Source: a virus. From it: a stretch of 55,116 nt of DNA. Numbering within the stretch: position 1 is the first letter of the stretch; the number at the start of each line of letters is the position of its first letter. Made by a program: the position numbers and the translations under genes. The notes beneath the pieces are model-generated. The model searched no databases and had not been told where the DNA came from. It saw only the letters and a program-made list of their open reading frames with translations. Where the stretch lies: positions 1-55,116 of the IMG/VR virus record IMGVR_UViG_3300012930_000005; one strand, written 5' to 3'. Below are positions 1-55,116 of the stretch, one piece after another.

Positions 1-123
1 GAACAACGCCGTAAACCAGGCGACGACTGCCAACATCAGTTGAAGAGAATGGGATTCATCTTCCACCACCGCATGGTCCAGTACGACAATCGCAAGGTGG
101 ATGAGAACGCTTCGAACAAGGAA
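1..123. repeat. Left copy of the 123-base terminal redundancy
   Basis: These bases are identical to the last 123 bases of the window. The repeat lies inside the large terminase coding frame. It is most simply the assembler overlap of a circular or circularly permuted genome, so the unique length is 54,993 bases and the contig ends are not biological ends. A true short direct terminal repeat inside a coding sequence would be unusual. Confidence 0.95.
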
Positions 124-459
124 TGATGGTTCACGAACACGTGGAGTCGTCCAATGCTCCTCGGAAGATTTATCGACGCGGTTGAGAACGGATGGCTTAT
201 CCTGAACTCACCATTCCTCATAGAAGAGGTGAAGTCCTTCGAAAGGAAGCTTACCGGCTCAGGTATGAGCAGGATTGAGCATCAACAAGATAAGAAAGAC
301 GACAGGATCTTCGCTCAAGCTATGGCATACTTCACCCGTCACGCTATGGATGTGATGCTGCAGAGAGCGAAGAAGCGCTACAACCTACCGAAAGGAAAAC
401 AACCCGTAATTGACACCACTCCGCACCAAGGGATGACGATCAACTTCGGAGGACTCTAA
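1..459 (+). CDS. terL: Large terminase subunit, C-terminal part, broken by an in-frame TGA
   Basis: This is the 3' part of the large terminase whose 5' part lies at the right end of the window; the two join in the same frame through the 123-base repeat. Frame 1 reads to a TGA at 124-126 and then continues, in the same frame, with WFTNTWSRPM and a typical terminase C-terminus. Seen after the stop: the nuclease-domain signature (EEVKSFER, then DKKDDRIFAQAMAYF) whose aspartates bind metal in the RNase H-like nuclease that cuts concatemers. The residue before the conserved Trp is usually Gly in this family as I recall it, so GGA to TGA is the simplest change. If real, the stop removes the last metal-binding aspartates. 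An ORF can restart at the ATG at 154 but has no good ribosome binding site. The stop lies exactly at the contig junction, so an assembly or base error is possible. It ends in TAATG, coupled to the next gene. Confidence 0.85.
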
Positions 460-911
460 TGACTGATACCGCCACTATCACCGGATATACGCCTACCAAA
501 GCCGGGGCTAACGCTCACGGCCGAATTGAAACCATTGTGTACTTTGTCGCAGAGGACGGCTTCATCATCCTCGCGTTCAAGACCGACCAACCGACGCCAC
601 TTGGGTTCATGCGATGTGAAGCCAGTACTCTGGCGGAAGCAAGCTCTTTATCGAGGCGATTCAGCGAGCAACAACTCCGCAAGTTCTCCAAGATGGATAA
701 GCATGAGATGGTGAACCGTGAGAACTTCTTCGGAGGTTGTATCCGGCGAGCACGTACTACGATCAGCAAGTCCGCCACGACTCAAAAAGAAAAGGATTTC
801 CTGCGAAATAAGATGATTCCGCAGTGGGAAGCATCGATCAAGGAAACCCGGATCATGCGTGAGTTCTACTTCCACGCCGAAGCATATGAAGCTGGACACG
901 GAGACGACTAG
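459..911 (+). CDS. Hypothetical protein between terminase and portal
   Basis: A 150-residue soluble protein with no signal peptide or membrane segment; I do not recognise the family. The first half is beta-rich (TIVYFVAEDGFIILAF) and the second half is charged and helical. The start is fixed by a one-base TAATG overlap with the terminase stop, and the portal gene begins two bases after its stop. The position suggests a role in packaging or head assembly, but nothing in the sequence proves this. Confidence 0.75.
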   Translation: MTDTATITGYTPTKAGANAHGRIETIVYFVAEDGFIILAFKTDQPTPLGFMRCEASTLAEASSLSRRFSEQQLRKFSKMDKHEMVNRENFFGGCIRRARTTISKSATTQKEKDFLRNKMIPQWEASIKETRIMREFYFHAEAYEAGHGDD

Positions 912-913
912 TC

Positions 914-2965
914 ATGGCAAAGCAAGATAGGCATTGGCAGGTACCACCATTCACGGCTTCGCCACAGGTACGCATGGCCTGGATACGCGATATCAACAGC
1001 GAAGCAGAGATGTGGATGAAGGGCCAAAATGCGTATAGGAACATACAAGCCAACCTAGCGCTTATTGCCGGTCAGCAGCCGCATAACGAAGAGCGATCAT
1101 CGCTACGAACGAACAAGCTGAAGTACAGCATCCGTAAGATCGTTGCAACTCTCGCACAGATCAAAGAAATAGGCACGTACGGCTCGGATGTAACGGAGTT
1201 CCAGAAGCAAGCAGAACAGCAGAACAGAGTCGTCAAAGCGATCTACAACGAGAGTTACTTCTCTCGCAACGTACGCAAGGCTCTGCAGTACGCAATGCCG
1301 ACCGGATGCGGGTACATCTGGACCAAGTACAAGAGAGGAAACTACGGATTCGGAGAAGGTAAGATCTACTTCGAACCGATGGGTCTTCTGGACGTGCTTC
1401 CGTTCCAGATGGACGACACCAACAGCATTCAGAGTTCCTATGCATGTACCTGCATCAAGTTCATGCCTATAGCGGAAGCTCATGCACGCTTCCCGCAGTT
1501 CGCTTCCTCTCTCATCCCAGTATCCAAAGGCCGCTATGACACTACGGTAGGGACCAGGCGTCTGGATATGGCTGAGATGTTCCGGTACGGCAGCACAAGC
1601 ACCAACTGGGCGGCTCTAAACTGCGAGATTCACTACACCTTCGTGCGCGATACCTCGACAAACGTCACCGGCCAGAAGATAGCGATGGGAACAGAGGGTA
1701 CGAGCTGGTATTACGAGATTCCGAGCAAAGGCGACTTGATAGCCGACTTCAACGGGAAAACGAAGATAGCAGACTACGAAGATGCGATGCTGTATCCGAA
1801 TCTTCGCCTCATGATTTCGTCGCCGTGCATGGATATTCCGATGTACGACGGACCGGCATTTGACTGGCACGGTGAGATTCCTCCGATTCAGTACTGCGTG
1901 GACGACTGGCCGTGGGAAGGGCTTGGCTACTCTCTGGTTGGAGACATCTCCTCCATCGAAGTAGCGAAACAGCGTGTCGAGCGCGGCATGGATCAGGTCG
2001 CAAAACACCGTCTAGATCCGGCACTCGCCTATGATCTTGGCGCGGGTCTCGGCACTAATCAGATGCAGACGCTAGACCCGTTCGAAGAGCGTTTGCGCCT
2101 GGGAATCCAGGGTAAGCCGAGAGACATGATCGACACCCTTCTGCCGGATGAGCTGTTGAACGTCCCAGAATGGATATTCAAGTACTACGAAGTCCTCGAC
2201 TCTCTGATCGACAAACAGCTTGGTCTCCAGGATCTTGGGAACCTGCAGAATATGAAGCTGAACGTCCAGGGAGAGCAAGCAGACAAGATGCTCTCAGAGA
2301 TTGGACCTCTGGCTAAGGACATCGAAGCTGGTATTGAGATCTGCAACGCACAAATCGCACACCAGTTGAAGTTCATTGTGCCGCAGTACTTCACAACGAA
2401 GCGGATGATGCAGTACATCGGACCGGACAAGATGAACCTGTCCACGTTCGACTTTGATCCGCAGTACCTCATCCCTGCACACATGCCGGAAGAGCTTGCG
2501 TCGTTCTCTCCGAACCTGGCTCTCCTTCCTCCATCGAACTATTCAATGCTTGAACGCGGCCGCAGGTTCGCAAAGAACCTTCGCCTATCGAGCGTTGCTG
2601 GAAGCGGTCATGAGATGACTGCAATGCAGGATCAGTTGAAGTATCTGCAGCTCTACCGTATGCCGAACTTCCCGATATCTCCGCACACCGTTGCGAAGAA
2701 GTTGGGTATCGAGAACTTCGGTGATATCGAGGGCGCAACAGAGGTTGAGAAGTGGGAGAACTGGCAGAAGAAGATGATTGAACTGAAAGCCGGTGCTGCT
2801 GAACTTCAACAAGCGGTAATGCCAGCACAGCCTGATCAGGGCGGTGGTGGTCCACAAAAAGGTGGAGGAGTGAATGGCCGACCAGCGAGCGGTAAGAAGC
2901 CGCCGAAGTTAGTACAAAAGGGCAAGAATAGCGGTAATCCGCGCACCACAATTACAGAGTCATAA
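914..2965 (+). CDS. Portal protein
   Basis: At 683 residues, with size, position directly after terminase and composition fitting a podovirus-type portal: the dodecameric ring at one capsid vertex through which DNA is packaged and ejected. The body is mixed alpha/beta with long helices in the second half (around residues 390-500), and the C-terminus from about residue 635 is a Gly/Pro/Lys-rich tail (QGGGGPQKGGG) that is probably disordered. The start ATG follows the previous stop by two bases. The call rests on gene order and length rather than a short diagnostic motif. Confidence 0.8.
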   Translation: MAKQDRHWQVPPFTASPQVRMAWIRDINSEAEMWMKGQNAYRNIQANLALIAGQQPHNEERSSLRTNKLKYSIRKIVATLAQIKEIGTYGSDVTEFQKQAEQQNRVVKAIYNESYFSRNVRKALQYAMPTGCGYIWTKYKRGNYGFGEGKIYFEPMGLLDVLPFQMDDTNSIQSSYACTCIKFMPIAEAHARFPQFASSLIPVSKGRYDTTVGTRRLDMAEMFRYGSTSTNWAALNCEIHYTFVRDTSTNVTGQKIAMGTEGTSWYYEIPSKGDLIADFNGKTKIADYEDAMLYPNLRLMISSPCMDIPMYDGPAFDWHGEIPPIQYCVDDWPWEGLGYSLVGDISSIEVAKQRVERGMDQVAKHRLDPALAYDLGAGLGTNQMQTLDPFEERLRLGIQGKPRDMIDTLLPDELLNVPEWIFKYYEVLDSLIDKQLGLQDLGNLQNMKLNVQGEQADKMLSEIGPLAKDIEAGIEICNAQIAHQLKFIVPQYFTTKRMMQYIGPDKMNLSTFDFDPQYLIPAHMPEELASFSPNLALLPPSNYSMLERGRRFAKNLRLSSVAGSGHEMTAMQDQLKYLQLYRMPNFPISPHTVAKKLGIENFGDIEGATEVEKWENWQKKMIELKAGAAELQQAVMPAQPDQGGGGPQKGGGVNGRPASGKKPPKLVQKGKNSGNPRTTITES

Positions 2966-2979
2966 CAGGGAGAAACGCC

Positions 2980-3246
2980 ATGACACCGACCGCACCGCCG
3001 ACAGAAAAGCCAGTTGTAGTTCCATATGATCCAGACAGAGATGTCGAAGATTACGTGATAACCGAGAGCGTCTTCCCGCCAATGGAAGACCTCAATCTGC
3101 TCAAAGGATTCCTGAAGAAAGCCAAAACTACAGGAACGCTGAGAGTGGATTTCTCGCAGGGAACGATCAATAGAGTGTTCCTTCAGGAGAAGTCTTTGAA
3201 GGCAGATTTCGATCATGATGAGCGATCTGTAGGAGAACAACCGTAA
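2980..3246 (+). CDS. Small hypothetical protein after portal
   Basis: An 88-residue acidic protein beginning with a Pro/Thr-rich stretch (MTPTAPPTEKPVVVPYDPD). No family recognised. The start ATG is preceded by CAGGGAG, a good ribosome binding site. It is the last gene before a promoter and terminator block, so it closes the terminase-portal transcription unit. Confidence 0.7.
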   Translation: MTPTAPPTEKPVVVPYDPDRDVEDYVITESVFPPMEDLNLLKGFLKKAKTTGTLRVDFSQGTINRVFLQEKSLKADFDHDERSVGEQP

Positions 3247-3262
3247 AGATAAATCTCGAATT

Positions 3263-3282
3263 TGTTTGACAACGTGTGAACA
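3263..3282. promoter_or_regulatory. Operator-like site matching the early switch operator
   Basis: TGTT-N12-AACA. It agrees with the site at 45593-45612 in 16 of 20 ungapped positions, including ACA.CGTGT in the centre. It contains the palindrome CGTGTG-AA-CACACG, which runs on to 3286, and it covers the -35 and spacer of the promoter beginning at 3266. The inference is that the same repressor can bind both places. Confidence 0.6.
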
Positions 3283-3294
3283 CACGCGTAGAAC
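3266..3294 (+). promoter_or_regulatory. Sigma70-like promoter upstream of the small basic gene
   Basis: TTGACA at 3266-3271, a 17-base spacer and TAGAAC at 3289-3294. The -35 is perfect and the -10 matches four of six. An operator-like palindrome overlaps the -35 and fills the spacer, so the promoter is probably repressible. A transcript from here meets the hairpin at 3336-3374 before the basic gene. Confidence 0.55.
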
Positions 3295-3335
3295 CACAAA
3301 TAGAGATTCGCTACGTCCTCCTTTGGTGGTTACGC

Positions 3336-3382
3336 AAGCGGCTCGGATACAGCCTAACGGCTTCCGAGCCGCTTTTGCTTTA
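3336..3382 (+). terminator. Rho-independent terminator or attenuator
   Basis: Perfect 12-base-pair stem AAGCGGCTCGGA (3336-3347) with TCCGAGCCGCTT (3363-3374), a 15-base loop, followed by the T-rich TTGCTTTA. It ends the portal unit and lies between the promoter at 3266 and the next gene, so it may also attenuate that promoter. Confidence 0.8.
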
Positions 3383-3404
3383 TCCCAGACACAGGAGAAA
3401 CGAC

Positions 3405-3512
3405 ATGGCTCGCAAACACAAGCTGACAATCAAGGGTGCTCCGACCTCGAAGCACATGGGCAAAAAGCACAAGGGCGGCAAAAAGGGACACAAGAAGCAC
3501 TACAAGCGCTAA
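3405..3512 (+). CDS. 35-residue highly basic protein
   Basis: A tiny Lys/His/Gly-rich protein (MARKHKLTIKG at the start, KKHYKR at the end) that should bind nucleic acid. A good ribosome binding site (AGGAG, then AACGAC before the ATG) fixes the start. A strong hairpin lies on each side, making it a stand-alone unit within the head genes. The C-terminal Y-K-R ending is also seen in the basic protein at 17430. It may be a DNA-condensing or virion-packaged peptide, but this is inference from composition only. Confidence 0.75.
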   Translation: MARKHKLTIKGAPTSKHMGKKHKGGKKGHKKHYKR

Positions 3513-3517
3513 CAACT

Positions 3518-3543
3518 AGGGCCAGCCTTTCGAGGTTGGCCCT
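3518..3543 (+). terminator. Strong UUCG-type hairpin terminator
   Basis: AGGGCCAGCCT (3518-3528), loop TTCG, AGGTTGGCCCT (3533-3543): eleven consecutive pairs if one G-T wobble is allowed, closed by a stable TTCG tetraloop and followed by TTCGCGTTTCC. It lies directly after the 35-residue basic gene. Confidence 0.75.
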
Positions 3544-3576
3544 TTCGCGTTTCCCTACACGAAAAGGATCATCATC

Positions 3577-3864
3577 ATGGCATCAGCTCCAGTAACTCCG
3601 AATCCGGCACCACAAGGCGCACCAGATCCTAACGCCGGTGGAGGAGCACCAGACCCCAACGCACAAGGTGGTGGTCAGCCAGCCGGTGGAGTCCCAGAGC
3701 CGGTTCGCATGATGGCTGCGATTGCAAGACTCGCGCAGCAAATCTCCCAAACCACGGCGGCTGTATCGCCTGAGATGCAGCAGATCACGCAGCTTGCTCA
3801 GACCTCGATACGCAAGTTCGTCATTCAATCACAGCAGCAGCAACCTCAAGCACCGCCACTGTAG
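3577..3864 (+). CDS. Proline/glycine-rich small protein upstream of scaffold
   Basis: At 95 residues. The first 45 residues are Pro/Gly/Ala low-complexity (PDPNAGGGAPDPNAQGG), followed by a helical segment (RMMAAIARLAQQISQTTAAV) and a Gln-rich tail. AAAGGA lies ahead of the ATG. No family recognised. Low-complexity linkers plus a helix are common in minor head components. Confidence 0.7.
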   Translation: MASAPVTPNPAPQGAPDPNAGGGAPDPNAQGGGQPAGGVPEPVRMMAAIARLAQQISQTTAAVSPEMQQITQLAQTSIRKFVIQSQQQQPQAPPL

Positions 3865-3882
3865 TAAACGAGGGAACCCGCC

Positions 3883-4734
3883 ATGACTACCGAAGAAATT
3901 CTAAAAGACGCAGGGTTTTCGGAAGAGGACATCAAAGCCCTCGACCCGAAGATCATTGCAGGTGTCGGAAAGGTAGCTACAGAGTCCGCATCTATGCGAG
4001 CTGCAGCCGCCGCCGACAAAGCTACAGCAGATGAAGAGAAGCGTCGTATGGAAGCCTGGTTCAACGAAGACGTTATCCCTCAGATCAACACGAACTATAG
4101 CGAAGTCGCTTCGGCGAAAGCGACGGCTGAGTTCTACCGGCTCCAGAATGAGGGAGCGAGAGCCCAGGGCTTCGTTCCGAAGGATGCACCCGGATACGTC
4201 CCGGGAACCAAGACCGTTCCTAACAACGAACAGCAGCCGCGTGGTGAGGGGGGTCAATTCGTGCAGAACCAAGAGGTAGCAGGAAGCAAGTTCATCACGA
4301 AGGAAGACTTCTACAGCGCCATCACAAATTCGCAGTGGGCCGTGAATGAGTACTCTCGTCTCTACCCCGGACAGACCATCCCAGACGACATCCAGGTACT
4401 CGGAACCGAAGCGCAGAATCTTCGCAAGCCGTTCCGCGATCACGTCTCAGACAAATACAAATTCGAAGCTCGCCGTCAGGAGATTCAGGCTGCAAAGCAG
4501 CAAGAGCATGACGACAAGATCCGCAAGGATGAGCGCGAAAAGGTGGTAAAGGAAAACGCAGAGAAGTATGGGCCGAACCCAGATCTGCGTGTACCGCAAG
4601 GCGTGTCGAGCTTCTCCACTATCAGGGAGAATCCGAACGTCAACAAGAATCCAGGGAGCATGAACCCGAATGAGCGCCGTGCGGCTGTACGCAAGTTCAT
4701 TCAGGAACGTGTTTCGCAGCAAACAATTCAGTAA
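3883..4734 (+). CDS. Probable scaffolding protein
   Basis: At 283 residues, directly upstream of the major capsid gene, highly charged and Gln/Ala/Glu-rich with long predicted helices (AAAAADKATADEEKRRMEAW around residue 40; KQQEHDDKIRKDEREKVVK near 210). This composition and position are typical of scaffolds that direct procapsid assembly and then leave. The end (NPNERRAAVRKFIQERVS) is basic, as is the capsid-binding end of several known scaffolds. The start ATG follows AGGGAACCCGCC. Confidence 0.7.
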   Translation: MTTEEILKDAGFSEEDIKALDPKIIAGVGKVATESASMRAAAAADKATADEEKRRMEAWFNEDVIPQINTNYSEVASAKATAEFYRLQNEGARAQGFVPKDAPGYVPGTKTVPNNEQQPRGEGGQFVQNQEVAGSKFITKEDFYSAITNSQWAVNEYSRLYPGQTIPDDIQVLGTEAQNLRKPFRDHVSDKYKFEARRQEIQAAKQQEHDDKIRKDEREKVVKENAEKYGPNPDLRVPQGVSSFSTIRENPNVNKNPGSMNPNERRAAVRKFIQERVSQQTIQ

Positions 4735-4749
4735 TCGGGAAGGTAAGTC

Positions 4750-5931
4750 ATGGCAGATCCGCTATTCAATGAACTTTCAGCGACGACAAAGGTGGATATT
4801 CGTAATGCCGTCGTCTGGAACAACTACTGGGTTGACACCCCACTGCAGGATCACCTGCGTCGTAATGGAGCTGTAGACCCGTTCCTGGGCGGCAGCTCAA
4901 TGCAGGAGCCGATTCTCTATGGCGGACCGGACGGTGGCGCAATCAACCCCGGACAGACCGTAACTGTAACGCGTAAGCAGATCGTTGCTGCGTTCCAGTT
5001 CATGCCAAAGGCGTATGCATCGTGGTTCTCTTACGATGACTTCGAAATGGCACCCGATGAGGGCGGCGTCATGAACAGCGGTGAGCCAGCAGCGGTTGAC
5101 CTCTACCAGGTATACGTCGAAGGTCTGACGAGCCGGTTGAACACGCTGAATGAGCTTGACTTCTTCCGTCACGGACAGGCTTCGGCCACCAATGGCGGCG
5201 GAGCCGGTGTGGCTGATGATCGTTCGCTCGCTATCAACGGAGCTGCTGAAGCTTGTAACGATGGATTCACCCCATCATGGGATGGAAACATCTTCACAAA
5301 CTACGGCGCTCAGGTTCGTAACGGCGCGGTCCAGAACACCATCAACTCCATCCCGTACTTCTTCGGAAACCCTGACGGTTCGGCCGGTCAGATCAGCTTC
5401 GAGGGAATGCTGGAGATGTACCAGGGCTCATTCGAGCGGCCTGACATCGGAGTAACGTCCAAGATTGGATATACGTACATTGCAGCGCTCTATCAGCGTC
5501 AGCAGCGTTACGATACGTCGATCACAAAGGGCGATGGAATCCGCTGGAAGGGTCTGCAGTTCGAGGATGCGATCATCTATGACGACTGGCTCACTCCTTC
5601 GGCAGTTGACCCCGGCTACTTGCCAACGTCGTTGGTGGGCTCGGTCGGCGGTCAGCCCAACCTCACCGGCTCCTTCCTCTCACCAGCGAATCCTTCGCCA
5701 GCATCTCACCTTCCGGCGAGTACGAACATCACCGTCGGCGAGACGCTCTGGTTTCTCCACGGCGCAAGCTGGAAGATGAGAGCGACGAACAAGAAAGCGT
5801 GGTTCTTCGGTATCCGCGAGACTCAGGCTTACGACAACGTGAGCATGAACGCGATCTACATGAAGTGGGCCGGTAACATCTACAGCCCGATACCACGTAA
5901 CAATCGTCAGGGCTACGGATTTACCAGCTAA
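4750..5931 (+). CDS. Major capsid protein
   Basis: At 393 residues, placed after the scaffold and preceded by the ribosome binding site GGGAAGG. It has the compact, Gly/Asn/Tyr-rich composition of capsid subunits, with no low-complexity ends. It resembles N4- and P22-group capsid genes in size rather than the shorter siphovirus type. The assignment rests on gene order, size and the adjacent scaffold; the fold (HK97 expected) cannot be read directly. Confidence 0.75.
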   Translation: MADPLFNELSATTKVDIRNAVVWNNYWVDTPLQDHLRRNGAVDPFLGGSSMQEPILYGGPDGGAINPGQTVTVTRKQIVAAFQFMPKAYASWFSYDDFEMAPDEGGVMNSGEPAAVDLYQVYVEGLTSRLNTLNELDFFRHGQASATNGGGAGVADDRSLAINGAAEACNDGFTPSWDGNIFTNYGAQVRNGAVQNTINSIPYFFGNPDGSAGQISFEGMLEMYQGSFERPDIGVTSKIGYTYIAALYQRQQRYDTSITKGDGIRWKGLQFEDAIIYDDWLTPSAVDPGYLPTSLVGSVGGQPNLTGSFLSPANPSPASHLPASTNITVGETLWFLHGASWKMRATNKKAWFFGIRETQAYDNVSMNAIYMKWAGNIYSPIPRNNRQGYGFTS

Positions 5932-5949
5932 TTTTCAGGAGATAGGTCG

Positions 5950-6768
5950 ATGTCAAACAAGCGGCTTGAATTTATACGGGGACCACTGAACCTGTCGAAC
6001 GATACGACAGATGGAGCCTTCACTGATCCGATTTCGGGTCAGAAGGTTCCTGGTGGTGGTCTCATCCTGGGTGACTACATCGAGCTAACCGATGCAGAAG
6101 CTCTAACCGTCTGCGACATCCCGACAGGTATCCTGTTCGGAGGTCGTTACCGACGCATCAAGCTGGATGCTGGAGCTACAGTTGCGAACGTCCTCAAGGG
6201 CAACGCAGCATTCGTAGTCCCAGGATCTTCAGTGTTCAATGTCGTCGCTACGGTAGTCGGTGTGGCGCTGACTCCTGGTACCTATCTCGTCAACGCTACT
6301 GGCGGCGGCGGAACCGGTGCTCAGATTTCAGTTGTAGTCGGTGCTGGTGGCACTGTTACGAGCACCACGCTTGTCAACGGTGGAAAGAACTACACCACGA
6401 CTCCGACGTTCACCCTTGCTGCAGGTGGAACGACCAATGCCACCTTCGTTGTCTTTATGGTCATCAACGATTACATCGTGACCACATCGAACATCGTTGG
6501 AGTCAACCTTTCCCAGGGACGCGGCGTGTTTCTCAACGTCATTACTCCTGGAAACTATGGTTGGATTCAGGAGAACGGTATCGCAACGTTCAACGTATCC
6601 ACGGCGGCGGGAGCTATAGGGGCACTTGTGACTGCGGTACAGGCCAGCAGCACATTCATCACGGCTGTTGCCGGACCTGCCTCACCAACATTCTTCGGAA
6701 CTGCATCGGATACTCCGGTAGTCGGCCTCGTACGCGGCTTGCTGGATCTTGCGGTGTGGCCGAGCTAA
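5950..6768 (+). CDS. Capsid-associated (decoration-like) protein
   Basis: At 272 residues, preceded by AGGAGATAGG. The middle (about residues 95-165) is Gly/Thr/Val-rich beta sequence with a repeat-like unit (GTGAQISVVVGAGGTV, then LVNGGKNYTTTPTF) that recurs in many phage surface proteins. The ends are less repetitive. Position after the capsid gene suggests decoration or head fibre. Function is inferred. Confidence 0.6.
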   Translation: MSNKRLEFIRGPLNLSNDTTDGAFTDPISGQKVPGGGLILGDYIELTDAEALTVCDIPTGILFGGRYRRIKLDAGATVANVLKGNAAFVVPGSSVFNVVATVVGVALTPGTYLVNATGGGGTGAQISVVVGAGGTVTSTTLVNGGKNYTTTPTFTLAAGGTTNATFVVFMVINDYIVTTSNIVGVNLSQGRGVFLNVITPGNYGWIQENGIATFNVSTAAGAIGALVTAVQASSTFITAVAGPASPTFFGTASDTPVVGLVRGLLDLAVWPS

Positions 6769-6777
6769 GGGGGCTCT

Positions 6778-7095
6778 ATGTCGGGAACAGGACTAAAGGG
6801 TTACCCTTGCAGCATGGGCGGCAAGGTCGCTAAGGTGGGATTCATCAATGGGCCGGTACTGTACGTACCGGGTCCAACCGGTGGACTTCCCGTCCTCGAC
6901 ACTGCTTTTCGTAGCCTCGACTTTGTGTCGGCAGGAATTACGAGGAGTGGACTTTATTCGGTTGAAGCACAGCCCATTACTATCGGCAATGGAAAGCAGT
7001 GGAGACTGCGTTTCTTCGTCATAGCTACTGGACTGGAAGCTGCGGCTATCAACCTATCCGCTGAAGTGGTTCAGTTCTTGATTATCGGCGGATAA
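6778..7095 (+). CDS. Small hypothetical structural-region protein
   Basis: A 105-residue protein with an odd composition (SMGGKVAKVGFINGPVLYV) and no membrane segment. AAGGGGGCTCT precedes the ATG. It is the last gene before a terminator. It could be a minor head protein, but I recognise no family. Confidence 0.65.
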   Translation: MSGTGLKGYPCSMGGKVAKVGFINGPVLYVPGPTGGLPVLDTAFRSLDFVSAGITRSGLYSVEAQPITIGNGKQWRLRFFVIATGLEAAAINLSAEVVQFLIIGG

Positions 7096-7131
7096 ACGAC
7101 GTTTCACGGCGGTACGGCGGGAGGGGAATTT

Positions 7132-7158
7132 CGCGTGGCGGCGAGGTTCCCCTTTTTA
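7132..7158 (+). terminator. Rho-independent terminator after the capsid unit
   Basis: AGGGGAA (7132-7138) pairs with TTCCCCT (7147-7153) and is followed by TTTTA. It separates the capsid genes from the connector and tail genes. Confidence 0.75.
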
Positions 7159-7174
7159 TGTTGGGGGAATGGAT

Positions 7175-8173
7175 ATGGCGTTCATTGATATGTGGCGAGA
7201 GATAGCGATAGAACTTGGTCCGATGCCTGGTGCGCTCGCTCGAACGAAGGTCAATGAAGCTCTAGGATTGGTGTACGACGAGAACAGATGGAGCTTCCAG
7301 CTTGGTACGAGCGGATGGCTTACACCTGGTCTACTGGGACCGCAGGGAACGACAGGGACGAGCCCTGGTCTTATCACGATAGCTCCATACTCAAACCAGG
7401 TTGTCGGTGATCCTACAGCGGCTACAGCGTGGCAGAATCTAATCGGTCGGCCGTTCATCTCGGAGATGCAGTTCCGCATCCCAGAGTTCGAGCTATACGA
7501 CATCATCGCGTTCGACGGTGTAAACACGCTGACCCTCGATAGACCGTGGATGGAGCCGAACCAGTTGAATCAGGGGTACATGATCTACCAGGCGTACTTC
7601 CCTGTGCCGGTGCAGGACTTCAGATCGTTTATTGCGATTAGAGATTTCACGAATACGCGTAACCTCGACTTCTCAAAGACGACTCGCGCTGACATGGCTG
7701 TGATCGACCCGCAGCGTATCGTATTCCAGCAGCCGACGAGAGCAGTGCCATTCGATCAGGATCATCGTCCAAACAGTGCGACGCCCGGATGGATGCGTTA
7801 TGAGCTGTGGCCGCATCCTCTATCCCAGTTGCCGTACTCGCTGGCGTTCATGAGGCGTGGTCCACTGCTGGTGAATCCATCGGACATGGTCCCGTATCCG
7901 TTCACGGAGGAGATGATCAAGTGGAGAGGGAAGAGCGTCTCGTATCTCTGGAAGGAGTCACAGAAGGGCGTAGACATGCAACGAGGTGCAGGAGCGAACT
8001 GGACGTTCCTGTCTCAAGCGGCCGACAAGCAATACACAAAGCTGTTACGACAAGCGCAGAGCAACGATAGAGACTTGTACAACCTGTACTGGACGAAGCT
8101 GAGACGTAACGGATGGGGAGAGGTTGGTCCATTCTTCTCTTCGGATGGTCACAATCTAACCATCGGGGGATAG
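7175..8173 (+). CDS. Probable head-tail connector or adaptor protein
   Basis: At 332 residues from the chosen start. An upstream in-frame ATG at 7169 lies inside the ribosome binding site GGGGGA, so the ATG at 7175 is better. The N-terminus (MAFIDMWREIAIELG) and aromatic-rich body lack signal or membrane segments. It lies between capsid and tail-fibre genes and has the same general character as the protein at 17610, which also begins with a short helical region (both discuss many Trp/Tyr and Pro). A connector role is inferred from position only. Confidence 0.5.
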   Translation: MAFIDMWREIAIELGPMPGALARTKVNEALGLVYDENRWSFQLGTSGWLTPGLLGPQGTTGTSPGLITIAPYSNQVVGDPTAATAWQNLIGRPFISEMQFRIPEFELYDIIAFDGVNTLTLDRPWMEPNQLNQGYMIYQAYFPVPVQDFRSFIAIRDFTNTRNLDFSKTTRADMAVIDPQRIVFQQPTRAVPFDQDHRPNSATPGWMRYELWPHPLSQLPYSLAFMRRGPLLVNPSDMVPYPFTEEMIKWRGKSVSYLWKESQKGVDMQRGAGANWTFLSQAADKQYTKLLRQAQSNDRDLYNLYWTKLRRNGWGEVGPFFSSDGHNLTIGG

Positions 8174-8175
8174 GC

Positions 8176-11100
8176 ATGAAATTCCGCATCATCTTTGCGT
8201 TACTGATGCTTTCGGTGTTTGGAGGAGTCGCACACTCCCAGGCACAGATTCGATACAACGGGTTGTGCTCGGCAAATGGTCTTCAGGTCACAACGCAAGG
8301 ATTGAAGTCTACCGGATACTTTGAATCTGCTTATCCCAGGTGCTTGGTGCGTGTCTTCGTTCACGGATCGAGCACGTTGGCGCCTATCACGACAAACGGG
8401 ACGGTACCCCTACCCAATCCATTCACGGCGGAAGCAGATGCCTCGTTCGCCTTCTATGCCTCGAATACCACTCACTACGACATCACGATGAGCGGTGCTG
8501 GCATGGTGACGACCACAATCTCTGATGTAGCGCTTCCGGGTGCTGGTGGTGGAGGTATCCTTCCACAGTCGGCCCCATTGCAGCCAGGTAACGCCCTGGG
8601 GAGCTACGACGCCACAACTGGACTGTTTACCTACACACCGGCCTCAGGAGGCGGAGGAGCCCCTGCAGGAAGCGTTCTGGACATACAAATCAAGAGCACA
8701 GCGACGACATTCGGGAATGTAGCTGGACTGGCGGCAATTCCGAACGGAGGTCTGGGAGTCGGTTTGAACAATCCTACGAACCCAGACCTTACCTTCGGGT
8801 ACTTCAGCGCCAAGAATCCGAACGGAAACTGCAACGTCAAGCTGTGGGACAGTAGCAGCACGTCCACGGGTAACGGGTTCAACAACGCGCTTGGAGCCGG
8901 TTGCAACAACCTGCAGCAGTTTCCAGACGACGTAAAGTCGGATGATCTACCGGCAGGACAGACTTACCCTGGACCGCAGGTATGGCAGCATCACGAAGGA
9001 CCAGGCTACAACTGGAACCAGTACTACAACTCGATTCTGGCGAAGAGAGAGCACTACAACCTGAGTACACGCATCTACCCTGATTCGGCCGGAACAGAGC
9101 AGATCACAGAAGACTTCGCACCAGGTTGGAACTTCGGCAACGTCTCGAACGTGACTGGAAACCTCTGGTCTACGACGAAGATGATGAACAGCGTCACCCA
9201 GTTCCTAAATGCCGGTATCAAACAGATGTGGGCAGGAGTGAACTTCTGTAACGGTGGAGGCGATTGCTCGACAAGCTACACCTACACTCACTGCAACGGA
9301 TGGACACCTGACGCCTCGGGTGAAGGTTGCGGAGGAAGCACGCAGCAAGTCTTCGAAGAGAACATTGATTACATCCGTGCGATCACCTCTTCTTCGACTC
9401 TGCCGGATGGATCTACGCAGATCATCTCGAACATCTTGGATGGAAACCCAGGAGCCCAGAGAATCGCTCTGAGCTTGGCAGCGATCAACGTTGTTGCTAT
9501 CGCGTCAGGAGAAACACCGTACAACGGGTTCACGGAGTACTCTCTGCAGTCAGGAACGTTGACCGGATCTGCTGGCATCTTGGCCGGTGTAGTGACTGCA
9601 ACGAACTCGGACTATGCGAACACGCAGACCTTCTACCGAAGCGATACGGCGACGATGGCGGTCGTCACAACAGCTATCCCAGTAGGAACTCAGTACGGAT
9701 GCGCGTTCGGATCATTCTTCAGCGAGAACGTAACCTTCACCGGGATAAGCAATCCTTCTGGAGGGAACCAGACCTTGACGTTTCGTCACCGATACCCATA
9801 CAACGGTCAGACGATGATGGCTGCTGGCAACTGCCAGTACTTGTCAATGTCTCTGGATGAGGGTGCGTACGGTCTACGCGAGTCGTTCCCGATGATATCA
9901 ATCGATGCGACTCACTTCGTATCGCAGCGCTATGGATATGGTTCTCACACACCGCTGACAAAGATCTTCCAGGTTGGCTCTGCAAAGCTTCCAGATCCAG
10001 CATTCCCCACGGTGGATGTACAGAGACTAGCGAACGGAGACACGTATGTAACGGTGAATCCGCAGGTAGCAGGTTCCTACGTACCAGGGACACAGCTCAC
10101 CACGTTCTGTTCGTCTGATTCATCCTTCAACGGACAGTTCACGGCCGCATTTGTATCACCCGTGGCCGACGCCGGTGGAAACTACTACATCCAATATCCG
10201 ACGAGCGCAACGAGCGTAGCGTCCTGCCCTGCAGCGAACGCAACCATCACTCTCTTCGGTCTGAACGGAGGTCACATCTACAACGGAGCTGAAGTCATCC
10301 ACGTAGACCTGAGCACCGGCCAGGACGTGTTGACGCTCGAACAGAACAGCACAGCATGGGTACCGGGTCAGCAGATCGACGTAGCGCATGGGATGAACCT
10401 CCAGATGCACAACGCAACGGATCAGACTACGCAGCTCTCGGTAGACTCTTCTGGCGGTAACAACGTGTTCACGCACTTCGTGAATGGAACCCAGGCACAG
10501 CTTGAACAGTGGGGCGGCATGAACGCTCTCGATCTAGCTCTGATGCGTGGTAACGGTGGACAGCGGCCGGTACCGAACTACATGGTGTTCCACATGCCCA
10601 TCAACAACCTCTTCAACGTGGTTGATTCACCGGACCACGGGTCTACGAAGTTCATCTTCGCTTGCTATGGATTCACCAGCGATCTAGCAACGAACTGCGG
10701 TAGGACACCAGACTTCAACCTCTTCAACTTCGAAGGTAAGGCGGCGAACGGAAACCTGGTTGGTACGACGATGACCTTCTCCCCGTCAACGTCCAGGTTC
10801 GCAATCAGAGCGCAGCTCATGGACTTCTCTTCTACGAACTTCCAGGTGGACGAAAACGTCGGCGTAAAGATCGTTCTCCCACCGACTGCCGTCAACACTG
10901 TACCTCTCACGTTGACGAGTCAGCAGACGAATGCAGGTAATGCCGGTATCAGCATGACGTTGAGTGCAGAGCACGACTTGCTGATGGGATACTTCGGACC
11001 TGGCAATGGAGCAGGGCTCGCAGGGACATACGGATTCTTCGATCAGAACAACCAGTGGTTCTCATGGAACTCGAATCAACTTAGTGATTTCTGTTTGGGT

Positions 11101-11334
11101 ACACCGTTGTCAGGTGGTAACGTAGCAGCTTGCACGGGCGCTCCGTGGATCTTCAACAAGTCTGCGAACACTACAACGCTCACTGGAACGTTGGCCGCAG
11201 GAACAGCAGTTACAGCCCCGAATCTGATCCAAGTTACGAGTGCAGTACAGCCGAGCGGTTGCTCGCTAACTGCAGGAAAGTTCGTTCAGGCAACCATCAA
11301 CGGAGTGTCTGTAAACATACCGGTGTGCAACTAA
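8176..11334 (+). CDS. Large secreted tail-spike-like protein with signal peptide
   Basis: At 1052 residues. It begins with a clear Sec signal peptide (MKFRIIFALLMLSVFGG, cleavage near HSQA-Q), chosen because GGGGGATAGGC precedes this ATG. Residues about 25-115 form a domain shared with the next gene (both have C-LV-V-VH, then PNPFTA and FYAS..HYD). The long body is Asn/Gly/Thr-rich and beta-type, with many Cys, as in spikes and extracellular enzymes. The last residues are IPVCN, so a Cys lies two from the end, as in its neighbours. No hydrolase motif was recognised. A Sec signal on a virion protein is unusual; a periplasmic, exported or host-modifying role is an alternative. Confidence 0.6.
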   Translation: MKFRIIFALLMLSVFGGVAHSQAQIRYNGLCSANGLQVTTQGLKSTGYFESAYPRCLVRVFVHGSSTLAPITTNGTVPLPNPFTAEADASFAFYASNTTHYDITMSGAGMVTTTISDVALPGAGGGGILPQSAPLQPGNALGSYDATTGLFTYTPASGGGGAPAGSVLDIQIKSTATTFGNVAGLAAIPNGGLGVGLNNPTNPDLTFGYFSAKNPNGNCNVKLWDSSSTSTGNGFNNALGAGCNNLQQFPDDVKSDDLPAGQTYPGPQVWQHHEGPGYNWNQYYNSILAKREHYNLSTRIYPDSAGTEQITEDFAPGWNFGNVSNVTGNLWSTTKMMNSVTQFLNAGIKQMWAGVNFCNGGGDCSTSYTYTHCNGWTPDASGEGCGGSTQQVFEENIDYIRAITSSSTLPDGSTQIISNILDGNPGAQRIALSLAAINVVAIASGETPYNGFTEYSLQSGTLTGSAGILAGVVTATNSDYANTQTFYRSDTATMAVVTTAIPVGTQYGCAFGSFFSENVTFTGISNPSGGNQTLTFRHRYPYNGQTMMAAGNCQYLSMSLDEGAYGLRESFPMISIDATHFVSQRYGYGSHTPLTKIFQVGSAKLPDPAFPTVDVQRLANGDTYVTVNPQVAGSYVPGTQLTTFCSSDSSFNGQFTAAFVSPVADAGGNYYIQYPTSATSVASCPAANATITLFGLNGGHIYNGAEVIHVDLSTGQDVLTLEQNSTAWVPGQQIDVAHGMNLQMHNATDQTTQLSVDSSGGNNVFTHFVNGTQAQLEQWGGMNALDLALMRGNGGQRPVPNYMVFHMPINNLFNVVDSPDHGSTKFIFACYGFTSDLATNCGRTPDFNLFNFEGKAANGNLVGTTMTFSPSTSRFAIRAQLMDFSSTNFQVDENVGVKIVLPPTAVNTVPLTLTSQQTNAGNAGISMTLSAEHDLLMGYFGPGNGAGLAGTYGFFDQNNQWFSWNSNQLSDFCLGTPLSGGNVAACTGAPWIFNKSANTTTLTGTLAAGTAVTAPNLIQVTSAVQPSGCSLTAGKFVQATINGVSVNIPVCN

Positions 11335-12779
11335 TGAAGAAGCTCCTACAATTCGCGTTCCTGATCACCTTCTCTTCCCTGTGTTATGCCCAGAACTTGA
11401 ACTACAACGGAAGCTGCAGCCAGGGCTCAGTCAAAGCTCTTACCAGTGGTTCTCCATCATCGAACTACCTCCAAAGCGCTGTACCGGGATGCTTGGTTAG
11501 CGTATACGTCCATAGTTCACAGGTACTAGCGGCGATCTTTATCGAAGATGGAACGCCGAAACCGAATCCCTTTACCGCACAGAGCAACGCTGCGTTCAAC
11601 TTCTACGCATCGTCTAATTCGCACTACGACGTAACGATGCGAGCGTCTGGGATGACGACCACGACACTCACAGATGTCTCGCTAGGATCTGGAGGAGCTG
11701 GAGGTTCAGTTACGAGCGTGAGCGGTGGCGTAGGTGGTGGCATGACGGTGAACGTAGCTAATCCCACCACAACGCCTAACATCACAGTTGCCGCAGATGG
11801 TAGTCACTACATCCCGAACACCGGCGACGTGTCGAATTGGAATGGCAAGGTGAATCGTACTGGCGATACGATGACGGGACCGCTGAACATAGCAGCCTTC
11901 CCAGTCAATTCGACGGAAGTAACGAACAAGAACTATGTGGATACGCTGAACGCACAGGCTCAAGCTGCAGCGGCCGCAGCTCAGGCAACAGCGAATGCAG
12001 CTCAACCACAGTCACAAAAGAACCAGGTGAATGGATATGCAGGACTGGATGCAACAGCTCGCGTACCACGCGCCTTCCTTCCCAACGCTATCGCATACAC
12101 CGATACAGCGAACGCATTCAGTCAAAGCCAGTCGATAACAGGAAACCTCTCTGCATCGGGAGATGTGAAAGGTGGAACAGTTTCAGGTGGAGCGCTTGGG
12201 AACGTTAGGATGATGAACACTCCTATCGGGACTGCTATAAGCTGTTTGACGCTGAACGGATCGTGCTCTACCGCAGGTGTTGGTGCAGTAGGTTTGATCT
12301 ACAACAACACGGTTCCGAATGATCTTGTACTCGCCTATGGAGTGTCAGGACATCTATCGATTCAAAATAACGGAGTCGGAGCGGTCAATCAATTTATCTT
12401 CGACAGTGTAGGAAACCTGACTATACCTGGCGTTGTTGGTGGAGGATTCATTTCTTCCGGTACGACTACCGGACCTATCGCCATCTCCGCTTTCAACTGT
12501 GGACCGGGAAACCAGAACTGCAGGAATTACACCGGACAGTTCACAACCCAATTCAACGGTACCGGCGCTGCAGGGCAGGTAGGTACGATCACGTTCGCTC
12601 CAGCAGCACTCAGTACACAGATGTGTCTGGTGAACGGAGTCACGAGCACTCCGAATATCGCAGCGCTCGATATAGCTGTGTCTGGAACCACGAATACCGT
12701 TTATACGTTCAACCTCGTCAACGGAGCGGCAAACACTGCAGGGGCAATCCTTACCGTAAAGTACATCTGTTCGTTCTAG
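11334..12779 (+). CDS. Secreted tail-fibre-like protein, paralogue of the preceding N-terminus
   Basis: At 481 residues, coupled by TAATG to the previous gene. It has a Sec signal peptide (MKKLLQFAFLITFSSLCYA-Q). Residues 20-115 repeat the N-terminal domain of the preceding protein, followed by a Gly linker and, near residue 170-240, a fibre-like block (MTGPLNIAAFPVNSTEVTNK, then an Ala/Gln coiled coil) typical of tail-fibre trimerising regions. The C-terminal 60 residues form a small Cys-bounded beta domain (MCLV to KYICSF) also present downstream. A fibre role is likely. Confidence 0.65.
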   Translation: MKKLLQFAFLITFSSLCYAQNLNYNGSCSQGSVKALTSGSPSSNYLQSAVPGCLVSVYVHSSQVLAAIFIEDGTPKPNPFTAQSNAAFNFYASSNSHYDVTMRASGMTTTTLTDVSLGSGGAGGSVTSVSGGVGGGMTVNVANPTTTPNITVAADGSHYIPNTGDVSNWNGKVNRTGDTMTGPLNIAAFPVNSTEVTNKNYVDTLNAQAQAAAAAAQATANAAQPQSQKNQVNGYAGLDATARVPRAFLPNAIAYTDTANAFSQSQSITGNLSASGDVKGGTVSGGALGNVRMMNTPIGTAISCLTLNGSCSTAGVGAVGLIYNNTVPNDLVLAYGVSGHLSIQNNGVGAVNQFIFDSVGNLTIPGVVGGGFISSGTTTGPIAISAFNCGPGNQNCRNYTGQFTTQFNGTGAAGQVGTITFAPAALSTQMCLVNGVTSTPNIAALDIAVSGTTNTVYTFNLVNGAANTAGAILTVKYICSF

Positions 12780-12805
12780 AGCATCTGAAGTTATAGGGAA
12801 TCGAC

Positions 12806-14440
12806 ATGAATATAAAAAATACAATACGATGCACACTTCTTCTCTTATTCGGCGGTCTGGAAAGTTACGCGCAGAGCAATCCTAAGCCAGCAGGAGCATA
12901 CATCAACGCTGGTGCAGGATGGACACCATTACTCGGTACAGCAACAGCCGGAGCGATCACGTATAACCCTGTACCTACAGCTTTGTTCATCTACAACACC
13001 AGCTTGGCTAAATGGGTTCCTTGGGATGGAACGAGCAGTGGTGGAGGAGGCACAGGGACAGTAACGAGTGTCTCTGCCACCGGTAATGCATTGGTGGCGG
13101 TGAACGTCACCGACCCAACGACGACACCATTGATTGTATTGACGCTTCCGAACCAAAACGCCAATAGCGTTTTCGGGAACTTTACAGGATCGAGCGCGGT
13201 TCCTACTTTTTCGTCTACCCCGCAATTCAACGGCGCAAATATCACCGGTTTGAACTTCACTCAAATCGGCGGCTCGGCCTCTATTGCACAGCTCCCGGCC
13301 ACGGTAATCCAGACAGTGGGAACTGCTACTGCCAATGTGATTCTCAAGCGAACCACTAGCAATACTGCGACCGACTCATCCTTGACAGACAACGGGACAA
13401 CCATAACGACGACTGAGGCTATAAATGCAGGAGCGGTAGCTACCACTGGCAACATCACGGCGCAAGGAACGGTGAACTCTACAGCCAACACAAGTCCGGC
13501 AAGTATCACAAACTCCGGTGTGGCCCTATCGGCATCTCCTACGGTTGCCGATGTTGTCTATTACGATGCAAGTCGAACTACGAATAACCACGTTGCAGAC
13601 GCTCTCTGGTTGAGTGGTTCATATTCGCTTCGATTCAAAAGCGATGACCAAGCCAGTGCAACTACCTTCTTCGCGGCTGCAGGCGGTCAGGCATCTGGCA
13701 TAACAGGTATCACCTCAAGTAGCGGCACAGGAACGTGGACGCACACTGGACCGTTTACGGCTACAGGGAACATCACAGCACCATCCTTCATCGGCAACGC
13801 TTCGTCAGCTACGAACCTACCTGGTGGGCTCCTGGGCTCCATGCCCTATCAGTCGGCCGCGTCAACTACTGCAATGCTCGCTGGAAGCACCTCTTCAGCG
13901 ATTGCAGTGCTCACTCAGCAAGGCAACGGAACGATCAGTGCAATTCCAGCATGGAACGCTGCTACCGGAACAGGTTTGGTAGTATTCGCAACTTCACCAA
14001 CCATCGCAACACCTACGCTTACAGGAACCACGAACAGTGGACCGATAACAGCGAACGGAGCCCTGACGACAAACCTGAGCTTGGTATCCACTCGGGCGAC
14101 CGGCACAGCTCCTCTGACCGTAACCTCCGTCACTCCAGTAGCGAATATGGTAGTGGCGAAACATCCAACCGCTCTGTATTGCGGAACGGCAGCGGCTTGT
14201 ACCGCAACCGCCGCACTCAACAGTCAGATGGTCTATGGATCAGCCACACTCACAACTGGAGCGGTAACAGTCACGGGAATATCACCAGCGTTCGCAGATA
14301 CAGCGTATATCTGCACGGTTACTTCGAAGACAACATCTAGCGCAGCAATCTTCAATGTACAAAACGTATCGACATCCTCTTTCACCATCAACGGGAGCGG
14401 TTCCGCTGGTGACGTAGTAGGTTACATTTGCGTTCGTTGA
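12806..14440 (+). CDS. Secreted fibre-like protein with C-terminal Cys-bounded domain
   Basis: At 544 residues. Signal peptide MNIKNTIRCTLLLLFGG with probable cleavage at YA-Q. Then a short domain (AYINAGAGWTPLLGTA), a Gly linker, and long Thr/Ser/Ala-rich beta repeats. The last 45 residues (YICTVTS to VGYICVR) match the ends of the proteins at 11334 and 14462, with one Cys at each end. It ends in TGA; read-through would run in frame into the next gene, but the latter has its own signal peptide. Probably a fibre subunit. Confidence 0.6.
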   Translation: MNIKNTIRCTLLLLFGGLESYAQSNPKPAGAYINAGAGWTPLLGTATAGAITYNPVPTALFIYNTSLAKWVPWDGTSSGGGGTGTVTSVSATGNALVAVNVTDPTTTPLIVLTLPNQNANSVFGNFTGSSAVPTFSSTPQFNGANITGLNFTQIGGSASIAQLPATVIQTVGTATANVILKRTTSNTATDSSLTDNGTTITTTEAINAGAVATTGNITAQGTVNSTANTSPASITNSGVALSASPTVADVVYYDASRTTNNHVADALWLSGSYSLRFKSDDQASATTFFAAAGGQASGITGITSSSGTGTWTHTGPFTATGNITAPSFIGNASSATNLPGGLLGSMPYQSAASTTAMLAGSTSSAIAVLTQQGNGTISAIPAWNAATGTGLVVFATSPTIATPTLTGTTNSGPITANGALTTNLSLVSTRATGTAPLTVTSVTPVANMVVAKHPTALYCGTAAACTATAALNSQMVYGSATLTTGAVTVTGISPAFADTAYICTVTSKTTSSAAIFNVQNVSTSSFTINGSGSAGDVVGYICVR

Positions 14441-14461
14441 CAAAGTACGACGGGGCACAAC

Positions 14462-14803
14462 ATGAAAAACCGAATCTTACTGAGTATTTGCATCATCATT
14501 ATCTACGCCTTGGGTCGAATAGCTTTCCGTCCACTGGAGAAGGTCTTAGCTGACTCTCCGAACGCGGATCTAGTAGGCTCTCTCACGGTAGCCTCTGGAG
14601 CGACAACAGCAGCAACACCATATACGTTCGCTCATGCTGGAACACACATATGCGTGATATCAACACAGACGGCGACAGCGAGCGTTCTTTCTGCATCTGG
14701 ACCGCTCGTACCGCAAGTAACATCAACGACTCTCAATGTTCAATTTGCTAACGCCGTGGCATCAGCTACGGTCGTGGGGTATATCTGTCATGGAACGTTC
14801 TAG
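14462..14803 (+). CDS. Short secreted protein with the same Cys-bounded domain
   Basis: At 113 residues: an N-terminal hydrophobic signal or anchor (LLSICIIIIYALG), a spacer, then essentially only the terminal domain seen in the two preceding genes (THICVIS to VGYICHGTF, the Cys residues about 50 apart). It looks like a minimal, stand-alone version of that domain. The ribosome binding site is weak (CGGGGCACAAC). The next gene begins within its last codons. Confidence 0.65.
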   Translation: MKNRILLSICIIIIYALGRIAFRPLEKVLADSPNADLVGSLTVASGATTAATPYTFAHAGTHICVISTQTATASVLSASGPLVPQVTSTTLNVQFANAVASATVVGYICHGTF

Positions 14804-15725
14804 ACTTATCAAAATCTCGGTTGGTTTCATCTTCTTCGCGTTCGCTCTCGCGCTCACGATACCCCTCCATTCACAGCAAGGTATTCTCAGTACTCGAACC
14901 ATCGGAAGCATCGGCGTAAATGCCGGTCAGCCTGTCTACAGCGTTGCTTGCACGACGAGCGTCTACCTCTGCGTTATACCGACAGATGGAACCCAGGCCT
15001 CTGCTGGTCTAGCGCTCGATACAGGTAATCCTGGCGAGCTCACAACCATCGTGACCTACGGACGTGCTCCGTGTGTCTATGACAACACCCCGATTCAAGG
15101 AAACATCGCTATCGTCGGTAATGGGGTTTGCCACGACAGTGGATTTACGAACCTCGCCAACATCTCGAACACACAGCTTGTATCAGGGAAGATCCTTCAA
15201 GTTCTGAGCCCCACCACGGCGCTCACGAACTTCCTCTGCCCTGGTTGTACAGGGAACCTGATCGAAGTCTCAACGATCAAACAGGCAGATCTGACAACGT
15301 ATATTCAGGCACACCAGCTTACGAGTGCCGGTCCTACTGGGCCAACGGGTGCGACAGGTGCTACTGGAGCAACTGGAACTACCGGCGCAACGGGTCCAGC
15401 GGGAGTCCTTTACTACAACTCGGCCGGTGCAGTAGCGAATATGAAGTGCTTCAATTCGGGAGCGTTCACTACCACCACATCAGGAACCTGGACGATGAGC
15501 TTCTCAGCCGCCAGCATAACTACGATTCGGAAGGTGAATGCGATGCCTATTTCACCGGCGACAACCAACGCCACGGATCAATATGTCGCCATCGTGAATC
15601 CAATCTCAGGATCTACTATTTCAGGCAAGGTTGTGTCTGGAACAGGAATCCTCTTACTCGGAGCTTCTTCGCTTATTCCGATAACGGTCGCTGCTACCAT
15701 TTATGTGGAAGTTTGCGGGACGTAA
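14790..15725 (+). CDS. Secreted collagen-like fibre protein
   Basis: At 311 residues, overlapping the previous gene by 14 bases. N-terminal signal or anchor (VGFIFFAFALALTIPL, then HSQQ). Around residues 180-205 lies a Gly-X-Y run (GPTGPTGATGATGATGTTG), the collagen-like trimerising element of many phage fibres. The end is a beta domain (TIYVEVCGT) with a Cys three from the C-terminus. The start at 14790 is chosen because it begins the hydrophobic signal; the ribosome binding site is poor and translation is probably coupled. Confidence 0.65.
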   Translation: MERSRLIKISVGFIFFAFALALTIPLHSQQGILSTRTIGSIGVNAGQPVYSVACTTSVYLCVIPTDGTQASAGLALDTGNPGELTTIVTYGRAPCVYDNTPIQGNIAIVGNGVCHDSGFTNLANISNTQLVSGKILQVLSPTTALTNFLCPGCTGNLIEVSTIKQADLTTYIQAHQLTSAGPTGPTGATGATGATGTTGATGPAGVLYYNSAGAVANMKCFNSGAFTTTTSGTWTMSFSAASITTIRKVNAMPISPATTNATDQYVAIVNPISGSTISGKVVSGTGILLLGASSLIPITVAATIYVEVCGT

Positions 15726-15803
15726 AACTGGAGTCTCTTGTTACACTTTGCGTAAAAGAACAATCTCCGCAGTAGAGCAAAATTACGGAATGGGGCCATT
15801 GCC

Positions 15804-16091
15804 TTGGCAAATTCAGAGAATCCTTCTATCGGCGAAATTCTCACGCGGCTTGGTGATCTAGAGGTTGAACAGGCCACTTTCGCAGCTCATCAGGAATGGG
15901 CGACCGGGAGAATAAAGAAGCATGACAAGGATCTCTACGAGGGTAATGGTTTGCCAGCTATAACTCAAAGGCTGTCAACCCTGGAGATGATCGCAGGGAT
16001 GGCTAAAGCTATGGTGGGACTCGCAGCGCTGAATACGATTGCGCTGTTCGTGTTCCTTTTCAAATTCTGGGTGAGTAAAGGGGGGAAGTAA
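15804..16091 (+). CDS. Holin-like small membrane protein
   Basis: At 95 residues. A soluble helical N-terminal part (residues 1-60; LTRLGDLEVEQATFAAHQEW, with heptad-like spacing) is followed by one C-terminal membrane helix (MVGLAALNTIALFVFLFKFW) and a short basic end. This layout resembles XhlA-type holin partners. The TTG start at 15804 is uncertain: an ATT six bases earlier sits nearer to a GGAATGGGG site. Location next to the endolysin supports a lysis role. Confidence 0.55.
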   Translation: MANSENPSIGEILTRLGDLEVEQATFAAHQEWATGRIKKHDKDLYEGNGLPAITQRLSTLEMIAGMAKAMVGLAALNTIALFVFLFKFWVSKGGK

Positions 16092-16098
16092 TCCCCCC
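16080..16098. terminator. Bidirectional GC hairpin between convergent genes
   Basis: GGGGGG (16080-16085) and CCCCCC (16093-16098) enclose the stop codon of the holin-like gene. The flanks are AAA and TCTCTT. It would end rightward transcription and the leftward two-gene cassette. Confidence 0.6.
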
Positions 16099-16105
16099 TC
16101 TCTTG

Positions 16106-16246
16106 CTACCCACCGTGACCAGGTCGCGGTGTTGGTTCGCCGGAATCGTCGGCTGTTGCGGCGGTAGAAGACTCGTCCGTTTCGCACTCTTCTGCGTCAA
16201 CTTCCTTCTCTTCTTCAGGCTTGTGCTCGTGCTCGTGCTTACTCAT
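16106..16246 (-). CDS. Small acidic protein of the leftward cassette
   Basis: A 46-residue His/Glu/Asp-rich protein (MSKHEHEHKPEEEKEV) with a Pro/Gly end. The start follows AAAGGA. It overlaps the end of the upstream membrane-protein gene by 8 bases, so the two are co-translated. Such an acidic and His-rich peptide might bind metal or basic proteins. No family recognised. Confidence 0.6.
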   Translation of the reverse strand: MSKHEHEHKPEEEKEVDAEECETDESSTAATADDSGEPTPRPGHGG

Positions 16247-16685
16247 ATTGTTGGTCCTTTCCGGGCTTGATAAATAGGAAAGCCGCTGTCCAGAGGATAA
16301 AGCAAGCAAGGTTGAAAAGGTTCAACACCTCATGACCTTGCTGGAATGTATCGTCTGTGACGAAGTGTTTGGAGAGATAGACAACGAGCTTCATCACCAG
16401 GAAAGCAACCATCGGAATCCAGACGTACCAGATATCCTGCTTTCTGCATTCCCAGATAGCAACCATGTAAAGAGCGATGTTTATGATGCCGATGGTGAAC
16501 ACCGCGGTGAAGTATTCCCAAGATCCTCTCCCGTAAACGGACAGGATTCCGATGAAGAAAACAGTCTCCATCAGATCTGCAAGGATCACGGCCGGAAAGC
16601 TCAGGAGCCTCCAGCGACGACGGTACAGCGTGAGCAGGATTACGAAGTGCAGAATATTTACTAATGCCCAGAGTGCATTATCCAT
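16239..16685 (-). CDS. Polytopic membrane protein of the leftward cassette
   Basis: At 148 residues with about five membrane helices (ALVNILHFVILLTLY, VILADLMETVFFIGILSVY, FTIGIINIALYMVAIW, WIPMVAFLVMKLVVY, LFNLACFILWTAAFLFI) and a short charged C-terminus. It will sit in the host inner membrane. It lies on the opposite strand inside the late operon, back to back with the endolysin gene. This placement is typical of morons, for example superinfection-exclusion or host-modifying proteins. The function is unknown. Confidence 0.65.
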   Translation of the reverse strand: MDNALWALVNILHFVILLTLYRRRWRLLSFPAVILADLMETVFFIGILSVYGRGSWEYFTAVFTIGIINIALYMVAIWECRKQDIWYVWIPMVAFLVMKLVVYLSKHFVTDDTFQQGHEVLNLFNLACFILWTAAFLFIKPGKDQQYE

Positions 16686-16715
16686 GCGAAGATGATAGTT
16701 GAAGCGGGGAAGAAA

Positions 16716-17222
16716 ATGGATATTACCAGCGAAACTCGTTTGTCGCAAGTTGACCCTGTTCTGGAGAAGAAGGTTCACATTGCGGTCGCACAGATCGCTC
16801 TCGAACACGGTATTGAGGTTCATGTTGCACAAGCTCTCCGTTCTGTAGCGGACCAGGATGCGCTCTACGCCAAGGGAAGGACGGTACTCAAAGATGCAAG
16901 CGGGAAGGCAGTCCATATCGTCACGTACGCGAGAGGCGGATACAGCTCGCACAACTTCGGTTTGGCAGTCGATCTTGTCCCAGGGGTACTTGGCAAGATC
17001 GTTTGGACTCCCAACTGGGACTCCGAAGATCCAGCCTATGGGTATATGGCAAGCGCTTGCAAAGCCGCAGGGTTGAAGTGGGGCGGTGACTGGATAGGAA
17101 AAAAGAAAGACTTGCCTCACTTCTACATCGGACCGGACACCCCAACTGATCTAATGCGTCTAGCCCTGAACGTCCACGGTTTGCAGTATGTGTGGGACCA
17201 GGTAGCGGCAGGGACTTACTAA
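16716..17222 (+). CDS. Endolysin, M15-family (VanY-like) peptidase
   Basis: At 168 residues from the chosen start. Hydrolyses a peptide bond in peptidoglycan at the end of infection. Seen: ALRSVADQDALYAKGR near residue 40, the metal motif SxHxxGxAxD (SSHNFGLAVD, residues 77-86) and LPHF with the third zinc ligand His135. Together His79, Asp86 and His135 are the expected zinc ligands. No signal peptide, so it should need a holin, consistent with the holin-like gene upstream. The ATG at 16716 follows GGGGAAG; an upstream ATG at 16692 has no such site. Confidence 0.88.
   Translation: MDITSETRLSQVDPVLEKKVHIAVAQIALEHGIEVHVAQALRSVADQDALYAKGRTVLKDASGKAVHIVTYARGGYSSHNFGLAVDLVPGVLGKIVWTPNWDSEDPAYGYMASACKAAGLKWGGDWIGKKKDLPHFYIGPDTPTDLMRLALNVHGLQYVWDQVAAGTY
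16720..16748 (-). promoter_or_regulatory. Candidate leftward promoter for the membrane-protein cassette
   Basis: On the minus strand, TTGCGA, a 17-base spacer and TAATAT, each hexamer matching consensus at four positions. It lies inside the 5' end of the endolysin gene and would start transcription about 25-30 bases before the membrane-protein start. Confidence 0.35.
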
Positions 17223-17440
17223 TGTGCATCGTCCGATTGGGTGAACACACCTTCAGTGCAGACCTCATCACCTGCATGAAAAAGGGAGACAAGAAAGGCA
17301 CCACGCTTGTGTGGGTTGCCGGTCAGTCTGCCATCGATGGCAATTTCATTGTGGATGAAGAGCATGACACGGCAGTAGACTTGTGGCTTAGGGCTCTGCA
17401 CGGTGAAGACGAAGACGAGGAGGAAGACGATGCCAGCTAG
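17222..17440 (+). CDS. Small protein with acidic C-terminus
   Basis: At 72 residues. It begins by TAATG coupling at the endolysin stop. A beta-type body (TTLVWVAGQSAIDGNFIV) ends in a run of Asp/Glu (HGEDEDEEEDD). The acidic DNA also provides the AGGAGG ribosome binding site of the following basic gene. No family recognised. Confidence 0.65.
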   Translation: MCIVRLGEHTFSADLITCMKKGDKKGTTLVWVAGQSAIDGNFIVDEEHDTAVDLWLRALHGEDEDEEEDDAS

Positions 17441-17606
17441 CGAAGTGATGGACGACTTCAAAGAAGGAAAGCTCCACAGCGGTAAATCGGGGAAGATCGT
17501 CAAGAACAAGAAACAGGCCAAGGCCATCCAACTCAGCTACCTCCGCAAGGAAGGTAAGATCGGTCCACGCAAGCCTTCGAAGAAGAAGAAGCAATACAAA
17601 CGGTGA
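17430..17606 (+). CDS. Small basic DUF6496-like protein
   Basis: At 58 residues, resembling the DUF6496 family: VMDDFKEGKLHSGKSGKIV, then KQAKAIQLSYLRKEGKIG. Similar proteins are short, basic and found in phages and bacteria with unknown function. The end is very basic (KKKKQYKR), the same Y-K-R ending as the 35-residue protein at 3405. AGGAGG lies 6 bases before the start, and the gene overlaps the previous one by 11 bases. Confidence 0.7.
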   Translation: MPASEVMDDFKEGKLHSGKSGKIVKNKKQAKAIQLSYLRKEGKIGPRKPSKKKKQYKR

Positions 17607-17609
17607 TCG

Positions 17610-18956
17610 ATGCCCTACACGTACCTGACCTTCGCACAGGCTCGGCAGCAACTCGCATCTAAGCTAGCAGATGAGGGAAACGTTAGATGGACCGACACCG
17701 AAAATAGGTTCTACATCTACGAAGCGTTGAGAATGTGGAACTGCCTTACTGCTACGTGGAAGACGGACTGGTCTTTCAACTTCAATACCGGTACTACCGT
17801 TACATGGATCAATTCCGGCACCGGACTTCCAGGCAATCCTTCTCCTCGTCTGCAGCAAGTCACCTACGGCCAGCTCTATCAGATGATGCAGTACCATCTC
17901 CAGCAGCCAGCTTCCGGTGAAGTGTGGACAGGAACGACTCAGTTCCAGATGGTAGATCTGATCGGAGCGGTGAATCGCCATCGTGCAGAGATTCAACAGC
18001 AGACAGCTTGCAACACGATCATCTTCAATCTTCCAGCAGTGTCAGATAGCAGAGCTGCGGTATTGCCGGACACGATACTTGAGGTCATCCGAGCACGATG
18101 GGTACCTGCGTTCCCGACCGATGGACCGCCTGTAACGTTGGTGCGCGATGACCGTCTTGGTGAGATGTACTACGAAGCCGGTTACGTACAAGCTCCGGCG
18201 GGTATTCCGAGTGACTACGATGTGTCGAGCGTTGCTCCGCTGCAATTCTTCGTAGACATCGCTCCGAACGTACCTGGTCGATACGAGATTGTTGCTATCC
18301 AGGCGAGCCCGGACTCAACATCACCTCCGACCACTACCGGAATCTTCATACCGGATGACTTCATCTGGGTTCTGAAGAATGGAGCGATGGCAGACATCCT
18401 CGGTCGTGAGTCAGAAGCTACCGACCGGCCGCGTGCGGAGTACTTCCAGAAGCGCTACCAGGACGGCCTCAAGCTCCTGCAGAACACCCCGTGGATACTG
18501 ACGGCGTACATCAACAACGTTCCTGTCGATACGCCCTCTCTGGTGGAGCAAGACGGCTACGCTGCTGAGTGGGATTCGAAGCCAGCAACGCTGCAGGAGA
18601 TTATCACCACGGGTATCGACTTCTTCGCTGTTGTGCCGGACATCAACAATCCGACAAGCGTAACGCTTTCCATGCTTGGCAATGCACCGTTACCAGTGTT
18701 GGACTCAGATCCTATCCAGGTAAGCCGTGATGTGCTGGAAGCGATCATCGATTACGCACAGTTTCTCGCCACGATAAAGATCGGTGGTGCGGAGTTCCAG
18801 TCAGCACTACCGCTAGAGGCTAACTTCATCAGGCTTGCTTCTATGACGAACGGCCGTCTGGTAAAGACAGGCGCATTCATCGATGTTCTGTATAAGCAAG
18901 GCGCACGGCAGGAAGACTATCAAGAGCGGTTCTCTACGAAGACACAGGAAGAATAA
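17610..18956 (+). CDS. Probable connector/tail adaptor protein
   Basis: At 448 residues. The N-terminus (YTYLTFAQARQQLASKL) and following segment have the look of gp4-type or tail-tubular adaptor proteins that begin with a helical head-binding part. Trp/Tyr-rich middle, no membrane or signal segment. It is coupled by TAATG to the large nozzle-like gene, which supports a connector or tail hub role. Assignment is from context and general character only. Confidence 0.5.
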   Translation: MPYTYLTFAQARQQLASKLADEGNVRWTDTENRFYIYEALRMWNCLTATWKTDWSFNFNTGTTVTWINSGTGLPGNPSPRLQQVTYGQLYQMMQYHLQQPASGEVWTGTTQFQMVDLIGAVNRHRAEIQQQTACNTIIFNLPAVSDSRAAVLPDTILEVIRARWVPAFPTDGPPVTLVRDDRLGEMYYEAGYVQAPAGIPSDYDVSSVAPLQFFVDIAPNVPGRYEIVAIQASPDSTSPPTTTGIFIPDDFIWVLKNGAMADILGRESEATDRPRAEYFQKRYQDGLKLLQNTPWILTAYINNVPVDTPSLVEQDGYAAEWDSKPATLQEIITTGIDFFAVVPDINNPTSVTLSMLGNAPLPVLDSDPIQVSRDVLEAIIDYAQFLATIKIGGAEFQSALPLEANFIRLASMTNGRLVKTGAFIDVLYKQGARQEDYQERFSTKTQEE

Positions 18957-21900
18957 TGGCGCGAGCGCAGGACTACAAACGGGAACAAGACGGAATCCGG
19001 TTTGCCCTCAAAGGCATGAACACCATCCTTCCGCCTGACGCACAGCCGCAGGGTAAGTTCCCATATCTGCAGAACGTCAGATCCTATCGAGGGAACCAGG
19101 CGCGAGGACGAGCGACACAGTCAACACCGCTCTTCGCTCTTCCGGCTCCAGTACATACCCTGCGTCGAATGAACGACCTTACACCCGCAGGGCCGGTTGG
19201 AGGGTTCACCATCATCGGGGGCGCTGGTGGTGGACTCTTCAACAACGCAACGCAGGTTGATTCCGGTTATAGCGGCAACCCGCTATCGTTCGTTCCGTTC
19301 CGGCCGAACCAGAGTGTCCAACCTTGGATGTACGTCGCCGACTCTCTGAAGATGTCCAAAGTACGCTCAGACGGTCTTACGTACAAGGATGGCGTAGCAG
19401 AGCCTCAGGCGGCTCCGGTAGTAGGAACAGAGAACACCACGGTTTCAGGCAGCGTGTTCGTACCTGGTACGACGATGCCGTGGCTTACAGCCGGTGGTCA
19501 GAACCCAAGCTATAATTACGGAGCTGGCGGCGGTACCGGACCAGTGTCTATTACAGCGGCCGCTGGCACCACGATTACGCTCACGGCGTCCGGTACCGTC
19601 AACACATCCTACGGCGTAGGACAAAGCCCAGGGAGCGTAGGGCCGGTCACCTCGAACAGTCCAGGGTTCTTTGTACCAGGTGGAAGCTGCAGAGTGCTCT
19701 GCGGAGCGTTCACAGATGCCTCTGGCAACGTCATTACGCCGACTGTGGGCAGTGGACCTGTCTCGATAGGTGCGAGCGCGTCCTTTCTCGTCCCAGTAGG
19801 AGCTACAAAGCTTCAAATCGGTATAGACGACACGGCCTACGGATCAAACAGCGGCACGTTCACCGTGAACTACACGGTGACGACTTCTGCTATTACAACC
19901 GTACCGGCGCTTATTGGGGATGTGACGGTCTACTACTGGGGAGACTCTCCGCACTCGGGTCCGGTAGCGCAGTACATCTGGAAGAATGTATCGGATAGCG
20001 GTGGATCTGGACCGGTCAGAAGCATCTCTGATGCTGCAGGAACTACCACCGGCAACTCACTCATCTTCGATTCGACTCCAAGTGCAGGTTCGAGCCCAGT
20101 TGCATGGTCAGTCTTCGATAGCACCGGCACAATCACCGGAACGAAGTCTCTGTTTCAGCCAGCTCTAGAGAGCCAGGGGTACCAGGATTTCAATGCGACT
20201 GTACAGGCAACGCTGTTTATCCCTGCAGCGGGTACGTACAGCGTCAACATCACGTACAAAGACAACATCCTTTGGGGTATCGGAAACAACGCCAACTGGC
20301 CTAGCCGTGGTTCGGTGGTTGGGACATCAGGACAGAGTGTCACAGTCCTCGATAGGCTTCCTCTTCTACCGGCACCAACCATCTCCGGTAACGGTGGTGT
20401 GATCGGTAGCTCTACGGTAGCCGTCACCTTCCCCGGTGCAGGATCTTATCCGATTGAGTTGAACTGGGACTACTGGTTCCATAGCGGTAGAACGTTGGTT
20501 GTTACGATCAACGGCCTGAATCCAGCACCGCTCTCGAACACGGTAAAGACGAACGTCCAGTACCGCTACATCTATCGCTCCTCTATCACCGGAGCTTTGT
20601 CGAATCCTTCACCGGCCAGCGCACAGCAGCAAGTGCCGGTTCAGGCAAATACGGTAACACCGGCATTCTCTACTGATCCGCAGGTAGACAAGGTTGACTA
20701 CTACCGCATCGATTCGAGTGTCGATGATTACACCTATGTCGGCACCGGACCGAACACGAATCCTCCGACGCCGTTCACGGATGCAACGCTCGATTCGGAC
20801 ATCTCTGGAAACCCGATTCTGCAGCTCGACAACTTCGAGCCGTTCCCGTCTATCGATCTACCGAAGAAGGGGGTAATCAACGTCACCTCCGGCATCGCAA
20901 CATGGGTGAGCGGTGACCAGTTCAATATCCGCTGGCTACCGGGAACGATCATCAACTCAGGTGGTATCAACTACGTCTTTGATCGTCGGCCGACATCGGC
21001 AACCTCGCTCACTGCAGTAGGGATTACAGACGGCATCAACTTGCCGTATGAAATACGACAGCCCAAACTGGCCGCACAACCGATGCCATCCATGTGGGGG
21101 CCGACTGACGAAGCTGCATACATGTTTGCGTGCGGTGATCCTCTGCGTCCAGGGACGTTGTACTTCACAAAAGGCAACAACCCTGACTCCGCACCGGACA
21201 CAAACCAGATCGAGATTACGAGCCCGTCAGAGCCTCTGATGAACGGCATCATTCTTGACGGAAACGGCATGGTGTTCTCGACAGAGAGAGCATGGGACTT
21301 GTATCCGAACTTCACTAGCGCTACGGCTACGGTTACAGGCGTTCTGGGAAGCGCGTTCAGGCCGATTGAAGCGATCAGTGATCGAGGTCTGTACATCCGC
21401 AACGCGATCTGCACGGATGGAGGAAAGAGAGGCTTCTTCCGCGCTAAGGATGGTATCAGTGCTTGTGTTGCGAGTGGTGGAACTCAGTCGATCAGCGATG
21501 GTGACATCTGGAACCTCTTCCCGCATGAGGGATTCAAGCCAACTGCGATCACCCTGGGCGGGTTCACCGTGTTCCCACCAGACGATACCAAGCCAGAGAA
21601 GCAATCGATGCGCTTTGGCAACGGATATCTCTACTACGACTATCAGGATGTGAATGGCAACCCGCGCACTCTTGTCTATGACGTAGTGATGGGCGGATGG
21701 AGTGTGGATGTCTACCAGTTCGTCGTAACGACGCATGAGGTGGAGGAAGGTCCAAACATCAACGGAACGTACACAGGGTGCAACGACGGCTCTGTACGCG
21801 TCCTGACGAATAACGGTGTAGAAGTAGCTACATCAGTGATTCTCACCGCAAGCTTCAACGGCGGCGAGGCGAGAGCGAACAAGATGTTGGGAGATGTTTT

Positions 21901-22801
21901 CGTCAGGGCTCAGGTTGATACCTCGGCTCCGGTGAACTTCTCTGTACTCGCAACACAGAGCCGCGAGCTTATCCTCGGAATCACCCCGCCTAACCTGACG
22001 GGAAACGGAGCGCTGCAGGACTTCATCCTCGACTTCGCTGATGGTGGACCAAGAGACATCAGAGATGTATCGATGCTGTTCCAGTGGCCTACGGTCAACA
22101 GCACCTACCTCGATCTATGGCAACCGGACTGGGTTCCACAGCCGGAAGTAACGCAGGATCGGCCGACAGATTGGGACGATGCTGGATCACAGGGAAACAT
22201 GTTCATCCAGGGGATGCTTCTGGAGTGCAACACCTTCGGCCGACCGAAGAGCTTTGCACTGCAGTCCTCGGATGACAACAGTCTCCACTTCCCAGATCAG
22301 AACCCGATTACGACAAACGGACAGACGAAGGTAGCCTTGACGTTCACGCCTCCATTCGTGGCGCACAGCTATCGCATCGTTTCGACTGATGGAGTGCCGT
22401 GGAGAGTCTTTAGCTCAAGCCTCAAGTACTCGGCTTATCCCGAGTCAACGACTGAATGGCAGACAGAGTTCACTTCGCACGGTATGGATGGATGGTTGTC
22501 GATCTTGCCGGTCATCAATATCGCGCATAACTCGACAGCAGATCTTACGCTGACGCTGGTGTTCGACCACTGGCCGACGATAGTGCTGAACGTACCGAAC
22601 TCAGGTGGCGTGCAGAGGAAAGACAAGATTGTTGTTCCAATCAACAACTTCAAACTGGTTAGCTATCGCCTGAACTCCAGTGCTCCATTCGCACTTTTCG
22701 CTAGCCAATGCGAGGTAAAGATAGGACAATGGGGTCGTAGCAGCCTTGCGCGTGTAGTTACACCGTTCGGTGGCCCAGACGAAACGAAGGCAGAAGTGTA
22801 G
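18956..22801 (+). CDS. Large tail nozzle-like structural protein
   Basis: At 1281 residues, the biggest gene. The first 80 residues (KGMNTILPPDAQPQGKFPYL, then NVRSYRGNQARGRATQS) resemble the start of nozzle or tail-tubular-B proteins, which list a minus-tail beta-propeller. Residues about 150-520 look like inserted beta-sandwich domains rich in Gly/Thr/Ser, with two copies of a PAAGTYSVNITY / PVGATKLQIGID-type strand block. Residues 700-1000 contain propeller-like blades (MVFSTERAWDLYP, YLYYDYQDVNGNPRTLVYD). The last part is a beta domain. In a short-tailed phage such a protein closes the tail tip. The inserted domains may bind receptors. Confidence 0.5.
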   Translation: MARAQDYKREQDGIRFALKGMNTILPPDAQPQGKFPYLQNVRSYRGNQARGRATQSTPLFALPAPVHTLRRMNDLTPAGPVGGFTIIGGAGGGLFNNATQVDSGYSGNPLSFVPFRPNQSVQPWMYVADSLKMSKVRSDGLTYKDGVAEPQAAPVVGTENTTVSGSVFVPGTTMPWLTAGGQNPSYNYGAGGGTGPVSITAAAGTTITLTASGTVNTSYGVGQSPGSVGPVTSNSPGFFVPGGSCRVLCGAFTDASGNVITPTVGSGPVSIGASASFLVPVGATKLQIGIDDTAYGSNSGTFTVNYTVTTSAITTVPALIGDVTVYYWGDSPHSGPVAQYIWKNVSDSGGSGPVRSISDAAGTTTGNSLIFDSTPSAGSSPVAWSVFDSTGTITGTKSLFQPALESQGYQDFNATVQATLFIPAAGTYSVNITYKDNILWGIGNNANWPSRGSVVGTSGQSVTVLDRLPLLPAPTISGNGGVIGSSTVAVTFPGAGSYPIELNWDYWFHSGRTLVVTINGLNPAPLSNTVKTNVQYRYIYRSSITGALSNPSPASAQQQVPVQANTVTPAFSTDPQVDKVDYYRIDSSVDDYTYVGTGPNTNPPTPFTDATLDSDISGNPILQLDNFEPFPSIDLPKKGVINVTSGIATWVSGDQFNIRWLPGTIINSGGINYVFDRRPTSATSLTAVGITDGINLPYEIRQPKLAAQPMPSMWGPTDEAAYMFACGDPLRPGTLYFTKGNNPDSAPDTNQIEITSPSEPLMNGIILDGNGMVFSTERAWDLYPNFTSATATVTGVLGSAFRPIEAISDRGLYIRNAICTDGGKRGFFRAKDGISACVASGGTQSISDGDIWNLFPHEGFKPTAITLGGFTVFPPDDTKPEKQSMRFGNGYLYYDYQDVNGNPRTLVYDVVMGGWSVDVYQFVVTTHEVEEGPNINGTYTGCNDGSVRVLTNNGVEVATSVILTASFNGGEARANKMLGDVFVRAQVDTSAPVNFSVLATQSRELILGITPPNLTGNGALQDFILDFADGGPRDIRDVSMLFQWPTVNSTYLDLWQPDWVPQPEVTQDRPTDWDDAGSQGNMFIQGMLLECNTFGRPKSFALQSSDDNSLHFPDQNPITTNGQTKVALTFTPPFVAHSYRIVSTDGVPWRVFSSSLKYSAYPESTTEWQTEFTSHGMDGWLSILPVINIAHNSTADLTLTLVFDHWPTIVLNVPNSGGVQRKDKIVVPINNFKLVSYRLNSSAPFALFASQCEVKIGQWGRSSLARVVTPFGGPDETKAEV

Positions 22802-22822
22802 GGAACGTAAAAGGAGAAGCAC

Positions 22823-23200
22823 ATGGGCGGTATAGCGTTCGTAAATCCGGTAACAGGCGTATGGCCTTTTGGGTTCGTAGCAACAGTTGCCGCTGGCACA
22901 CCGGTTCCGATTACGGTCAACGTCGGTTCGCAGAGGCAGAAGAGTCCTCATTTGTATGCGAATAAGTGCCTACAGATCACGATCACGGCACCCACTACCA
23001 ACACCGGAGCGATCTACATCCTCAAGCCGGGTTATACCAAGACTCAGACGAATGGCCTGATAAAGAAGCTCCTTCCTGGCGACCCTCCGTTGAACTTGCC
23101 TGAAGGATTCCCTTTCCCTGGTGGACTCATGCCGGACGACCTCTGGCTTGATTCAGATACCTCCGGTGAGGGAGCCCAGGTATACGGCATCAGGGGGTAA
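22823..23200 (+). CDS. Small tail-region structural protein
   Basis: At 125 residues, with AAAGGAG before the start. Beta-rich, no signal peptide (GGIAFVNPVTGVWPFGFVAT). It lies between the nozzle-like and fibre genes and starts independently of them. No family recognised; minor tail component by context. Confidence 0.6.
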   Translation: MGGIAFVNPVTGVWPFGFVATVAAGTPVPITVNVGSQRQKSPHLYANKCLQITITAPTTNTGAIYILKPGYTKTQTNGLIKKLLPGDPPLNLPEGFPFPGGLMPDDLWLDSDTSGEGAQVYGIRG

Positions 23201-23203
23201 GTC

Positions 23204-24178
23204 ATGGCGACAACGCCAGCCATCCCGCCAGCGTATTGGCCTAACACAGACGGTAAGGCAGAGCCGGAGGTTAGCCGCGCTCTGCGTCTCGTCTATGACT
23301 CGCTGAACGACCACAATAACGCTATCTCTGAACTCAAGTCTCAGGTGGATCTAAAGAACGGTGTAACCCCTGTAACCCCCCCTGTAACCCCTCCAGCCAC
23401 AGGCGGGGGTGGAACATCTCCAAACACCAATCTTCACCCTATCAATCTTCAGAGTTCGGATTACACGCTACAGAACGGGGATAACAACGGCCTTGTGTCG
23501 ATGAACTCTGCGGCCGCTACGACGATTACCCTGAACGCCGCCATGACCATCGGTTCTATGGTCACGCTTGAGAACATCAACACCGGACCGGTAGCGATCA
23601 CACCCTCATCTGGAACGATCAACGGGCAGACCTCGATCAGCCTCGCTCAGAACCAGGGATGCATCGTCTTCTTCGATGGGACGAACTGGTGGGGTCTAAC
23701 GACGCCGAACCCAGTAACCTTCCAGACGAACGGAGCCCTGAACGGTTCGCAAGTCCTACTCAACCTGATAGCCGGTTCAAACATCACCCTGGCCGACAAC
23801 GGTTCTGGTGGGGTCACGATCACAGCAACCGGAAGTGGTAGCGCTCCAACGATCACCACGAATGCTAATGGAACAGCCGTGGCGTTCTCCGGTGGATACG
23901 TACACCAGTTTGGAGCAAGTTCGGCATCTCCGACCGGCGTGGCTAAGTCAACGGTTGCGGTTACCTTCCCCATCACATTCGGCGGGATACCAAGGGTAGT
24001 TTGTAACGTGGACAACAACGCCGATAGTTTCGGAACGAGCGTCTTCTCCTGCTACCCTTCATCTATCACCGCAAACGGCTTTATAGCCAACTTCGCTTGT
24101 GGTGTCATCATTGGTGGATCTGGTGCAGGAAACATCACTAACGTAGTACATGCGAACTGGGAAGCTGACTTCGCATAA
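23204..24178 (+). CDS. Tail fibre-like protein without signal peptide
   Basis: At 324 residues. Residues 20-50 are helical and may trimerise (RALRLVYDSLNDHNNAISEL). A Pro/Val/Thr linker (VTPVTPPVTPPATGG) follows, encoded by a short GTAACCCC repeat. The remainder is a beta body (ITLNAAMTIGSMVTLENI) ending in a domain with several Cys (VVCNVDN, FSCYPS, FACGVIIGG) reminiscent of the Cys-bounded domain of the signal-peptide proteins. A fibre role is likely. Confidence 0.65.
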   Translation: MATTPAIPPAYWPNTDGKAEPEVSRALRLVYDSLNDHNNAISELKSQVDLKNGVTPVTPPVTPPATGGGGTSPNTNLHPINLQSSDYTLQNGDNNGLVSMNSAAATTITLNAAMTIGSMVTLENINTGPVAITPSSGTINGQTSISLAQNQGCIVFFDGTNWWGLTTPNPVTFQTNGALNGSQVLLNLIAGSNITLADNGSGGVTITATGSGSAPTITTNANGTAVAFSGGYVHQFGASSASPTGVAKSTVAVTFPITFGGIPRVVCNVDNNADSFGTSVFSCYPSSITANGFIANFACGVIIGGSGAGNITNVVHANWEADFA

Positions 24179-24188
24179 GGAGTACATC

Positions 24189-24722
24189 ATGGCGTTTCTC
24201 GGTGGATTGTTCGGTGGTCTAAGCGATGATCAGAAGAAGTCAATGGACGCTCTGTCGAATAGCGCAGGGTTCGCGTCCAATATGGGACAGAATGACCTGT
24301 CCACGGCTAGCAACTTCTTCAGCGGCATTCTCAGCAGTCCGAATAAGGCCATGAGCGTTCTTGCTCCTCAGGTGAGCAGCATCACGAACCAGGGACAACA
24401 GCAGAAGAATGTCATGGGGGAGTTTGGTGATCGCAGTGGTGGAAACACTGCAGCGGCCGCGAACATCGATGACTCAACGCATAAGCAGATCAACGATCTT
24501 ATCGCCAACCTCACGGGTACTGCGGCGACGAACCTGGGACAGATCGGAACGTCTACGTTGAACACCGGCGTAACGGCTCAGAATGACCTACTGTCCTCGG
24601 CCAATGAACAGCAGAAACAGCGTCAGGCGGCTCTATCGGGGATAGGTGGTGCTGTTGGTTCAGTAGCAGGAGATGTGTTCGCACCAGGATTGTCTAAGGC
24701 ATTTTCAACCTGGCTGAATTAG
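24189..24722 (+). CDS. Small internal virion (ejection) protein candidate
   Basis: At 177 residues. Starts with a short glycine-rich amphipathic part (MAFLGGLFGGLSDDQKKS) and ends with a second one (IGGAVGSVAGDVFAPG), with a Gln/Asn/Ser-rich helical middle. Such proteins in short-tailed phages are stored in the capsid and enter the cell envelope with the DNA. AAGGAG lies before the start. First of three consecutive candidates. Confidence 0.55.
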   Translation: MAFLGGLFGGLSDDQKKSMDALSNSAGFASNMGQNDLSTASNFFSGILSSPNKAMSVLAPQVSSITNQGQQQKNVMGEFGDRSGGNTAAAANIDDSTHKQINDLIANLTGTAATNLGQIGTSTLNTGVTAQNDLLSSANEQQKQRQAALSGIGGAVGSVAGDVFAPGLSKAFSTWLN

Positions 24723-24731
24723 GAGTGAGAC

Positions 24732-26288
24732 ATGGGTTTCTTCGGTGGATTCGCTGGTGGCTTCGGTCAGCAGCTAACAAACCAGATCGATCAGAACCGC
24801 AAGTCAGAAGCGGACAAGCAGGAAGCTCTACTTGAGACTCAGGTAGCTCCTATAGCGGCACGCCTGAAAGATCCTAACCTCTCACCGGAGGACAGGAACA
24901 CTCTCAACACTCAACTAATGAAGGTGTACGGCCCCCAGAACAGCCACAAGGCGCTGGCGAAGATGAATGAGGTCTATGGAATCTCTACCGCTCCCCCTCT
25001 TGTTGGTAAAACGACCGCTACTCCCTCGGTTCCTATCGCGCTTCCTGGCGGTCCAATGGGAGCTGCAGCGCCATCGCTCGAAACTGGAGCGGGACCAACG
25101 GTTACACCCAAGCCTCCGTCCACGGTAGACGAGATTCTGGCGTCAGCTCCGAAGAGTCAGCCCAAGCCTCTACCTGGTGCGAAAGCATACAAGGATCAGG
25201 CGACCGGTAAGTTCTTCGTCTCTGCTACGGATAGTCAAGGCAAGATCGTAGCTCTTCCGATGCCGGACAACTATACGGAGAAGTCTCACGCCCAGACGAT
25301 CAGAGACGATTACAAGACTCTGACCGGCAAGGATCTGGATGCGACAGAGGACGAAGCGAAGCTCGCTATCGGCCTAAAGCCGAAGACTGGTGGCAAGCGT
25401 ACGGCTGAAGAAGAGAAGCTTGATATCTTCGCCAAGAGCCTCGGTCTAGATGATCGTAGCCAACTGTCTTTCGATCAGTTGAAGCAAGGCATATCTGAGA
25501 TATCGAAGCCTAAGTTCAAGCAGTCCGCAGAAGAGGTAAATAAGGAGATATTCGCTCGCACCATCGGCAAACCTGTGAATGAGTGGACTTCGAAGGATCT
25601 CACCCGCTACGAGAACATGCAGGGTATCGCAAAGAATCCTATCGGCGTGGGAAACCTGGCAGTCAACAACAGGCGCAACCAGCTTATGGAGAGGTCTATC
25701 GATAACGCGCAATCTAGATCGGACCTTGCTGGATTCCAGGCGATCAATAAGACTATCGAGCCCTACGTCAAGATCGGTGAGCGTGCGAAAAACGCTGAAG
25801 AGAACACGAAGAAGCCGAGCGGCCCTGGTGACTTCGAGCAGATGATGACCTTTGTTGAAGCAACTAAGCCGTCGTCTGGATTCCGCTTCTCCGATACAGA
25901 GAAGAGAACTATCGAGCAGACCAGAGGCTTGATGGATGCGGCACAGTCGAGCGTGGACAAGGTCCGGTTAGGTACATTCTTCGGTCCAGAGCAGCGCGAG
26001 ATGATGAACAACATCATCCAGACAGCGGCCGAGCAGTCGAATGACCGTATGAACCAGATCCTAGATTCGGTGAACACTCTTGCTCCGCGTGTCGGTGGTG
26101 CTGTAACTCCGAGGAGTGCAAAGGATCTGAAGGAAGGCGCTCCCAAGAGGGGCGGCAAGAATGCACCGGCGACTGGCGGGAAGAAACACTCTCTCAAAGC
26201 GGCGATGAGCCTACCATTCAACCAGGGGAAGACAGAGGATCAGGTTAGAGCGGATCTGGTAAAGCACGGCTATGAGGTGCTTCCGTAA
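24732..26288 (+). CDS. Internal virion (ejection) protein candidate
   Basis: At 518 residues. Begins like the previous one (MGFFGGFAGGFGQQL), then a charged helical segment (DQNRKSEADKQEALLETQV), a Pro/Thr linker (about 90-150) and long charged helices to the end. No signal peptide or enzymatic motif. The helical, low-complexity build and the position before the 757-residue protein fit ejection proteins. The next gene overlaps its stop by one base (TAATG). Confidence 0.55.
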   Translation: MGFFGGFAGGFGQQLTNQIDQNRKSEADKQEALLETQVAPIAARLKDPNLSPEDRNTLNTQLMKVYGPQNSHKALAKMNEVYGISTAPPLVGKTTATPSVPIALPGGPMGAAAPSLETGAGPTVTPKPPSTVDEILASAPKSQPKPLPGAKAYKDQATGKFFVSATDSQGKIVALPMPDNYTEKSHAQTIRDDYKTLTGKDLDATEDEAKLAIGLKPKTGGKRTAEEEKLDIFAKSLGLDDRSQLSFDQLKQGISEISKPKFKQSAEEVNKEIFARTIGKPVNEWTSKDLTRYENMQGIAKNPIGVGNLAVNNRRNQLMERSIDNAQSRSDLAGFQAINKTIEPYVKIGERAKNAEENTKKPSGPGDFEQMMTFVEATKPSSGFRFSDTEKRTIEQTRGLMDAAQSSVDKVRLGTFFGPEQREMMNNIIQTAAEQSNDRMNQILDSVNTLAPRVGGAVTPRSAKDLKEGAPKRGGKNAPATGGKKHSLKAAMSLPFNQGKTEDQVRADLVKHGYEVLP

Positions 26289-28561
26289 TGGCAGAGCAAG
26301 ATCCTTACGCAGCTACGGCAGTACAAGACCCTTATGCGGCGACAGCCGTACAAGCTGCACCGCCTACGAAGAAGCCAGATGAGAAGCCGACAACTCCGGC
26401 TCCGGCACCTGGTCTGATCGCTCGCGGATGGGCAGCTCTGAATAGACCGATTGGTGAGCACTCCAAGAGCTACCAGACTGAAGAAGAGAAGCTCGGCAAA
26501 CTGACGAAGCCTACAACGACCCTTGCCGAGGCTGAAGAGCGCGGCAAGCACCCCATCAGTTCAGCAGTGAAGAGCTTTATCGCTGGTATGGAGCAAGATC
26601 TAGGCAGCGTGTTGACTCCTGCTTTTGTAGCCACGGGGCTAGCCGGTCCGGCCGCAGAAGCCGTTACAGCGTTCGCACCAGAAGCAGCGGCCGCCGTAGC
26701 CGGTACTAAAGCCTTCCGTGCTGGCTCCAGGGTAGCCAAGGCAGCGATTCCGACCGCAATGGTAGGCCAGGGGGGTTCCCAGGCGGTAGAAGGCGTCACA
26801 GCGAAGGATATGACGCCAGAGGAGCGTATCAAGGCAGTCGGTGGTGGCCTTGCATCTATCGTCGGTGGAGCTGCAGGGATGGGAGACGCGGCCAAGACCG
26901 GCAGAGAGCGCTTGTTGGAACTTGGACAGAAGCTCACCGGAACCGGCCCAAGCCTGACAAGAGAGAAGGTTGGTGGAGCTGCTGAAAAGGCTCAGGCAGT
27001 AGCGGAAGCTCGTCCAGAGGTCATAAAGGACTGGGCGAAGGAAGTTATCAAAGCGAAGAAGTCTAACGTCGAAACTGGGACTAAGAACAAGCAAGGCATC
27101 GTTCCAGAGCAGAATATGCAAGATCGTAAGGCGGCTCTTCAGGCGGGACACGAAGCTCTAGCCACCACGGTAGGAGAGCAGATCAAAGCTCTCGATAAGA
27201 GCGTACGCGGAGAAGCGAATGGTAAATACGCTACGGTGCGTGCGAAGATCGGCGATGCGTCTGCACAGCCCGAAGTAATGGCCGATTATGTAAGAAAAGC
27301 CTCGGCCAAGCTCAAGGGTTCAGAAGAGAACATCAAAGTCTTCCGAGACATCCTACGCAGGGTTCCCGAGGGAGAGCAGTACGTTGTTTCTGGAGGGTCC
27401 AAGTTTGGACCTGGTTCAGCGCCATTCGAAGCGGTTCTCAAGTCAGAAGGACCGAACTCTCCTGCGATTGAAGGTGGGTCGGCCGATGCTGGACCAATGC
27501 CGTTCGGTGATCTTCAGGGATATTACACAGAGCTTGGCGAGGAGATGGCGAAAGGCACTCTTCCAGGGGATGTCTACCAGGCTATAAAGAGCTTGCGCGA
27601 CGACATCGGTAAAGAGATGCACACCATAGCGAAGTCTAACGGTGCAGATAAAGATCTGAAAGAAGCCCAGAGCTTCTATCACGACTACATGGATACCTTC
27701 CATGAACCAGCGGGACCGAGCGGTTCAGGTTCTCCAGTAGCTCAGGCTCTCCGTGCGAAAGATCCAGCACAGTTCGCCAAGCCGTTCTCAGGCGATGCTG
27801 GTAACAGAGGTATCGAATCTCTCGCCAGGTACTCACCGGAGCTTGCAGAGAAGACAAACAATCTGCGGAGAATCGGTAGAGAGATAGACTCCATCGGGGC
27901 TCCAACCAAGCCGAAGGCAATCCCAGAGAAGCCGGAACAGGCTAAGGCTCCTGTAGTGGATGTCCAGGCTGAGAAGACAAAGCAGATCGAGAAGATGGCG
28001 AAGCAGTGGGGAACATTCAATGCCAGAGACATCGGCATCCTGTCCTCATCGATCATTGCTCGTCCACTCCTACGCTTGCTCGGAGGTGGTGCTGGATTCG
28101 GCGAAGCGATTGCAGGAGCCGCAGCCTCTTACGAAGGCGGAAAGCTGGCGGCGTCGAAGGTTCTCGAAAAGCCAGCGATTATCAAGTTCCTGTCTCAGCC
28201 GACAGCAGCGGACATGCGGGTTATCGAGAAAATACCAGGTGCAGATCGCGTAAAGATCATCAACGGCTTTACGGATGCGGCGGTAGAGTCTGGACATTCT
28301 GGACGTAAGGTGAAGCTTTCACCGGCTATTTCGCGGTTCCTAGGCGTAGCGAATGTAGCCAAGATCCTAGCGGCCAACAACTCACCGGCTATCCAGGGTA
28401 ACGGTCCGAAGAAAGATCGTCAGGCTCTTATCAACTCTGCAGGGCAGACCGCAGGACAACCGGCTAGCACGCAACAGCAGGGAGAGACGCCAGCTCCCGT
28501 AAATCAACCACCGGCCGATGAAGACGAAGAGATTACTACCGAGGGTGACATCCCACAGTGA
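26288..28561 (+). CDS. Large internal virion (ejection) protein candidate
   Basis: At 757 residues. The N-terminus holds a repeated unit (QDPYAATAVQDPYAATAVQ) followed by a Pro/Lys linker. Two Ala/Gly-rich hydrophobic segments (VLTPAFVATGLAGPAAEAV near 110, GGLASIVGGAAGM near 190) and a third near residue 590 (RLLGGGAGFGEAIAGAAASY) could insert into membranes. The rest is charged helix. The C-terminus is Gln/Pro/Glu-rich. This fits a trans-envelope ejection protein, though no lytic transglycosylase motif was seen. Confidence 0.55.
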   Translation: MAEQDPYAATAVQDPYAATAVQAAPPTKKPDEKPTTPAPAPGLIARGWAALNRPIGEHSKSYQTEEEKLGKLTKPTTTLAEAEERGKHPISSAVKSFIAGMEQDLGSVLTPAFVATGLAGPAAEAVTAFAPEAAAAVAGTKAFRAGSRVAKAAIPTAMVGQGGSQAVEGVTAKDMTPEERIKAVGGGLASIVGGAAGMGDAAKTGRERLLELGQKLTGTGPSLTREKVGGAAEKAQAVAEARPEVIKDWAKEVIKAKKSNVETGTKNKQGIVPEQNMQDRKAALQAGHEALATTVGEQIKALDKSVRGEANGKYATVRAKIGDASAQPEVMADYVRKASAKLKGSEENIKVFRDILRRVPEGEQYVVSGGSKFGPGSAPFEAVLKSEGPNSPAIEGGSADAGPMPFGDLQGYYTELGEEMAKGTLPGDVYQAIKSLRDDIGKEMHTIAKSNGADKDLKEAQSFYHDYMDTFHEPAGPSGSGSPVAQALRAKDPAQFAKPFSGDAGNRGIESLARYSPELAEKTNNLRRIGREIDSIGAPTKPKAIPEKPEQAKAPVVDVQAEKTKQIEKMAKQWGTFNARDIGILSSSIIARPLLRLLGGGAGFGEAIAGAAASYEGGKLAASKVLEKPAIIKFLSQPTAADMRVIEKIPGADRVKIINGFTDAAVESGHSGRKVKLSPAISRFLGVANVAKILAANNSPAIQGNGPKKDRQALINSAGQTAGQPASTQQQGETPAPVNQPPADEDEEITTEGDIPQ

Positions 28562-29499
28562 GTACCGCCAATATCCTCACAGACTACGAGACATGCGAAC
28601 GTAAAGGCACATGGTCGTTGGATTGGGAGTCTATCAAGCTCCATCCGACCGAGATGCTCTATCGAGCGCAGCGCTCGGGCCTGATGCAGGATGAGCGAGA
28701 AGACGCTGCTGAATACGCTGGCGAACAGGTCATAGGCATGGCCGCAGAGCGTGGACCCGATACGAAGGTTCACAACGTCTACGACTCCATGATGTCTCAT
28801 GCGTGTCTCGCAGACATCCTTACAGCGCATCTCAGGAAAGACGGAGAGGCTCCCTGGAGGCTTCCAGGCACCACGATGATAGGAAACCACGTCTGGGAGC
28901 CAGAAGCGTTCCTGAGGGGCAACCGGCTCACAAGGATCATCATGGTAGACCACTGGTCAGATGACCGGCATCTATCGGAGTATCGCTCATGGAAGACCTT
29001 AGGAGAGGTCGTGGCTTACCAGATGCCCATGATCGAGATAGTGATGGTGCTTGGCGCTAGTCGAGGCGGTAAGCGGCATTCACCCTGGACTAAGGGACTT
29101 CTTCATCCGAAGAATCGAAAGCTCAGGTTCCGCAAGAAAGAGGCCAAGAGCATTAGCGGCTTCACTGGAAGCTGGATACCGGTATGGAGAGAAGAGCGTC
29201 AAGAGATAAGCAGGGAGAGATGGCTTGAGGCGTTGGAAGAAGACGACGTGCTGAGAGACATCTGCTTTGCAGTGGACATCCCTGTACCGTCGCCGGAGAT
29301 GCAGAAGAGAGTCAAGGACATTGCAGAGCGCACCCTGGACAAGCTTATGAGCAGTACCGAGCTTGCAGAGTCTAAGCTATCGGTATGTGACTCCCCGCGA
29401 CCATGCCAGTTTCACTTTTGCTGCCACGGGAAGACACCAAGCGTTCCAGACCAAGACAACTTCGTCTATCTCAGTACGGACCTTCACCGTCGCTCATAA
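28558..29499 (+). CDS. Cas4/RecB-like Fe-S nuclease candidate
   Basis: At 313 residues, GTG start overlapping the previous stop (GTGA). Cys13 (TDYETCERKG) lies near the N-terminus and four Cys lie near the C-terminus (Cys277, 283, 288, 289; CDSPRPCQFHFCCHG). One N-terminal and three C-terminal Cys is the layout of the iron-sulphur cluster in Cas4 and AddB-type PD-(D/E)XK nucleases. Between them, RIIMVDHW and YRSWKTLGEVVAYQMPM could carry the catalytic Asp, Glu/Lys and the Q/Y motif, but the spacing is not canonical. It is the last gene of the late block. DNA end processing is one possibility; the fold is unproved. Confidence 0.45.
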   Translation: MSTANILTDYETCERKGTWSLDWESIKLHPTEMLYRAQRSGLMQDEREDAAEYAGEQVIGMAAERGPDTKVHNVYDSMMSHACLADILTAHLRKDGEAPWRLPGTTMIGNHVWEPEAFLRGNRLTRIIMVDHWSDDRHLSEYRSWKTLGEVVAYQMPMIEIVMVLGASRGGKRHSPWTKGLLHPKNRKLRFRKKEAKSISGFTGSWIPVWREERQEISRERWLEALEEDDVLRDICFAVDIPVPSPEMQKRVKDIAERTLDKLMSSTELAESKLSVCDSPRPCQFHFCCHGKTPSVPDQDNFVYLSTDLHRRS

Positions 29500-29908
29500 C
29501 GATGTTTCGCAGCATCTCAACCTCACTCTTCTTCATTGGAGGAGGTACCGGCTGTGGTACATTCACCGGCATATGCATGGGATTCGGAGCTGTGATCCTG
29601 CGTAGCTCGGCTTCTGCAGAGCCATCCTCAAGCATATTTTGGACAACGGCCTGTGGTTGTCTTGGTACGGCGCTAGGAGACGGATTCAGGGCTTGCTTAC
29701 GAGGGTTGAGCTGTTCCTTCAAAGCGGTGACGGTGCGCTCTAACGATGGTATCTCCACTTCCAAGTGAGCAAGCTTGTTGTAGCAGAGCGTGCGCTCATC
29801 GATAGCCATCTCAAGACGCTTACAGGCCGCATCGAGTGCATGGCGGAATGGATCTGAGGGACGTTCTTTGGTAGCGATAGTGGCGGGAATCTTCTTAGCG
29901 CGTGGCAT
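29471..29908 (-). CDS. Hypothetical coiled-coil protein, leftward
   Basis: At 145 residues. A basic N-terminus (MPRAKKIPATIATKERPSD) precedes a coiled coil (residues about 25-70, LDAACKRLEMAIDERTL, VEIPSLERTVTALKEQ), then a Pro-rich tail. The start follows GAGGTCATAC. It overlaps the convergent end of the nuclease candidate by 29 bases and is divergent from the RHH gene at 29973, from which it is separated by a control region. Regulator or structural role is not clear. Confidence 0.65.
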   Translation of the reverse strand: MPRAKKIPATIATKERPSDPFRHALDAACKRLEMAIDERTLCYNKLAHLEVEIPSLERTVTALKEQLNPRKQALNPSPSAVPRQPQAVVQNMLEDGSAEAELRRITAPNPMHMPVNVPQPVPPPMKKSEVEMLRNIVMSDGEGPY

Positions 29909-29972
29909 GTATGACCTCAATAAATAAAATACCATATTGTGCCGTTTGGAACCTTGTGGTACAAATTGGGTC
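29909..29972. promoter_or_regulatory. Divergent control region with imperfect palindrome
   Basis: AT-rich spacer between two divergent genes. TTGTGCC (29937-29943) and GGTACAA (29958-29964) are near inverted repeats, TTGTxCC and GGxACAA, 14 bases apart. Weak divergent promoter elements overlap: TTGTGC-17-TACAAA to the right and TTGTAC-17-CACAAT to the left. The neighbouring ribbon-helix-helix protein is the obvious candidate to bind here. Confidence 0.4.
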
Positions 29973-30158
29973 ATGGCAAATAAGACAAAACCTGGCTCAC
30001 CCGCAAAGAGGCAGGAGCTGGATAAAATATCGATCCACCTCCACAAACCACAGTATGAGTTCTTCGCTAAACAAGCGCTCGAAGAGAGACGTAAGATCAA
30101 ACATCTCGCCGAGCTTGTCATCACCCAGTGGATAGAAGGGAAAGGTTTCAAGGCATGA
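29973..30158 (+). CDS. Ribbon-helix-helix DNA-binding protein
   Basis: At 61 residues. After a basic arm (MANKTKPGSPAKRQ) there is a strand (DKISIHLHKPQ) and two helices (YEFFAKQALEERRK, IKHLAELVITQWIEGK), the pattern of Arc/MetJ/CopG dimers. First gene of the rightward early operon and divergent from 29471, so it probably controls the spacer before it. The next gene overlaps its stop (ATGA). Confidence 0.65.
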   Translation: MANKTKPGSPAKRQELDKISIHLHKPQYEFFAKQALEERRKIKHLAELVITQWIEGKGFKA

Positions 30159-31117
30159 GCGAAATAATGAAGTACGGACAGACGATTGCTCTAACAGAGT
30201 GGCGTGATCCAGAAGCACACCTGGCAGAAGCACAGCAAGCGGCCGCAGCTCTGGGACGTGTGATTGCGATGAAGCCCAAGCCTGTCATCTTCAATGGTGA
30301 GCAATATCTGGAACTGGAAGACTGGCAAACAGTCGGTAAGTTCTACGGGTTCACGGCGAAGGTTGAGTCTACCAACCACGTTGAGTACGGTGGCGTGACT
30401 GGATGGGAAGCAACGGCTGTTGTGATCGACAAGCACGGTACCGAAGTAGGACGTGCGGAGTCGATGTGCATGACAGACGAAAAGAACTGGGGTGCGGTTC
30501 CTGTGTACGAATGGCAGGACGTGCTCGACAAGAACGGGAAGAAGATATGGGACGAATCCAAAAAGCGTTACAAGTCCAACAAGGTTCAGACCGGAACAGA
30601 GCCCAAACCAACCTTTCAGCTTCGCTCTATGGCTCAGACCCGTGCGTGTGCCAAGGCTTTCCGCCAAGTGCTCTCATGGGTAGTTGTGTTGGGTGGGTTC
30701 AAGCCAAACGTAGCAGAGGAGCTTATCGATTCGCAGATGGAAGAGAAGAAAGAGCAGCCAACACAGACAGGACCGGCACCACAGATCGGTCGCAAGAGCG
30801 AGAAGTCTTCAAACGAAGTGGTACCAGAAGGCGGACAGCAACAACAGAAAGGGCATTCGGAAGGTGATCCAGATCCGAAGCTACTCGCGTGGAAAGAGAA
30901 CAACGAACACGACGAGAAGATCCACATCAGCTATCCACAGAGCAAGCTGTTGTTCGTGGTGATGAAGAAGACCAACGTGAACGAAGAGGCGATGAAGGCG
31001 ATTCTTAAAGCCAGCTACAACGTTGAGCACTTCAACAACATCCTGAAGAAGGACTTCAACGGGATACTCGACGGTCTAGATCCAGAGATGGAGTTCCACA
31101 AGCCGCTAGAGAAGTAA
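30155..31117 (+). CDS. Candidate single-strand annealing or recombination protein
   Basis: At 320 residues, starting by ATGA overlap. A beta-type core (residues 50-140; GWEATAVVIDKHGTEVG, MCMTDEKNW) is followed by FQLRSMAQTRACAKAF and VVVLGGF, a motif combination I associate with a group of phage recombination proteins. The C-terminus is a Gln/Glu-rich linker and a small helical domain. The exonuclease gene downstream supports an annealing protein-exonuclease pair, like Red or RecET. Family membership is a judgement, not proved. Confidence 0.5.
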   Translation: MSEIMKYGQTIALTEWRDPEAHLAEAQQAAAALGRVIAMKPKPVIFNGEQYLELEDWQTVGKFYGFTAKVESTNHVEYGGVTGWEATAVVIDKHGTEVGRAESMCMTDEKNWGAVPVYEWQDVLDKNGKKIWDESKKRYKSNKVQTGTEPKPTFQLRSMAQTRACAKAFRQVLSWVVVLGGFKPNVAEELIDSQMEEKKEQPTQTGPAPQIGRKSEKSSNEVVPEGGQQQQKGHSEGDPDPKLLAWKENNEHDEKIHISYPQSKLLFVVMKKTNVNEEAMKAILKASYNVEHFNNILKKDFNGILDGLDPEMEFHKPLEK

Positions 31118-31126
31118 GGAGTCTTT

Positions 31127-31360
31127 ATGCCGAGATGGTTCTGGTTGTGGGCTCATGATCGAGCGGAGGATCTATGGCATTGGATCTGGAAGAAGAAGCT
31201 CGAACCCGAGTTCCTGAAAAGCATGAAGAAGGTAGCAGAAGATCATCACAACACGATCTACTCCTATCAAAACAAAAACAGTCGAACGGGCTTACTTTCC
31301 GACCCATCACCGTTCATACCATTCGAAGAGGAGAAACAGAGTGATCAAAGTCACGATTGA
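31127..31360 (+). CDS. Small hypothetical protein
   Basis: At 77 residues. Trp-rich N-terminus (MPRWFWLWAHDRAEDLWHWIW), then charged helix. AAGGAG precedes the ATG. The following gene starts inside its last codons (20-base overlap). It has no recognisable motif; the early operon context suggests DNA metabolism or host interference. Confidence 0.6.
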   Translation: MPRWFWLWAHDRAEDLWHWIWKKKLEPEFLKSMKKVAEDHHNTIYSYQNKNSRTGLLSDPSPFIPFEEEKQSDQSHD

Positions 31361-31643
31361 GAAAGTCACCAAAACGAAGTACACAAAGAATACGAACTAC
31401 ATCTCCAAGTCAACGCCAACCGATATCTGCGAGAAGGATGCATACAGCGGCGGGAGCACGAAGGTGAAGTGCGAAGAGGAGTACGTCGTACTTCCCGAAG
31501 AGATGGAGCGAACAGAAACCCTCAAGCTCTATGAGCAGGTGATCGAGGATGATGAGTTGTTCGACATCACACGTGTCATCTCTGCAGTGAACGAAGCGCC
31601 TTGGACAGACGAGATGCATCGGAGAGGGGTGGAAGGTGATTGA
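31341..31643 (+). CDS. Small hypothetical protein
   Basis: At 100 residues with a GTG start 5 bases after GAGAAACAGA. Lys/Thr-rich N-terminus (MIKVTIEKVTKTKYTKNTN), then acidic (KCEEEYVVLPEEM). Overlaps the exonuclease start by 8 bases. No family recognised; it may be a partner of the exonuclease. Confidence 0.6.
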   Translation: MIKVTIEKVTKTKYTKNTNYISKSTPTDICEKDAYSGGSTKVKCEEEYVVLPEEMERTETLKLYEQVIEDDELFDITRVISAVNEAPWTDEMHRRGVEGD

Positions 31644-32301
31644 GGTTCTAACCGAAGCCGATGGTGTACGTCTCGTCGAAACGGCGACGGAGCACCAGTA
31701 CTACCTCAACGATAAGAAGATTCCTGGTTGCACGTCGATTATCCAGGGATGCGGAATATCGGACTTGAGCGGGATACCGCGCTTCATCCTCGACAAGAAG
31801 AGCGCTCTCGGTAATGCAGTTCATGAGTACACACACTGGTGGGACGAGAACGACTTGGATCTGAACGACCTCAAGCCGTTCCCGGATTACTACAACCGTA
31901 CTCTGGGATGGACACAGTTCCGAGAGGACTGGAACTATAAGCCACACGCGACTGAAATTGTGCTGGCGATACGAGTCAATGGTATGACCTTCGGAGTGAA
32001 GCCGGACAGCTTAGGTACCGGCAACTTCGGAACAAATGGCGAGCCCTGGTTAGCTACGGTTGAGAAGAAGTGCACGGTTGATATCGAACCGGCGCACGAG
32101 ATTCAAACTGCAGCTCAGGCACTCGCGTTGAAGGCAGACTGTCCGATTCCAGCACGCATCATCGTGCAGCTACTACCGGAGCCGGACAAGCTTGGAAAGT
32201 ACTACCACATGCAGGAGTGCAAGGAACCTTCAGACGAACGAGTCTTCCTCTCTGCACTCGCTATCGAGACGTACAAACGCAACAGAAAAATCATAAGGTG
32301 A
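31636..32301 (+). CDS. PD-(D/E)XK exonuclease
   Basis: At 221 residues, GTG start. The RecB/Cas4-like nuclease fold is indicated by GNAVHEY (His63), Glu107, GVKPD (Asp124), VEKK (Glu143, Lys145) and Gln157 in IQTAAQA: the metal-binding set H-E-D-E-K followed by the Q motif. No iron-sulphur cysteines. It would resect DNA ends for the annealing protein two genes upstream. The start overlaps the previous gene by 8 bases. Confidence 0.8.
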   Translation: MIEVLTEADGVRLVETATEHQYYLNDKKIPGCTSIIQGCGISDLSGIPRFILDKKSALGNAVHEYTHWWDENDLDLNDLKPFPDYYNRTLGWTQFREDWNYKPHATEIVLAIRVNGMTFGVKPDSLGTGNFGTNGEPWLATVEKKCTVDIEPAHEIQTAAQALALKADCPIPARIIVQLLPEPDKLGKYYHMQECKEPSDERVFLSALAIETYKRNRKIIR

Positions 32302-32311
32302 GGTGAGGAGC

Positions 32312-32608
32312 ATGGAAGAGATAGAGCTTACGTTTTACGCAGAAAAGAGGGCGGATGGTTGGTATGTCCGCATGGCGGGTCAGGGCATTCCTGATCGATT
32401 CGAAGGTCCGATGCGTAGCAGAGAAGTTGCGATGAAGCATATCGATCTTTTCCTCGCTCTCAACTTCAACAAGGTTGATCCGAACGAATCAGCCGAGCCC
32501 ATCATCATCGTCAGGAAGGCTCCTGCAGTTGAGGTTTTCGTAAACATCCTCATGAACATGCGCTCAAGGATGCCCTCTACTCCGATAGACAGAAGCACCG
32601 CCAACTAA
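32312..32608 (+). CDS. Small hypothetical protein
   Basis: At 98 residues. AGGTGAGGAG lies before this ATG, so it is preferred to a GTG three codons earlier. Beta-type start (EELELTFYAEKR-like) with WYVRMAGQGIPDRF, then helical. Unknown function in the recombination operon. Confidence 0.6.
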   Translation: MEEIELTFYAEKRADGWYVRMAGQGIPDRFEGPMRSREVAMKHIDLFLALNFNKVDPNESAEPIIIVRKAPAVEVFVNILMNMRSRMPSTPIDRSTAN

Positions 32609-32619
32609 GAAAGGAACAC

Positions 32620-33330
32620 ATGCCGCCGAAGAAGACCGCCACGGTCGTAGTGAAGGAACCGGAAACCGCCATCATCGTCACACAAACCTCAACGCTCGAA
32701 GAGCAAGCCGCCGCCATCGTTGTAAGCGATAAGAAGTCAGCAGACAAAGCAGCCGAGCTACGCTCTTCTGCCAAGACTCTACTCGCCCAGGTGAACGACA
32801 CCTTCGACCCTTCTATCGGAGATGCGTTCAAGCTTCATCGCGGGTTGATAGCAACGAAGAAGAAGTTCGCTACGCCTATCGAGGAGGTCATCTCTGGACT
32901 CGGCTTTAGACTGAGTCGTTACGCTAACGAGCAAGAGGCGCTACGCCTAGCAGAACAGCGCAAGCTGCAGGAACAGGCACGCAGAGACCAGGAAGAGGCA
33001 GCGCTCGCTCAGGCGGCTCTGTACCAGCAGCAAGGCAACGAAGAGGCAGCGGAAGAGGTAATGCGTGATGCCATCGAATCGGACGCTCCTACGGTCATTG
33101 TGCCGAGAGAGAAGATCGAGGGTGTATCGTTCCGCAAGGTAGTGAAGTGGGAGATTACGGATATCACGAAGATTCCTCTCAACTTCCTGCAGATCGCACG
33201 GAACCCTTCTAACGGATTGAACCAAGAGATTAGCACCAGCGGGTTAGGTGCTTACATACGGTCGCAGGGAGTATCTGCGATGAAAGTCATCCAGGGCGTT
33301 CGCGTCTGGGAAGATTCCACTACCGTCTAA
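32620..33330 (+). CDS. Coiled-coil protein of the recombination cluster
   Basis: At 236 residues. An N-terminal helical part, then a long coiled coil (residues about 95-145; RLAEQRKLQEQARRDQEEAA) and a C-terminal beta domain (VSFRKVVKWEITDITKIPL, ending VIQGVRVWED). Similar proteins accompany phage annealing proteins and exonucleases, as I recall; their biochemical role is not clear. AAAGGA precedes the ATG. Confidence 0.6.
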   Translation: MPPKKTATVVVKEPETAIIVTQTSTLEEQAAAIVVSDKKSADKAAELRSSAKTLLAQVNDTFDPSIGDAFKLHRGLIATKKKFATPIEEVISGLGFRLSRYANEQEALRLAEQRKLQEQARRDQEEAALAQAALYQQQGNEEAAEEVMRDAIESDAPTVIVPREKIEGVSFRKVVKWEITDITKIPLNFLQIARNPSNGLNQEISTSGLGAYIRSQGVSAMKVIQGVRVWEDSTTV

Positions 33331-33373
33331 CCGCAACGTCCAATCTCGGACATAACCAGAAAGAGAGACACAC

Positions 33374-33619
33374 ATGGCAGAAGTAGAAGCAGTAAACGGC
33401 TTACATCCTGATGTAGCAGAGAAGCTTCGTCAGCAAGAGATGCAGGAGCAGGTCGCAGCTCAAGCGGCACCCGCACCACCTGACCATAAGGAACAGCTCA
33501 TGGGTCGTCGTGCGGACTACATCAACCGTATCGCCAACATCGATCACCTGATCGAACTGTACGAAGCCAACCCCATCATCGGCGAGTTCCTGGTTTACTC
33601 ACAGACGAACGCGATCTAA
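33374..33619 (+). CDS. Small hypothetical protein
   Basis: At 81 residues. Helical (LRQQEMQEQVAAQAA, then DYINRIANIDHLIELYEANP). AAGAGAGA precedes the start. Its C-terminal half (NPIIGEFLVY) resembles the end of the next gene (HPEFELFLELQ), so the two may be related. No family recognised. Confidence 0.6.
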   Translation: MAEVEAVNGLHPDVAEKLRQQEMQEQVAAQAAPAPPDHKEQLMGRRADYINRIANIDHLIELYEANPIIGEFLVYSQTNAI

Positions 33620-33654
33620 CCACAACGCCTCACAGCCGTGAAAGAGAGTTACAC

Positions 33655-33981
33655 ATGAATGAGTTTGTAAAAGAAAAGTTGGATCAGATGAAGGCGAACG
33701 CCGAAGCTGCAAAGTCGCAAGGCGCGGTTGGTTCCTTGTACGAGAACGCGGCGATGGAGCCAGTACCAGGTCCAGACTGGACGCAGGAACAATGCGATTA
33801 CCCGGTACAGCTCAGAGAAGCACGTGTTCCCTTACGCGAGAAGCTACAAAAGGATCTGCGACGTACGGGAGAAAGTTACGACCGTAGGAAGCGTATGCTC
33901 ATGATCCTCGACGCGCATCCTGAGTTCGAGTTGTTCCTGGAACTTCAGGATCTAATGAACCACAACGAGTACCCGTTCTAA
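33655..33981 (+). CDS. Small hypothetical protein
   Basis: At 108 residues. Helical and charged, with LREARVPLREKLQKDLR and DAHPEFELFLELQDL. GAAAGAGAG precedes the start. Unknown, but its end resembles that of the preceding gene. Confidence 0.6.
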   Translation: MNEFVKEKLDQMKANAEAAKSQGAVGSLYENAAMEPVPGPDWTQEQCDYPVQLREARVPLREKLQKDLRRTGESYDRRKRMLMILDAHPEFELFLELQDLMNHNEYPF

Positions 33982-34002
33982 ACCGAAAGGAAGTACCGCC
34001 GC

Positions 34003-34551
34003 ATGGCCGAATCATTCGTAAGCAAACGCATCAGAGTAACACTCCACGGCGCAGATCTTCTCCGTATCAGAGACGAGAAACGCCACCACTTTCGGATGTC
34101 AATCAACCTTAGCGAAGACGGTATGCTTGCCGGGTTTGCTGAGTGGGTTCAGAACAACTATTCACACATGCAGAAGTCGATCAACTCCGCTGATAAGACC
34201 AAGTTAGCGAAGAAGCTTGAGAGTATGTCTTTGGGTTTCTGGGCCACTGAGAAGATAAGAAGCAAGTTCTTTTCTCAGGTGAACGAAGCTACATTGACCG
34301 GCTTCCGTATGGAACGGCACGGAGACGGCGACGAAGCCCAGGTTTTCCTGTACTTTAGCGCGTACTTCCCAGGCAGAGAAGAGATTCATGCTTGGACGTG
34401 GGATCACAAGACGATGGACTTCTGGATGGACTTCGAACAGCAACAGCGTGATCTGGATCTGGAAGAGACGAATGACTTCGATTCGGAACAATCAGACAAT
34501 GATCGCGGTGAAGATGACGATGAAGAAGTTGACGAAGAAGACGAAGAGTAG
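34003..34551 (+). CDS. Protein with very acidic C-terminus
   Basis: At 182 residues. A globular part (residues 1-145; FVSKRIRVTLHGADLLRI, TGFRMERHGDGDEAQVFLYF) is followed by about 35 residues that are mostly Asp/Glu (GEDDDEEVDEEDEE). An acidic tail after a globular domain is seen in DNA mimics and in single-strand binding proteins, but no OB-fold motif was recognised. AAAGGAAG lies before the start. It is the last gene before the hairpin-rich leader of the initiator gene. Confidence 0.65.
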   Translation: MAESFVSKRIRVTLHGADLLRIRDEKRHHFRMSINLSEDGMLAGFAEWVQNNYSHMQKSINSADKTKLAKKLESMSLGFWATEKIRSKFFSQVNEATLTGFRMERHGDGDEAQVFLYFSAYFPGREEIHAWTWDHKTMDFWMDFEQQQRDLDLEETNDFDSEQSDNDRGEDDDEEVDEEDEE

Positions 34552-34595
34552 TGTAACCTAGGTGGTATCAGATCGCTGGCGCGTGATGATATCAG

Positions 34596-34663
34596 CTCTC
34601 AGGTAGCTCCTGAGAGTAGGTGGGGGGAGTTCTCAGGCTCCCCCTTACCGCCTTACCTGAGAG
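34596..34663 (+). promoter_or_regulatory. Mutually exclusive hairpins in the initiator leader
   Basis: Segment A, CTCTCAGGTA (34596-34605), pairs either with B, CCTGAGAG (34609-34616, 8 pairs, 5-base loop), or with D, TACCTGAGAG (34654-34663, 10 pairs). Between them GGGGGAG (34623-34629) pairs with CTCCCCC (34638-34644), extendable on both sides. D overlaps the ribosome binding site GAGAGG of the initiator gene, so A:D pairing would hide it, whereas A:B pairing frees it. This is the layout of an attenuator or translational switch. Confidence 0.6.
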
Positions 34664-34671
34664 AGGAATGA

Positions 34672-35559
34672 ATGAAGCTCATCCAGATAATCGACCGACC
34701 AATTGCCTTTCAAAGATCATTCGTCTACATGACGAAGAGCATAAACGCAGCTCTGATGCTATCCCAGGCCGTGTACTGGTCTAACAGAACCACGCTCTCT
34801 GACGGTTGGTTTTACAAGGTACGCGATGAGTGGGAAAACGAGACAGGACTCACCCGCACAGAGCAAGAGACTGCCCGTAAAATACTTCGGAATCTAGGGA
34901 TACTGGAAGAGAATCTCCGTGGTGTTCCGGCTAAGATGCACTATCGAATCAACGAAGACAACCTGCGGACTTGCTTGCTGGAAACCAGCCGTACAGTTGG
35001 CGGGAAACCTGCCGACAGTGATGTAGGAAACCTGCCAACATATATAGGAACAGAGACTACTACAGAGACTACAGCAGAGAGCACAACTAAGGCGCTTTCT
35101 ACGAAAGCTGTATCGAAGTTCCGTCTCCCTGATTGGATTGATTCCGAGAGATGGAACGACTATGAGGACATGCGGAAGAAGTTGAAGAAGCCTATGACGG
35201 ACAAGGCTCGCTCTCTCGCGGTCGGCAAGCTGGTGGAACTAGAGGTACAGGGCTCGCCGCACGAAGCAGTTCTAGAGCAATCAATCATGAACTCATGGCA
35301 AGGTCTGTTCCCTGTTAGGGACGAAGGAGGAGCACGTGGAACTTCAAAGGCACAACAGCGGACCACTGGAATGGTCAACGCCGGAAGAGAGGTTATCGCC
35401 GGAATATCTCAAATGGATCGTAACGGAGCTTACGCGAATCGGAGTGATGGTGGGACAGGAGGTGAGCAAGGAGCGCCTACTCTTGACGGCAGAGTGCATA
35501 CGCGACAACGGAGTCGAGCGCTTACGGATGGAGAAAGCATTCCTGAAAGCTCAGACTGA
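34672..35559 (+). CDS. Replication initiator-like protein
   Basis: At 295 residues. The N-terminal 110 residues carry a winged-helix-like region (MLSQAVYWSNRTTLSDGWFY, then LTRTEQETARKILRNLGILEE), as in DnaD/initiator-type phage proteins. A Thr/Ser linker (TETTTETTAESTTK) leads to a C-terminal helical domain (WNDYEDMRKKLKKPMTDKARSLAV) similar to DnaD-type tails. The last 75 residues are low-complexity and lie over the next gene. It should bind the origin or load helicase. GAGAGG lies before the ATG and within the leader structures. Confidence 0.6.
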   Translation: MKLIQIIDRPIAFQRSFVYMTKSINAALMLSQAVYWSNRTTLSDGWFYKVRDEWENETGLTRTEQETARKILRNLGILEENLRGVPAKMHYRINEDNLRTCLLETSRTVGGKPADSDVGNLPTYIGTETTTETTAESTTKALSTKAVSKFRLPDWIDSERWNDYEDMRKKLKKPMTDKARSLAVGKLVELEVQGSPHEAVLEQSIMNSWQGLFPVRDEGGARGTSKAQQRTTGMVNAGREVIAGISQMDRNGAYANRSDGGTGGEQGAPTLDGRVHTRQRSRALTDGESIPESSD

Positions 35560-35704
35560 GTGCACATTCTTTCCCTGCCCTGTAGATGTGCTCAAGCACA
35601 TAGATCGAAGCTGGCAAGCTGCACCGAAGCAACCAAAGATTGAAGAGAAGGAAGAGCGATGGATTCCGCCAACGTGGTACACGGAGAAGTTCGGGACAGA
35701 ATAG
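35336..35704 (+). CDS. Helicase-loader-like small protein (224-base overlap)
   Basis: At 122 residues, GTG start preceded by a perfect AAGGAGG (35324-35330). It lies in a different frame and overlaps the end of the initiator gene by 224 bases, which is long for phage. Helical (LKWIVTELTRIGVMVG, KERLLLTAECIRDNG), ending Pro/Glu-rich (EEKEERWIPPTWY). Its place between the initiator-like gene and helicase fits a helicase loader, but no motif confirms this. Confidence 0.55.
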   Translation: MELQRHNSGPLEWSTPEERLSPEYLKWIVTELTRIGVMVGQEVSKERLLLTAECIRDNGVERLRMEKAFLKAQTECTFFPCPVDVLKHIDRSWQAAPKQPKIEEKEERWIPPTWYTEKFGTE

Positions 35705-37050
35705 CACCACACACAGAGCTTGCGATTCTCGGAGCGATGTTGCTTGACGCCAACTCAGTTACAACCGCCACGCTGAGTTTGGAACCAGGCGACTTCTCTC
35801 TTGAGTCTCACCGCGTGATCTATCGCACGATGCGAGAGATGAACACGTTAGGTGAGCCCATAGACTACCTCACGCTGCAACATGCTTTGGTCAAGAGGGG
35901 CCAGTTGCAGTCCGTGGGGGGTCTGGGGTACCTGCTACACCTGACGGAGGGCATACCGCGAAACCTGAACATCGCGTCCTACGTCAAGATCGTAAAGAAC
36001 AGCAGTGCATTGCGACAGATTGCAACGATGGCCGAAGTAGCAACCATCCGAGCTACGTCGCCGGACGAAGAAGCGACCGAAGTGCTACGCGACATGCAAG
36101 AGCGTATTACGGAGATAAGCGCAGACAGCAGCCGTGAGGTAGCCAAGTCGTTCGCTGAGATTGCACCTATGGTTGTAGAGACGATGCGTGCGCGTTCAGT
36201 AGCAGCGTCAGACGAGATAACGATGGGATTCACAACGACTCTACCGGATCTAGACCTGATCACGATGGGACTACAGAGGAAAGAGATGTCGGTCTGGGGT
36301 GGGTACCAGTCAGATGGCAAGACTTCGATAGCTCTGCAGATCGTGGGAGCGAACGCGAAGATTGGGATAGGTTGTGCGATCTTCTCGCATGAGAGCACGG
36401 AGGAATCAGTGTTCAAGCGCGTTACATCGCAGATATCGGGAATACCATTCAAGTACTTCAAAGACCCGCGACTAGTCCGAAATGAACTTCTGTTCGATCA
36501 GATTGGTACAGACTGGAAAGCGATAGAACGCTGCAGCAAGATAGTGGCCGACTATCCCATCTGGGTCATCTCGGGACGCATGAGCATAGCCAAGATACGT
36601 GCCGTTACAAAGATGCTGAAGGATCTTCACAACATCGGAATCATCGTGATCGACTTCGTGCAGAAAGTCATCACAGCAGAGAAAGACATGCGTATGAGGA
36701 TCACTTCAGCTTCGGAAGAGATACGCACATTGACGATGGAGACAGACACGCACGCCATCGTTCTATCGCAGCTCAACATGCCGGATAAGAAGATCAAAAC
36801 ACCACCGACGTTATGGAGTATGCGTGAGTCGCAAGGACCGGCAGATGACGCTCACCTGGTGTGTGGACTCTATCGGCCGCTGAATGAAGAAGGTAAGTTC
36901 CTAGGACTCGACAAGATCCACATCCTCAAGAATCGTGAGGGTGAGATGAACACGGATATCGATGTGGTTTACGACACGAAGATGATGATGTACGTGCCGA
37001 AGAAGCTACCGGATTACAACCAAACCTACGCATACGGAGAGCAGGGATGA
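35659..37050 (+). CDS. dnaB: DnaB-like replicative helicase
   Basis: At 463 residues. The N-terminal domain (ELAILGAMLLDANSV to about 130) is the DnaB N-domain. The RecA-type ATPase shows Walker A GGYQSDGKT (214-222), FSHEST at 243-248 at the SLEMS position of classic DnaB, Walker B IIVIDF (328-333) and LSQLN sensor. It unwinds DNA ahead of the fork as a hexamer. AAGGAAG precedes the ATG; it overlaps the previous gene by 46 bases. No primase domain is fused and none was seen elsewhere, so the host primase may be used. Confidence 0.88.
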   Translation: MDSANVVHGEVRDRIAPHTELAILGAMLLDANSVTTATLSLEPGDFSLESHRVIYRTMREMNTLGEPIDYLTLQHALVKRGQLQSVGGLGYLLHLTEGIPRNLNIASYVKIVKNSSALRQIATMAEVATIRATSPDEEATEVLRDMQERITEISADSSREVAKSFAEIAPMVVETMRARSVAASDEITMGFTTTLPDLDLITMGLQRKEMSVWGGYQSDGKTSIALQIVGANAKIGIGCAIFSHESTEESVFKRVTSQISGIPFKYFKDPRLVRNELLFDQIGTDWKAIERCSKIVADYPIWVISGRMSIAKIRAVTKMLKDLHNIGIIVIDFVQKVITAEKDMRMRITSASEEIRTLTMETDTHAIVLSQLNMPDKKIKTPPTLWSMRESQGPADDAHLVCGLYRPLNEEGKFLGLDKIHILKNREGEMNTDIDVVYDTKMMMYVPKKLPDYNQTYAYGEQG

Positions 37051-37268
37051 AGATGACGAAAGAGGAAGCAGAGAATCTCTGCAAGGACATCGGAGAGCAC
37101 CTCACCCAGATATCGAGGTACTTTCCTGAGCAATTCAAGTTCTCTCTGGTGGGTCGTGATCCTTCAGATCCAGATGGAGGGGTGATCGTAACCAGCGATG
37201 ACTACTTCGCACTGGCCGAGATGGTGCATAGAGTGGCACTCGGTAAAGACAAGACAAAGGTGAACTGA
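37047..37268 (+). CDS. Small hypothetical protein
   Basis: At 73 residues. ATGA overlap with the helicase stop. Helical ends with a short central loop (LVGRDPSDPDGGVIV). Possibly a helicase-associated protein by position. No family recognised. Confidence 0.6.
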   Translation: MKMTKEEAENLCKDIGEHLTQISRYFPEQFKFSLVGRDPSDPDGGVIVTSDDYFALAEMVHRVALGKDKTKVN

Positions 37269-37543
37269 TGAACAATCATCCGACCGGAGAACTCACAGAC
37301 GAAGTACTCGCAGCATGGCCGAACTGTTCTGTGCCTGACTGCGAGTACAAGGTAACGCACGACTCAGACAAATGCTTTCCTCACACGCATGGATGGGAAG
37401 CGGTGAGAGAGAACTTACGCAAGCAAATCAAAGATGCGTATGAGGTCTTCGAGTTTTCTGGAGACATGGACGAAGTGAAAGAAGCATACGCAGAGATAGC
37501 GCAATGCAAATTAGAACTCGAACAGATCAAGAATAGGAAGTAG
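37268..37543 (+). CDS. Small zinc-finger-like protein
   Basis: At 91 residues, sharing one base with the preceding stop (TGATG). CSVPDCEYKVTHDSDKCFPH near residue 20 provides two Cys, one Cys and His residues, a likely zinc site. The second half is a charged helix. DNA or RNA binding is plausible. Confidence 0.6.
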   Translation: MNNHPTGELTDEVLAAWPNCSVPDCEYKVTHDSDKCFPHTHGWEAVRENLRKQIKDAYEVFEFSGDMDEVKEAYAEIAQCKLELEQIKNRK

Positions 37544-37545
37544 CG

Positions 37546-38418
37546 ATGACAGCGGACATGTTGAGCGACAAGTTATGCGAGTGCGGATGCGGTGAGTTTA
37601 CTTACATCGCTACGAGGTCAGATTCGAGACGCAGCCAGGTCAAAGGTCAACCGATGCGGTATCTACCAGCACATAGCTCTGCAACAGCGGCTATGCGAAA
37701 CTTTGGCGCAGCCACACGTCCTATCTTGGACGTTGCCGACCGCGAGATAACCGAAGCCGACATCCTCAACCTACGTGATGTGGATGAGCTTCAAGCCGCC
37801 GATATCTTCGATGCACGTGTACGACGCTTAGAAGCAAGGCATCGTGCAACCTTCGTTGAGATGGGTTTGATCCTGATGGAGATGGAAGACCGAGAGCTGT
37901 ACAGAGTCTTGGTAGATCCTGCAACCGGCCACTACTGGACATCGTATGACCGCTGGCTCTGCAACGCAGCTCCTATCTCACGTAGCGGTGGCTACGCCGC
38001 AGTCAAGGCGATGCGTAACACGGTCATTCCAATCTCAGACCTGAGAGAGATGCCACGCTTCGCAGTAGAGACGATAAGCCAGCTCTCACCGGCTGTTCAA
38101 CGCAACCCTGTGGTGATCATCTCGGCTAAGAACGATACAGAGGAAGTGTTCAGAGAGAAGCTCGAAAAGAACTTCCCAGACCAGCACATCGAAACGAAGA
38201 AGAGCGTACGCCTGAAGACCGACAAAAGCTCACGTGTGGTGTTCGACAAGGCTGTAGAGGCCATGATGGTTCTCTATGAGGCGGCGACAAGGGAAGAGGC
38301 TATCGGCTTCCTCTGCACGCGGTTCCTGAGCGAGACGTGCGAGGTTGAGGAGTACGCGATGCTGACGAACGAGCTGGCGTTAGAGGAAGTGAAGCTCAGC
38401 AGGAAGAGGGCATCATGA
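37546..38418 (+). CDS. Protein with N-terminal CxCGCG zinc motif
   Basis: At 290 residues. The first 45 residues (CECGCGEFTYIAT, then GQPMRYLPAHSS) match a Cys/His motif common at the start of phage HNH-type and DNA-binding proteins. The remainder is helical (MGLILMEMEDRELYRVLVD, EEVFREKLEKNFPDQ) without an HNH catalytic core. Possible replication or repair DNA-binding protein. The following gene overlaps its stop. Confidence 0.6.
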   Translation: MTADMLSDKLCECGCGEFTYIATRSDSRRSQVKGQPMRYLPAHSSATAAMRNFGAATRPILDVADREITEADILNLRDVDELQAADIFDARVRRLEARHRATFVEMGLILMEMEDRELYRVLVDPATGHYWTSYDRWLCNAAPISRSGGYAAVKAMRNTVIPISDLREMPRFAVETISQLSPAVQRNPVVIISAKNDTEEVFREKLEKNFPDQHIETKKSVRLKTDKSSRVVFDKAVEAMMVLYEAATREEAIGFLCTRFLSETCEVEEYAMLTNELALEEVKLSRKRAS

Positions 38419-38666
38419 GCCCATTCCACCTGAAGGTAATCTCAGACTACGCGAAAGGGATACCGCGATCACAGATAGCGAAATGGGCTCATTGTTCTCA
38501 ACAGAGGATCTACGTGGTAACGGGTAGAACCGAATACTATACCAATGGATATAGCGCACCAGCAAGATGTTGTAGATATGCTCAGGAACGCAGAGAACGT
38601 TTCAAGCAGATGCAGGAGTACATCAGAGAGTATGAAGCGATCACCAATCCGCAAGTCACGCAGTAA
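38415..38666 (+). CDS. Small helix-turn-helix-like protein
   Basis: At 83 residues. Helices RSQIAKWAHCSQQRIYVV could form a helix-turn-helix, and the end is charged (YAQERRERFKQMQEY). It begins by ATGA overlap and ends within the HNH gene (35-base overlap). Possibly a regulator, but the evidence is slight. Confidence 0.5.
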   Translation: MSPFHLKVISDYAKGIPRSQIAKWAHCSQQRIYVVTGRTEYYTNGYSAPARCCRYAQERRERFKQMQEYIREYEAITNPQVTQ

Positions 38667-38916
38667 GCCAAGGCCCGGACGCCTGAAGGACGAAGACATG
38701 ACAGCGCTTCGCCTGACAGCATTTATCCGAGACGAAGGTCAATGTGTAGCTTGCGGGAAGATGCTGGACTGGAACACGTTCCACTTAGCTCACATCAGGA
38801 ACAAACGAATGTGGGGAGATAAGCTTGAGAATGTCTGTTGTAAATGCTTCGATTGCCACATCGTAAAAGAACACAATCCAAAATCCGTGCCAGCGAAAGT
38901 GAGACCGCCACAATGA
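38632..38916 (+). CDS. HNH endonuclease
   Basis: At 94 residues from the ATG at 38632. Basic N-terminus (KRSPIRKSRSKPRPGRLKD), then CVACG (Cys38, Cys41), FHLAHI (His51, His54), and VCCKCFDCHIVKEHN with zinc Cys and the second His. Small stand-alone HNH enzyme, possibly for packaging, repair or self-spread. Nearby gene order (RusA follows) suggests replication or repair. An upstream in-frame ATG at 38545 lies inside the previous gene and lacks a ribosome binding site. Confidence 0.75.
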   Translation: MKRSPIRKSRSKPRPGRLKDEDMTALRLTAFIRDEGQCVACGKMLDWNTFHLAHIRNKRMWGDKLENVCCKCFDCHIVKEHNPKSVPAKVRPPQ

Positions 38917-39161
38917 GTAAACCGATGTTAGTGACACACAGACCAGCAGGGGATGTATGGAATCATGGAGTGATGATGTGCCAAGACTGTGGATTCCTCT
39001 TCCTCGCCGAGGACGGGATAGTTAGGCACCCTAGCGGAGACGAAGGATATCACTCCGAAACAAAGAAAGAGATGCTAAAAAGCTGCAGCAACGCCGGAAA
39101 ATCCTTCACCTTTCCCCCCGAGGATCCTGTCGTAGGAATCGAGGTCACCGAATGCAAATAA
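38913..39161 (+). CDS. Small zinc-ribbon-like protein
   Basis: At 82 residues. ATGA overlap with the HNH stop. MCQDCGFLFLAEDG gives a CxxC knuckle, and other Cys and His residues follow (KSCSNAG, EGYHSE). It overlaps the RusA start by 10 bases. Function unknown. Confidence 0.6.
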   Translation: MSKPMLVTHRPAGDVWNHGVMMCQDCGFLFLAEDGIVRHPSGDEGYHSETKKEMLKSCSNAGKSFTFPPEDPVVGIEVTECK

Positions 39162-39712
39162 CATTCAAGGTACAGGAGAAGCCACAGCCGCAGGGTTCGA
39201 TGCAAGCGTTCATCTTGCCTAGCAGAGAGTCCGCGTACTCTGCAGCGTGGGCAGTCATCAAAGCCAGGACATCGGATGCCGATAAGATCTACGACATCAT
39301 CGCAGCCTACGGCAAACGCTTACGTACCATCGTGACCTCTGACAATAAGAAGCTCAAGCCGTGGCGTGCAGCCGTTCGAGGCGCAGCGATGAGAGCGATG
39401 CAGGAATGCGGCCAGCACATGATCGAGGCACAAGCACCGGCCAGGTTGACGTTAGACTTCTACTTCCTCAAGCCGCCATCAGTGAAGAAGCGCAGGTTCA
39501 TGACTGTAAAACCAGATCTGGACAAGCTCATTCGTTCCACTATGGATGCTCTCTCGGAGGTGATCTATGCGGACGACTCGCAGGTGGTCATCCTCAATGT
39601 AACAAAGAACTACGGCCCCATTGAAGGAGTTGCCATAAGCGCCGCGAGTGTGGAAACAGAAGAAAATGGCACCCTTTTCTCGTTAGAAGAGCTGGAAGCA
39701 GAGGTATTCTAG
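39152..39712 (+). CDS. rusA: RusA-like Holliday junction resolvase
   Basis: At 186 residues. The RusA catalytic pattern is visible: KPDLDKLIRSTMDAL (Asp122, Asp124, Asp132), then ADDSQVV (Asp141/142), with KPQPQGS near the N-terminus. RusA resolves four-way junctions in recombination intermediates, which would help here with annealing-based recombination. Slightly long for the family (about 120-140), owing to an insertion at residues 25-70. Confidence 0.85.
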   Translation: MQITFKVQEKPQPQGSMQAFILPSRESAYSAAWAVIKARTSDADKIYDIIAAYGKRLRTIVTSDNKKLKPWRAAVRGAAMRAMQECGQHMIEAQAPARLTLDFYFLKPPSVKKRRFMTVKPDLDKLIRSTMDALSEVIYADDSQVVILNVTKNYGPIEGVAISAASVETEENGTLFSLEELEAEVF

Positions 39713-39728
39713 CCGCAGGAGAACAATC

Positions 39729-40073
39729 ATGCATGTTCTGATGCTATTTCTATTCGCATTCACAATTCCACCGGCAGCAAAGGTTATTGCAGTAGCGGTG
39801 GTCGTGTACGGGGTACTTCAGGGTTTGAAGAAGGCTCCCGTATTCAGCACTTTTCTCTCTGGTACCTGGGCTCTAGTATTCAACATTGCCTTCTCAGTCT
39901 TAGGCGTGTTGGTAGTAGCGGCACCCGGTACTTTGTATAGCGTGGACACCTTGAACGACATCTTTATGGTTATTGGAACCGCTCTAGCCGCAGCCGGGAT
40001 ACACGGCACTACAAAGACTCTGGCACCAGCGACACCTGCACCCGTAGTACCAGCAACGCCACCTACGCCGTAA
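39729..40073 (+). CDS. Small polytopic membrane protein, holin candidate
   Basis: At 114 residues. About three membrane helices (VLMLFLFAFTIPPAAKVIAV, LVFNIAFSVLGVLVVAAP, IFMVIGTALAAAGIHG), then a Pro/Ala tail (ATPAPVVPATPP). AGGAGAACAATC precedes the ATG. Size and build fit a holin, but it lies in the early operon far from the endolysin, with a lipoprotein downstream. Superinfection exclusion is an alternative. Confidence 0.55.
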   Translation: MHVLMLFLFAFTIPPAAKVIAVAVVVYGVLQGLKKAPVFSTFLSGTWALVFNIAFSVLGVLVVAAPGTLYSVDTLNDIFMVIGTALAAAGIHGTTKTLAPATPAPVVPATPPTP

Positions 40074-40083
40074 AAGGAGCAGT

Positions 40084-40449
40084 ATGAAGAAAGTTACAGC
40101 AGCATTCGCCAGCCTTATGCTGTGCGTCCTGTTCATCACAGGATGCTCAGGATTCGAGCGGACGACACTCCAGACGCTCTCTGCGTCTAAGGTAACTATC
40201 GATGGAGCCCATGCAGACTATGAGTCTGGAAAGCTTCCTCACACACAGGCCGTCAACGACGTGATCACCAAAGCTATTGCGATTCAGAAGACCGCAGTAG
40301 ATGCGATGGTGGTCTATGAGCAGATGAAGATAACAGGACAGACTTCAGCTCTGCCGGAGCAAGAAACGGTCGTTCTGGTAGCTCTCGTCAACCTTCCAAC
40401 CATCCTCACCGACGTAAAAGGGCTTTACTCAACCGGAGGTGCTAAGTGA
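40084..40449 (+). CDS. Small lipoprotein (spanin-like candidate)
   Basis: At 121 residues. N-terminal signal (MKKVTAAFASLMLCVLF) with lipobox ITGC, so Cys21 should be lipidated. The mature part is helical and soluble. Lipoproteins near holins are often outer-membrane spanins, but this one is long and lacks a typical Pro-rich linker. The next gene overlaps its stop by GTGA. Confidence 0.65.
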   Translation: MKKVTAAFASLMLCVLFITGCSGFERTTLQTLSASKVTIDGAHADYESGKLPHTQAVNDVITKAIAIQKTAVDAMVVYEQMKITGQTSALPEQETVVLVALVNLPTILTDVKGLYSTGGAK

Positions 40450-40706
40450 GCACAGCATCAGACGTATCAACAGCCGTAGCAGAAGTACAAGCCGTAGCCG
40501 ACGCCATCCTGAAGCTGATTGAGGTAGATGTACCTCCGGTAGCAGGAGAAGCAGCCGTAAGCCAGAGCATACTGGATGAGATCGCCACTCTTCTCCTGAA
40601 GGCTCTAGCGGCATATCAAGCTGCCGCAGGTACTCCGATTACCGTAGAAGCTTTCCAGGCTCTCTACGCCGACAGTACACCCCTAACCCCGCCGGACGCG
40701 TCTTAG
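40446..40706 (+). CDS. Small Ala/Val-rich hypothetical protein
   Basis: At 86 residues, GTG start by GTGA overlap. Two helical segments of high Ala content (VSTAVAEVQAVADAILKLIE, SILDEIATLLLKALAAYQAA). Not clearly a membrane protein. It may act with the lipoprotein, given the coupling. Confidence 0.6.
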   Translation: MSTASDVSTAVAEVQAVADAILKLIEVDVPPVAGEAAVSQSILDEIATLLLKALAAYQAAAGTPITVEAFQALYADSTPLTPPDAS

Positions 40707-40711
40707 TCTGT

Positions 40712-41221
40712 ATGTGGCCCTTCCACCGTCACCGCCGCCTAAAGAATATCGAGCGTTTAGTAGAGCGCTCGGTAGCTCTCCAGTGCGAGTCTTTGTTCGT
40801 CCTGAAACGTATCGAGGATAAGCTAGGCCCGAAGCCGGAGGTAAGAAGCTTCAAAATCACACAACGCACCGAAGGAGAAACGAACATGGCAGATCAGCAG
40901 CCCGTCAAGGGAATCGTACCCGGGACATCAGCAACGTTTGACGCTACGCCCCAGGACGCCGCAGGAAACACCATCACGGAGCCAGTTGGTACTGTACCGA
41001 CCTGGATATCCTCTGACCCCGTAAACGCCCCTGTAGTGGCTTCTACAGACGGATTGAGCGCAAGCATCACAGCAAGCCCCACAGCACCTCTGAATACAAG
41101 CTTCACCCTGTCTGTAAGCCTCACTAACTCAGACGGAACCGTAGCAAATGGATCTACTCCTGTCCCATTCATCGCAGCATCTGTAACAGTTGCCTCGTTC
41201 ATAATTACGCAGCGTGCATAA
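40712..41221 (+). CDS. Ig-like domain protein with a probable second start at 40886
   Basis: At 169 residues for the long form. Residues 1-45 are basic and helical (MWPFHRHRRLKNIERLVER). Residues 59-169 form an Ig-like beta domain (TSATFDATPQDAAGNTI, SFTLSVSLTNSDGTV), as in phage surface decorations. The ATG at 40886, residue 59, is preceded by a strong GAAGGAG, while the first ATG has none, so a 111-residue short form is likely and may be the main product. The phrases SFKITQR and SFIITQR occur before and at the end of the domain. Confidence 0.6.
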   Translation: MWPFHRHRRLKNIERLVERSVALQCESLFVLKRIEDKLGPKPEVRSFKITQRTEGETNMADQQPVKGIVPGTSATFDATPQDAAGNTITEPVGTVPTWISSDPVNAPVVASTDGLSASITASPTAPLNTSFTLSVSLTNSDGTVANGSTPVPFIAASVTVASFIITQRA

Positions 41222-41660
41222 CCTATATCAATTACCGGAAAGAATCTCGTCCAAGATCTCAGTAGCCAGCAATGGCTGCTGGGAATGGACGGGATGCAGA
41301 TGTTCGGGAGGGTACGGCCAAGTACGATTCATGGGTAAAGTTTGCAGAGCACACAGGGTCGTTTATGTACTTCTCAAGGGAGAGATACCCTATGGTCTTG
41401 TCTTAGATCATCGGTGCAGAAATAGAAAATGTACGAATCCTGATCATGTTGAACCTGTGACAGAAAAGGTAAACATCCTAAGAGGAGTAGGAGCTTGTGC
41501 CGTTCACGCGAGGAAGGAAACCTGCATTCGAGGCCACTACCTAGAGAAACGGTGGAAAGTGGAAGGGCAAAGAGTTTGTCGGATATGTTGCCGAGAGAGC
41601 GTTAGGTTAGCAATGAAAAGATACCGTGAGCGTAAAAAGAGGCAACAGCTTATTTCTTGA
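41214..41660 (+). CDS. HNH endonuclease (homing-type)
   Basis: At 148 residues, GTG start overlapping the previous gene by 8 bases. GCWEWTGCRCSGGYG and AHRVVY precede the core LDHRCRNRKCTNPDHVEPVT (His66, Asn75, His78), the typical HNH catalytic layout of free-standing homing endonucleases. The C-terminus has further zinc Cys and a basic end. It is the last gene before a terminator, at an operon end, a common site for such mobile genes. Confidence 0.85.
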   Translation: MHNLYQLPERISSKISVASNGCWEWTGCRCSGGYGQVRFMGKVCRAHRVVYVLLKGEIPYGLVLDHRCRNRKCTNPDHVEPVTEKVNILRGVGACAVHARKETCIRGHYLEKRWKVEGQRVCRICCRESVRLAMKRYRERKKRQQLIS

Positions 41661-41667
41661 CATAAGA

Positions 41668-41697
41668 AAGGCCCCCTAAACATCTGGGAGCCTTTCG
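41668..41697. terminator. Hairpin terminator between convergent operons
   Basis: AAAGGC..CCC and GGG..GCCTTT pair with one mismatch and a loop of about 8 bases. It separates the rightward early operon from the leftward operon and lies within 60 bases of both ends. Confidence 0.65.
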
Positions 41698-41718
41698 CGT
41701 GAGAGAAGAGGAGTGGGT

Positions 41719-41940
41719 CTAGACTAACCCAAGTCGTACCCGATGTTCAATATGACTCCATTCGGTAGCTGAAATAAATAGCGGAGCACAACGCGCTCTC
41801 TCAGGATGTAAGCGAAGATCGTGGGCGGTTTTAGCATCAGGATGGTCTACAACAGGCGCGTTGCAGCGTGGACAGTAGAAGACTTCTCTACCGTTGGTTT
41901 GAGCGATGATAAGAGGCATACTGTCAGACATTCGAGCCAT
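41719..41940 (-). CDS. Small Cys/His zinc-finger-like protein
   Basis: At 73 residues. YCPRCNAPVVDHPDAK with following HDLRLHPERARC gives a probable zinc site. GGAGGG precedes the start. It is the distal gene of the leftward operon, 27 bases after the recombinase. It may be a regulator or partner. Confidence 0.65.
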   Translation of the reverse strand: MARMSDSMPLIIAQTNGREVFYCPRCNAPVVDHPDAKTAHDLRLHPERARCAPLFISATEWSHIEHRVRLGLV

Positions 41941-41967
41941 TAGAAATACCCTCCAAAGCAGATTGAG

Positions 41968-42696
41968 TTACAAAGCTGGTGACAATTGAACGTTTTCAAC
42001 AACTTGCACATCGTGTTTTTGTAATTGACTTGGAATCTGTTGCCCTGCGGCGAATCGGATAAGAATCTTACCGACAGTCGCAGCCTTCCATTCACCCCCA
42101 TTTCTCGCATATTGACCAACGTAATTGAGGTTCTTTGCGATATCGAGATAGGTCAAACCTTCGTCTCTCATGCGCCGCATCCAGTCCAAGGTTGGACGCT
42201 CATCCTCGTTCGCGCCGTATGGCTTCCTTCCTTCGCAGCGACCGTGGGATATCTTGTGGCGCTGCCGAGCCCCACGAAGCCGTAGAACGATTACGCTCTT
42301 CTCGTATTCAGCGATGCATCCGAAGATCTGGCGTACCAGAACGCGGGAAGGATCAGAGGAGCAAAGATCAGGTTCAGCGGTAGAGAGAAGCTCATAGCCG
42401 CGCTTCTGCATATCGGCTATCAGAGTCTCCTGAACCATCAGGTCACGTGCGAGTCGGTCCAGCTTCTCGATCAGGACGACCTTTACATCGTTGTCCTCTA
42501 GATCCACGAAGAGGCTTTGTAGAGCCGGACGGTCGTCCAGCTCCTTTGTGCCGGAGACGCCCTCTTCGCGGTAAGTCTTGACTATCTCGATACCGCGTTG
42601 AGCAGCGTACGCTTCACACGCCAAGTACTGACGTCGGAAGCCGTCACCCTCAACCTGTCCGGCACCTGAGACGCGGAGGTATACGTAAGCCTTCAT
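41968..42696 (-). CDS. Serine site-specific recombinase
   Basis: At 242 residues. Resolvase-type catalytic domain with YLRVSGAGQ (Ser10 is the nucleophile), LDRLARDL near 80 and the E-helix. A Recombinase-family region follows (GRKPYG, then LDIAKNLNYVG and a W..ATV.KIL ending), much shorter than in large serine integrases (over 450 residues). It could be a resolvase, invertase or compact integrase; no attachment site was identified. It starts by ATGA overlap with the RNase H stop. Confidence 0.8.
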   Translation of the reverse strand: MKAYVYLRVSGAGQVEGDGFRRQYLACEAYAAQRGIEIVKTYREEGVSGTKELDDRPALQSLFVDLEDNDVKVVLIEKLDRLARDLMVQETLIADMQKRGYELLSTAEPDLCSSDPSRVLVRQIFGCIAEYEKSVIVLRLRGARQRHKISHGRCEGRKPYGANEDERPTLDWMRRMRDEGLTYLDIAKNLNYVGQYARNGGEWKAATVGKILIRFAAGQQIPSQLQKHDVQVVENVQLSPAL

Positions 42697-43292
42697 TCTT
42701 CACCTCGTGCTTTCTTGAGTGCTGCTGAGGCTCGTGCGCGTATTTCTTCAGGATTCCACAGAGATTGACCTTGGCCGACTTCTTCGAGGAAACTCAGGCA
42801 CTCAGTCAAGGATTCGTACATCTCAGGAGCCGCTGCAGCCATAAGGCGATCTTTGGGTTCAGGCTGTAGCTTGAACACGACATTGCGTGCGTGCAGTACT
42901 CCCTTCGACAAAGCATCGCAAGCGCTGTTCTGGGCTCTTGGTATCCACGACATCTTCACTCGCGGCTTGTTGATCATGTAGAGGTACAGCGCCTCTTGAT
43001 AGTGCGGGAAGTATAGTCCACCTTTGGCTTTCCACTTACGCTGAACCTGCATGATGACAAGCTTTGAGTCGCCGTAGATGTGGATGTTGCCGACGTACTT
43101 TACGGCCTCTGTAAGAGCAGCGATGAATCCTCGATACTCCGCAACGTTGTTGGACATCTTATCGCCTACGCCGACGTAACCACCTTCTGCGTAGACTTCC
43201 ACTCCGTCAACCTTGACGAGAGCACCCCATGATGCGTGACCACCTGGGTTACGTGGTTCACACGCTCCATCGAACCAAGCTTCAATACTCAT
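42693..43292 (-). CDS. rnhA: RNase H-like protein
   Basis: At 199 residues. RNase HI catalytic residues Asp8 (FDGACEP), Glu52 (SNNVAEY), Asp75 (YGDSKLV) and Asp126 (CDALSKG) are all visible, so activity on RNA in RNA-DNA hybrids is expected. About 50 residues longer than the usual 150, with a helical extension (ESLTECLSFLEEV). It starts by ATGA overlap. In the phage it could remove primers. Confidence 0.88.
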   Translation of the reverse strand: MSIEAWFDGACEPRNPGGHASWGALVKVDGVEVYAEGGYVGVGDKMSNNVAEYRGFIAALTEAVKYVGNIHIYGDSKLVIMQVQRKWKAKGGLYFPHYQEALYLYMINKPRVKMSWIPRAQNSACDALSKGVLHARNVVFKLQPEPKDRLMAAAAPEMYESLTECLSFLEEVGQGQSLWNPEEIRARASAALKKARGEE

Positions 43293-43486
43293 TCAGCACC
43301 CGCTCTCTTGTTGTTGGCAGAACGTAGCTCGACAAGCTCCATCTCTGCCTTGAAAAGAGCGTCATAGACATCGCCGGAAGCGACGATATGTTTGGGCGGT
43401 AAGAAGTCGTTGACGGTTACAGTAACGCCCTTGAGAATGGACGACTGCAGGAAAACAGGATCAGTAAGTATCGGCAGTTGCGGCAT
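43289..43486 (-). CDS. Small hypothetical protein
   Basis: At 65 residues from the ATG at 43486, which follows AGAGAGGG. An upstream in-frame GTG lies in a short palindrome (GCACCTTTTGGTGC). Beta-type first half, charged helix in the second (DALFKAEMELVELR). Unknown function. Confidence 0.6.
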   Translation of the reverse strand: MPQLPILTDPVFLQSSILKGVTVTVNDFLPPKHIVASGDVYDALFKAEMELVELRSANNKRAGAE

Positions 43487-43521
43487 AACAGCCCTCTCTA
43501 GCACCTTTTGGTGCTCAATCG

Positions 43522-43662
43522 TTAGCGGTGGAAGAACTCCAGAATAGACAGGACTCTGAACAGTCCATAGCCACAGATAACAGGAACCACAAGCAGGATG
43601 AAGATAGCTATCGTGGCATTGACTAGACCGTCAATAGCAGTAGGGTGATGGTGTTGAATCAT
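43522..43662 (-). CDS. 46-residue single-pass membrane protein
   Basis: MIQHHHPTAIDGLV, then one hydrophobic segment (NATIAIFILLVVPVICGYG) and a short basic end. GGAGAG lies before the ATG. No family. It begins within the last codons of the gene upstream (32-base overlap if that gene is real). Confidence 0.6.
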   Translation of the reverse strand: MIQHHHPTAIDGLVNATIAIFILLVVPVICGYGLFRVLSILEFFHR

Positions 43663-43828
43663 GTTCGACTCTCCGTTTCAGTTGACGCTGTTGGAAGCGG
43701 GACAAGTCGGCACTTCGTCGGCTACGCTGGCGCTTCATATCGGGATGTGGGACTATCCTGCAGCAGAGAATCTCAGACAAGATAGAGCGGATGTTTAGAG
43801 AGCTGGCGCGCTTCACTACAACGATCAT
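43631..43828 (-). CDS. Small basic protein (uncertain)
   Basis: At 65 residues, Arg/Ser-rich and basic (KRQRSRRSADLSRFQQRQ). A modest GAGGTAG lies before the ATG. The reading frame fills an otherwise empty interval of the operon, which favours it, but codon use and composition are less convincing than for the neighbours. Confidence 0.4.
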   Translation of the reverse strand: MIVVVKRASSLNIRSILSEILCCRIVPHPDMKRQRSRRSADLSRFQQRQLKRRVEHDSTPSPYCY

Positions 43829-43832
43829 GGGA

Positions 43833-44051
43833 CTACCTCGGAATGAGGATCTTAGTAGCTGTGAGAGGCTTTGAAGACTTCGCAGGAACCCGCGAGATGA
43901 CGATGCGTTGAGCCACAAGCGGTCGTGATGGTTGAGCGATGCTGACAGGCTTGATATGTACCGGTTCTGCACAGCAAAGCAGTGAGTAGATGAGGAAAAA
44001 GAGGAAAACTCCCCCCGCACGTTTCAGTTCGGTCTTTGTGTGTTGCGTCAT
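43833..44051 (-). CDS. Small membrane-anchored or secreted protein
   Basis: At 72 residues. Short basic start, a hydrophobic helix (GVFLFFLIYSLLCCAEP), then a hydrophilic mature part (KPVSIAQPSRPLVAQ). GGAAAGG precedes the start. The cleft after LCCA could be a signal-peptidase site, but a lipobox is not perfect. Envelope localisation is likely. Confidence 0.65.
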   Translation of the reverse strand: MTQHTKTELKRAGGVFLFFLIYSLLCCAEPVHIKPVSIAQPSRPLVAQRIVISRVPAKSSKPLTATKILIPR

Positions 44052-44053
44052 GG

Positions 44054-44203
44054 CTAAACCTTTCCGTTACGGCTAGAGAAACGCCACTTGCCGTCTTTGT
44101 TGATAAAGATGTTGACGAGAATGATGAAAACGATGCAGATGACCGCTGCAGAGAACAGCAGCACAACCACGGTGGACAGGATGAGTAAAGCTAGATGGAT
44201 CAC
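44054..44203 (-). CDS. 49-residue single-pass membrane protein
   Basis: GTG start after AAGGAAGGT. One long hydrophobic stretch (LALLILSTVVVLLFSAAV, then ICIVFIILVNIFI) followed by a basic end (NKDGKWRFSSRNGKV). It lies 2 bases before the next membrane gene, which suggests a pair. It is too short for a standard ORF listing but has a clear start signal. Confidence 0.65.
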   Translation of the reverse strand: MIHLALLILSTVVVLLFSAAVICIVFIILVNIFINKDGKWRFSSRNGKV

Positions 44204-44208
44204 GGTAA

Positions 44209-44406
44209 TTACCTTCCTTCGAGCATTCTGTTGTATAGATCGTTGTAGGCGAGGATGAGCTTAGTACTGTCATCGACCGCGCTTTGCATCTCTGCGTCAC
44301 GTTCGATGAAAGCAGGAGTATGGCAGCGGATAAGCTCCTTCTCGCTGGCGATAGCCGTAGTCAGAGCGATCATGAGATTCGTTCGTTCAGTGACAGACAA
44401 TCTCAC
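44209..44406 (-). CDS. Small helical hypothetical protein
   Basis: At 65 residues. GTG start overlapping the upstream stop (GTGA). Helical throughout (TNLMIALTTAIASEKELI, STKLILAYNDLYNRM). No family. Confidence 0.6.
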   Translation of the reverse strand: MRLSVTERTNLMIALTTAIASEKELIRCHTPAFIERDAEMQSAVDDSTKLILAYNDLYNRMLEGR

Positions 44407-44540
44407 AGGATTACCGCTCCATTCGTGTTGTACAGCTCTTCAGCGTAGTCAATCCAGATGAGTGGCGAGGAGCCGCCATGCTGGAAGTACAAAGCTCGCG
44501 CCATGCGAACGATGACATCGGTTTTGTCGAAGTGTTTCAT
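44403..44540 (-). CDS. 45-residue hypothetical protein
   Basis: MKHFDKTDVIVRMARALYFQ to YAEELYNTNGAVIL. AGGAAAGGTG lies before the ATG, and the ATG overlaps the stop of the small zinc-finger gene (ATGA). Soluble, no motif. Both ends are coupled to neighbours, so it is almost certainly translated. Confidence 0.65.
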   Translation of the reverse strand: MKHFDKTDVIVRMARALYFQHGGSSPLIWIDYAEELYNTNGAVIL

Positions 44541-44653
44541 GGTGTAACACCTTTCCTTTCCTGTAAGACCTTCGTTTCATATGTGACCCTGCAAGACAAA
44601 ATGTGTGCCTTATCAGAGTCCGCTAGGGTCTTTCGACAATATGGGCACTTCAC
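44537..44653 (-). CDS. 38-residue C2HC zinc-finger protein
   Basis: GTG start overlapping the stop of the upstream gene (GTGA), and its own stop overlaps the next start (ATGA). KCPYCRKTLADSDKAHILSC contains Cys-x2-Cys, His and Cys in zinc-finger spacing, followed by a basic end. Perhaps a nucleic-acid-binding regulator or host-protein inhibitor. This gene is too short for a standard ORF listing. Confidence 0.65.
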   Translation of the reverse strand: MKCPYCRKTLADSDKAHILSCRVTYETKVLQERKGVTP

Positions 44654-44826
44654 TCTATACCCGCACGTTTCTTAGCATCCGCGAGAGACTTTCCGTATAC
44701 CGTGACGGTCTCGCGGTGAACGGTAGCGAGTCCCAACTCAACCATGAACGTTGGAGGCACGATCATAACCTCGACTTTGAACGGACGGAAACCCTCTTTA
44801 GCCATTACTTCGTGTGCTGTTTGCAT
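44650..44826 (-). CDS. 58-residue hypothetical protein
   Basis: The ATG at 44826 follows AAAGGG at good spacing and is preferred over a GTG three codons upstream. Beta-type (FKVEVMIVPPTFMVELGLA), ending basic (ADAKKRAGIE). No family. Followed without gap by the zinc-finger gene. Confidence 0.6.
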   Translation of the reverse strand: MQTAHEVMAKEGFRPFKVEVMIVPPTFMVELGLATVHRETVTVYGKSLADAKKRAGIE

Positions 44827-44827
44827 A

Positions 44828-44992
44828 TCAATCACCCTTTCTAAGTTGAGAAACCTTGTTGATCCAAGCGGAGAAAGCTCCGCACTCTTTGCAGCGTCTT
44901 GGCTTGCCGGAGTCGCTCACCATGCGGTTGTGGCAGGTGATGCACTCGAACACTTCCCAGACGCGGGGAACAACCTTCTTACGCCGCCGCAT
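44828..44992 (-). CDS. 54-residue zinc-ribbon protein
   Basis: Basic start (MRRRKKVVPR), then two CxxC knuckles, CITC and CKEC, 13 residues apart (Cys17, Cys20, Cys34, Cys37), a classic zinc ribbon. The stop is one base before the next start. It overlaps the upstream gene by 14 bases. Likely binds nucleic acid or a host polymerase. The second zinc protein of this cluster. Confidence 0.7.
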   Translation of the reverse strand: MRRRKKVVPRVWEVFECITCHNRMVSDSGKPRRCKECGAFSAWINKVSQLRKGD

Positions 44993-45386
44993 AAGCCGCT
45001 TCCACGACCCTTACAGCACGTGCCACATTCTGTAGCTCTCTGAAAACTTCATCCTTCTTATCGCGGGAAAAGGAATCTCCGAGCATCTGTCTCTCTTCAC
45101 ACAGGTAATCCAGAACCCGCTGTAGCTTCTGGCACGCGTAAGCCGATGGAGTAACGAGAACCCACACGGAGTTACCATTCTTCAGGTCGCCGCCCATGAT
45201 ATCGCCGTGGTGCTGGCTATTCCACTGATGTAGCTCACACAGCCTTAGAGCGGCAGCGCGATGGTTGCTGTCAAGGCTGAGACAGTGATCGTAAGGAACC
45301 GTCACGCTACCGGCCCAGGCCGTCGCTTTGATACGTGAGCCCTTCGTGTTTGTGGGGCCAATGTACTTCGTCTCGATAGCTTGCAT
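44979..45386 (-). CDS. Hypothetical protein
   Basis: At 135 residues. Beta-type N-terminal half (IKATAWAGSVTVPYDHCLSL) with several His, then helical. Its start shares one base with the upstream stop (TAATG). Unknown function; the second gene of the repressible leftward operon. Confidence 0.65.
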   Translation of the reverse strand: MQAIETKYIGPTNTKGSRIKATAWAGSVTVPYDHCLSLDSNHRAAALRLCELHQWNSQHHGDIMGGDLKNGNSVWVLVTPSAYACQKLQRVLDYLCEERQMLGDSFSRDKKDEVFRELQNVARAVRVVEAAYAAA

Positions 45387-45544
45387 TACCGCACCTCCAC
45401 TACAAAGCGCTCACTGCCGTGATACATCTCATACTGCGTAGCTTCGTGCAGATTCAGAGCACGCGCCATCTGATCAGCGTGGTATTGAGTGTAGTAAATA
45501 CGCTCCGCAATCTTGCTCAGGCTGTCTTTGACTATGTATTTCAT
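45386..45544 (-). CDS. 52-residue protein, first gene of the leftward operon
   Basis: MKYIVKDSLSKIAERIYYTQ to GSERFVVEVR. GGAGAG lies before the start. It is the first gene behind the strong leftward promoter at 45581-45610. A short alpha/beta protein, possibly an antirepressor or similar small regulator by position only. Confidence 0.6.
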   Translation of the reverse strand: MKYIVKDSLSKIAERIYYTQYHADQMARALNLHEATQYEMYHGSERFVVEVR

Positions 45545-45580
45545 CTCGTCTCTCCGTATCGCTCAATCTGCGACTTCCAA

Positions 45581-45610
45581 TGTATAGCGAAATGTTGCAC
45601 ACCGTGTCAA
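45581..45610 (-). promoter_or_regulatory. Strong leftward early promoter
   Basis: On the minus strand TTGACA (45610-45605), an 18-base spacer and TATACA (45586-45581). It would start the operon of small genes and the recombinase. The operator at 45593-45612 covers its -35. Confidence 0.7.
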
Positions 45611-45612
45611 CA
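45593..45612. promoter_or_regulatory. Operator-like palindrome of the divergent switch
   Basis: TGTTG-N10-CAACA. It covers both -35 boxes of the face-to-face promoters. The same 20-base site recurs at 3263-3282 with 16 of 20 identities. The product of the gene at 45654 is the natural candidate to bind it. Confidence 0.65.
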
Positions 45613-45624
45613 AAATAATATACA
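45595..45624 (+). promoter_or_regulatory. Rightward promoter of the repressor-like gene
   Basis: TTGCAC (45595-45600), an 18-base spacer and TATACA (45619-45624), overlapping the leftward promoter head to head. Both have the same -10 sequence and spacer length. Confidence 0.6.
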
Positions 45625-45653
45625 AACACTGAAAATAGTTCTAATATCGGTCT

Positions 45654-45959
45654 ATGACTGATAAAGAGGTACTGGCGGGAATCATCAAAAAGATGCGCGG
45701 AACCACCACAATGGCCGCGTTTGGAGCGAAGTACGGGGTGAAGCGTGCAGCGGTCTACAACTGGGAAACTGCACGCTCCGCACCGTCTGACGAGATACTG
45801 AAGCTAATGAAGATCGAGCGTCTATATCAGGTAACAGAGGACGGCTTCACTAGCTGGCACTATCCAGATGGAGGTGTGATCTTCCAAACCGGGACGCGAG
45901 AGCCGCAAGTGCTGTATTGGTCAAAGAACAGTGATCTTGATAAGTTGCCGGAGATGTAA
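45654..45959 (+). CDS. Cro/CI-like helix-turn-helix regulator
   Basis: At 101 residues. Residues 10-60 form a Xre-type helix-turn-helix (IIKKMRGTTTMAAFGAKYGV, then KRAAVYNWETARSAPSDE). The C-terminal 40 residues are a short beta segment, too small for a CI protease domain, so no RecA-cleavage site is expected. It is divergent from the leftward operon. The intergenic operator is the likely target. Its single-gene unit ends at a terminator. Confidence 0.75.
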   Translation: MTDKEVLAGIIKKMRGTTTMAAFGAKYGVKRAAVYNWETARSAPSDEILKLMKIERLYQVTEDGFTSWHYPDGGVIFQTGTREPQVLYWSKNSDLDKLPEM

Positions 45960-45963
45960 TAAG

Positions 45964-45987
45964 AAACCCCTCGATTAGAGGGGTTTT
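45964..45987. terminator. Perfect bidirectional hairpin terminator
   Basis: AAACCCCTC (45964-45972), loop GATTA, GAGGGGTTT (45978-45986), followed by T. It separates the convergent genes 45654 and 45992, with 5 bases on one side and 4 on the other. Confidence 0.85.
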
Positions 45988-45991
45988 CTGT

Positions 45992-46540
45992 TTAGCGACA
46001 CTTCGTAGCCAGTTCACACAACCACTCGGCTAACAATGGCGGTGTAGCCTCTCGTTCTCTCTTCGTGACTTCGAGCCGGCTCTTATCGGAGGAAGCTATA
46101 ACGTGAGTCGCATATCCAAGGGTGAGAGGCCAACTAGGGACATCTTCAGGAGAGCAACCAACGATGTAAAGCCAAGTCGCCTTCTCTGCTTTGTGGCCGA
46201 ACCAATATTGAAGTATCGGAAGTGTCCAGCCGCCATAGATATCGAAGTTTCCAGGTAAAGGGAGTCGTTGATCTTCCCACAGCTTGGAGCCCTTGGGATG
46301 CTCCAAAACGCCGCCATTCTCGCGCACCATCCGAACGGCGAAGCGTGCCAGGTCCATCTCGTCCACTCGCGGGTTAGCAAAGTGTCTAAGACGGCCCCAG
46401 GCTCGGCAAGGTGGATGAGCGATACATGGATTACCGTTTCGCCAATTGCGCGCATCACGCTCGATATCCCATACGTCACACTGCGGCATCGTCTTATAGA
46501 CGCTGTCGGAGCGTGCGAATAGGACGGTGATCTTATCCAC
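45992..46540 (-). CDS. Conserved phage-type protein with HPPC motif
   Basis: At 182 residues from the GTG at 46540, after AAAGGA. VLFARSDSVYKTM, AHPPCRAWGRLRHF and GGVLEHPKGSKLW are highly distinctive, and I have the impression of a recurrent phage family, but I cannot name its function. The Pro-Pro-Cys element recalls the PC catalytic motif of cytosine-5 methyltransferases, but other methylase motifs are not evident. It overlaps the HTH gene end by 8 bases. Confidence 0.6.
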   Translation of the reverse strand: MDKITVLFARSDSVYKTMPQCDVWDIERDARNWRNGNPCIAHPPCRAWGRLRHFANPRVDEMDLARFAVRMVRENGGVLEHPKGSKLWEDQRLPLPGNFDIYGGWTLPILQYWFGHKAEKATWLYIVGCSPEDVPSWPLTLGYATHVIASSDKSRLEVTKREREATPPLLAEWLCELATKCR

Positions 46541-46970
46541 GTTCAGCCGTCCTTTCTGCACGTCTAAGCAGCTTCCACGCGGGTATGCCGAGAGCGTCTC
46601 CAAACCGCAATAGAGACTCTAGATTAGGTTCAACGAGTCCACCTTCGACTCTTGTGACATAAGAGCGAACGACGCCCATCTTCTCTGCTAACTGGCGCTG
46701 ATTGAGCTTTGCCAGTTCACGCGCAAGCTTGATGGTTTGACCGATGTTGATCAGAGCTACAGGCTTAGAGCGCTTCGCGTTACGCGCTTTAGGCCGTGAA
46801 AGAGAAGAAACGTCAGAGAGAGCCGCAACTCTATTCGCAACGTGCTCTATGCGTTCTGCAAGCGTTCTCGGCATGACATAGCCGAAACGCTGATTATATG
46901 GAGCACCCTGCCACGGTGGGACAGGACGCAATAGGTTCTCGCTTGGCGCGTAAGTATCAATCTTGCTCAT
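46533..46970 (-). CDS. Xre-family helix-turn-helix regulator
   Basis: At 145 residues. Linker-rich N-terminal 75 residues, then a clear HTH (LARELAKLNQRQLAEKMGVV, RSYVTRVEGGLVEPNLESL) at residues 80-130 and a short basic end. Start by ATGA overlap with the membrane gene upstream. A second candidate repressor besides 45654. Confidence 0.75.
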   Translation of the reverse strand: MSKIDTYAPSENLLRPVPPWQGAPYNQRFGYVMPRTLAERIEHVANRVAALSDVSSLSRPKARNAKRSKPVALINIGQTIKLARELAKLNQRQLAEKMGVVRSYVTRVEGGLVEPNLESLLRFGDALGIPAWKLLRRAERTAERG

Positions 46971-47143
46971 CTGTCACCTCCAAAAACCATAAGCGAAAGC
47001 ATTCCAGTAATCCCCGCGACCACCAATGCGAAGAAAAACACGGCAAGATGCTCATGACGTGTGATATCTGAGCCCATGCAGCAAAGTAGGCTTATCCACA
47101 TGAAACAAGCAACCACTTTGAATGGAGTATCAGTCCTGTTCAT
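46967..47143 (-). CDS. 58-residue two-helix membrane protein
   Basis: MNRTDTPFKVV, hydrophobic ACFMWISLLCCMG, a charged loop (SDITRHEH) and hydrophobic LAVFFFALVVAGITGMLSL, with a basic end. GAGGTGATCT precedes the ATG. It overlaps the upstream gene by 14 bases and the next by ATGA. Unknown; possibly superinfection exclusion. Confidence 0.65.
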   Translation of the reverse strand: MNRTDTPFKVVACFMWISLLCCMGSDITRHEHLAVFFFALVVAGITGMLSLMVFGGDR

Positions 47144-47651
47144 AGATCACCTCTCGATCTACAGCCGGAGACTCGAAAGCATCCTGAGCTGGCTTTGGGT
47201 TACGTGGTGGTAGATCAGAAGCACGCTTTACGCCTTTGATCTTCGTGAGTGTTCCCACTCTCTGAGCCTTGCTGGTAAGTACTTCGTGCAATGGTGAATC
47301 CGGCCCAATCTCCACCATCTCGCGTGGTTCGTCAAACACCTTCGCAATGGCCGAAAGCCGCACAGCGTCGTGCTGTAGCTTATCAACTCCTTTGAACACA
47401 ATGGCCGCTTCCTGCTGTACAACCGGCAAAGAACCGCGCTCATGTGGGTTTACGCCCGAAAGCCGCGCAGAAGAGAACCCTGCTCGTAAGTCAGTAGACT
47501 CCGAACTCTTCACAAACTTCCCCCCCAACTGAACAGCTATGTTCAGGTTCGCTATGATCCACTCGCGTAACGATATGCCCGCATCTAGCGCATTCGCCTT
47601 CATTTCACGTATCAACTCAACATCTACATCCCTTACATTCAAGTTGCCCAT
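47130..47651 (-). CDS. Ribbon-helix-helix DNA-binding protein
   Basis: At 173 residues. The first 42 residues (MGNLNVRDVDVELIREMKAN, then ISLREWIIANLNIA) match the strand-helix-helix pattern of Arc/CopG. The remaining 130 residues are a charged helical domain (VDKLQHDAVRLSAIAKVF). GAGAGGA lies before the start. First gene of the second leftward operon. The direct repeats ACCAT spaced 9 bases upstream (47704-47718) could be its half-sites. Confidence 0.6.
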   Translation of the reverse strand: MGNLNVRDVDVELIREMKANALDAGISLREWIIANLNIAVQLGGKFVKSSESTDLRAGFSSARLSGVNPHERGSLPVVQQEAAIVFKGVDKLQHDAVRLSAIAKVFDEPREMVEIGPDSPLHEVLTSKAQRVGTLTKIKGVKRASDLPPRNPKPAQDAFESPAVDREVIYEQD

Positions 47652-48176
47652 CTTGTTATCCTCTCTTCTCTTGATTCACAACATGCACAAGATAACACAC
47701 TCCACCATGTTTACCATTGTTACTTCATCAAACCCCGCAGGTTCAGGAGCAGAAAGCAGTATTCGCCTCTCTACGATCTTTTGACGCTTATCGTAGAACC
47801 AAACCATGAGAAGAGCGCGATGTCCTGAGACGTGAGAGTGCGACGGTGTCCGAGAGGGCTTGAACTGGTGTTATCTGCAGGTGACCACCCCGTAGATCGC
47901 TGATTCCCCAGATAGAGCGATTCCCACGTGCCGGAGGGTGCTAGGCGATGTCGAAGGAGTAATCCTCTAGGCCATTGGTTGGCACGAAGAGTTGGAGGTT
48001 GTCCGGCCCCACGGCCTGAAAGAAAAGTCTTAGACGGGTTCTGTTCGATCACACACAGAAATGGTCTTTGGGGCGGAATGTAGGAATTGGTTAGGAATAT
48101 GGGAGTGTACCTAATTTTTTTAGTAGGTAGAAGGTTGTTGACGTGGGTATAGGAAGAGGATAGGAATAGAGGGGAG
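47652..48176. other. Longest intergenic region; divergent control region, possible origin
   Basis: 525 bases between two divergent operons and the only long gap. It holds a perfect 8-base inverted repeat TCTACGAT / ATCGTAGA (47770-47777, 47790-47797), a second ATCGCT / AGCGAT (47896-47901, 47916-47921), a GGCC-CCAC-GGCC repeat, and four TAGGAA copies near its right end. On the minus strand a 93-codon ORF spans 47771-48052 without a convincing start signal. No tRNA could be folded here. Such a region is a natural place for the origin or for an attachment site, but neither is shown. Confidence 0.55.
48081..48167 (+). repeat. Two pairs of TAGGAA repeats, 11 bases apart
   Basis: TAGGAAT at 48081 and 48092, then TAGGAAG at 48150 and TAGGAAT at 48161. 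In each pair the starts are 11 bases apart, one DNA turn, so a dimeric or repeated protein could bind one face. A -35 like TTGACG at 48138-48143 lies between the pairs, 17 bases before the last copy. Confidence 0.5.
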
Positions 48177-48542
48177 ATGAAGAGATTGGTATTGAAGCCT
48201 CGGAGTGACGGGATAAGCCGGATGGAGATGGGGAGACTTATGGCCTTTGACGAGTGTTACGTGGAGAAGTGGGAACCGAGGGTAGGATGGACGAGGTTAT
48301 GGACTCAGGGGTGTGTGTTGGACGAGGAGACTGCGTTTTACTTTGCGGAAAAGTATCGCGGAGTGGTTGCGCCGTATGTGAATGTGAGGGTGGTGGATGC
48401 TTACGGGCATGAGCGGCGTCAGGGCGTCTCTCGTGACCTTCCAGTAGCGATTGAGAGCGTTGGTGGCATCTCGATGGAGATCATGGGTCTGGAGCCGACT
48501 ACCTGGCCTACGTATGGTGGGTTGAAGAGAGGTGAGGAATGA
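48177..48542 (+). CDS. Hypothetical protein, first gene of the rightward small-gene module
   Basis: At 121 residues. AGGGGAG precedes the ATG. Trp/Arg-rich first half (CYVEKWEPRVGWTRLW), beta-type second. No family. Start of a long rightward unit that continues to the terminase. Confidence 0.65.
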   Translation: MKRLVLKPRSDGISRMEMGRLMAFDECYVEKWEPRVGWTRLWTQGCVLDEETAFYFAEKYRGVVAPYVNVRVVDAYGHERRQGVSRDLPVAIESVGGISMEIMGLEPTTWPTYGGLKRGEE

Positions 48543-48904
48543 GACAGGTATGTTTTTACTCTGAGAACTTGGGTCGCAACACCGTCATGGTTGATGCGGA
48601 GCAGATTGAGGCTGTTCTCAACAACGGGGTTGGAGATTCGATGCTTTGCATGAAGTCTGGAGACCGGCTGTACATCCCAGAACCTGTCGATGTTGTTCTG
48701 ATGATGATCGGTTGGAAGACGAGGATGCAACTTGAACTTGAGAAACGGACCAGAGAGGATTACAGGGACTTTCAAAACCAGATGGAGTGCAAGGTTGGCT
48801 ACGGGAAGGACGAGATGCCTCTACCTGACTTGAACAGGGCCAGCGGTAAACCGACGCCAGCGATCTGGGAAAGGCCGAAAGAAGATGACGACATCCCGTT
48901 CTAG
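48539..48904 (+). CDS. Hypothetical protein
   Basis: At 121 residues. ATGA overlap with the previous gene. Beta-type first half (MVDAEQIEAVLNNGVGD), then a Met/Glu helix (QLELEKRTREDYRDFQNQM) and an acidic end (PKEDDDIPF), a DDDIPF tail seen in single-strand DNA-binding proteins. That tail alone is not proof; no OB-fold motif was recognised. Confidence 0.6.
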   Translation: MRQVCFYSENLGRNTVMVDAEQIEAVLNNGVGDSMLCMKSGDRLYIPEPVDVVLMMIGWKTRMQLELEKRTREDYRDFQNQMECKVGYGKDEMPLPDLNRASGKPTPAIWERPKEDDDIPF

Positions 48905-49286
48905 ACAACTCGGAGACGGAGAGAAGCCAAAGGCGATTGAGCCGACTGAGGTGTTCTCTCCTGGTAGCGAGCACCACATCGACGCGGCCGAAGTGGAGAG
49001 AATCCAATCCCAAGAGGAATACTTGCGGAAGATGAGATGGGCTCAAGAGGAAGCCTGTCGAAGGGCAGGAGTAGATTTTGGAGGTTCATACCAGGTCTGG
49101 ACGAATACACCTCATTGGCATAATAGGCAGGACAGACCTGCGGAGACGGTCGAGGTAAGGCTTCCAGTTCAGAGAAAAGATTTCGGAAAACCTGTTGATT
49201 CAAACGAAGATCCTCTCCCAGAGTTCAGTATCAGGCAGGTTTACATGGACATTGAAGAAGCAAAGAGGAAGTTAGGTATCAAGTGA
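48885..49286 (+). CDS. Hypothetical protein
   Basis: At 133 residues, overlapping the previous gene by 20 bases. Charged and helical (AEVERIQSQEEYLRKMRWAQ), with a His/Trp loop (VWTNTPHWHNRQD). No family. Its stop overlaps the next GTG start. Confidence 0.6.
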   Translation: MTTSRSRQLGDGEKPKAIEPTEVFSPGSEHHIDAAEVERIQSQEEYLRKMRWAQEEACRRAGVDFGGSYQVWTNTPHWHNRQDRPAETVEVRLPVQRKDFGKPVDSNEDPLPEFSIRQVYMDIEEAKRKLGIK

Positions 49287-49426
49287 ATCATTGGGATTGG
49301 TTTTGGAGAGACAAACGCGATATGCGCGACAAGTTCTCAGGCAGGTCGATCTATCGCAACGGCTCAGAGGTGATCGCGGTCATCTGGATGTTCTGGAGAG
49401 TTTCTGTCGGTTGGTTCAAGGAGTAG
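49283..49426 (+). CDS. 47-residue Trp-rich protein
   Basis: GTG start overlapping the previous stop (GTGA). VNHWDWFWRDKRDMRDKFSG then a hydrophobic segment (EVIAVIWMFWRVSVGWF). Seven Trp residues in 47 make it unusual. It may contact the membrane. It is too short for a standard ORF listing, but both ends are coupled. Confidence 0.55.
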   Translation: MNHWDWFWRDKRDMRDKFSGRSIYRNGSEVIAVIWMFWRVSVGWFKE

Positions 49427-49428
49427 AG

Positions 49429-49635
49429 ATGGAAGACGATTCGGTCGCGTACACAATCAAGCAGACCCTACCTCCAGAACTTGAGTATCGGTTCCTGAAG
49501 ATGCTGGACAAGTGGGCTTCCTACATAACAATCGACAACACCACGGGAAGGCTAGTTGGTTACGGGATACCGAAGAATCAGAACGAGAACTTCATGTTCT
49601 GGCTGTACGTGAGCGTTATGGATAGCGAGGAGTAA
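49429..49635 (+). CDS. 68-residue hypothetical protein
   Basis: AAGGAG lies before the ATG at 49429, which is preferred over a start inside the previous gene. MEDDSVAYTIKQTLPPELEY, then ITIDNTTGRLVGYG. Soluble. No family. Confidence 0.65.
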   Translation: MEDDSVAYTIKQTLPPELEYRFLKMLDKWASYITIDNTTGRLVGYGIPKNQNENFMFWLYVSVMDSEE

Positions 49636-49637
49636 TC

Positions 49638-49778
49638 ATGATCTGGAAAATGGTTCTGTTCAATCTGCTGTCCTACATCATCGGAAACCTTCTGGGATAT
49701 CGAGCTGGTTACAGGAGAGCGAACAGCGACAAGGAAGAGCTGAAGCGATATCTGCAGGGAAGGTTTCGAGATAGGTAA
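49638..49778 (+). CDS. 46-residue membrane-anchored protein
   Basis: MIWKMVLFNLLSYIIGNLLGY is one membrane helix with a basic end (RRANSDKEELKRYLQG). AGGAG lies before the ATG. The Gly and Tyr spacing (IIGNLLGYRAGY) may allow oligomers. Confidence 0.6.
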   Translation: MIWKMVLFNLLSYIIGNLLGYRAGYRRANSDKEELKRYLQGRFRDR

Positions 49779-49782
49779 ACAC

Positions 49783-49911
49783 ATGTGGAAGCGATTCGCA
49801 GCATTCATGATCGGAGTTCCATTGTGTCCTGTCTGTAACGGGCAACTTCACTTCAAGCATGGTACCTGGGCGTGCAGAGAGTTCTGCGACCCATACGAGG
49901 AGAGAGACTAG
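49783..49911 (+). CDS. 42-residue zinc-ribbon protein
   Basis: CPVC, then His, Cys and Cys (LHFKHGTWACREFC): likely a zinc ribbon. N-terminus MWKRFAAFMIGVPL is hydrophobic. The next ATG follows its stop with no gap. Another tiny zinc protein. Confidence 0.6.
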   Translation: MWKRFAAFMIGVPLCPVCNGQLHFKHGTWACREFCDPYEERD

Positions 49912-50619
49912 ATGACACCACTGAAGAGACAGATGATGATCGTGTTCGTATCGTTCCTGGCGTGCATCCTGGCGATAGGCGTGTGTTGCTCTGTGTCGCG
50001 CTCACAGACGAAGAGTGTGGTTACGCCTCCGGTTGACCCTGGAATATCTCATCACGAAGACAATGAGCTAAAGGTAGAAAACGAGCTAAATGTCAAAGGT
50101 AAATTGACGTGGGCAACGGCCGATGGGTTAGGAAGCAGTTTGAAGATAGATGCAGAGGTTCCTAAAGCAACGGCTGTGGTTATTGAGGGAGAAGGAGTAG
50201 CGAACACTGTCACGGTTCCCAAAGGAAGCTACATCGTGGTGATCACACCACCACCTCAACCATTGGTGCTAGAGACTCAAGATCCTAAGAACACTCCGAT
50301 ATATACGCCACGGGTTGTTCCTGGGTTATTCAATTCAGAAATAGAAAACAGATCGATGGTTGGTGGTGGAGTTCCGCCGGTACCGACGTTCCTAGTTACT
50401 GCGGACAAAACAAAGACTGAGATTACCGTAAGGGCTTTTTGTCCTACAGGGTATATCGTCGAACTCCCTTATCTCGGATGGACTGAGAACGCTCCTGAGA
50501 GGTTGCAAGCCATATTGAACTCTAAATGCGAAACGTCCAGATTCGTTCGGCCAGGTGACATGACTCCCACACTAACATTCACATTGAATCTGCGGAATTG
50601 GTCGAAGGAAAAGAAGTGA
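49912..50619 (+). CDS. Membrane-anchored periplasmic protein
   Basis: At 235 residues. N-terminal hydrophobic segment (MIVFVSFLACILAIGVCCSV) followed by a hydrophilic body with a Pro-rich loop (VVITPPPQPLV) and beta segments (TEITVRAFCPTGYIVEL). Signal anchor or lipoprotein (CC near residue 25); no perfect lipobox. Host envelope role by inference. Confidence 0.6.
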   Translation: MTPLKRQMMIVFVSFLACILAIGVCCSVSRSQTKSVVTPPVDPGISHHEDNELKVENELNVKGKLTWATADGLGSSLKIDAEVPKATAVVIEGEGVANTVTVPKGSYIVVITPPPQPLVLETQDPKNTPIYTPRVVPGLFNSEIENRSMVGGGVPPVPTFLVTADKTKTEITVRAFCPTGYIVELPYLGWTENAPERLQAILNSKCETSRFVRPGDMTPTLTFTLNLRNWSKEKK

Positions 50620-50693
50620 AAAGGCGATGGATGGAGGACGTAGCTCTCGCCATCTTCATCGCCCTGTGTTGGATGTACATCACGAACAGTTGA
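50616..50693 (+). CDS. 25-residue transmembrane peptide
   Basis: GTG start by GTGA overlap. Basic start (VKRRWMED), then a single hydrophobic helix (VALAIFIALCWMYI). Coupled to the preceding envelope protein. The small size leaves some doubt, but start overlap and membrane build support expression. Confidence 0.45.
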   Translation: MKRRWMEDVALAIFIALCWMYITNS

Positions 50694-50705
50694 AAGAGGA
50701 GACAG

Positions 50706-50840
50706 ATGACTTTTGGAGATAAGTTAGCAATCAGAATACTTCTGCTGGTAGCACGCATGGTGGTATCGGAGGAGTGGAGACAGGACATAAAGGACACTGC
50801 AACACACATCAGCGTTCACGCGAAAGAGGTAGCTGCATGA
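50706..50840 (+). CDS. 44-residue hypothetical protein
   Basis: MTFGDKLAIRILLLVARMVV, then a soluble helix (SEEWRQDIKDTATHI). AGGAGA lies before the ATG. ATGA overlap with the next gene. Amphipathic; perhaps peripheral membrane. Confidence 0.55.
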   Translation: MTFGDKLAIRILLLVARMVVSEEWRQDIKDTATHISVHAKEVAA

Positions 50841-51025
50841 AACAGAGAATGACACAGAAGAATCTGGTACTGGGTGTCTACATCGGCGACAAGGACAGCG
50901 TTCGTCCAGGGCTCAACATCTGGTGGAAGGGTCGCTACATATGGCCGATGGGTGTGAAGAAGATCAAGGTCATCGTGGAAGCGCAGCAAGACCTTCCGCT
51001 TGGATCTGGAGAGGAGACAGCCTAA
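50837..51025 (+). CDS. 62-residue hypothetical protein
   Basis: ATGA overlap start. MKQRMTQKNLVLGVYIGDKD, then a basic Trp part (IWWKGRYIWPMG). Next gene overlaps by TAATG. No family. Confidence 0.6.
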   Translation: MKQRMTQKNLVLGVYIGDKDSVRPGLNIWWKGRYIWPMGVKKIKVIVEAQQDLPLGSGEETA

Positions 51026-51459
51026 TGGGACTTTCTCAAAGCAGAGAATCTTCTATAGCGATAGAGAAGATTATCCTCGATAAAATATCCGTTCAACTAT
51101 CGGGAATAATCGAAGACTTCGGGCTCGACTTCAATGTGAAAGCGATGCCCCTTGTCGGTGAAGGAGCTGCCTATATTGGAGAGCAATTCGCGGTAGCTAT
51201 ACGAGCATATTTTATGGGAAGTGCAATCGAAGACAAACAGGAAACTAAGTCGATTCCATTCCCTAAAAATCCCTGGGAACACTTCAAATTGAAATACGCT
51301 CCCAAGTGGTTCAAGCGACGATGGCCGGTGAAGATGGATAACTTCTACTACATCTATCGCTACACGCAATACAACGTATGTCCTCACATAGGACCGATGA
51401 GGGACAACAGATCGCATGTGGAGTTCTTTCGAACGATCCATACAGAGAGGAGAGACTAA
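51025..51459 (+). CDS. Hypothetical protein
   Basis: At 144 residues. TAATG start. Helical N-terminal part (IAIEKIILDKISVQLSGI), and a second half rich in Trp/Tyr (EHFKLKYAPKWFKRRW, NFYYIYRYTQYN). No membrane segment. No family. Confidence 0.6.
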   Translation: MGLSQSRESSIAIEKIILDKISVQLSGIIEDFGLDFNVKAMPLVGEGAAYIGEQFAVAIRAYFMGSAIEDKQETKSIPFPKNPWEHFKLKYAPKWFKRRWPVKMDNFYYIYRYTQYNVCPHIGPMRDNRSHVEFFRTIHTERRD

Positions 51460-51695
51460 TGGCAGGAGCACCAGCGAACACACCTTCAGAGAAGGCAGAT
51501 CGTAAGAAGAGAGCGCAACAGTGGAAGAGACTGCGTAAGCGCAACTTCCTTTCACAGAAGCACCTCTCTGAGCTTCTCGACGTATCGCACGCTACTGTGT
51601 GGCTGATCGAGAACGAACTTGTAACACCTCGATACAAGATACTCGCCACATTCGAGGCGTTGAAGAAGCAGTATGATCGAGAGGCCAGAGCATGA
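51459..51695 (+). CDS. Small helix-turn-helix regulator
   Basis: At 78 residues, TAATG start. Xre-type HTH (RNFLSQKHLSELLDVSHATV, then WLIENELVTPRYKIL) at residues 25-60, basic N-terminus. A third candidate regulator; it lies inside the small-gene module just before the packaging genes, so it may time late expression. Confidence 0.7.
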   Translation: MAGAPANTPSEKADRKKRAQQWKRLRKRNFLSQKHLSELLDVSHATVWLIENELVTPRYKILATFEALKKQYDREARA

Positions 51696-51964
51696 TTGAT
51701 CAGGTTCCAGAAGGATGGGAGTTGAAGCCGAGACATTTTTACGCTCGCATCAGTGAAGACATCTACGGTAACTTTGTCCACTCCTTCATCGCCTGGAAAA
51801 ACAATGTCAAGCATACGTTTTCTGCATATACGAGAGAAAAAGTTCCAAGCGAACGAACGATCAGAATAGCTACCCAGTGGTTCGAGAATCACAAGTGCAG
51901 CGGACCGAAGTGCAACTGGGACTCAATATCAACCTGGGAAGACCTAACAGAGGAGAACGAGTAA
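51692..51964 (+). CDS. Small hypothetical protein
   Basis: At 90 residues. ATGA overlap. Beta-type (HFYARISEDIYGNFVHSFIAW), one CSGPKC knuckle. TAATG link to the next gene. No family. Confidence 0.6.
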   Translation: MIDQVPEGWELKPRHFYARISEDIYGNFVHSFIAWKNNVKHTFSAYTREKVPSERTIRIATQWFENHKCSGPKCNWDSISTWEDLTEENE

Positions 51965-52365
51965 TGTCGATTACATTGAAGAAAGCAATTGGAGCTGCAG
52001 AGCTTCGCAAAGCGATCCTGTTCGATCTGGAGAAGTCGATGTGCCGCGACTGCAACCTGGCCGACCACATGTCGTATGGTTCAGCGAAGTTCAAGATACG
52101 TGTCGATGTAGAACTGTACGACGCCACCAGCGGGAAGGTAACCAACACAGCTCACGAAGCCAAGCTGCAGGAAGGCGAGATAACCGAAGACGAGGACGGC
52201 GAGAAGTACAACTTCGAACTCCTACGTGACCACCAGGGTCCGAACGAGCTACGCAAGGAAACAGAACAGGGTATTCCTACCCTAGTGAAGGATGAGGACG
52301 GCAAGGTCACAGAGAAAGCAATCACCTACCGTGACGCATCGTTTGCAGGTAAAAAGCGTAAGTAA
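51964..52365 (+). CDS. Hypothetical beta-type protein
   Basis: At 133 residues from the ATG after GAACGAGTA. One short Cys pair (MCRDCNL), beta strands (KFKIRVDVELYDATSGKV) and a long acidic stretch (ITEDEDGEKYNF). Last gene before the hairpin upstream of the terminase pair. No family. Confidence 0.6.
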   Translation: MSITLKKAIGAAELRKAILFDLEKSMCRDCNLADHMSYGSAKFKIRVDVELYDATSGKVTNTAHEAKLQEGEITEDEDGEKYNFELLRDHQGPNELRKETEQGIPTLVKDEDGKVTEKAITYRDASFAGKKRK

Positions 52366-52404
52366 TTGAGTTTCCGATAGGGAATTGCCTCCATATCGGG
52401 AGTA

Positions 52405-52447
52405 GTGGCAGGGAACACATTCTTCCAGGGGCGCGTTCCCTGCCCAC
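52405..52447 (+). terminator. Strong hairpin before the packaging genes
   Basis: GTGGCAGGGAAC (52405-52416) pairs with GTTCCCTGCCCAC (52435-52447) with one bulged C. No T-run follows, since TAAAAGGAG, the ribosome binding site of the next gene, comes directly after. It may be a processing or regulatory hairpin more than a terminator. Confidence 0.45.
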
Positions 52448-52461
52448 TAAAAGGAGATGAC

Positions 52462-52764
52462 GTGGACGAACAACTGGCACTTGAAAAGGTACTTGAGCTA
52501 CTGGAAAAAATCTCCCAGGGGCTCGGAACTCTTGCTGCAGCGCAGATGGAGCGATGTAAGATCGAGGCACAGAGGCTCGCTCTAGAGTTCCCAGTGCGCG
52601 AGCAGAAAGAGGCCATCGTTGGCAAGGCCAAGTTCAAAGCTCACCGCGACACCAAAGTCCAGGGCGAAGTCGAAGCGGAAACCGGTGAAGAAGACTTCTT
52701 CAAGTACGCTCATCTTGGCCCCCGCGAAAGGGCGCTTCTCAAAAGGAATCCAGCGGCGGAATGA
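52462..52764 (+). CDS. Small coiled-coil protein upstream of terminase
   Basis: At 100 residues, GTG start after AAAAGGAG. Helical and coiled (LALEKVLELLEKISQGLGTL), ending charged (KYAHLGPRERALLKRNPAAE). It overlaps the following gene by up to 146 bases. Position suggests a packaging accessory. Confidence 0.55.
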   Translation: MDEQLALEKVLELLEKISQGLGTLAAAQMERCKIEAQRLALEFPVREQKEAIVGKAKFKAHRDTKVQGEVEAETGEEDFFKYAHLGPRERALLKRNPAAE

Positions 52765-53341
52765 AGCCCTACGACGCATCGGCGTGACGCCGGAGCAGAT
52801 GCTAGGCAAGGCCATCATCACACCACAGCTCAAGATGGCAGTTGGTGGCCTCAAAGCCGTCCTAGAGGCTCTCAGGGCTTCGGAAGATGAGGACGCGGTA
52901 GCATTCCTCTCCAAGTACGACCAGGTACCTGTAGGTGACAGGGAGAAGCTCACATGGGAAGAGATTGCGGTTGCTGCAGGCATTTCACCGAAGGTTTTGA
53001 TGGGGGCATCCATGATTGCCCTACGCGATGTGCAGCAGAACACAGCGAGCATCATGGCGATGACGAACCATCCGAAGATAATGCAGAAGCGGATAGCGTT
53101 CGCAAAGCGCGAAGGCGGCGTGAGAGACAGAGACGCTATCGACACGCATCTTGGATTCCTACCGACTAAGAACGGGGCAGTGATCAACAACCGTATCCAG
53201 GTTGCTAACCTTCCAAGCGGTCCTAACGGAGATAGGGAAGAGCGGGAGATAGAGGTTCCGCAAGACCTGCAGATGATGGACGATGTACTACCGGAGTGGA
53301 ACAACATTCGAGTCAAGCTTCTGGAAGGGGCTCGTGACTAA
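52619..53341 (+). CDS. Probable small terminase subunit
   Basis: At 240 residues with a TTG start at 52619 preceded by AAAGAGG. Alternative starts are the ATG at 52799 after GGAG, which would leave 180 residues. The first 50 residues are Lys/Ser-rich and lie over the upstream gene. An HTH-like segment (LTWEEIAVAAGISPKVLMGA) is at about residues 110-130. Small terminases recognise phage DNA and load the motor. It is coupled to the large subunit by TAATG. Confidence 0.65.
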   Translation: MARPSSKLTATPKSRAKSKRKPVKKTSSSTLILAPAKGRFSKGIQRRNEALRRIGVTPEQMLGKAIITPQLKMAVGGLKAVLEALRASEDEDAVAFLSKYDQVPVGDREKLTWEEIAVAAGISPKVLMGASMIALRDVQQNTASIMAMTNHPKIMQKRIAFAKREGGVRDRDAIDTHLGFLPTKNGAVINNRIQVANLPSGPNGDREEREIEVPQDLQMMDDVLPEWNNIRVKLLEGARD

Positions 53342-55116
53342 TGTATTCCGAAAAGGTAGTACTCAAGACTCTCGTTGCATTCAGAGCCAGCCAAGGTTGG
53401 ATGCCGGAGCCCCACTCTATCGATGAAGTAGATGACTTCAAAGAACACATGGACAAGATCGTCGATATCACCTCGAACAGCAAGAGTTCGACGATCATAC
53501 CGAAGCGCGATCTGACTGCTAGAGAGTTGCGATGGATAGCGAACGAACGTGCGATGTGTTGGGCGTCCGCAGAGTACTTTGAGAGCCGATACGCCTATAT
53601 CTGCGATGCTTCAAACAACATCTACCGATTCAAAAACAGAAAGAGCCAGGAAGCTCTCGATATGGTCCTGGCCGACTTTGACGAACGGCACGTTGCTATC
53701 GAGATACTTCTACTGAAGGCACGACAGCTCGGGATGTCAACGAAGGTAGCTCTCAGGTTCATCCACCGACTACTCTTCGTACCGCGCACCCAGGCGATTA
53801 TGGCCTCGGTAAACGAAGAGACAAGCTCTTTGTTGCAGAGAATGACAACAACCTGCACAGAGATGCTCCCGTGGTGGCTACCACCAGGCCGTAAGCGTAA
53901 TCGAGAGGGAAAGCTACTCGAATTCAACACAGGATCGATTCTCTCCATCCAGTCAGGCGCTCAGAAGATGGGTATCGGTCAAGGATGGACGCCAACCCTC
54001 GTCCACATCTCAGAGTGCGGAGACTATCCGAATCCGAAGAAGACTCTGGAAGAGGGTCTGATGCGTGCAACCCACCCTTCCTCGTCGCTATTCGCCGTAT
54101 ACGAAGGTACCGGCAACGGGAACACAGGATGGTGGGCAGACTCATGGCGCTCTGCCAAAGAACTCTATCCACGCGGCCGTGGACGCTTACTTCCTCTTTT
54201 TCTACCGTGGGTGATGGCTCCAGACCTGTATCCAATGCCGGATTGGTTGACTAAATATCCTGTACCTCGTAACTGGGACGACGAGATTCGAAAGGAAACC
54301 AAGGCTCACGTCGCTAAGTGCGAGGCATACATCAACTCAACTCCCATCCTCACGCGCATCATGGGAATGAGTTGGAAGATGCCGGTGGAGCAGCAATGGT
54401 TCTGGCAGTTCAACTATGAAGAAGCCCTATCCAAACACACCGCTAAGATCTGGCTACAGCAGATGCCAGCAGACGATTTTGAGGCTCTACAGGGAAAGAA
54501 TGACAGCGTATTCGGTCAGGAAACCATCGAAGTCCTCGACGACAGTCGAAAGAAGAAATACGACGTGTACGCCATCGTTGGAGAGGGAATTGACGATGAG
54601 TTCTATCCGATGGACGATGCGATCGATTGGACAAAACCGCGTATCGCTATCAGTTGGCAGTCTCCGAAAGAGGACTACTACGATTGGGAACTGATCCCAC
54701 TCCTGCCGATAGACGAGAGCGATGAACGCAGCTCTATGGGCAAGCTCCTGGTATTCGAAGAGCCCAGAGTAGGCTTTGACTATTCGGAAGGAATCGATTG
54801 TTCTGACGGTATCGGTGGTGATCGAGCCGTATGCAACATCACTCGCAACGGTACCGATGAGAACTGCGATCACCAGGTTGCAGAGTTCGCCAGCGATAGA
54901 GTGAATGCGCCTCAAATGGTTGGATTCGCGGCTTGTCTAGCGGCTTGGTACGGTAGCGCGACCAGAGACCAGAGAGGCGTCAAGTTCATCATCGAACAAC
55001 GCCGTAAACCAGGCGACGACTGCCAACATCAGTTGAAGAGAATGGGATTCATCTTCCACCACCGCATGGTCCAGTACGACAATCGCAAGGTGGATGAGAA
55101 CGCTTCGAACAAGGAA
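53341..55116 (+). CDS. terL: Large terminase subunit, N-terminal part
   Basis: 592 codons to the contig end, continued by the left end of the window. ATPase motor of DNA packaging. Walker A is KARQLGMST (residues 127-135), of the terminase ARQxGxS type; a Walker B-like strand with catalytic Glu is TLVHISECGD. The nuclease domain begins VGFDYSEGID and GGDRAVCNI near residue 480. The right end repeats the first 123 bases, and the frame would then meet TGA. Start by TAATG overlap. Total length without the stop would be about 703 residues. Confidence 0.88.
   Translation, partial: MYSEKVVLKTLVAFRASQGWMPEPHSIDEVDDFKEHMDKIVDITSNSKSSTIIPKRDLTARELRWIANERAMCWASAEYFESRYAYICDASNNIYRFKNRKSQEALDMVLADFDERHVAIEILLLKARQLGMSTKVALRFIHRLLFVPRTQAIMASVNEETSSLLQRMTTTCTEMLPWWLPPGRKRNREGKLLEFNTGSILSIQSGAQKMGIGQGWTPTLVHISECGDYPNPKKTLEEGLMRATHPSSSLFAVYEGTGNGNTGWWADSWRSAKELYPRGRGRLLPLFLPWVMAPDLYPMPDWLTKYPVPRNWDDEIRKETKAHVAKCEAYINSTPILTRIMGMSWKMPVEQQWFWQFNYEEALSKHTAKIWLQQMPADDFEALQGKNDSVFGQETIEVLDDSRKKKYDVYAIVGEGIDDEFYPMDDAIDWTKPRIAISWQSPKEDYYDWELIPLLPIDESDERSSMGKLLVFEEPRVGFDYSEGIDCSDGIGGDRAVCNITRNGTDENCDHQVAEFASDRVNAPQMVGFAACLAAWYGSATRDQRGVKFIIEQRRKPGDDCQHQLKRMGFIFHHRMVQYDNRKVDENASNKE
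54994..55116. repeat. Right copy of the 123-base terminal redundancy
   Basis: Identical to bases 1-123. The copy ends at the last codon before the TGA, so the stop is seen only once in the window, at its left end. Confidence 0.95.

What the first reader, a model, noticed from the sequence alone, without database searches (positions are those of the whole stretch)
8176..15725. Five consecutive tail-region proteins with Sec signal peptides and a Cys at the C-terminus
All five genes (8176, 11334, 12806, 14462, 14790) begin with a hydrophobic signal, and all end with a Cys within five residues of the stop (IPVCN, KYICSF, GYICVR, GYICHGTF, EVCGT). Three have a second Cys about 40-55 residues earlier. 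Phage fibres normally fold in the cytoplasm and lack signals. Export and disulfide formation in the periplasm, or display on the infected cell, would be a new arrangement; collagen-like and fibre-type sequences are also present.
Basis: partly seen in the sequence, partly recalled or inferred. Interest (0 to 1): 0.75.

Follow-up and report, generated by a model that had tools for sequence, protein, structure and literature searches.

The report
Phage tail fibres exported with disulfides
A group of soil phages, including cultured phages of Acidobacteriota, appears to send all of its tail fibres out of the host cytoplasm on cleavable secretion signals so that they fold with disulfide bonds, so the fibres could reach the rest of the virus only when the cell bursts.

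Summary
In detail: all five genes encode an N-terminal signal and a Cys within five residues of the stop. The window is a complete phage genome. The same arrangement occurs in cultured Tunturiibacter podophages Tunturi_1/2 (six consecutive genes), in siphophage Tunturi_4, and in about 25 IMG/VR phages sharing the neighbouring tail adaptor. Three lines indicate export with disulfides. (1) Mature exported proteins carry an even number of Cys in 53 of 56 cases (48 of 51 clusters, p = 2e-11; 7 of 7 held out; control 117 of 212); where the signal itself holds an odd number of Cys, the mature count is even in 15 of 16 clusters, indicating cleavage. (2) A Cys pair in the N-domain is present in 17 of 17 signal-bearing and 0 of 6 signal-less homologues, though on only two transitions. 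(3) Cys density is 2-4 times that of other phage proteins. The N-domain of genes 1-2 matches virion-anchoring domains of tailspikes (Pan3, Pam1, Sf6, P22). Best reading: receptor-binding proteins made in the envelope and joined to particles at lysis. Export and disulfides are well supported; virion incorporation and its timing are inferred. Surface display has no support. No precedent for tailed phages was found in the papers searched.

The parts
8176..11334 (+). gene 1: 1052-aa exported fibre/spike; signal about residues 1-23 (..AHSQA|Q), virion-anchoring N-domain residues ~25-120 with Cys31/Cys56, 18 mature Cys
11334..12779 (+). gene 2: 481-aa exported fibre; signal 1-19 (SSLCYA|Q), same N-domain with Cys28/Cys53, C-terminal beta-domain with Cys431/Cys479; 8 mature Cys
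   Evidence: start codon overlaps the stop codon of gene 1
12806..14440 (+). gene 3: 544-aa exported fibre; signal 1-22 (LESYA|Q), C-terminal beta-domain with Cys503/Cys542; 4 mature Cys
14462..14803 (+). gene 4: 113-aa exported protein, atypical long signal then little more than the C-terminal beta-domain (Cys64/Cys109); 2 mature Cys
14790..15725 (+). gene 5: 311-aa exported protein with a short collagen-like stretch (residues 181-205); 8 mature Cys
7169..8173 (+). tail adaptor-like protein without signal, directly upstream of the fibre module; used to find relatives
15804..16091 (+). small protein with a C-terminal hydrophobic segment, holin-like by position and shape (inference)
16692..17222 (+). 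M15 peptidase endolysin, downstream of the module
17610..18956 (+). second adaptor (weak SU10_adaptor match), downstream limit of the module; homologue in Tunturi_1/2

Best explanation
The five genes encode the receptor-binding fibres and spikes of a short-tailed phage, made as Sec preproteins. Shown by sequence statistics: they carry cleavable signals and their mature parts have paired cysteines, so they fold outside the cytoplasm with disulfides. Inferred: head, neck and tail stub assemble without signals in the cytoplasm; the fibres wait folded in the periplasm; when holin and endolysin mix the compartments, the tailspike-type N-domain of genes 1 and 2 docks on the tail adaptor, and genes 3-5 attach to these or to neighbouring sites. 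The last step of virion assembly would thus happen at or after lysis. A likely benefit is disulfide-stabilised adhesins in acid soil, and no binding to receptor or polysaccharide precursors inside the cytoplasm.
For: Export, cleavage and disulfides: 42 of 44 complete exported module proteins have an even number of mature Cys (range 2-32), against 117 of 212 control ORFs; after adding proteins and clustering, 53 of 56 and 48 of 51, p = 2e-11, and 15 of 16 clusters with an odd number of Cys in the signal are even once mature. Held-out phages L090/L091: 7 of 7 even. N-domain Cys pair in 17 of 17 signal-bearing and 0 of 6 signal-less homologues. Tunturi_1 module 2.06% Cys against 0.50% in 13 cytoplasmic virion and packaging proteins. 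Virion role: N-domain profile hits the Pan3 tailspike (E 0.0015); its model gives 9vyg and 7eeq first in PDB and tailspikes in BFVD, Z 8.7 to Pan3, 8.1 to Sf6 and 7.5 to the P22 head-binding domain; the C-domain model resembles C-domains of Sf6 and LKA1 tailspikes; signal-less homologues of the N-domain are annotated tailspikes in other phages; the module sits between two tail adaptors and beside the endolysin, and sister phages with or without signals share the position.
Against: No virion proteomics or localisation data exist in what I could read. Timing of assembly is not tested. SignalP was not available; signals were scored by a home-made rule. Only genes 1 and 2 have the anchoring N-domain. 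Fold matches of the N-domain also include unrelated transthyretin/CnaB-like proteins at similar Z. Phages Tunturi_3 and Tunturi_5, from hosts of the same genus, have signal-less fibres, so the trait is not required by the host.
Confidence: 0.68

Rival explanations
1. The proteins are exported and disulfide-bonded but are not virion parts: secreted depolymerases, decoys or receptor blockers that clear polysaccharide or stop superinfection, with tailspike-derived domains.
For: Tailspike-fold proteins can become secreted enzymes (Pantoea WceF with a Tat signal, PMC7949094); phage lambda encodes the signal-bearing outer membrane protein Lom in its tail-fibre region (PMC12309495). Beta-helix and sugar-binding-type domains occur among the exported relatives.
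Against: The virion-anchoring N-domain is kept, with its position next to the adaptor, in signal-bearing and signal-less sister phages. In the window, Tunturi_1 and Tunturi_4 no large fibre or spike without a signal was recognised to take the virion role, though structural proteins of unknown function remain.
Confidence: 0.22
2. The hydrophobic N-termini are not cleaved signals but membrane or virion anchors of cytoplasmically made fibres.
For: Hydrophobic N-terminal segments alone do not prove cleavage; gene 4's is long and atypical.
Against: Cys parity is even only without the signal (13 of 13 with an odd number of Cys in the signal), small-x-small sites followed by Gln in 40 of 50, and Cys-rich mature parts.
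Confidence: 0.04
3. Exported fibres are displayed on the surface of the infected cell and act there (aggregation, blocking of receptor, capture of other cells).
For: Exported adhesins could in principle stay on the surface; no tool result points to it.
Against: No lipobox or membrane anchor seen by eye in genes 1-5; all lie next to lysis genes.
Confidence: 0.05

Closest known systems
Podophage tailspikes with head-binding N-domain (cyanophages Pan3 9vyg and Pam1 7eeq, Sf6, P22 1lkt)
   Same: N-domain fold and, for Pan3, detectable sequence similarity; tailspike-type C-domain; gene beside the tail adaptor
   Different: the known ones have no signal and fold in the cytoplasm; here a cleavable signal precedes the N-domain and two Cys have been added to it
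Fibre module of Tunturiibacter phages Tunturi_1/2 (gp12-gp17) and Tunturi_4 (gp111, gp113, gp114)
   Same: consecutive signal-bearing, Cys-rich, mostly even-Cys fibre/spike genes; in Tunturi_1/2 same gene order and N-domain homology (38%)
   Different: annotated as hypothetical, tail spike or structural proteins; the text of the paper (PMC11924767) does not mention signal peptides
Adhesin pIII of filamentous phages (from general knowledge)
   Same: virion adhesin exported by Sec with disulfides
   Different: filamentous virions assemble in the membrane and pIII is membrane-anchored; here tailed capsids assemble in the cytoplasm and no anchor is seen
Sec-exported endolysins (Lys44, SAR endolysins; PMC6116005)
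   Same: phage late proteins exported by Sec before lysis
   Different: lysis enzymes, not receptor-binding proteins

Membership tests
Podophage tailspike/tail fibre | virion-anchoring (head-binding type) N-domain | tested here: met
   genes 1 and 2: profile E 0.0015 to Pan3 tailspike, Foldseek top PDB hits 9vyg and 7eeq, Z 7.5-8.7 to Pan3, Sf6 and P22; genes 3-5 have none recognised
Podophage tailspike/tail fibre | tailspike-type C-terminal beta-domain | tested here: inconclusive
   genes 2-4: model pLDDT 73, best matches Sf6 and LKA1 tailspike C-domains, Z 7.5-8.0, from a 4-sequence alignment
Podophage tailspike/tail fibre | encoded next to the tail adaptor genes | tested here: met
Podophage tailspike/tail fibre | present in the virion | not testable with these tools
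   needs proteomics; none reported for Tunturi phages in the text read
Podophage tailspike/tail fibre | synthesis in the cytoplasm without a signal (usual, not strictly defining) | tested here: not met
Sec-exported disulfide protein | n-h-c signal with a signal peptidase I site | tested here: met
   rule-based score; SignalP not available
Sec-exported disulfide protein | paired Cys in the mature part | tested here: met
   53 of 56 even, 7 of 7 held out; disulfides themselves not observed
Lambda Lom-type exported non-virion protein | outer membrane beta-barrel | not tested
   no specific test run; the N-domain of genes 1-2 and the C-domain of genes 2-4 match tailspike domains instead

The most novel reading that the evidence does not exclude
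A widespread class of tailed phages, in at least two tail morphologies, makes its entire receptor-binding apparatus as Sec-exported disulfide-bonded proteins and completes its virions outside the cytoplasm, at or after lysis.
Probability: 0.6. Interest if true: 0.9.

Novelty: new variant of a known kind. Interest (0 to 1): 0.8.

Why it matters
Tailed phages are taught to assemble wholly in the cytoplasm. If their adhesins can be exported, oxidised and joined to the particle at lysis, that is a second assembly route for the most abundant viruses, explains how disulfide-rich adhesins can exist on tailed phages, and bears on expression of such fibres (they would need periplasmic production). Cultured phages with the arrangement (Tunturi_1/2/4) make it directly testable.

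Tried and rejected
Full-length gene 2 as query found no relatives in viral contigs. A genome-contig scan with the N-domain found none, and a profile search of 396 Acidobacteriota genomes found it only in the phage contig of one MAG, so prophage evidence is lacking. Two alignments were too divergent for genome scans. The C-terminal Cys alone was dropped as the signature (10 of 44 relatives). Independent-contrast testing of the Cys pair against the signal had too few transitions (2) for significance. Signal-like proteins of the Acidobacteriaceae MAG show no even-Cys excess (8 of 17) and low Cys (0.56%), but that set holds membrane proteins. Strict host linkage was rejected: Tunturi_3 and Tunturi_5 have signal-less fibres. 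Three of 56 exported proteins have odd Cys (L039 8179, L052 17044, Tunturi_1 gp16). L041 has both N-domain Cys but its N-terminus fails the signal rule; it was left out of the 17/0 against 0/6 table. Seven literature searches gave no precedent for exported tailed-phage fibres; subscription journals and preprints were not searched.

Full report
What is there. The window is a complete virus genome with a 123-bp terminal repeat, held as a virus record. Gene order is portal-like (914), major head protein (4750), tail adaptor (7169), the five genes of the finding, a small holin-like gene, an M15 endolysin (16692), and a second adaptor (17610). The five genes are as described; positions of the terminal Cys were confirmed. 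Pfam and PHROGs recognise only a short collagen-like stretch in gene 5.

Relatives. The only annotated phages found by gene 2 are Tunturi_1 and Tunturi_2, cultured podoviruses of the acidobacterium Tunturiibacter (PMC11924767). In Tunturi_1, gp12 to gp17, between the tail protein gp11 and the lysis genes, all begin with a signal-like segment (gp15 is weak). An alignment of the adaptor (A5) brought in 49 viral loci. Downstream of the adaptor about 25 distinct phages have large signal-bearing, Cys-rich genes; relatives L037, L038 and L065 have signal-less, Cys-poor genes in or near the same place. On the adaptor tree the label changes at least five times. Siphophage Tunturi_4, unrelated in its tail, has three such genes; Tunturi_3 and Tunturi_5 have signal-less fibres. 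A phage contig in an Acidobacteriaceae MAG bears the trait, and one in a Methylophilaceae bin does not; binning makes these host links weak.

Export and disulfides. Signals were scored by a rule that passes six textbook signals. Of 44 complete exported module proteins, 42 have an even number of Cys after removal of the signal; control ORFs give 117 of 212. In 13 proteins whose signal has an odd number of Cys, the mature part is even in all 13 and the precursor in none. After adding proteins and clustering at 40% identity: 53 of 56 proteins, 48 of 51 clusters, p = 2e-11. Two phages fetched afterwards by an unrelated spike query gave 7 of 7. Tunturi_2 gp17 has 34 mature Cys where its near-identical Tunturi_1 homologue has 32, a change by a pair. 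The N-domain of genes 1 and 2 has a Cys pair (GxC ... PxC) in 17 of 17 signal-bearing and none of 6 signal-less homologues (Fisher 1e-5), though the domain tree needs only two transitions, so this test is weaker than its p-value. L004, inside a signal-bearing clade, has lost the signal and one Cys.

Virion role. The N-domain profile matches the Pan3 tailspike N-terminus. A model (mean pLDDT 76, core mostly 80-91) gives Pan3 and Pam1 tail complexes as the first PDB hits, tailspikes in BFVD, and on re-alignment Z 8.7 (Pan3), 8.1 (Sf6), 7.5 (P22 head-binding domain), with some unrelated transthyretin-like domains at similar Z. Signal-less homologues are annotated tailspikes of Serratia, E. coli, Pantoea and Idiomarinaceae phages, starting about 16-22 residues before the matched stretch in the records checked. 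The C-terminal domain shared by genes 2, 3, 4 and L061 models as a beta-sandwich with the two Cys in strands 3 and 6, resembling C-domains of Sf6 and LKA1 tailspikes.

Mechanism. Shown statistically: cleavage of the signal and pairing of Cys. Shown by similarity: tailspike-type domains. Inferred: that the proteins join the virion, and that they do so at lysis, since the adaptor is signal-less and cytoplasmic. Rivals are secreted non-virion enzymes or decoys, surface display, and uncleaved anchors; the last is contradicted by the parity switch. A search of held papers found Sec-exported endolysins, lambda Lom and a secreted tailspike-like enzyme, but no exported tailed-phage receptor-binding protein.

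Noticed in passing
L030:30076-33171 (Tunturi_4 gp111): The annotated start (30433) misses an in-frame upstream start that would give a signal (LNRISKAIGLCALALSVGSSYG|Q); gp113 has a closely similar N-terminus.
   Followed up: partly
window:40084-40449: Predicted lipoprotein (ITGC lipobox-like) of 121 aa, outside the fibre module.
   Followed up: no
window:49912-50619: 235-aa protein with a strongly signal-like N-terminus, outside the fibre module.
   Followed up: no
window:41968-42696 and 42693-43292, - strand: Overlapping genes that look like a serine recombinase and an RNase H (by eye, not searched).
   Followed up: no
window:13430-13822 (gene 3, residues 209-339): 39.7% identical over 131 aa to a small hypothetical protein of Burkholderia phage BcepF1 (BcepF1.012).
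   Followed up: partly
fibre modules of 41 phage loci: Gln follows the predicted cleavage site in 40 of 50 exported phage proteins, against 12 of 40 signal-like proteins of an Acidobacteriaceae MAG; pyroglutamate formation is possible.
   Followed up: partly
L004:9932-12727: Fibre nested among signal-bearing relatives that has lost the signal and one of the two N-domain Cys, a likely reversion.
   Followed up: yes

What the first reader, a model, noticed from the sequence alone, without database searches (positions are those of the whole stretch)
34596..34674. Mutually exclusive hairpins that could hide the initiator ribosome binding site
CTCTCAGGTA can pair with CCTGAGAG nearby (8 bp) or with TACCTGAGAG 50 bases on (10 bp), and the second pairing covers the start of the GAGAGG ribosome binding site. 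A GGGGGAG/CTCCCCC hairpin lies between, and a further CTCAGG copy is in its loop. The pattern is that of a switch setting the dose of the replication initiator.
Basis: partly seen in the sequence, partly recalled or inferred. Interest (0 to 1): 0.7.

Follow-up and report, generated by a model that had tools for sequence, protein, structure and literature searches.

The report
Folding leader before phage replication gene
A phage gene that starts DNA copying is preceded by a 120-base stretch whose RNA could fold in several competing ways, including a knot right beside the ribosome's landing site, so it may set how much starter protein is made, but no related sequence was found that could prove it.

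Summary
Four copies of one box (CTCTCAGG, orientations + - + -) lie in the 120-nt leader of an O-like phage replication initiator. A:D taken alone is chance-level, but the shared-arm, four-box arrangement is not: it is unique in 55 kb and absent from 20,000 shuffled leaders.

By rough estimates A:B, A:D and C:D are close in energy.

The claim that A:D hides the ribosome site is weak. A:D covers one base of the GAGG core, start-site opening cost is ordinary (34th of 46 genes), and A:B forms first with an estimated barrier of about 13 kcal/mol to A:D.

No homologous leader was found, so covariation is untested. Most likely this is a cis-acting translational control leader that resembles, but is not shown to belong with, the IncI repZ pseudoknot switch. 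A DNA operator or an mRNA-processing element remains possible. Many relatives lack a leader and most carry 23-nt-period repeats inside the gene, so the leader is probably not the origin.

The parts
34552..34671 (+). Whole intergenic leader between the upstream gene (TAG 34549-34551) and the initiator start codon
   Evidence: lowest-MFE region of the window; reading frame not coding-like
34563..34593 (+). Hairpin H1 (TGGTATC / GATATCA arms), first of three successive hairpins
   Evidence: RNAfold
34596..34605 (+). Box A, CTCTCAGGTA
34609..34616 (+). Box B, CCTGAGAG; 8 bp with A
   Evidence: A:B favoured by RNAfold with the full leader
34623..34629 (+). S1 5' arm GGGGGAG
   Evidence: S1 pair probability 0.97-0.99 in every context
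34630..34637 (+). Box C, TTCTCAGG, in the S1 loop; 34631-34637 complementary to D (pseudoknot) and to B
34638..34644 (+). S1 3' arm CTCCCCC (no U run after it)
34654..34663 (+). Box D, TACCTGAGAG; 10 bp with A, or 7 bp (34656-34662) with C
34663..34666 (+). Shine-Dalgarno core GAGG, 5 nt before the ATG
   Evidence: sequence
34672..35559 (+). O-like replication initiator gene
   Evidence: PHROG 9773 E 2.9e-40; tblastn matches to phage replication proteins
34960..35036 (+). Iteron-like repeats, period 23, inside the initiator gene (likely origin)
   Evidence: same period in most relatives

Best explanation
A cis-acting RNA leader that adjusts translation of the phage's O-like replication initiator. 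Shown from sequence: D, the segment touching the Shine-Dalgarno, can be taken by A in a 10-bp stem or by the hairpin loop C in an H-type pseudoknot, and A can instead be held by B. Inferred: as the RNA is made, A:B and S1 form first, leaving D free or in the C:D pseudoknot beside the ribosome site; a slower change, a bound factor or a passing ribosome moves D to A and lowers initiation. The direction of control by the pseudoknot (activating, as in IncI repZ, or repressing) and the trigger are not known.
For: Non-random four-box cluster. Lowest MFE of 11,006 windows. Strongest H-type pseudoknot candidate of the phage, with workable loop lengths, ending at the SD. States lie within about 2-3 kcal/mol of each other by rough estimates. 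The sense strand folds 12 kcal/mol better than the antisense, near the 5th percentile of windows. The adjacent gene is a replication initiator. The leader frame is not coding-like.
Against: No homologous leader was found, hence no covariation. None of 69 other distinct leaders of relatives has the pattern. Start-site opening cost is ordinary, 9.2 kcal/mol, 34th of 46. The balance depends on unknown transcript ends. Near-identical repeated boxes would also suit a DNA-binding protein.
Confidence: 0.45

Rival explanations
1. A DNA operator. The boxes are half-sites for a dimeric DNA-binding protein (phage repressor or the initiator itself) that controls transcription into the replication genes; the RNA folds are a by-product of the palindromes.
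For: Four near-identical half-sites in alternating orientation, A and B forming a 21-bp palindrome CTCTCAGGTAGCTCCTGAGAG.
Against: Spacing differs between the two pairs (5 and 18 bp); no other such palindrome in the record; no sigma-70-like promoter in 34300-35000; the S1 stem and the register of C in its loop are unexplained; the sense strand folds better than the antisense.
Confidence: 0.22
2. An intercistronic mRNA processing or stability element: the hairpins mark or protect an mRNA end between the upstream gene and the initiator gene, without switching.
For: Three successive strong hairpins in the only sizeable gap of this gene run, S1 without a U run; a similar GGGGGAG/CTCCCCC hairpin without a long U run lies between genes in unrelated phage contigs.
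Against: Does not explain four copies of one box nor the C:D register.
Confidence: 0.2
3. A repZ-like switch with a leader peptide: a 14-codon ORF (GTG 34562 or 34563 by the reading, ending with TAG in box A) is translated, the terminating ribosome covers A and B, D is released to C and the pseudoknot opens the initiator start.
For: The ORF ends inside box A, and its start lies about 10 nt after the stop of the upstream gene. The logic matches ColIb-P9 repZ.
Against: 52% of shuffled leaders hold an ORF this long; no clear Shine-Dalgarno.
Confidence: 0.07
4. Transcription attenuation or programmed readthrough of the upstream TAG.
For: The frame stays open from TAG 34549-34551 to a TGA at 34669-34671 that abuts the initiator ATG.
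Against: S1 is followed by TTACC, not a U run. Codon likelihood of the extension is below 97% of real coding windows, and TAG ends 13 of 58 listed reading frames.
Confidence: 0.03

Closest known systems
ColIb-P9 (IncI-alpha) repZ leader pseudoknot switch, and the IncB and IncL/M repA leaders
   Same: A hairpin loop upstream of a replication initiator can pair with the segment just before the initiator ribosome site; repZ translation depends on that pseudoknot (PMC8383071; titles of the primary papers in the references of PMC10724649).
   Different: Phage O-like initiator, not a plasmid Rep; leader peptide not supported; no antisense promoter-like site found; four near-identical boxes; no sequence relation in the plasmid collection.
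T4 gene 32 translational operator
   Same: A phage replication gene with a pseudoknot in its mRNA leader used for translational control (PMC535899).
   Different: There an unstructured stretch of more than 40 nt with UUAAA/UAAA repeats separates the pseudoknot from the start; here the pseudoknot abuts the SD and there are no such repeats.
C4 antisense RNA of phages P1/P7 (RF01695)
   Same: From own knowledge: a phage leader RNA with short complements to a target ribosome site.
   Different: No Rfam match.
Phage P4 CI RNA with seqA/seqB/seqC
   Same: From own knowledge: several short, mutually complementary segments in the leader of a phage replication operon.
   Different: P4 works through transcription termination with a trans-acting RNA; no evidence for either here.
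Lambda O-type initiators with internal origin (the downstream gene)
   Same: O-like N-terminal domain and repeats with a 23-nt period inside the gene.
   Different: Many sampled relatives have no leader at all: the start overlaps the upstream gene by 4 nt.

Membership tests
IncI/IncB/IncL-M type pseudoknot-controlled initiator leader | Hairpin loop complementary to the segment just upstream of the initiator SD | tested here: met
   C 34631-34637 with D 34656-34662, 7 bp, loops of 1/0/11 nt
IncI/IncB/IncL-M type pseudoknot-controlled initiator leader | Competing stem that sequesters the initiator SD | tested here: inconclusive
   A:D covers one base of GAGG; opening cost from the ensemble is ordinary
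IncI/IncB/IncL-M type pseudoknot-controlled initiator leader | Leader peptide whose translation opens the competing stem | tested here: inconclusive
   A 14-codon GTG ORF ends in box A, but 52% of shuffles hold one as long and there is no clear SD
IncI/IncB/IncL-M type pseudoknot-controlled initiator leader | Antisense RNA against the loop | tested here: inconclusive
   No sigma-70-like site on either strand at 34300-35000; host promoter type unknown, expression not testable
IncI/IncB/IncL-M type pseudoknot-controlled initiator leader | Sequence homology to the plasmid leaders | tested here: not met
   No match in 72,556 plasmid records at E up to 1
C4 antisense RNA RF01695, or any other Rfam family | Covariance model match | tested here: not met
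   None at the gathering score; nothing meaningful at E up to 10
T4 gene 32 type operator | Upstream pseudoknot followed by an unstructured stretch with UUAAA/UAAA repeats | tested here: not met
   The pseudoknot abuts the SD and there are no such repeats in 34552-34671 (definition)
Intrinsic terminator / attenuator | G+C-rich stem followed by a U run | tested here: not met
   CTCCCCC is followed by TTACC; no terminator-like site on the + strand at 34300-35000
Lambda O-type initiator (downstream gene) | O-like domain and repeats (iterons) inside the gene | tested here: met
   binding of the protein to the repeats was not testable

The most novel reading that the evidence does not exclude
A phage O-like replication initiator is controlled by a three-state RNA switch in which one segment at the ribosome site is contested between a long-range stem and an H-type pseudoknot, built from four copies of one 8-base box: a plasmid-style dose-control leader in a phage.
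Probability: 0.2. Interest if true: 0.65.

Novelty: new variant of a known kind. Interest (0 to 1): 0.42.

Why it matters
If true, a phage sets the level of its replication initiator with an RNA fold of the kind known from low-copy plasmids, a case of convergent dose control. It would also be a compact natural system for studying competition between a stem and a pseudoknot at a ribosome site.

Tried and rejected
Covariation: no relative of the leader was found by DNA (phages, plasmids), by the neighbouring proteins (initiator, helicase, upstream protein) or by the portal and capsid proteins.

A leader pattern search of viral contigs gave one unrelated chance hit, L019.

Rfam gave nothing.

A recoded or read-through TAG was considered and rejected on stop usage and codon likelihood.

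The leader as replication origin was judged unlikely: repeats with a 23-nt period lie inside the gene here and in most relatives.

Intrinsic terminator: no U run.

The structure of the upstream protein was predicted at pLDDT 49.8, too poor to search with.

A:D as evidence on its own was dropped: it is chance-level, so the argument rests on the shared-arm cluster and the C:D register.

Failed calls: script error; papers term errors; paper not held; malformed report.

Full report
What is there. The window is a 55,116-base virus record. Gene 34672-35559 is an O-like replication initiator (PHROG 9773, E 2.9e-40), followed by a DnaB-type helicase. In front of it lies a 120-nt gap, 34552-34671. In that gap the box CTCTCAGG occurs four times in alternating orientation: A 34596-34605, B 34609-34616, C 34630-34637 (one mismatch, TTCTCAGG) and D 34654-34663. 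C fills the loop of GGGGGAG/CTCCCCC (S1).

Is it more than chance? A:D alone is not: ten-base inverted repeats with up to 80 nt between the arms occur at five separate places in the window. The shared-arm design is. It is the only place in the window where an 8-mer finds its complement twice within 80 nt downstream; 2 of 20,000 shuffled leaders do so, and none shows the four-copy cluster. The region also has the lowest MFE of 11,006 windows of 86 nt on both strands. Against shuffles of the same composition the z-score is moderate, -2.6 to -3.3.

What was missed. C, in the S1 loop, is complementary to D over 7 bases. Together with S1 this is an H-type pseudoknot: stem 1 of 7 bp, L1 of 1 nt, stem 2 of 7 bp, L2 of 0, L3 of 11 nt, lengths that are workable by general knowledge of such folds. 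A mechanical search for Watson-Crick H-type pseudoknots with stems of 6 bp or more gave 24 of 2,750 overlapping windows; the leader's has a stacking sum of -31.7 kcal/mol and the next best -24.4. One of 5,000 shuffled leaders reaches it. Its 3' arm ends at 34662, directly before the GAGG core at 34663-34666. RNAfold cannot represent it. A rough Dirks-Pierce-type estimate puts it between +1.4 and -1.1 kcal/mol relative to the extended S1 hairpin, so it is a plausible state, not a proven one.

How strong is the hiding claim? With the full leader, A:B is favoured (about 0.7-0.97) and A:D is about 0.02-0.28. With 5' ends near 34570 or later A:D can dominate, but that also depends on the 3' end. 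The growing chain forms A:B first, and the direct-path barrier from A:B to A:D is estimated at about 13 kcal/mol, an upper bound. Keeping A:D raises the cost of opening 34661-34687 by roughly 2-5 kcal/mol over the A:B state, yet from the whole ensemble the cost is 9.2 kcal/mol, 34th of 46 starts of this phage. D covers only one base of the GAGG core. A switch by A:D alone is therefore not well supported; competition for D between A and C is the better statement.

Relatives. Eighty viral loci and seven phage records with the same N-terminal domain were fetched. Among 70 distinct leaders, window included, no other has the shared-arm pattern or a comparable pseudoknot. In many the start codon overlaps the upstream gene by 4 nt, so there is no leader. 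In 62 of 70 the best period inside the gene is 23 nt, where this window has repeats at 34960-35036. The origin is therefore probably inside the gene, and the leader an addition peculiar to this phage or its unseen kin. No homologue of the leader or the upstream gene, and no close homologue of the helicase or capsid protein, was found. The tools note that very near records may be left out, and no metagenome scan was available. Covariation could not be tested.

Rivals. A DNA operator is the main one: repeated half-sites in alternating orientation, two of them forming a 21-bp palindrome. Against it stand the unequal spacing, no promoter-like match near, and a fold 12 kcal/mol better on the sense strand, though that is only about the 5th percentile. 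A processing or stability hairpin is second: a similar hairpin without a long U run lies between genes in unrelated contigs. A leader-peptide version cannot be told from chance, since 52% of shuffles hold an ORF as long. Attenuation and readthrough are unlikely.

Comparison with the known. The arrangement works like the ColIb-P9 repZ leader, where translation of the initiator depends on a pseudoknot upstream of its ribosome site (PMC8383071; primary titles). Leader peptide and antisense RNA are not supported here and there is no sequence relation. T4 gene 32 is a phage precedent for a pseudoknot operator (PMC535899) but has a different layout. No Rfam family matches. Membership in any of these families is not claimed.

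Verdict. Most likely this is a phage-specific translational control leader (0.45). Shown: the boxes, their non-random clustering, the possible pairings and their rough energies. Inferred: that they form in the cell, that they act on translation, and in which direction.

Noticed in passing
34960-35036: Iteron-like repeats (AACCTGC / AACCAGCC / AACCTGCC) with period 23 inside the initiator gene; most relatives show a 23-nt period in the same part of the gene, pointing to a family-wide internal origin.
   Followed up: yes
34549-34671: The frame of the upstream gene stays open after its TAG up to a TGA that abuts the initiator ATG; codon use does not look coding.
   Followed up: yes
34003-34551: Orphan 182-residue protein with a strongly acidic tail, between an exonuclease-like gene (32620-33330) and the initiator; it might be a single-strand-binding protein, but no homologue was found and the model was poor.
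   Followed up: partly
41968-43292: Minus-strand recombinase: 41968-42696 matches integrase and DNA invertase families; frame 42693-43292 overlaps it by 4 bases and was not searched.
   Followed up: no
7096-7168: Strong intergenic hairpin with GGGGAA...TTCCCC arms followed by TTTTT, a likely terminator.
   Followed up: no
L110 665-684, L112 8123-8142, L111 1960-1979: The same 20-base hairpin GGGGGAGCTCAGGCTCCCCC lies between genes just before a start codon in phage contigs (L110 and L112 alike, L111 different).
   Followed up: partly
48001-49000: GC skew rises to 0.33 in this kilobase, well above the rest of the window.
   Followed up: no
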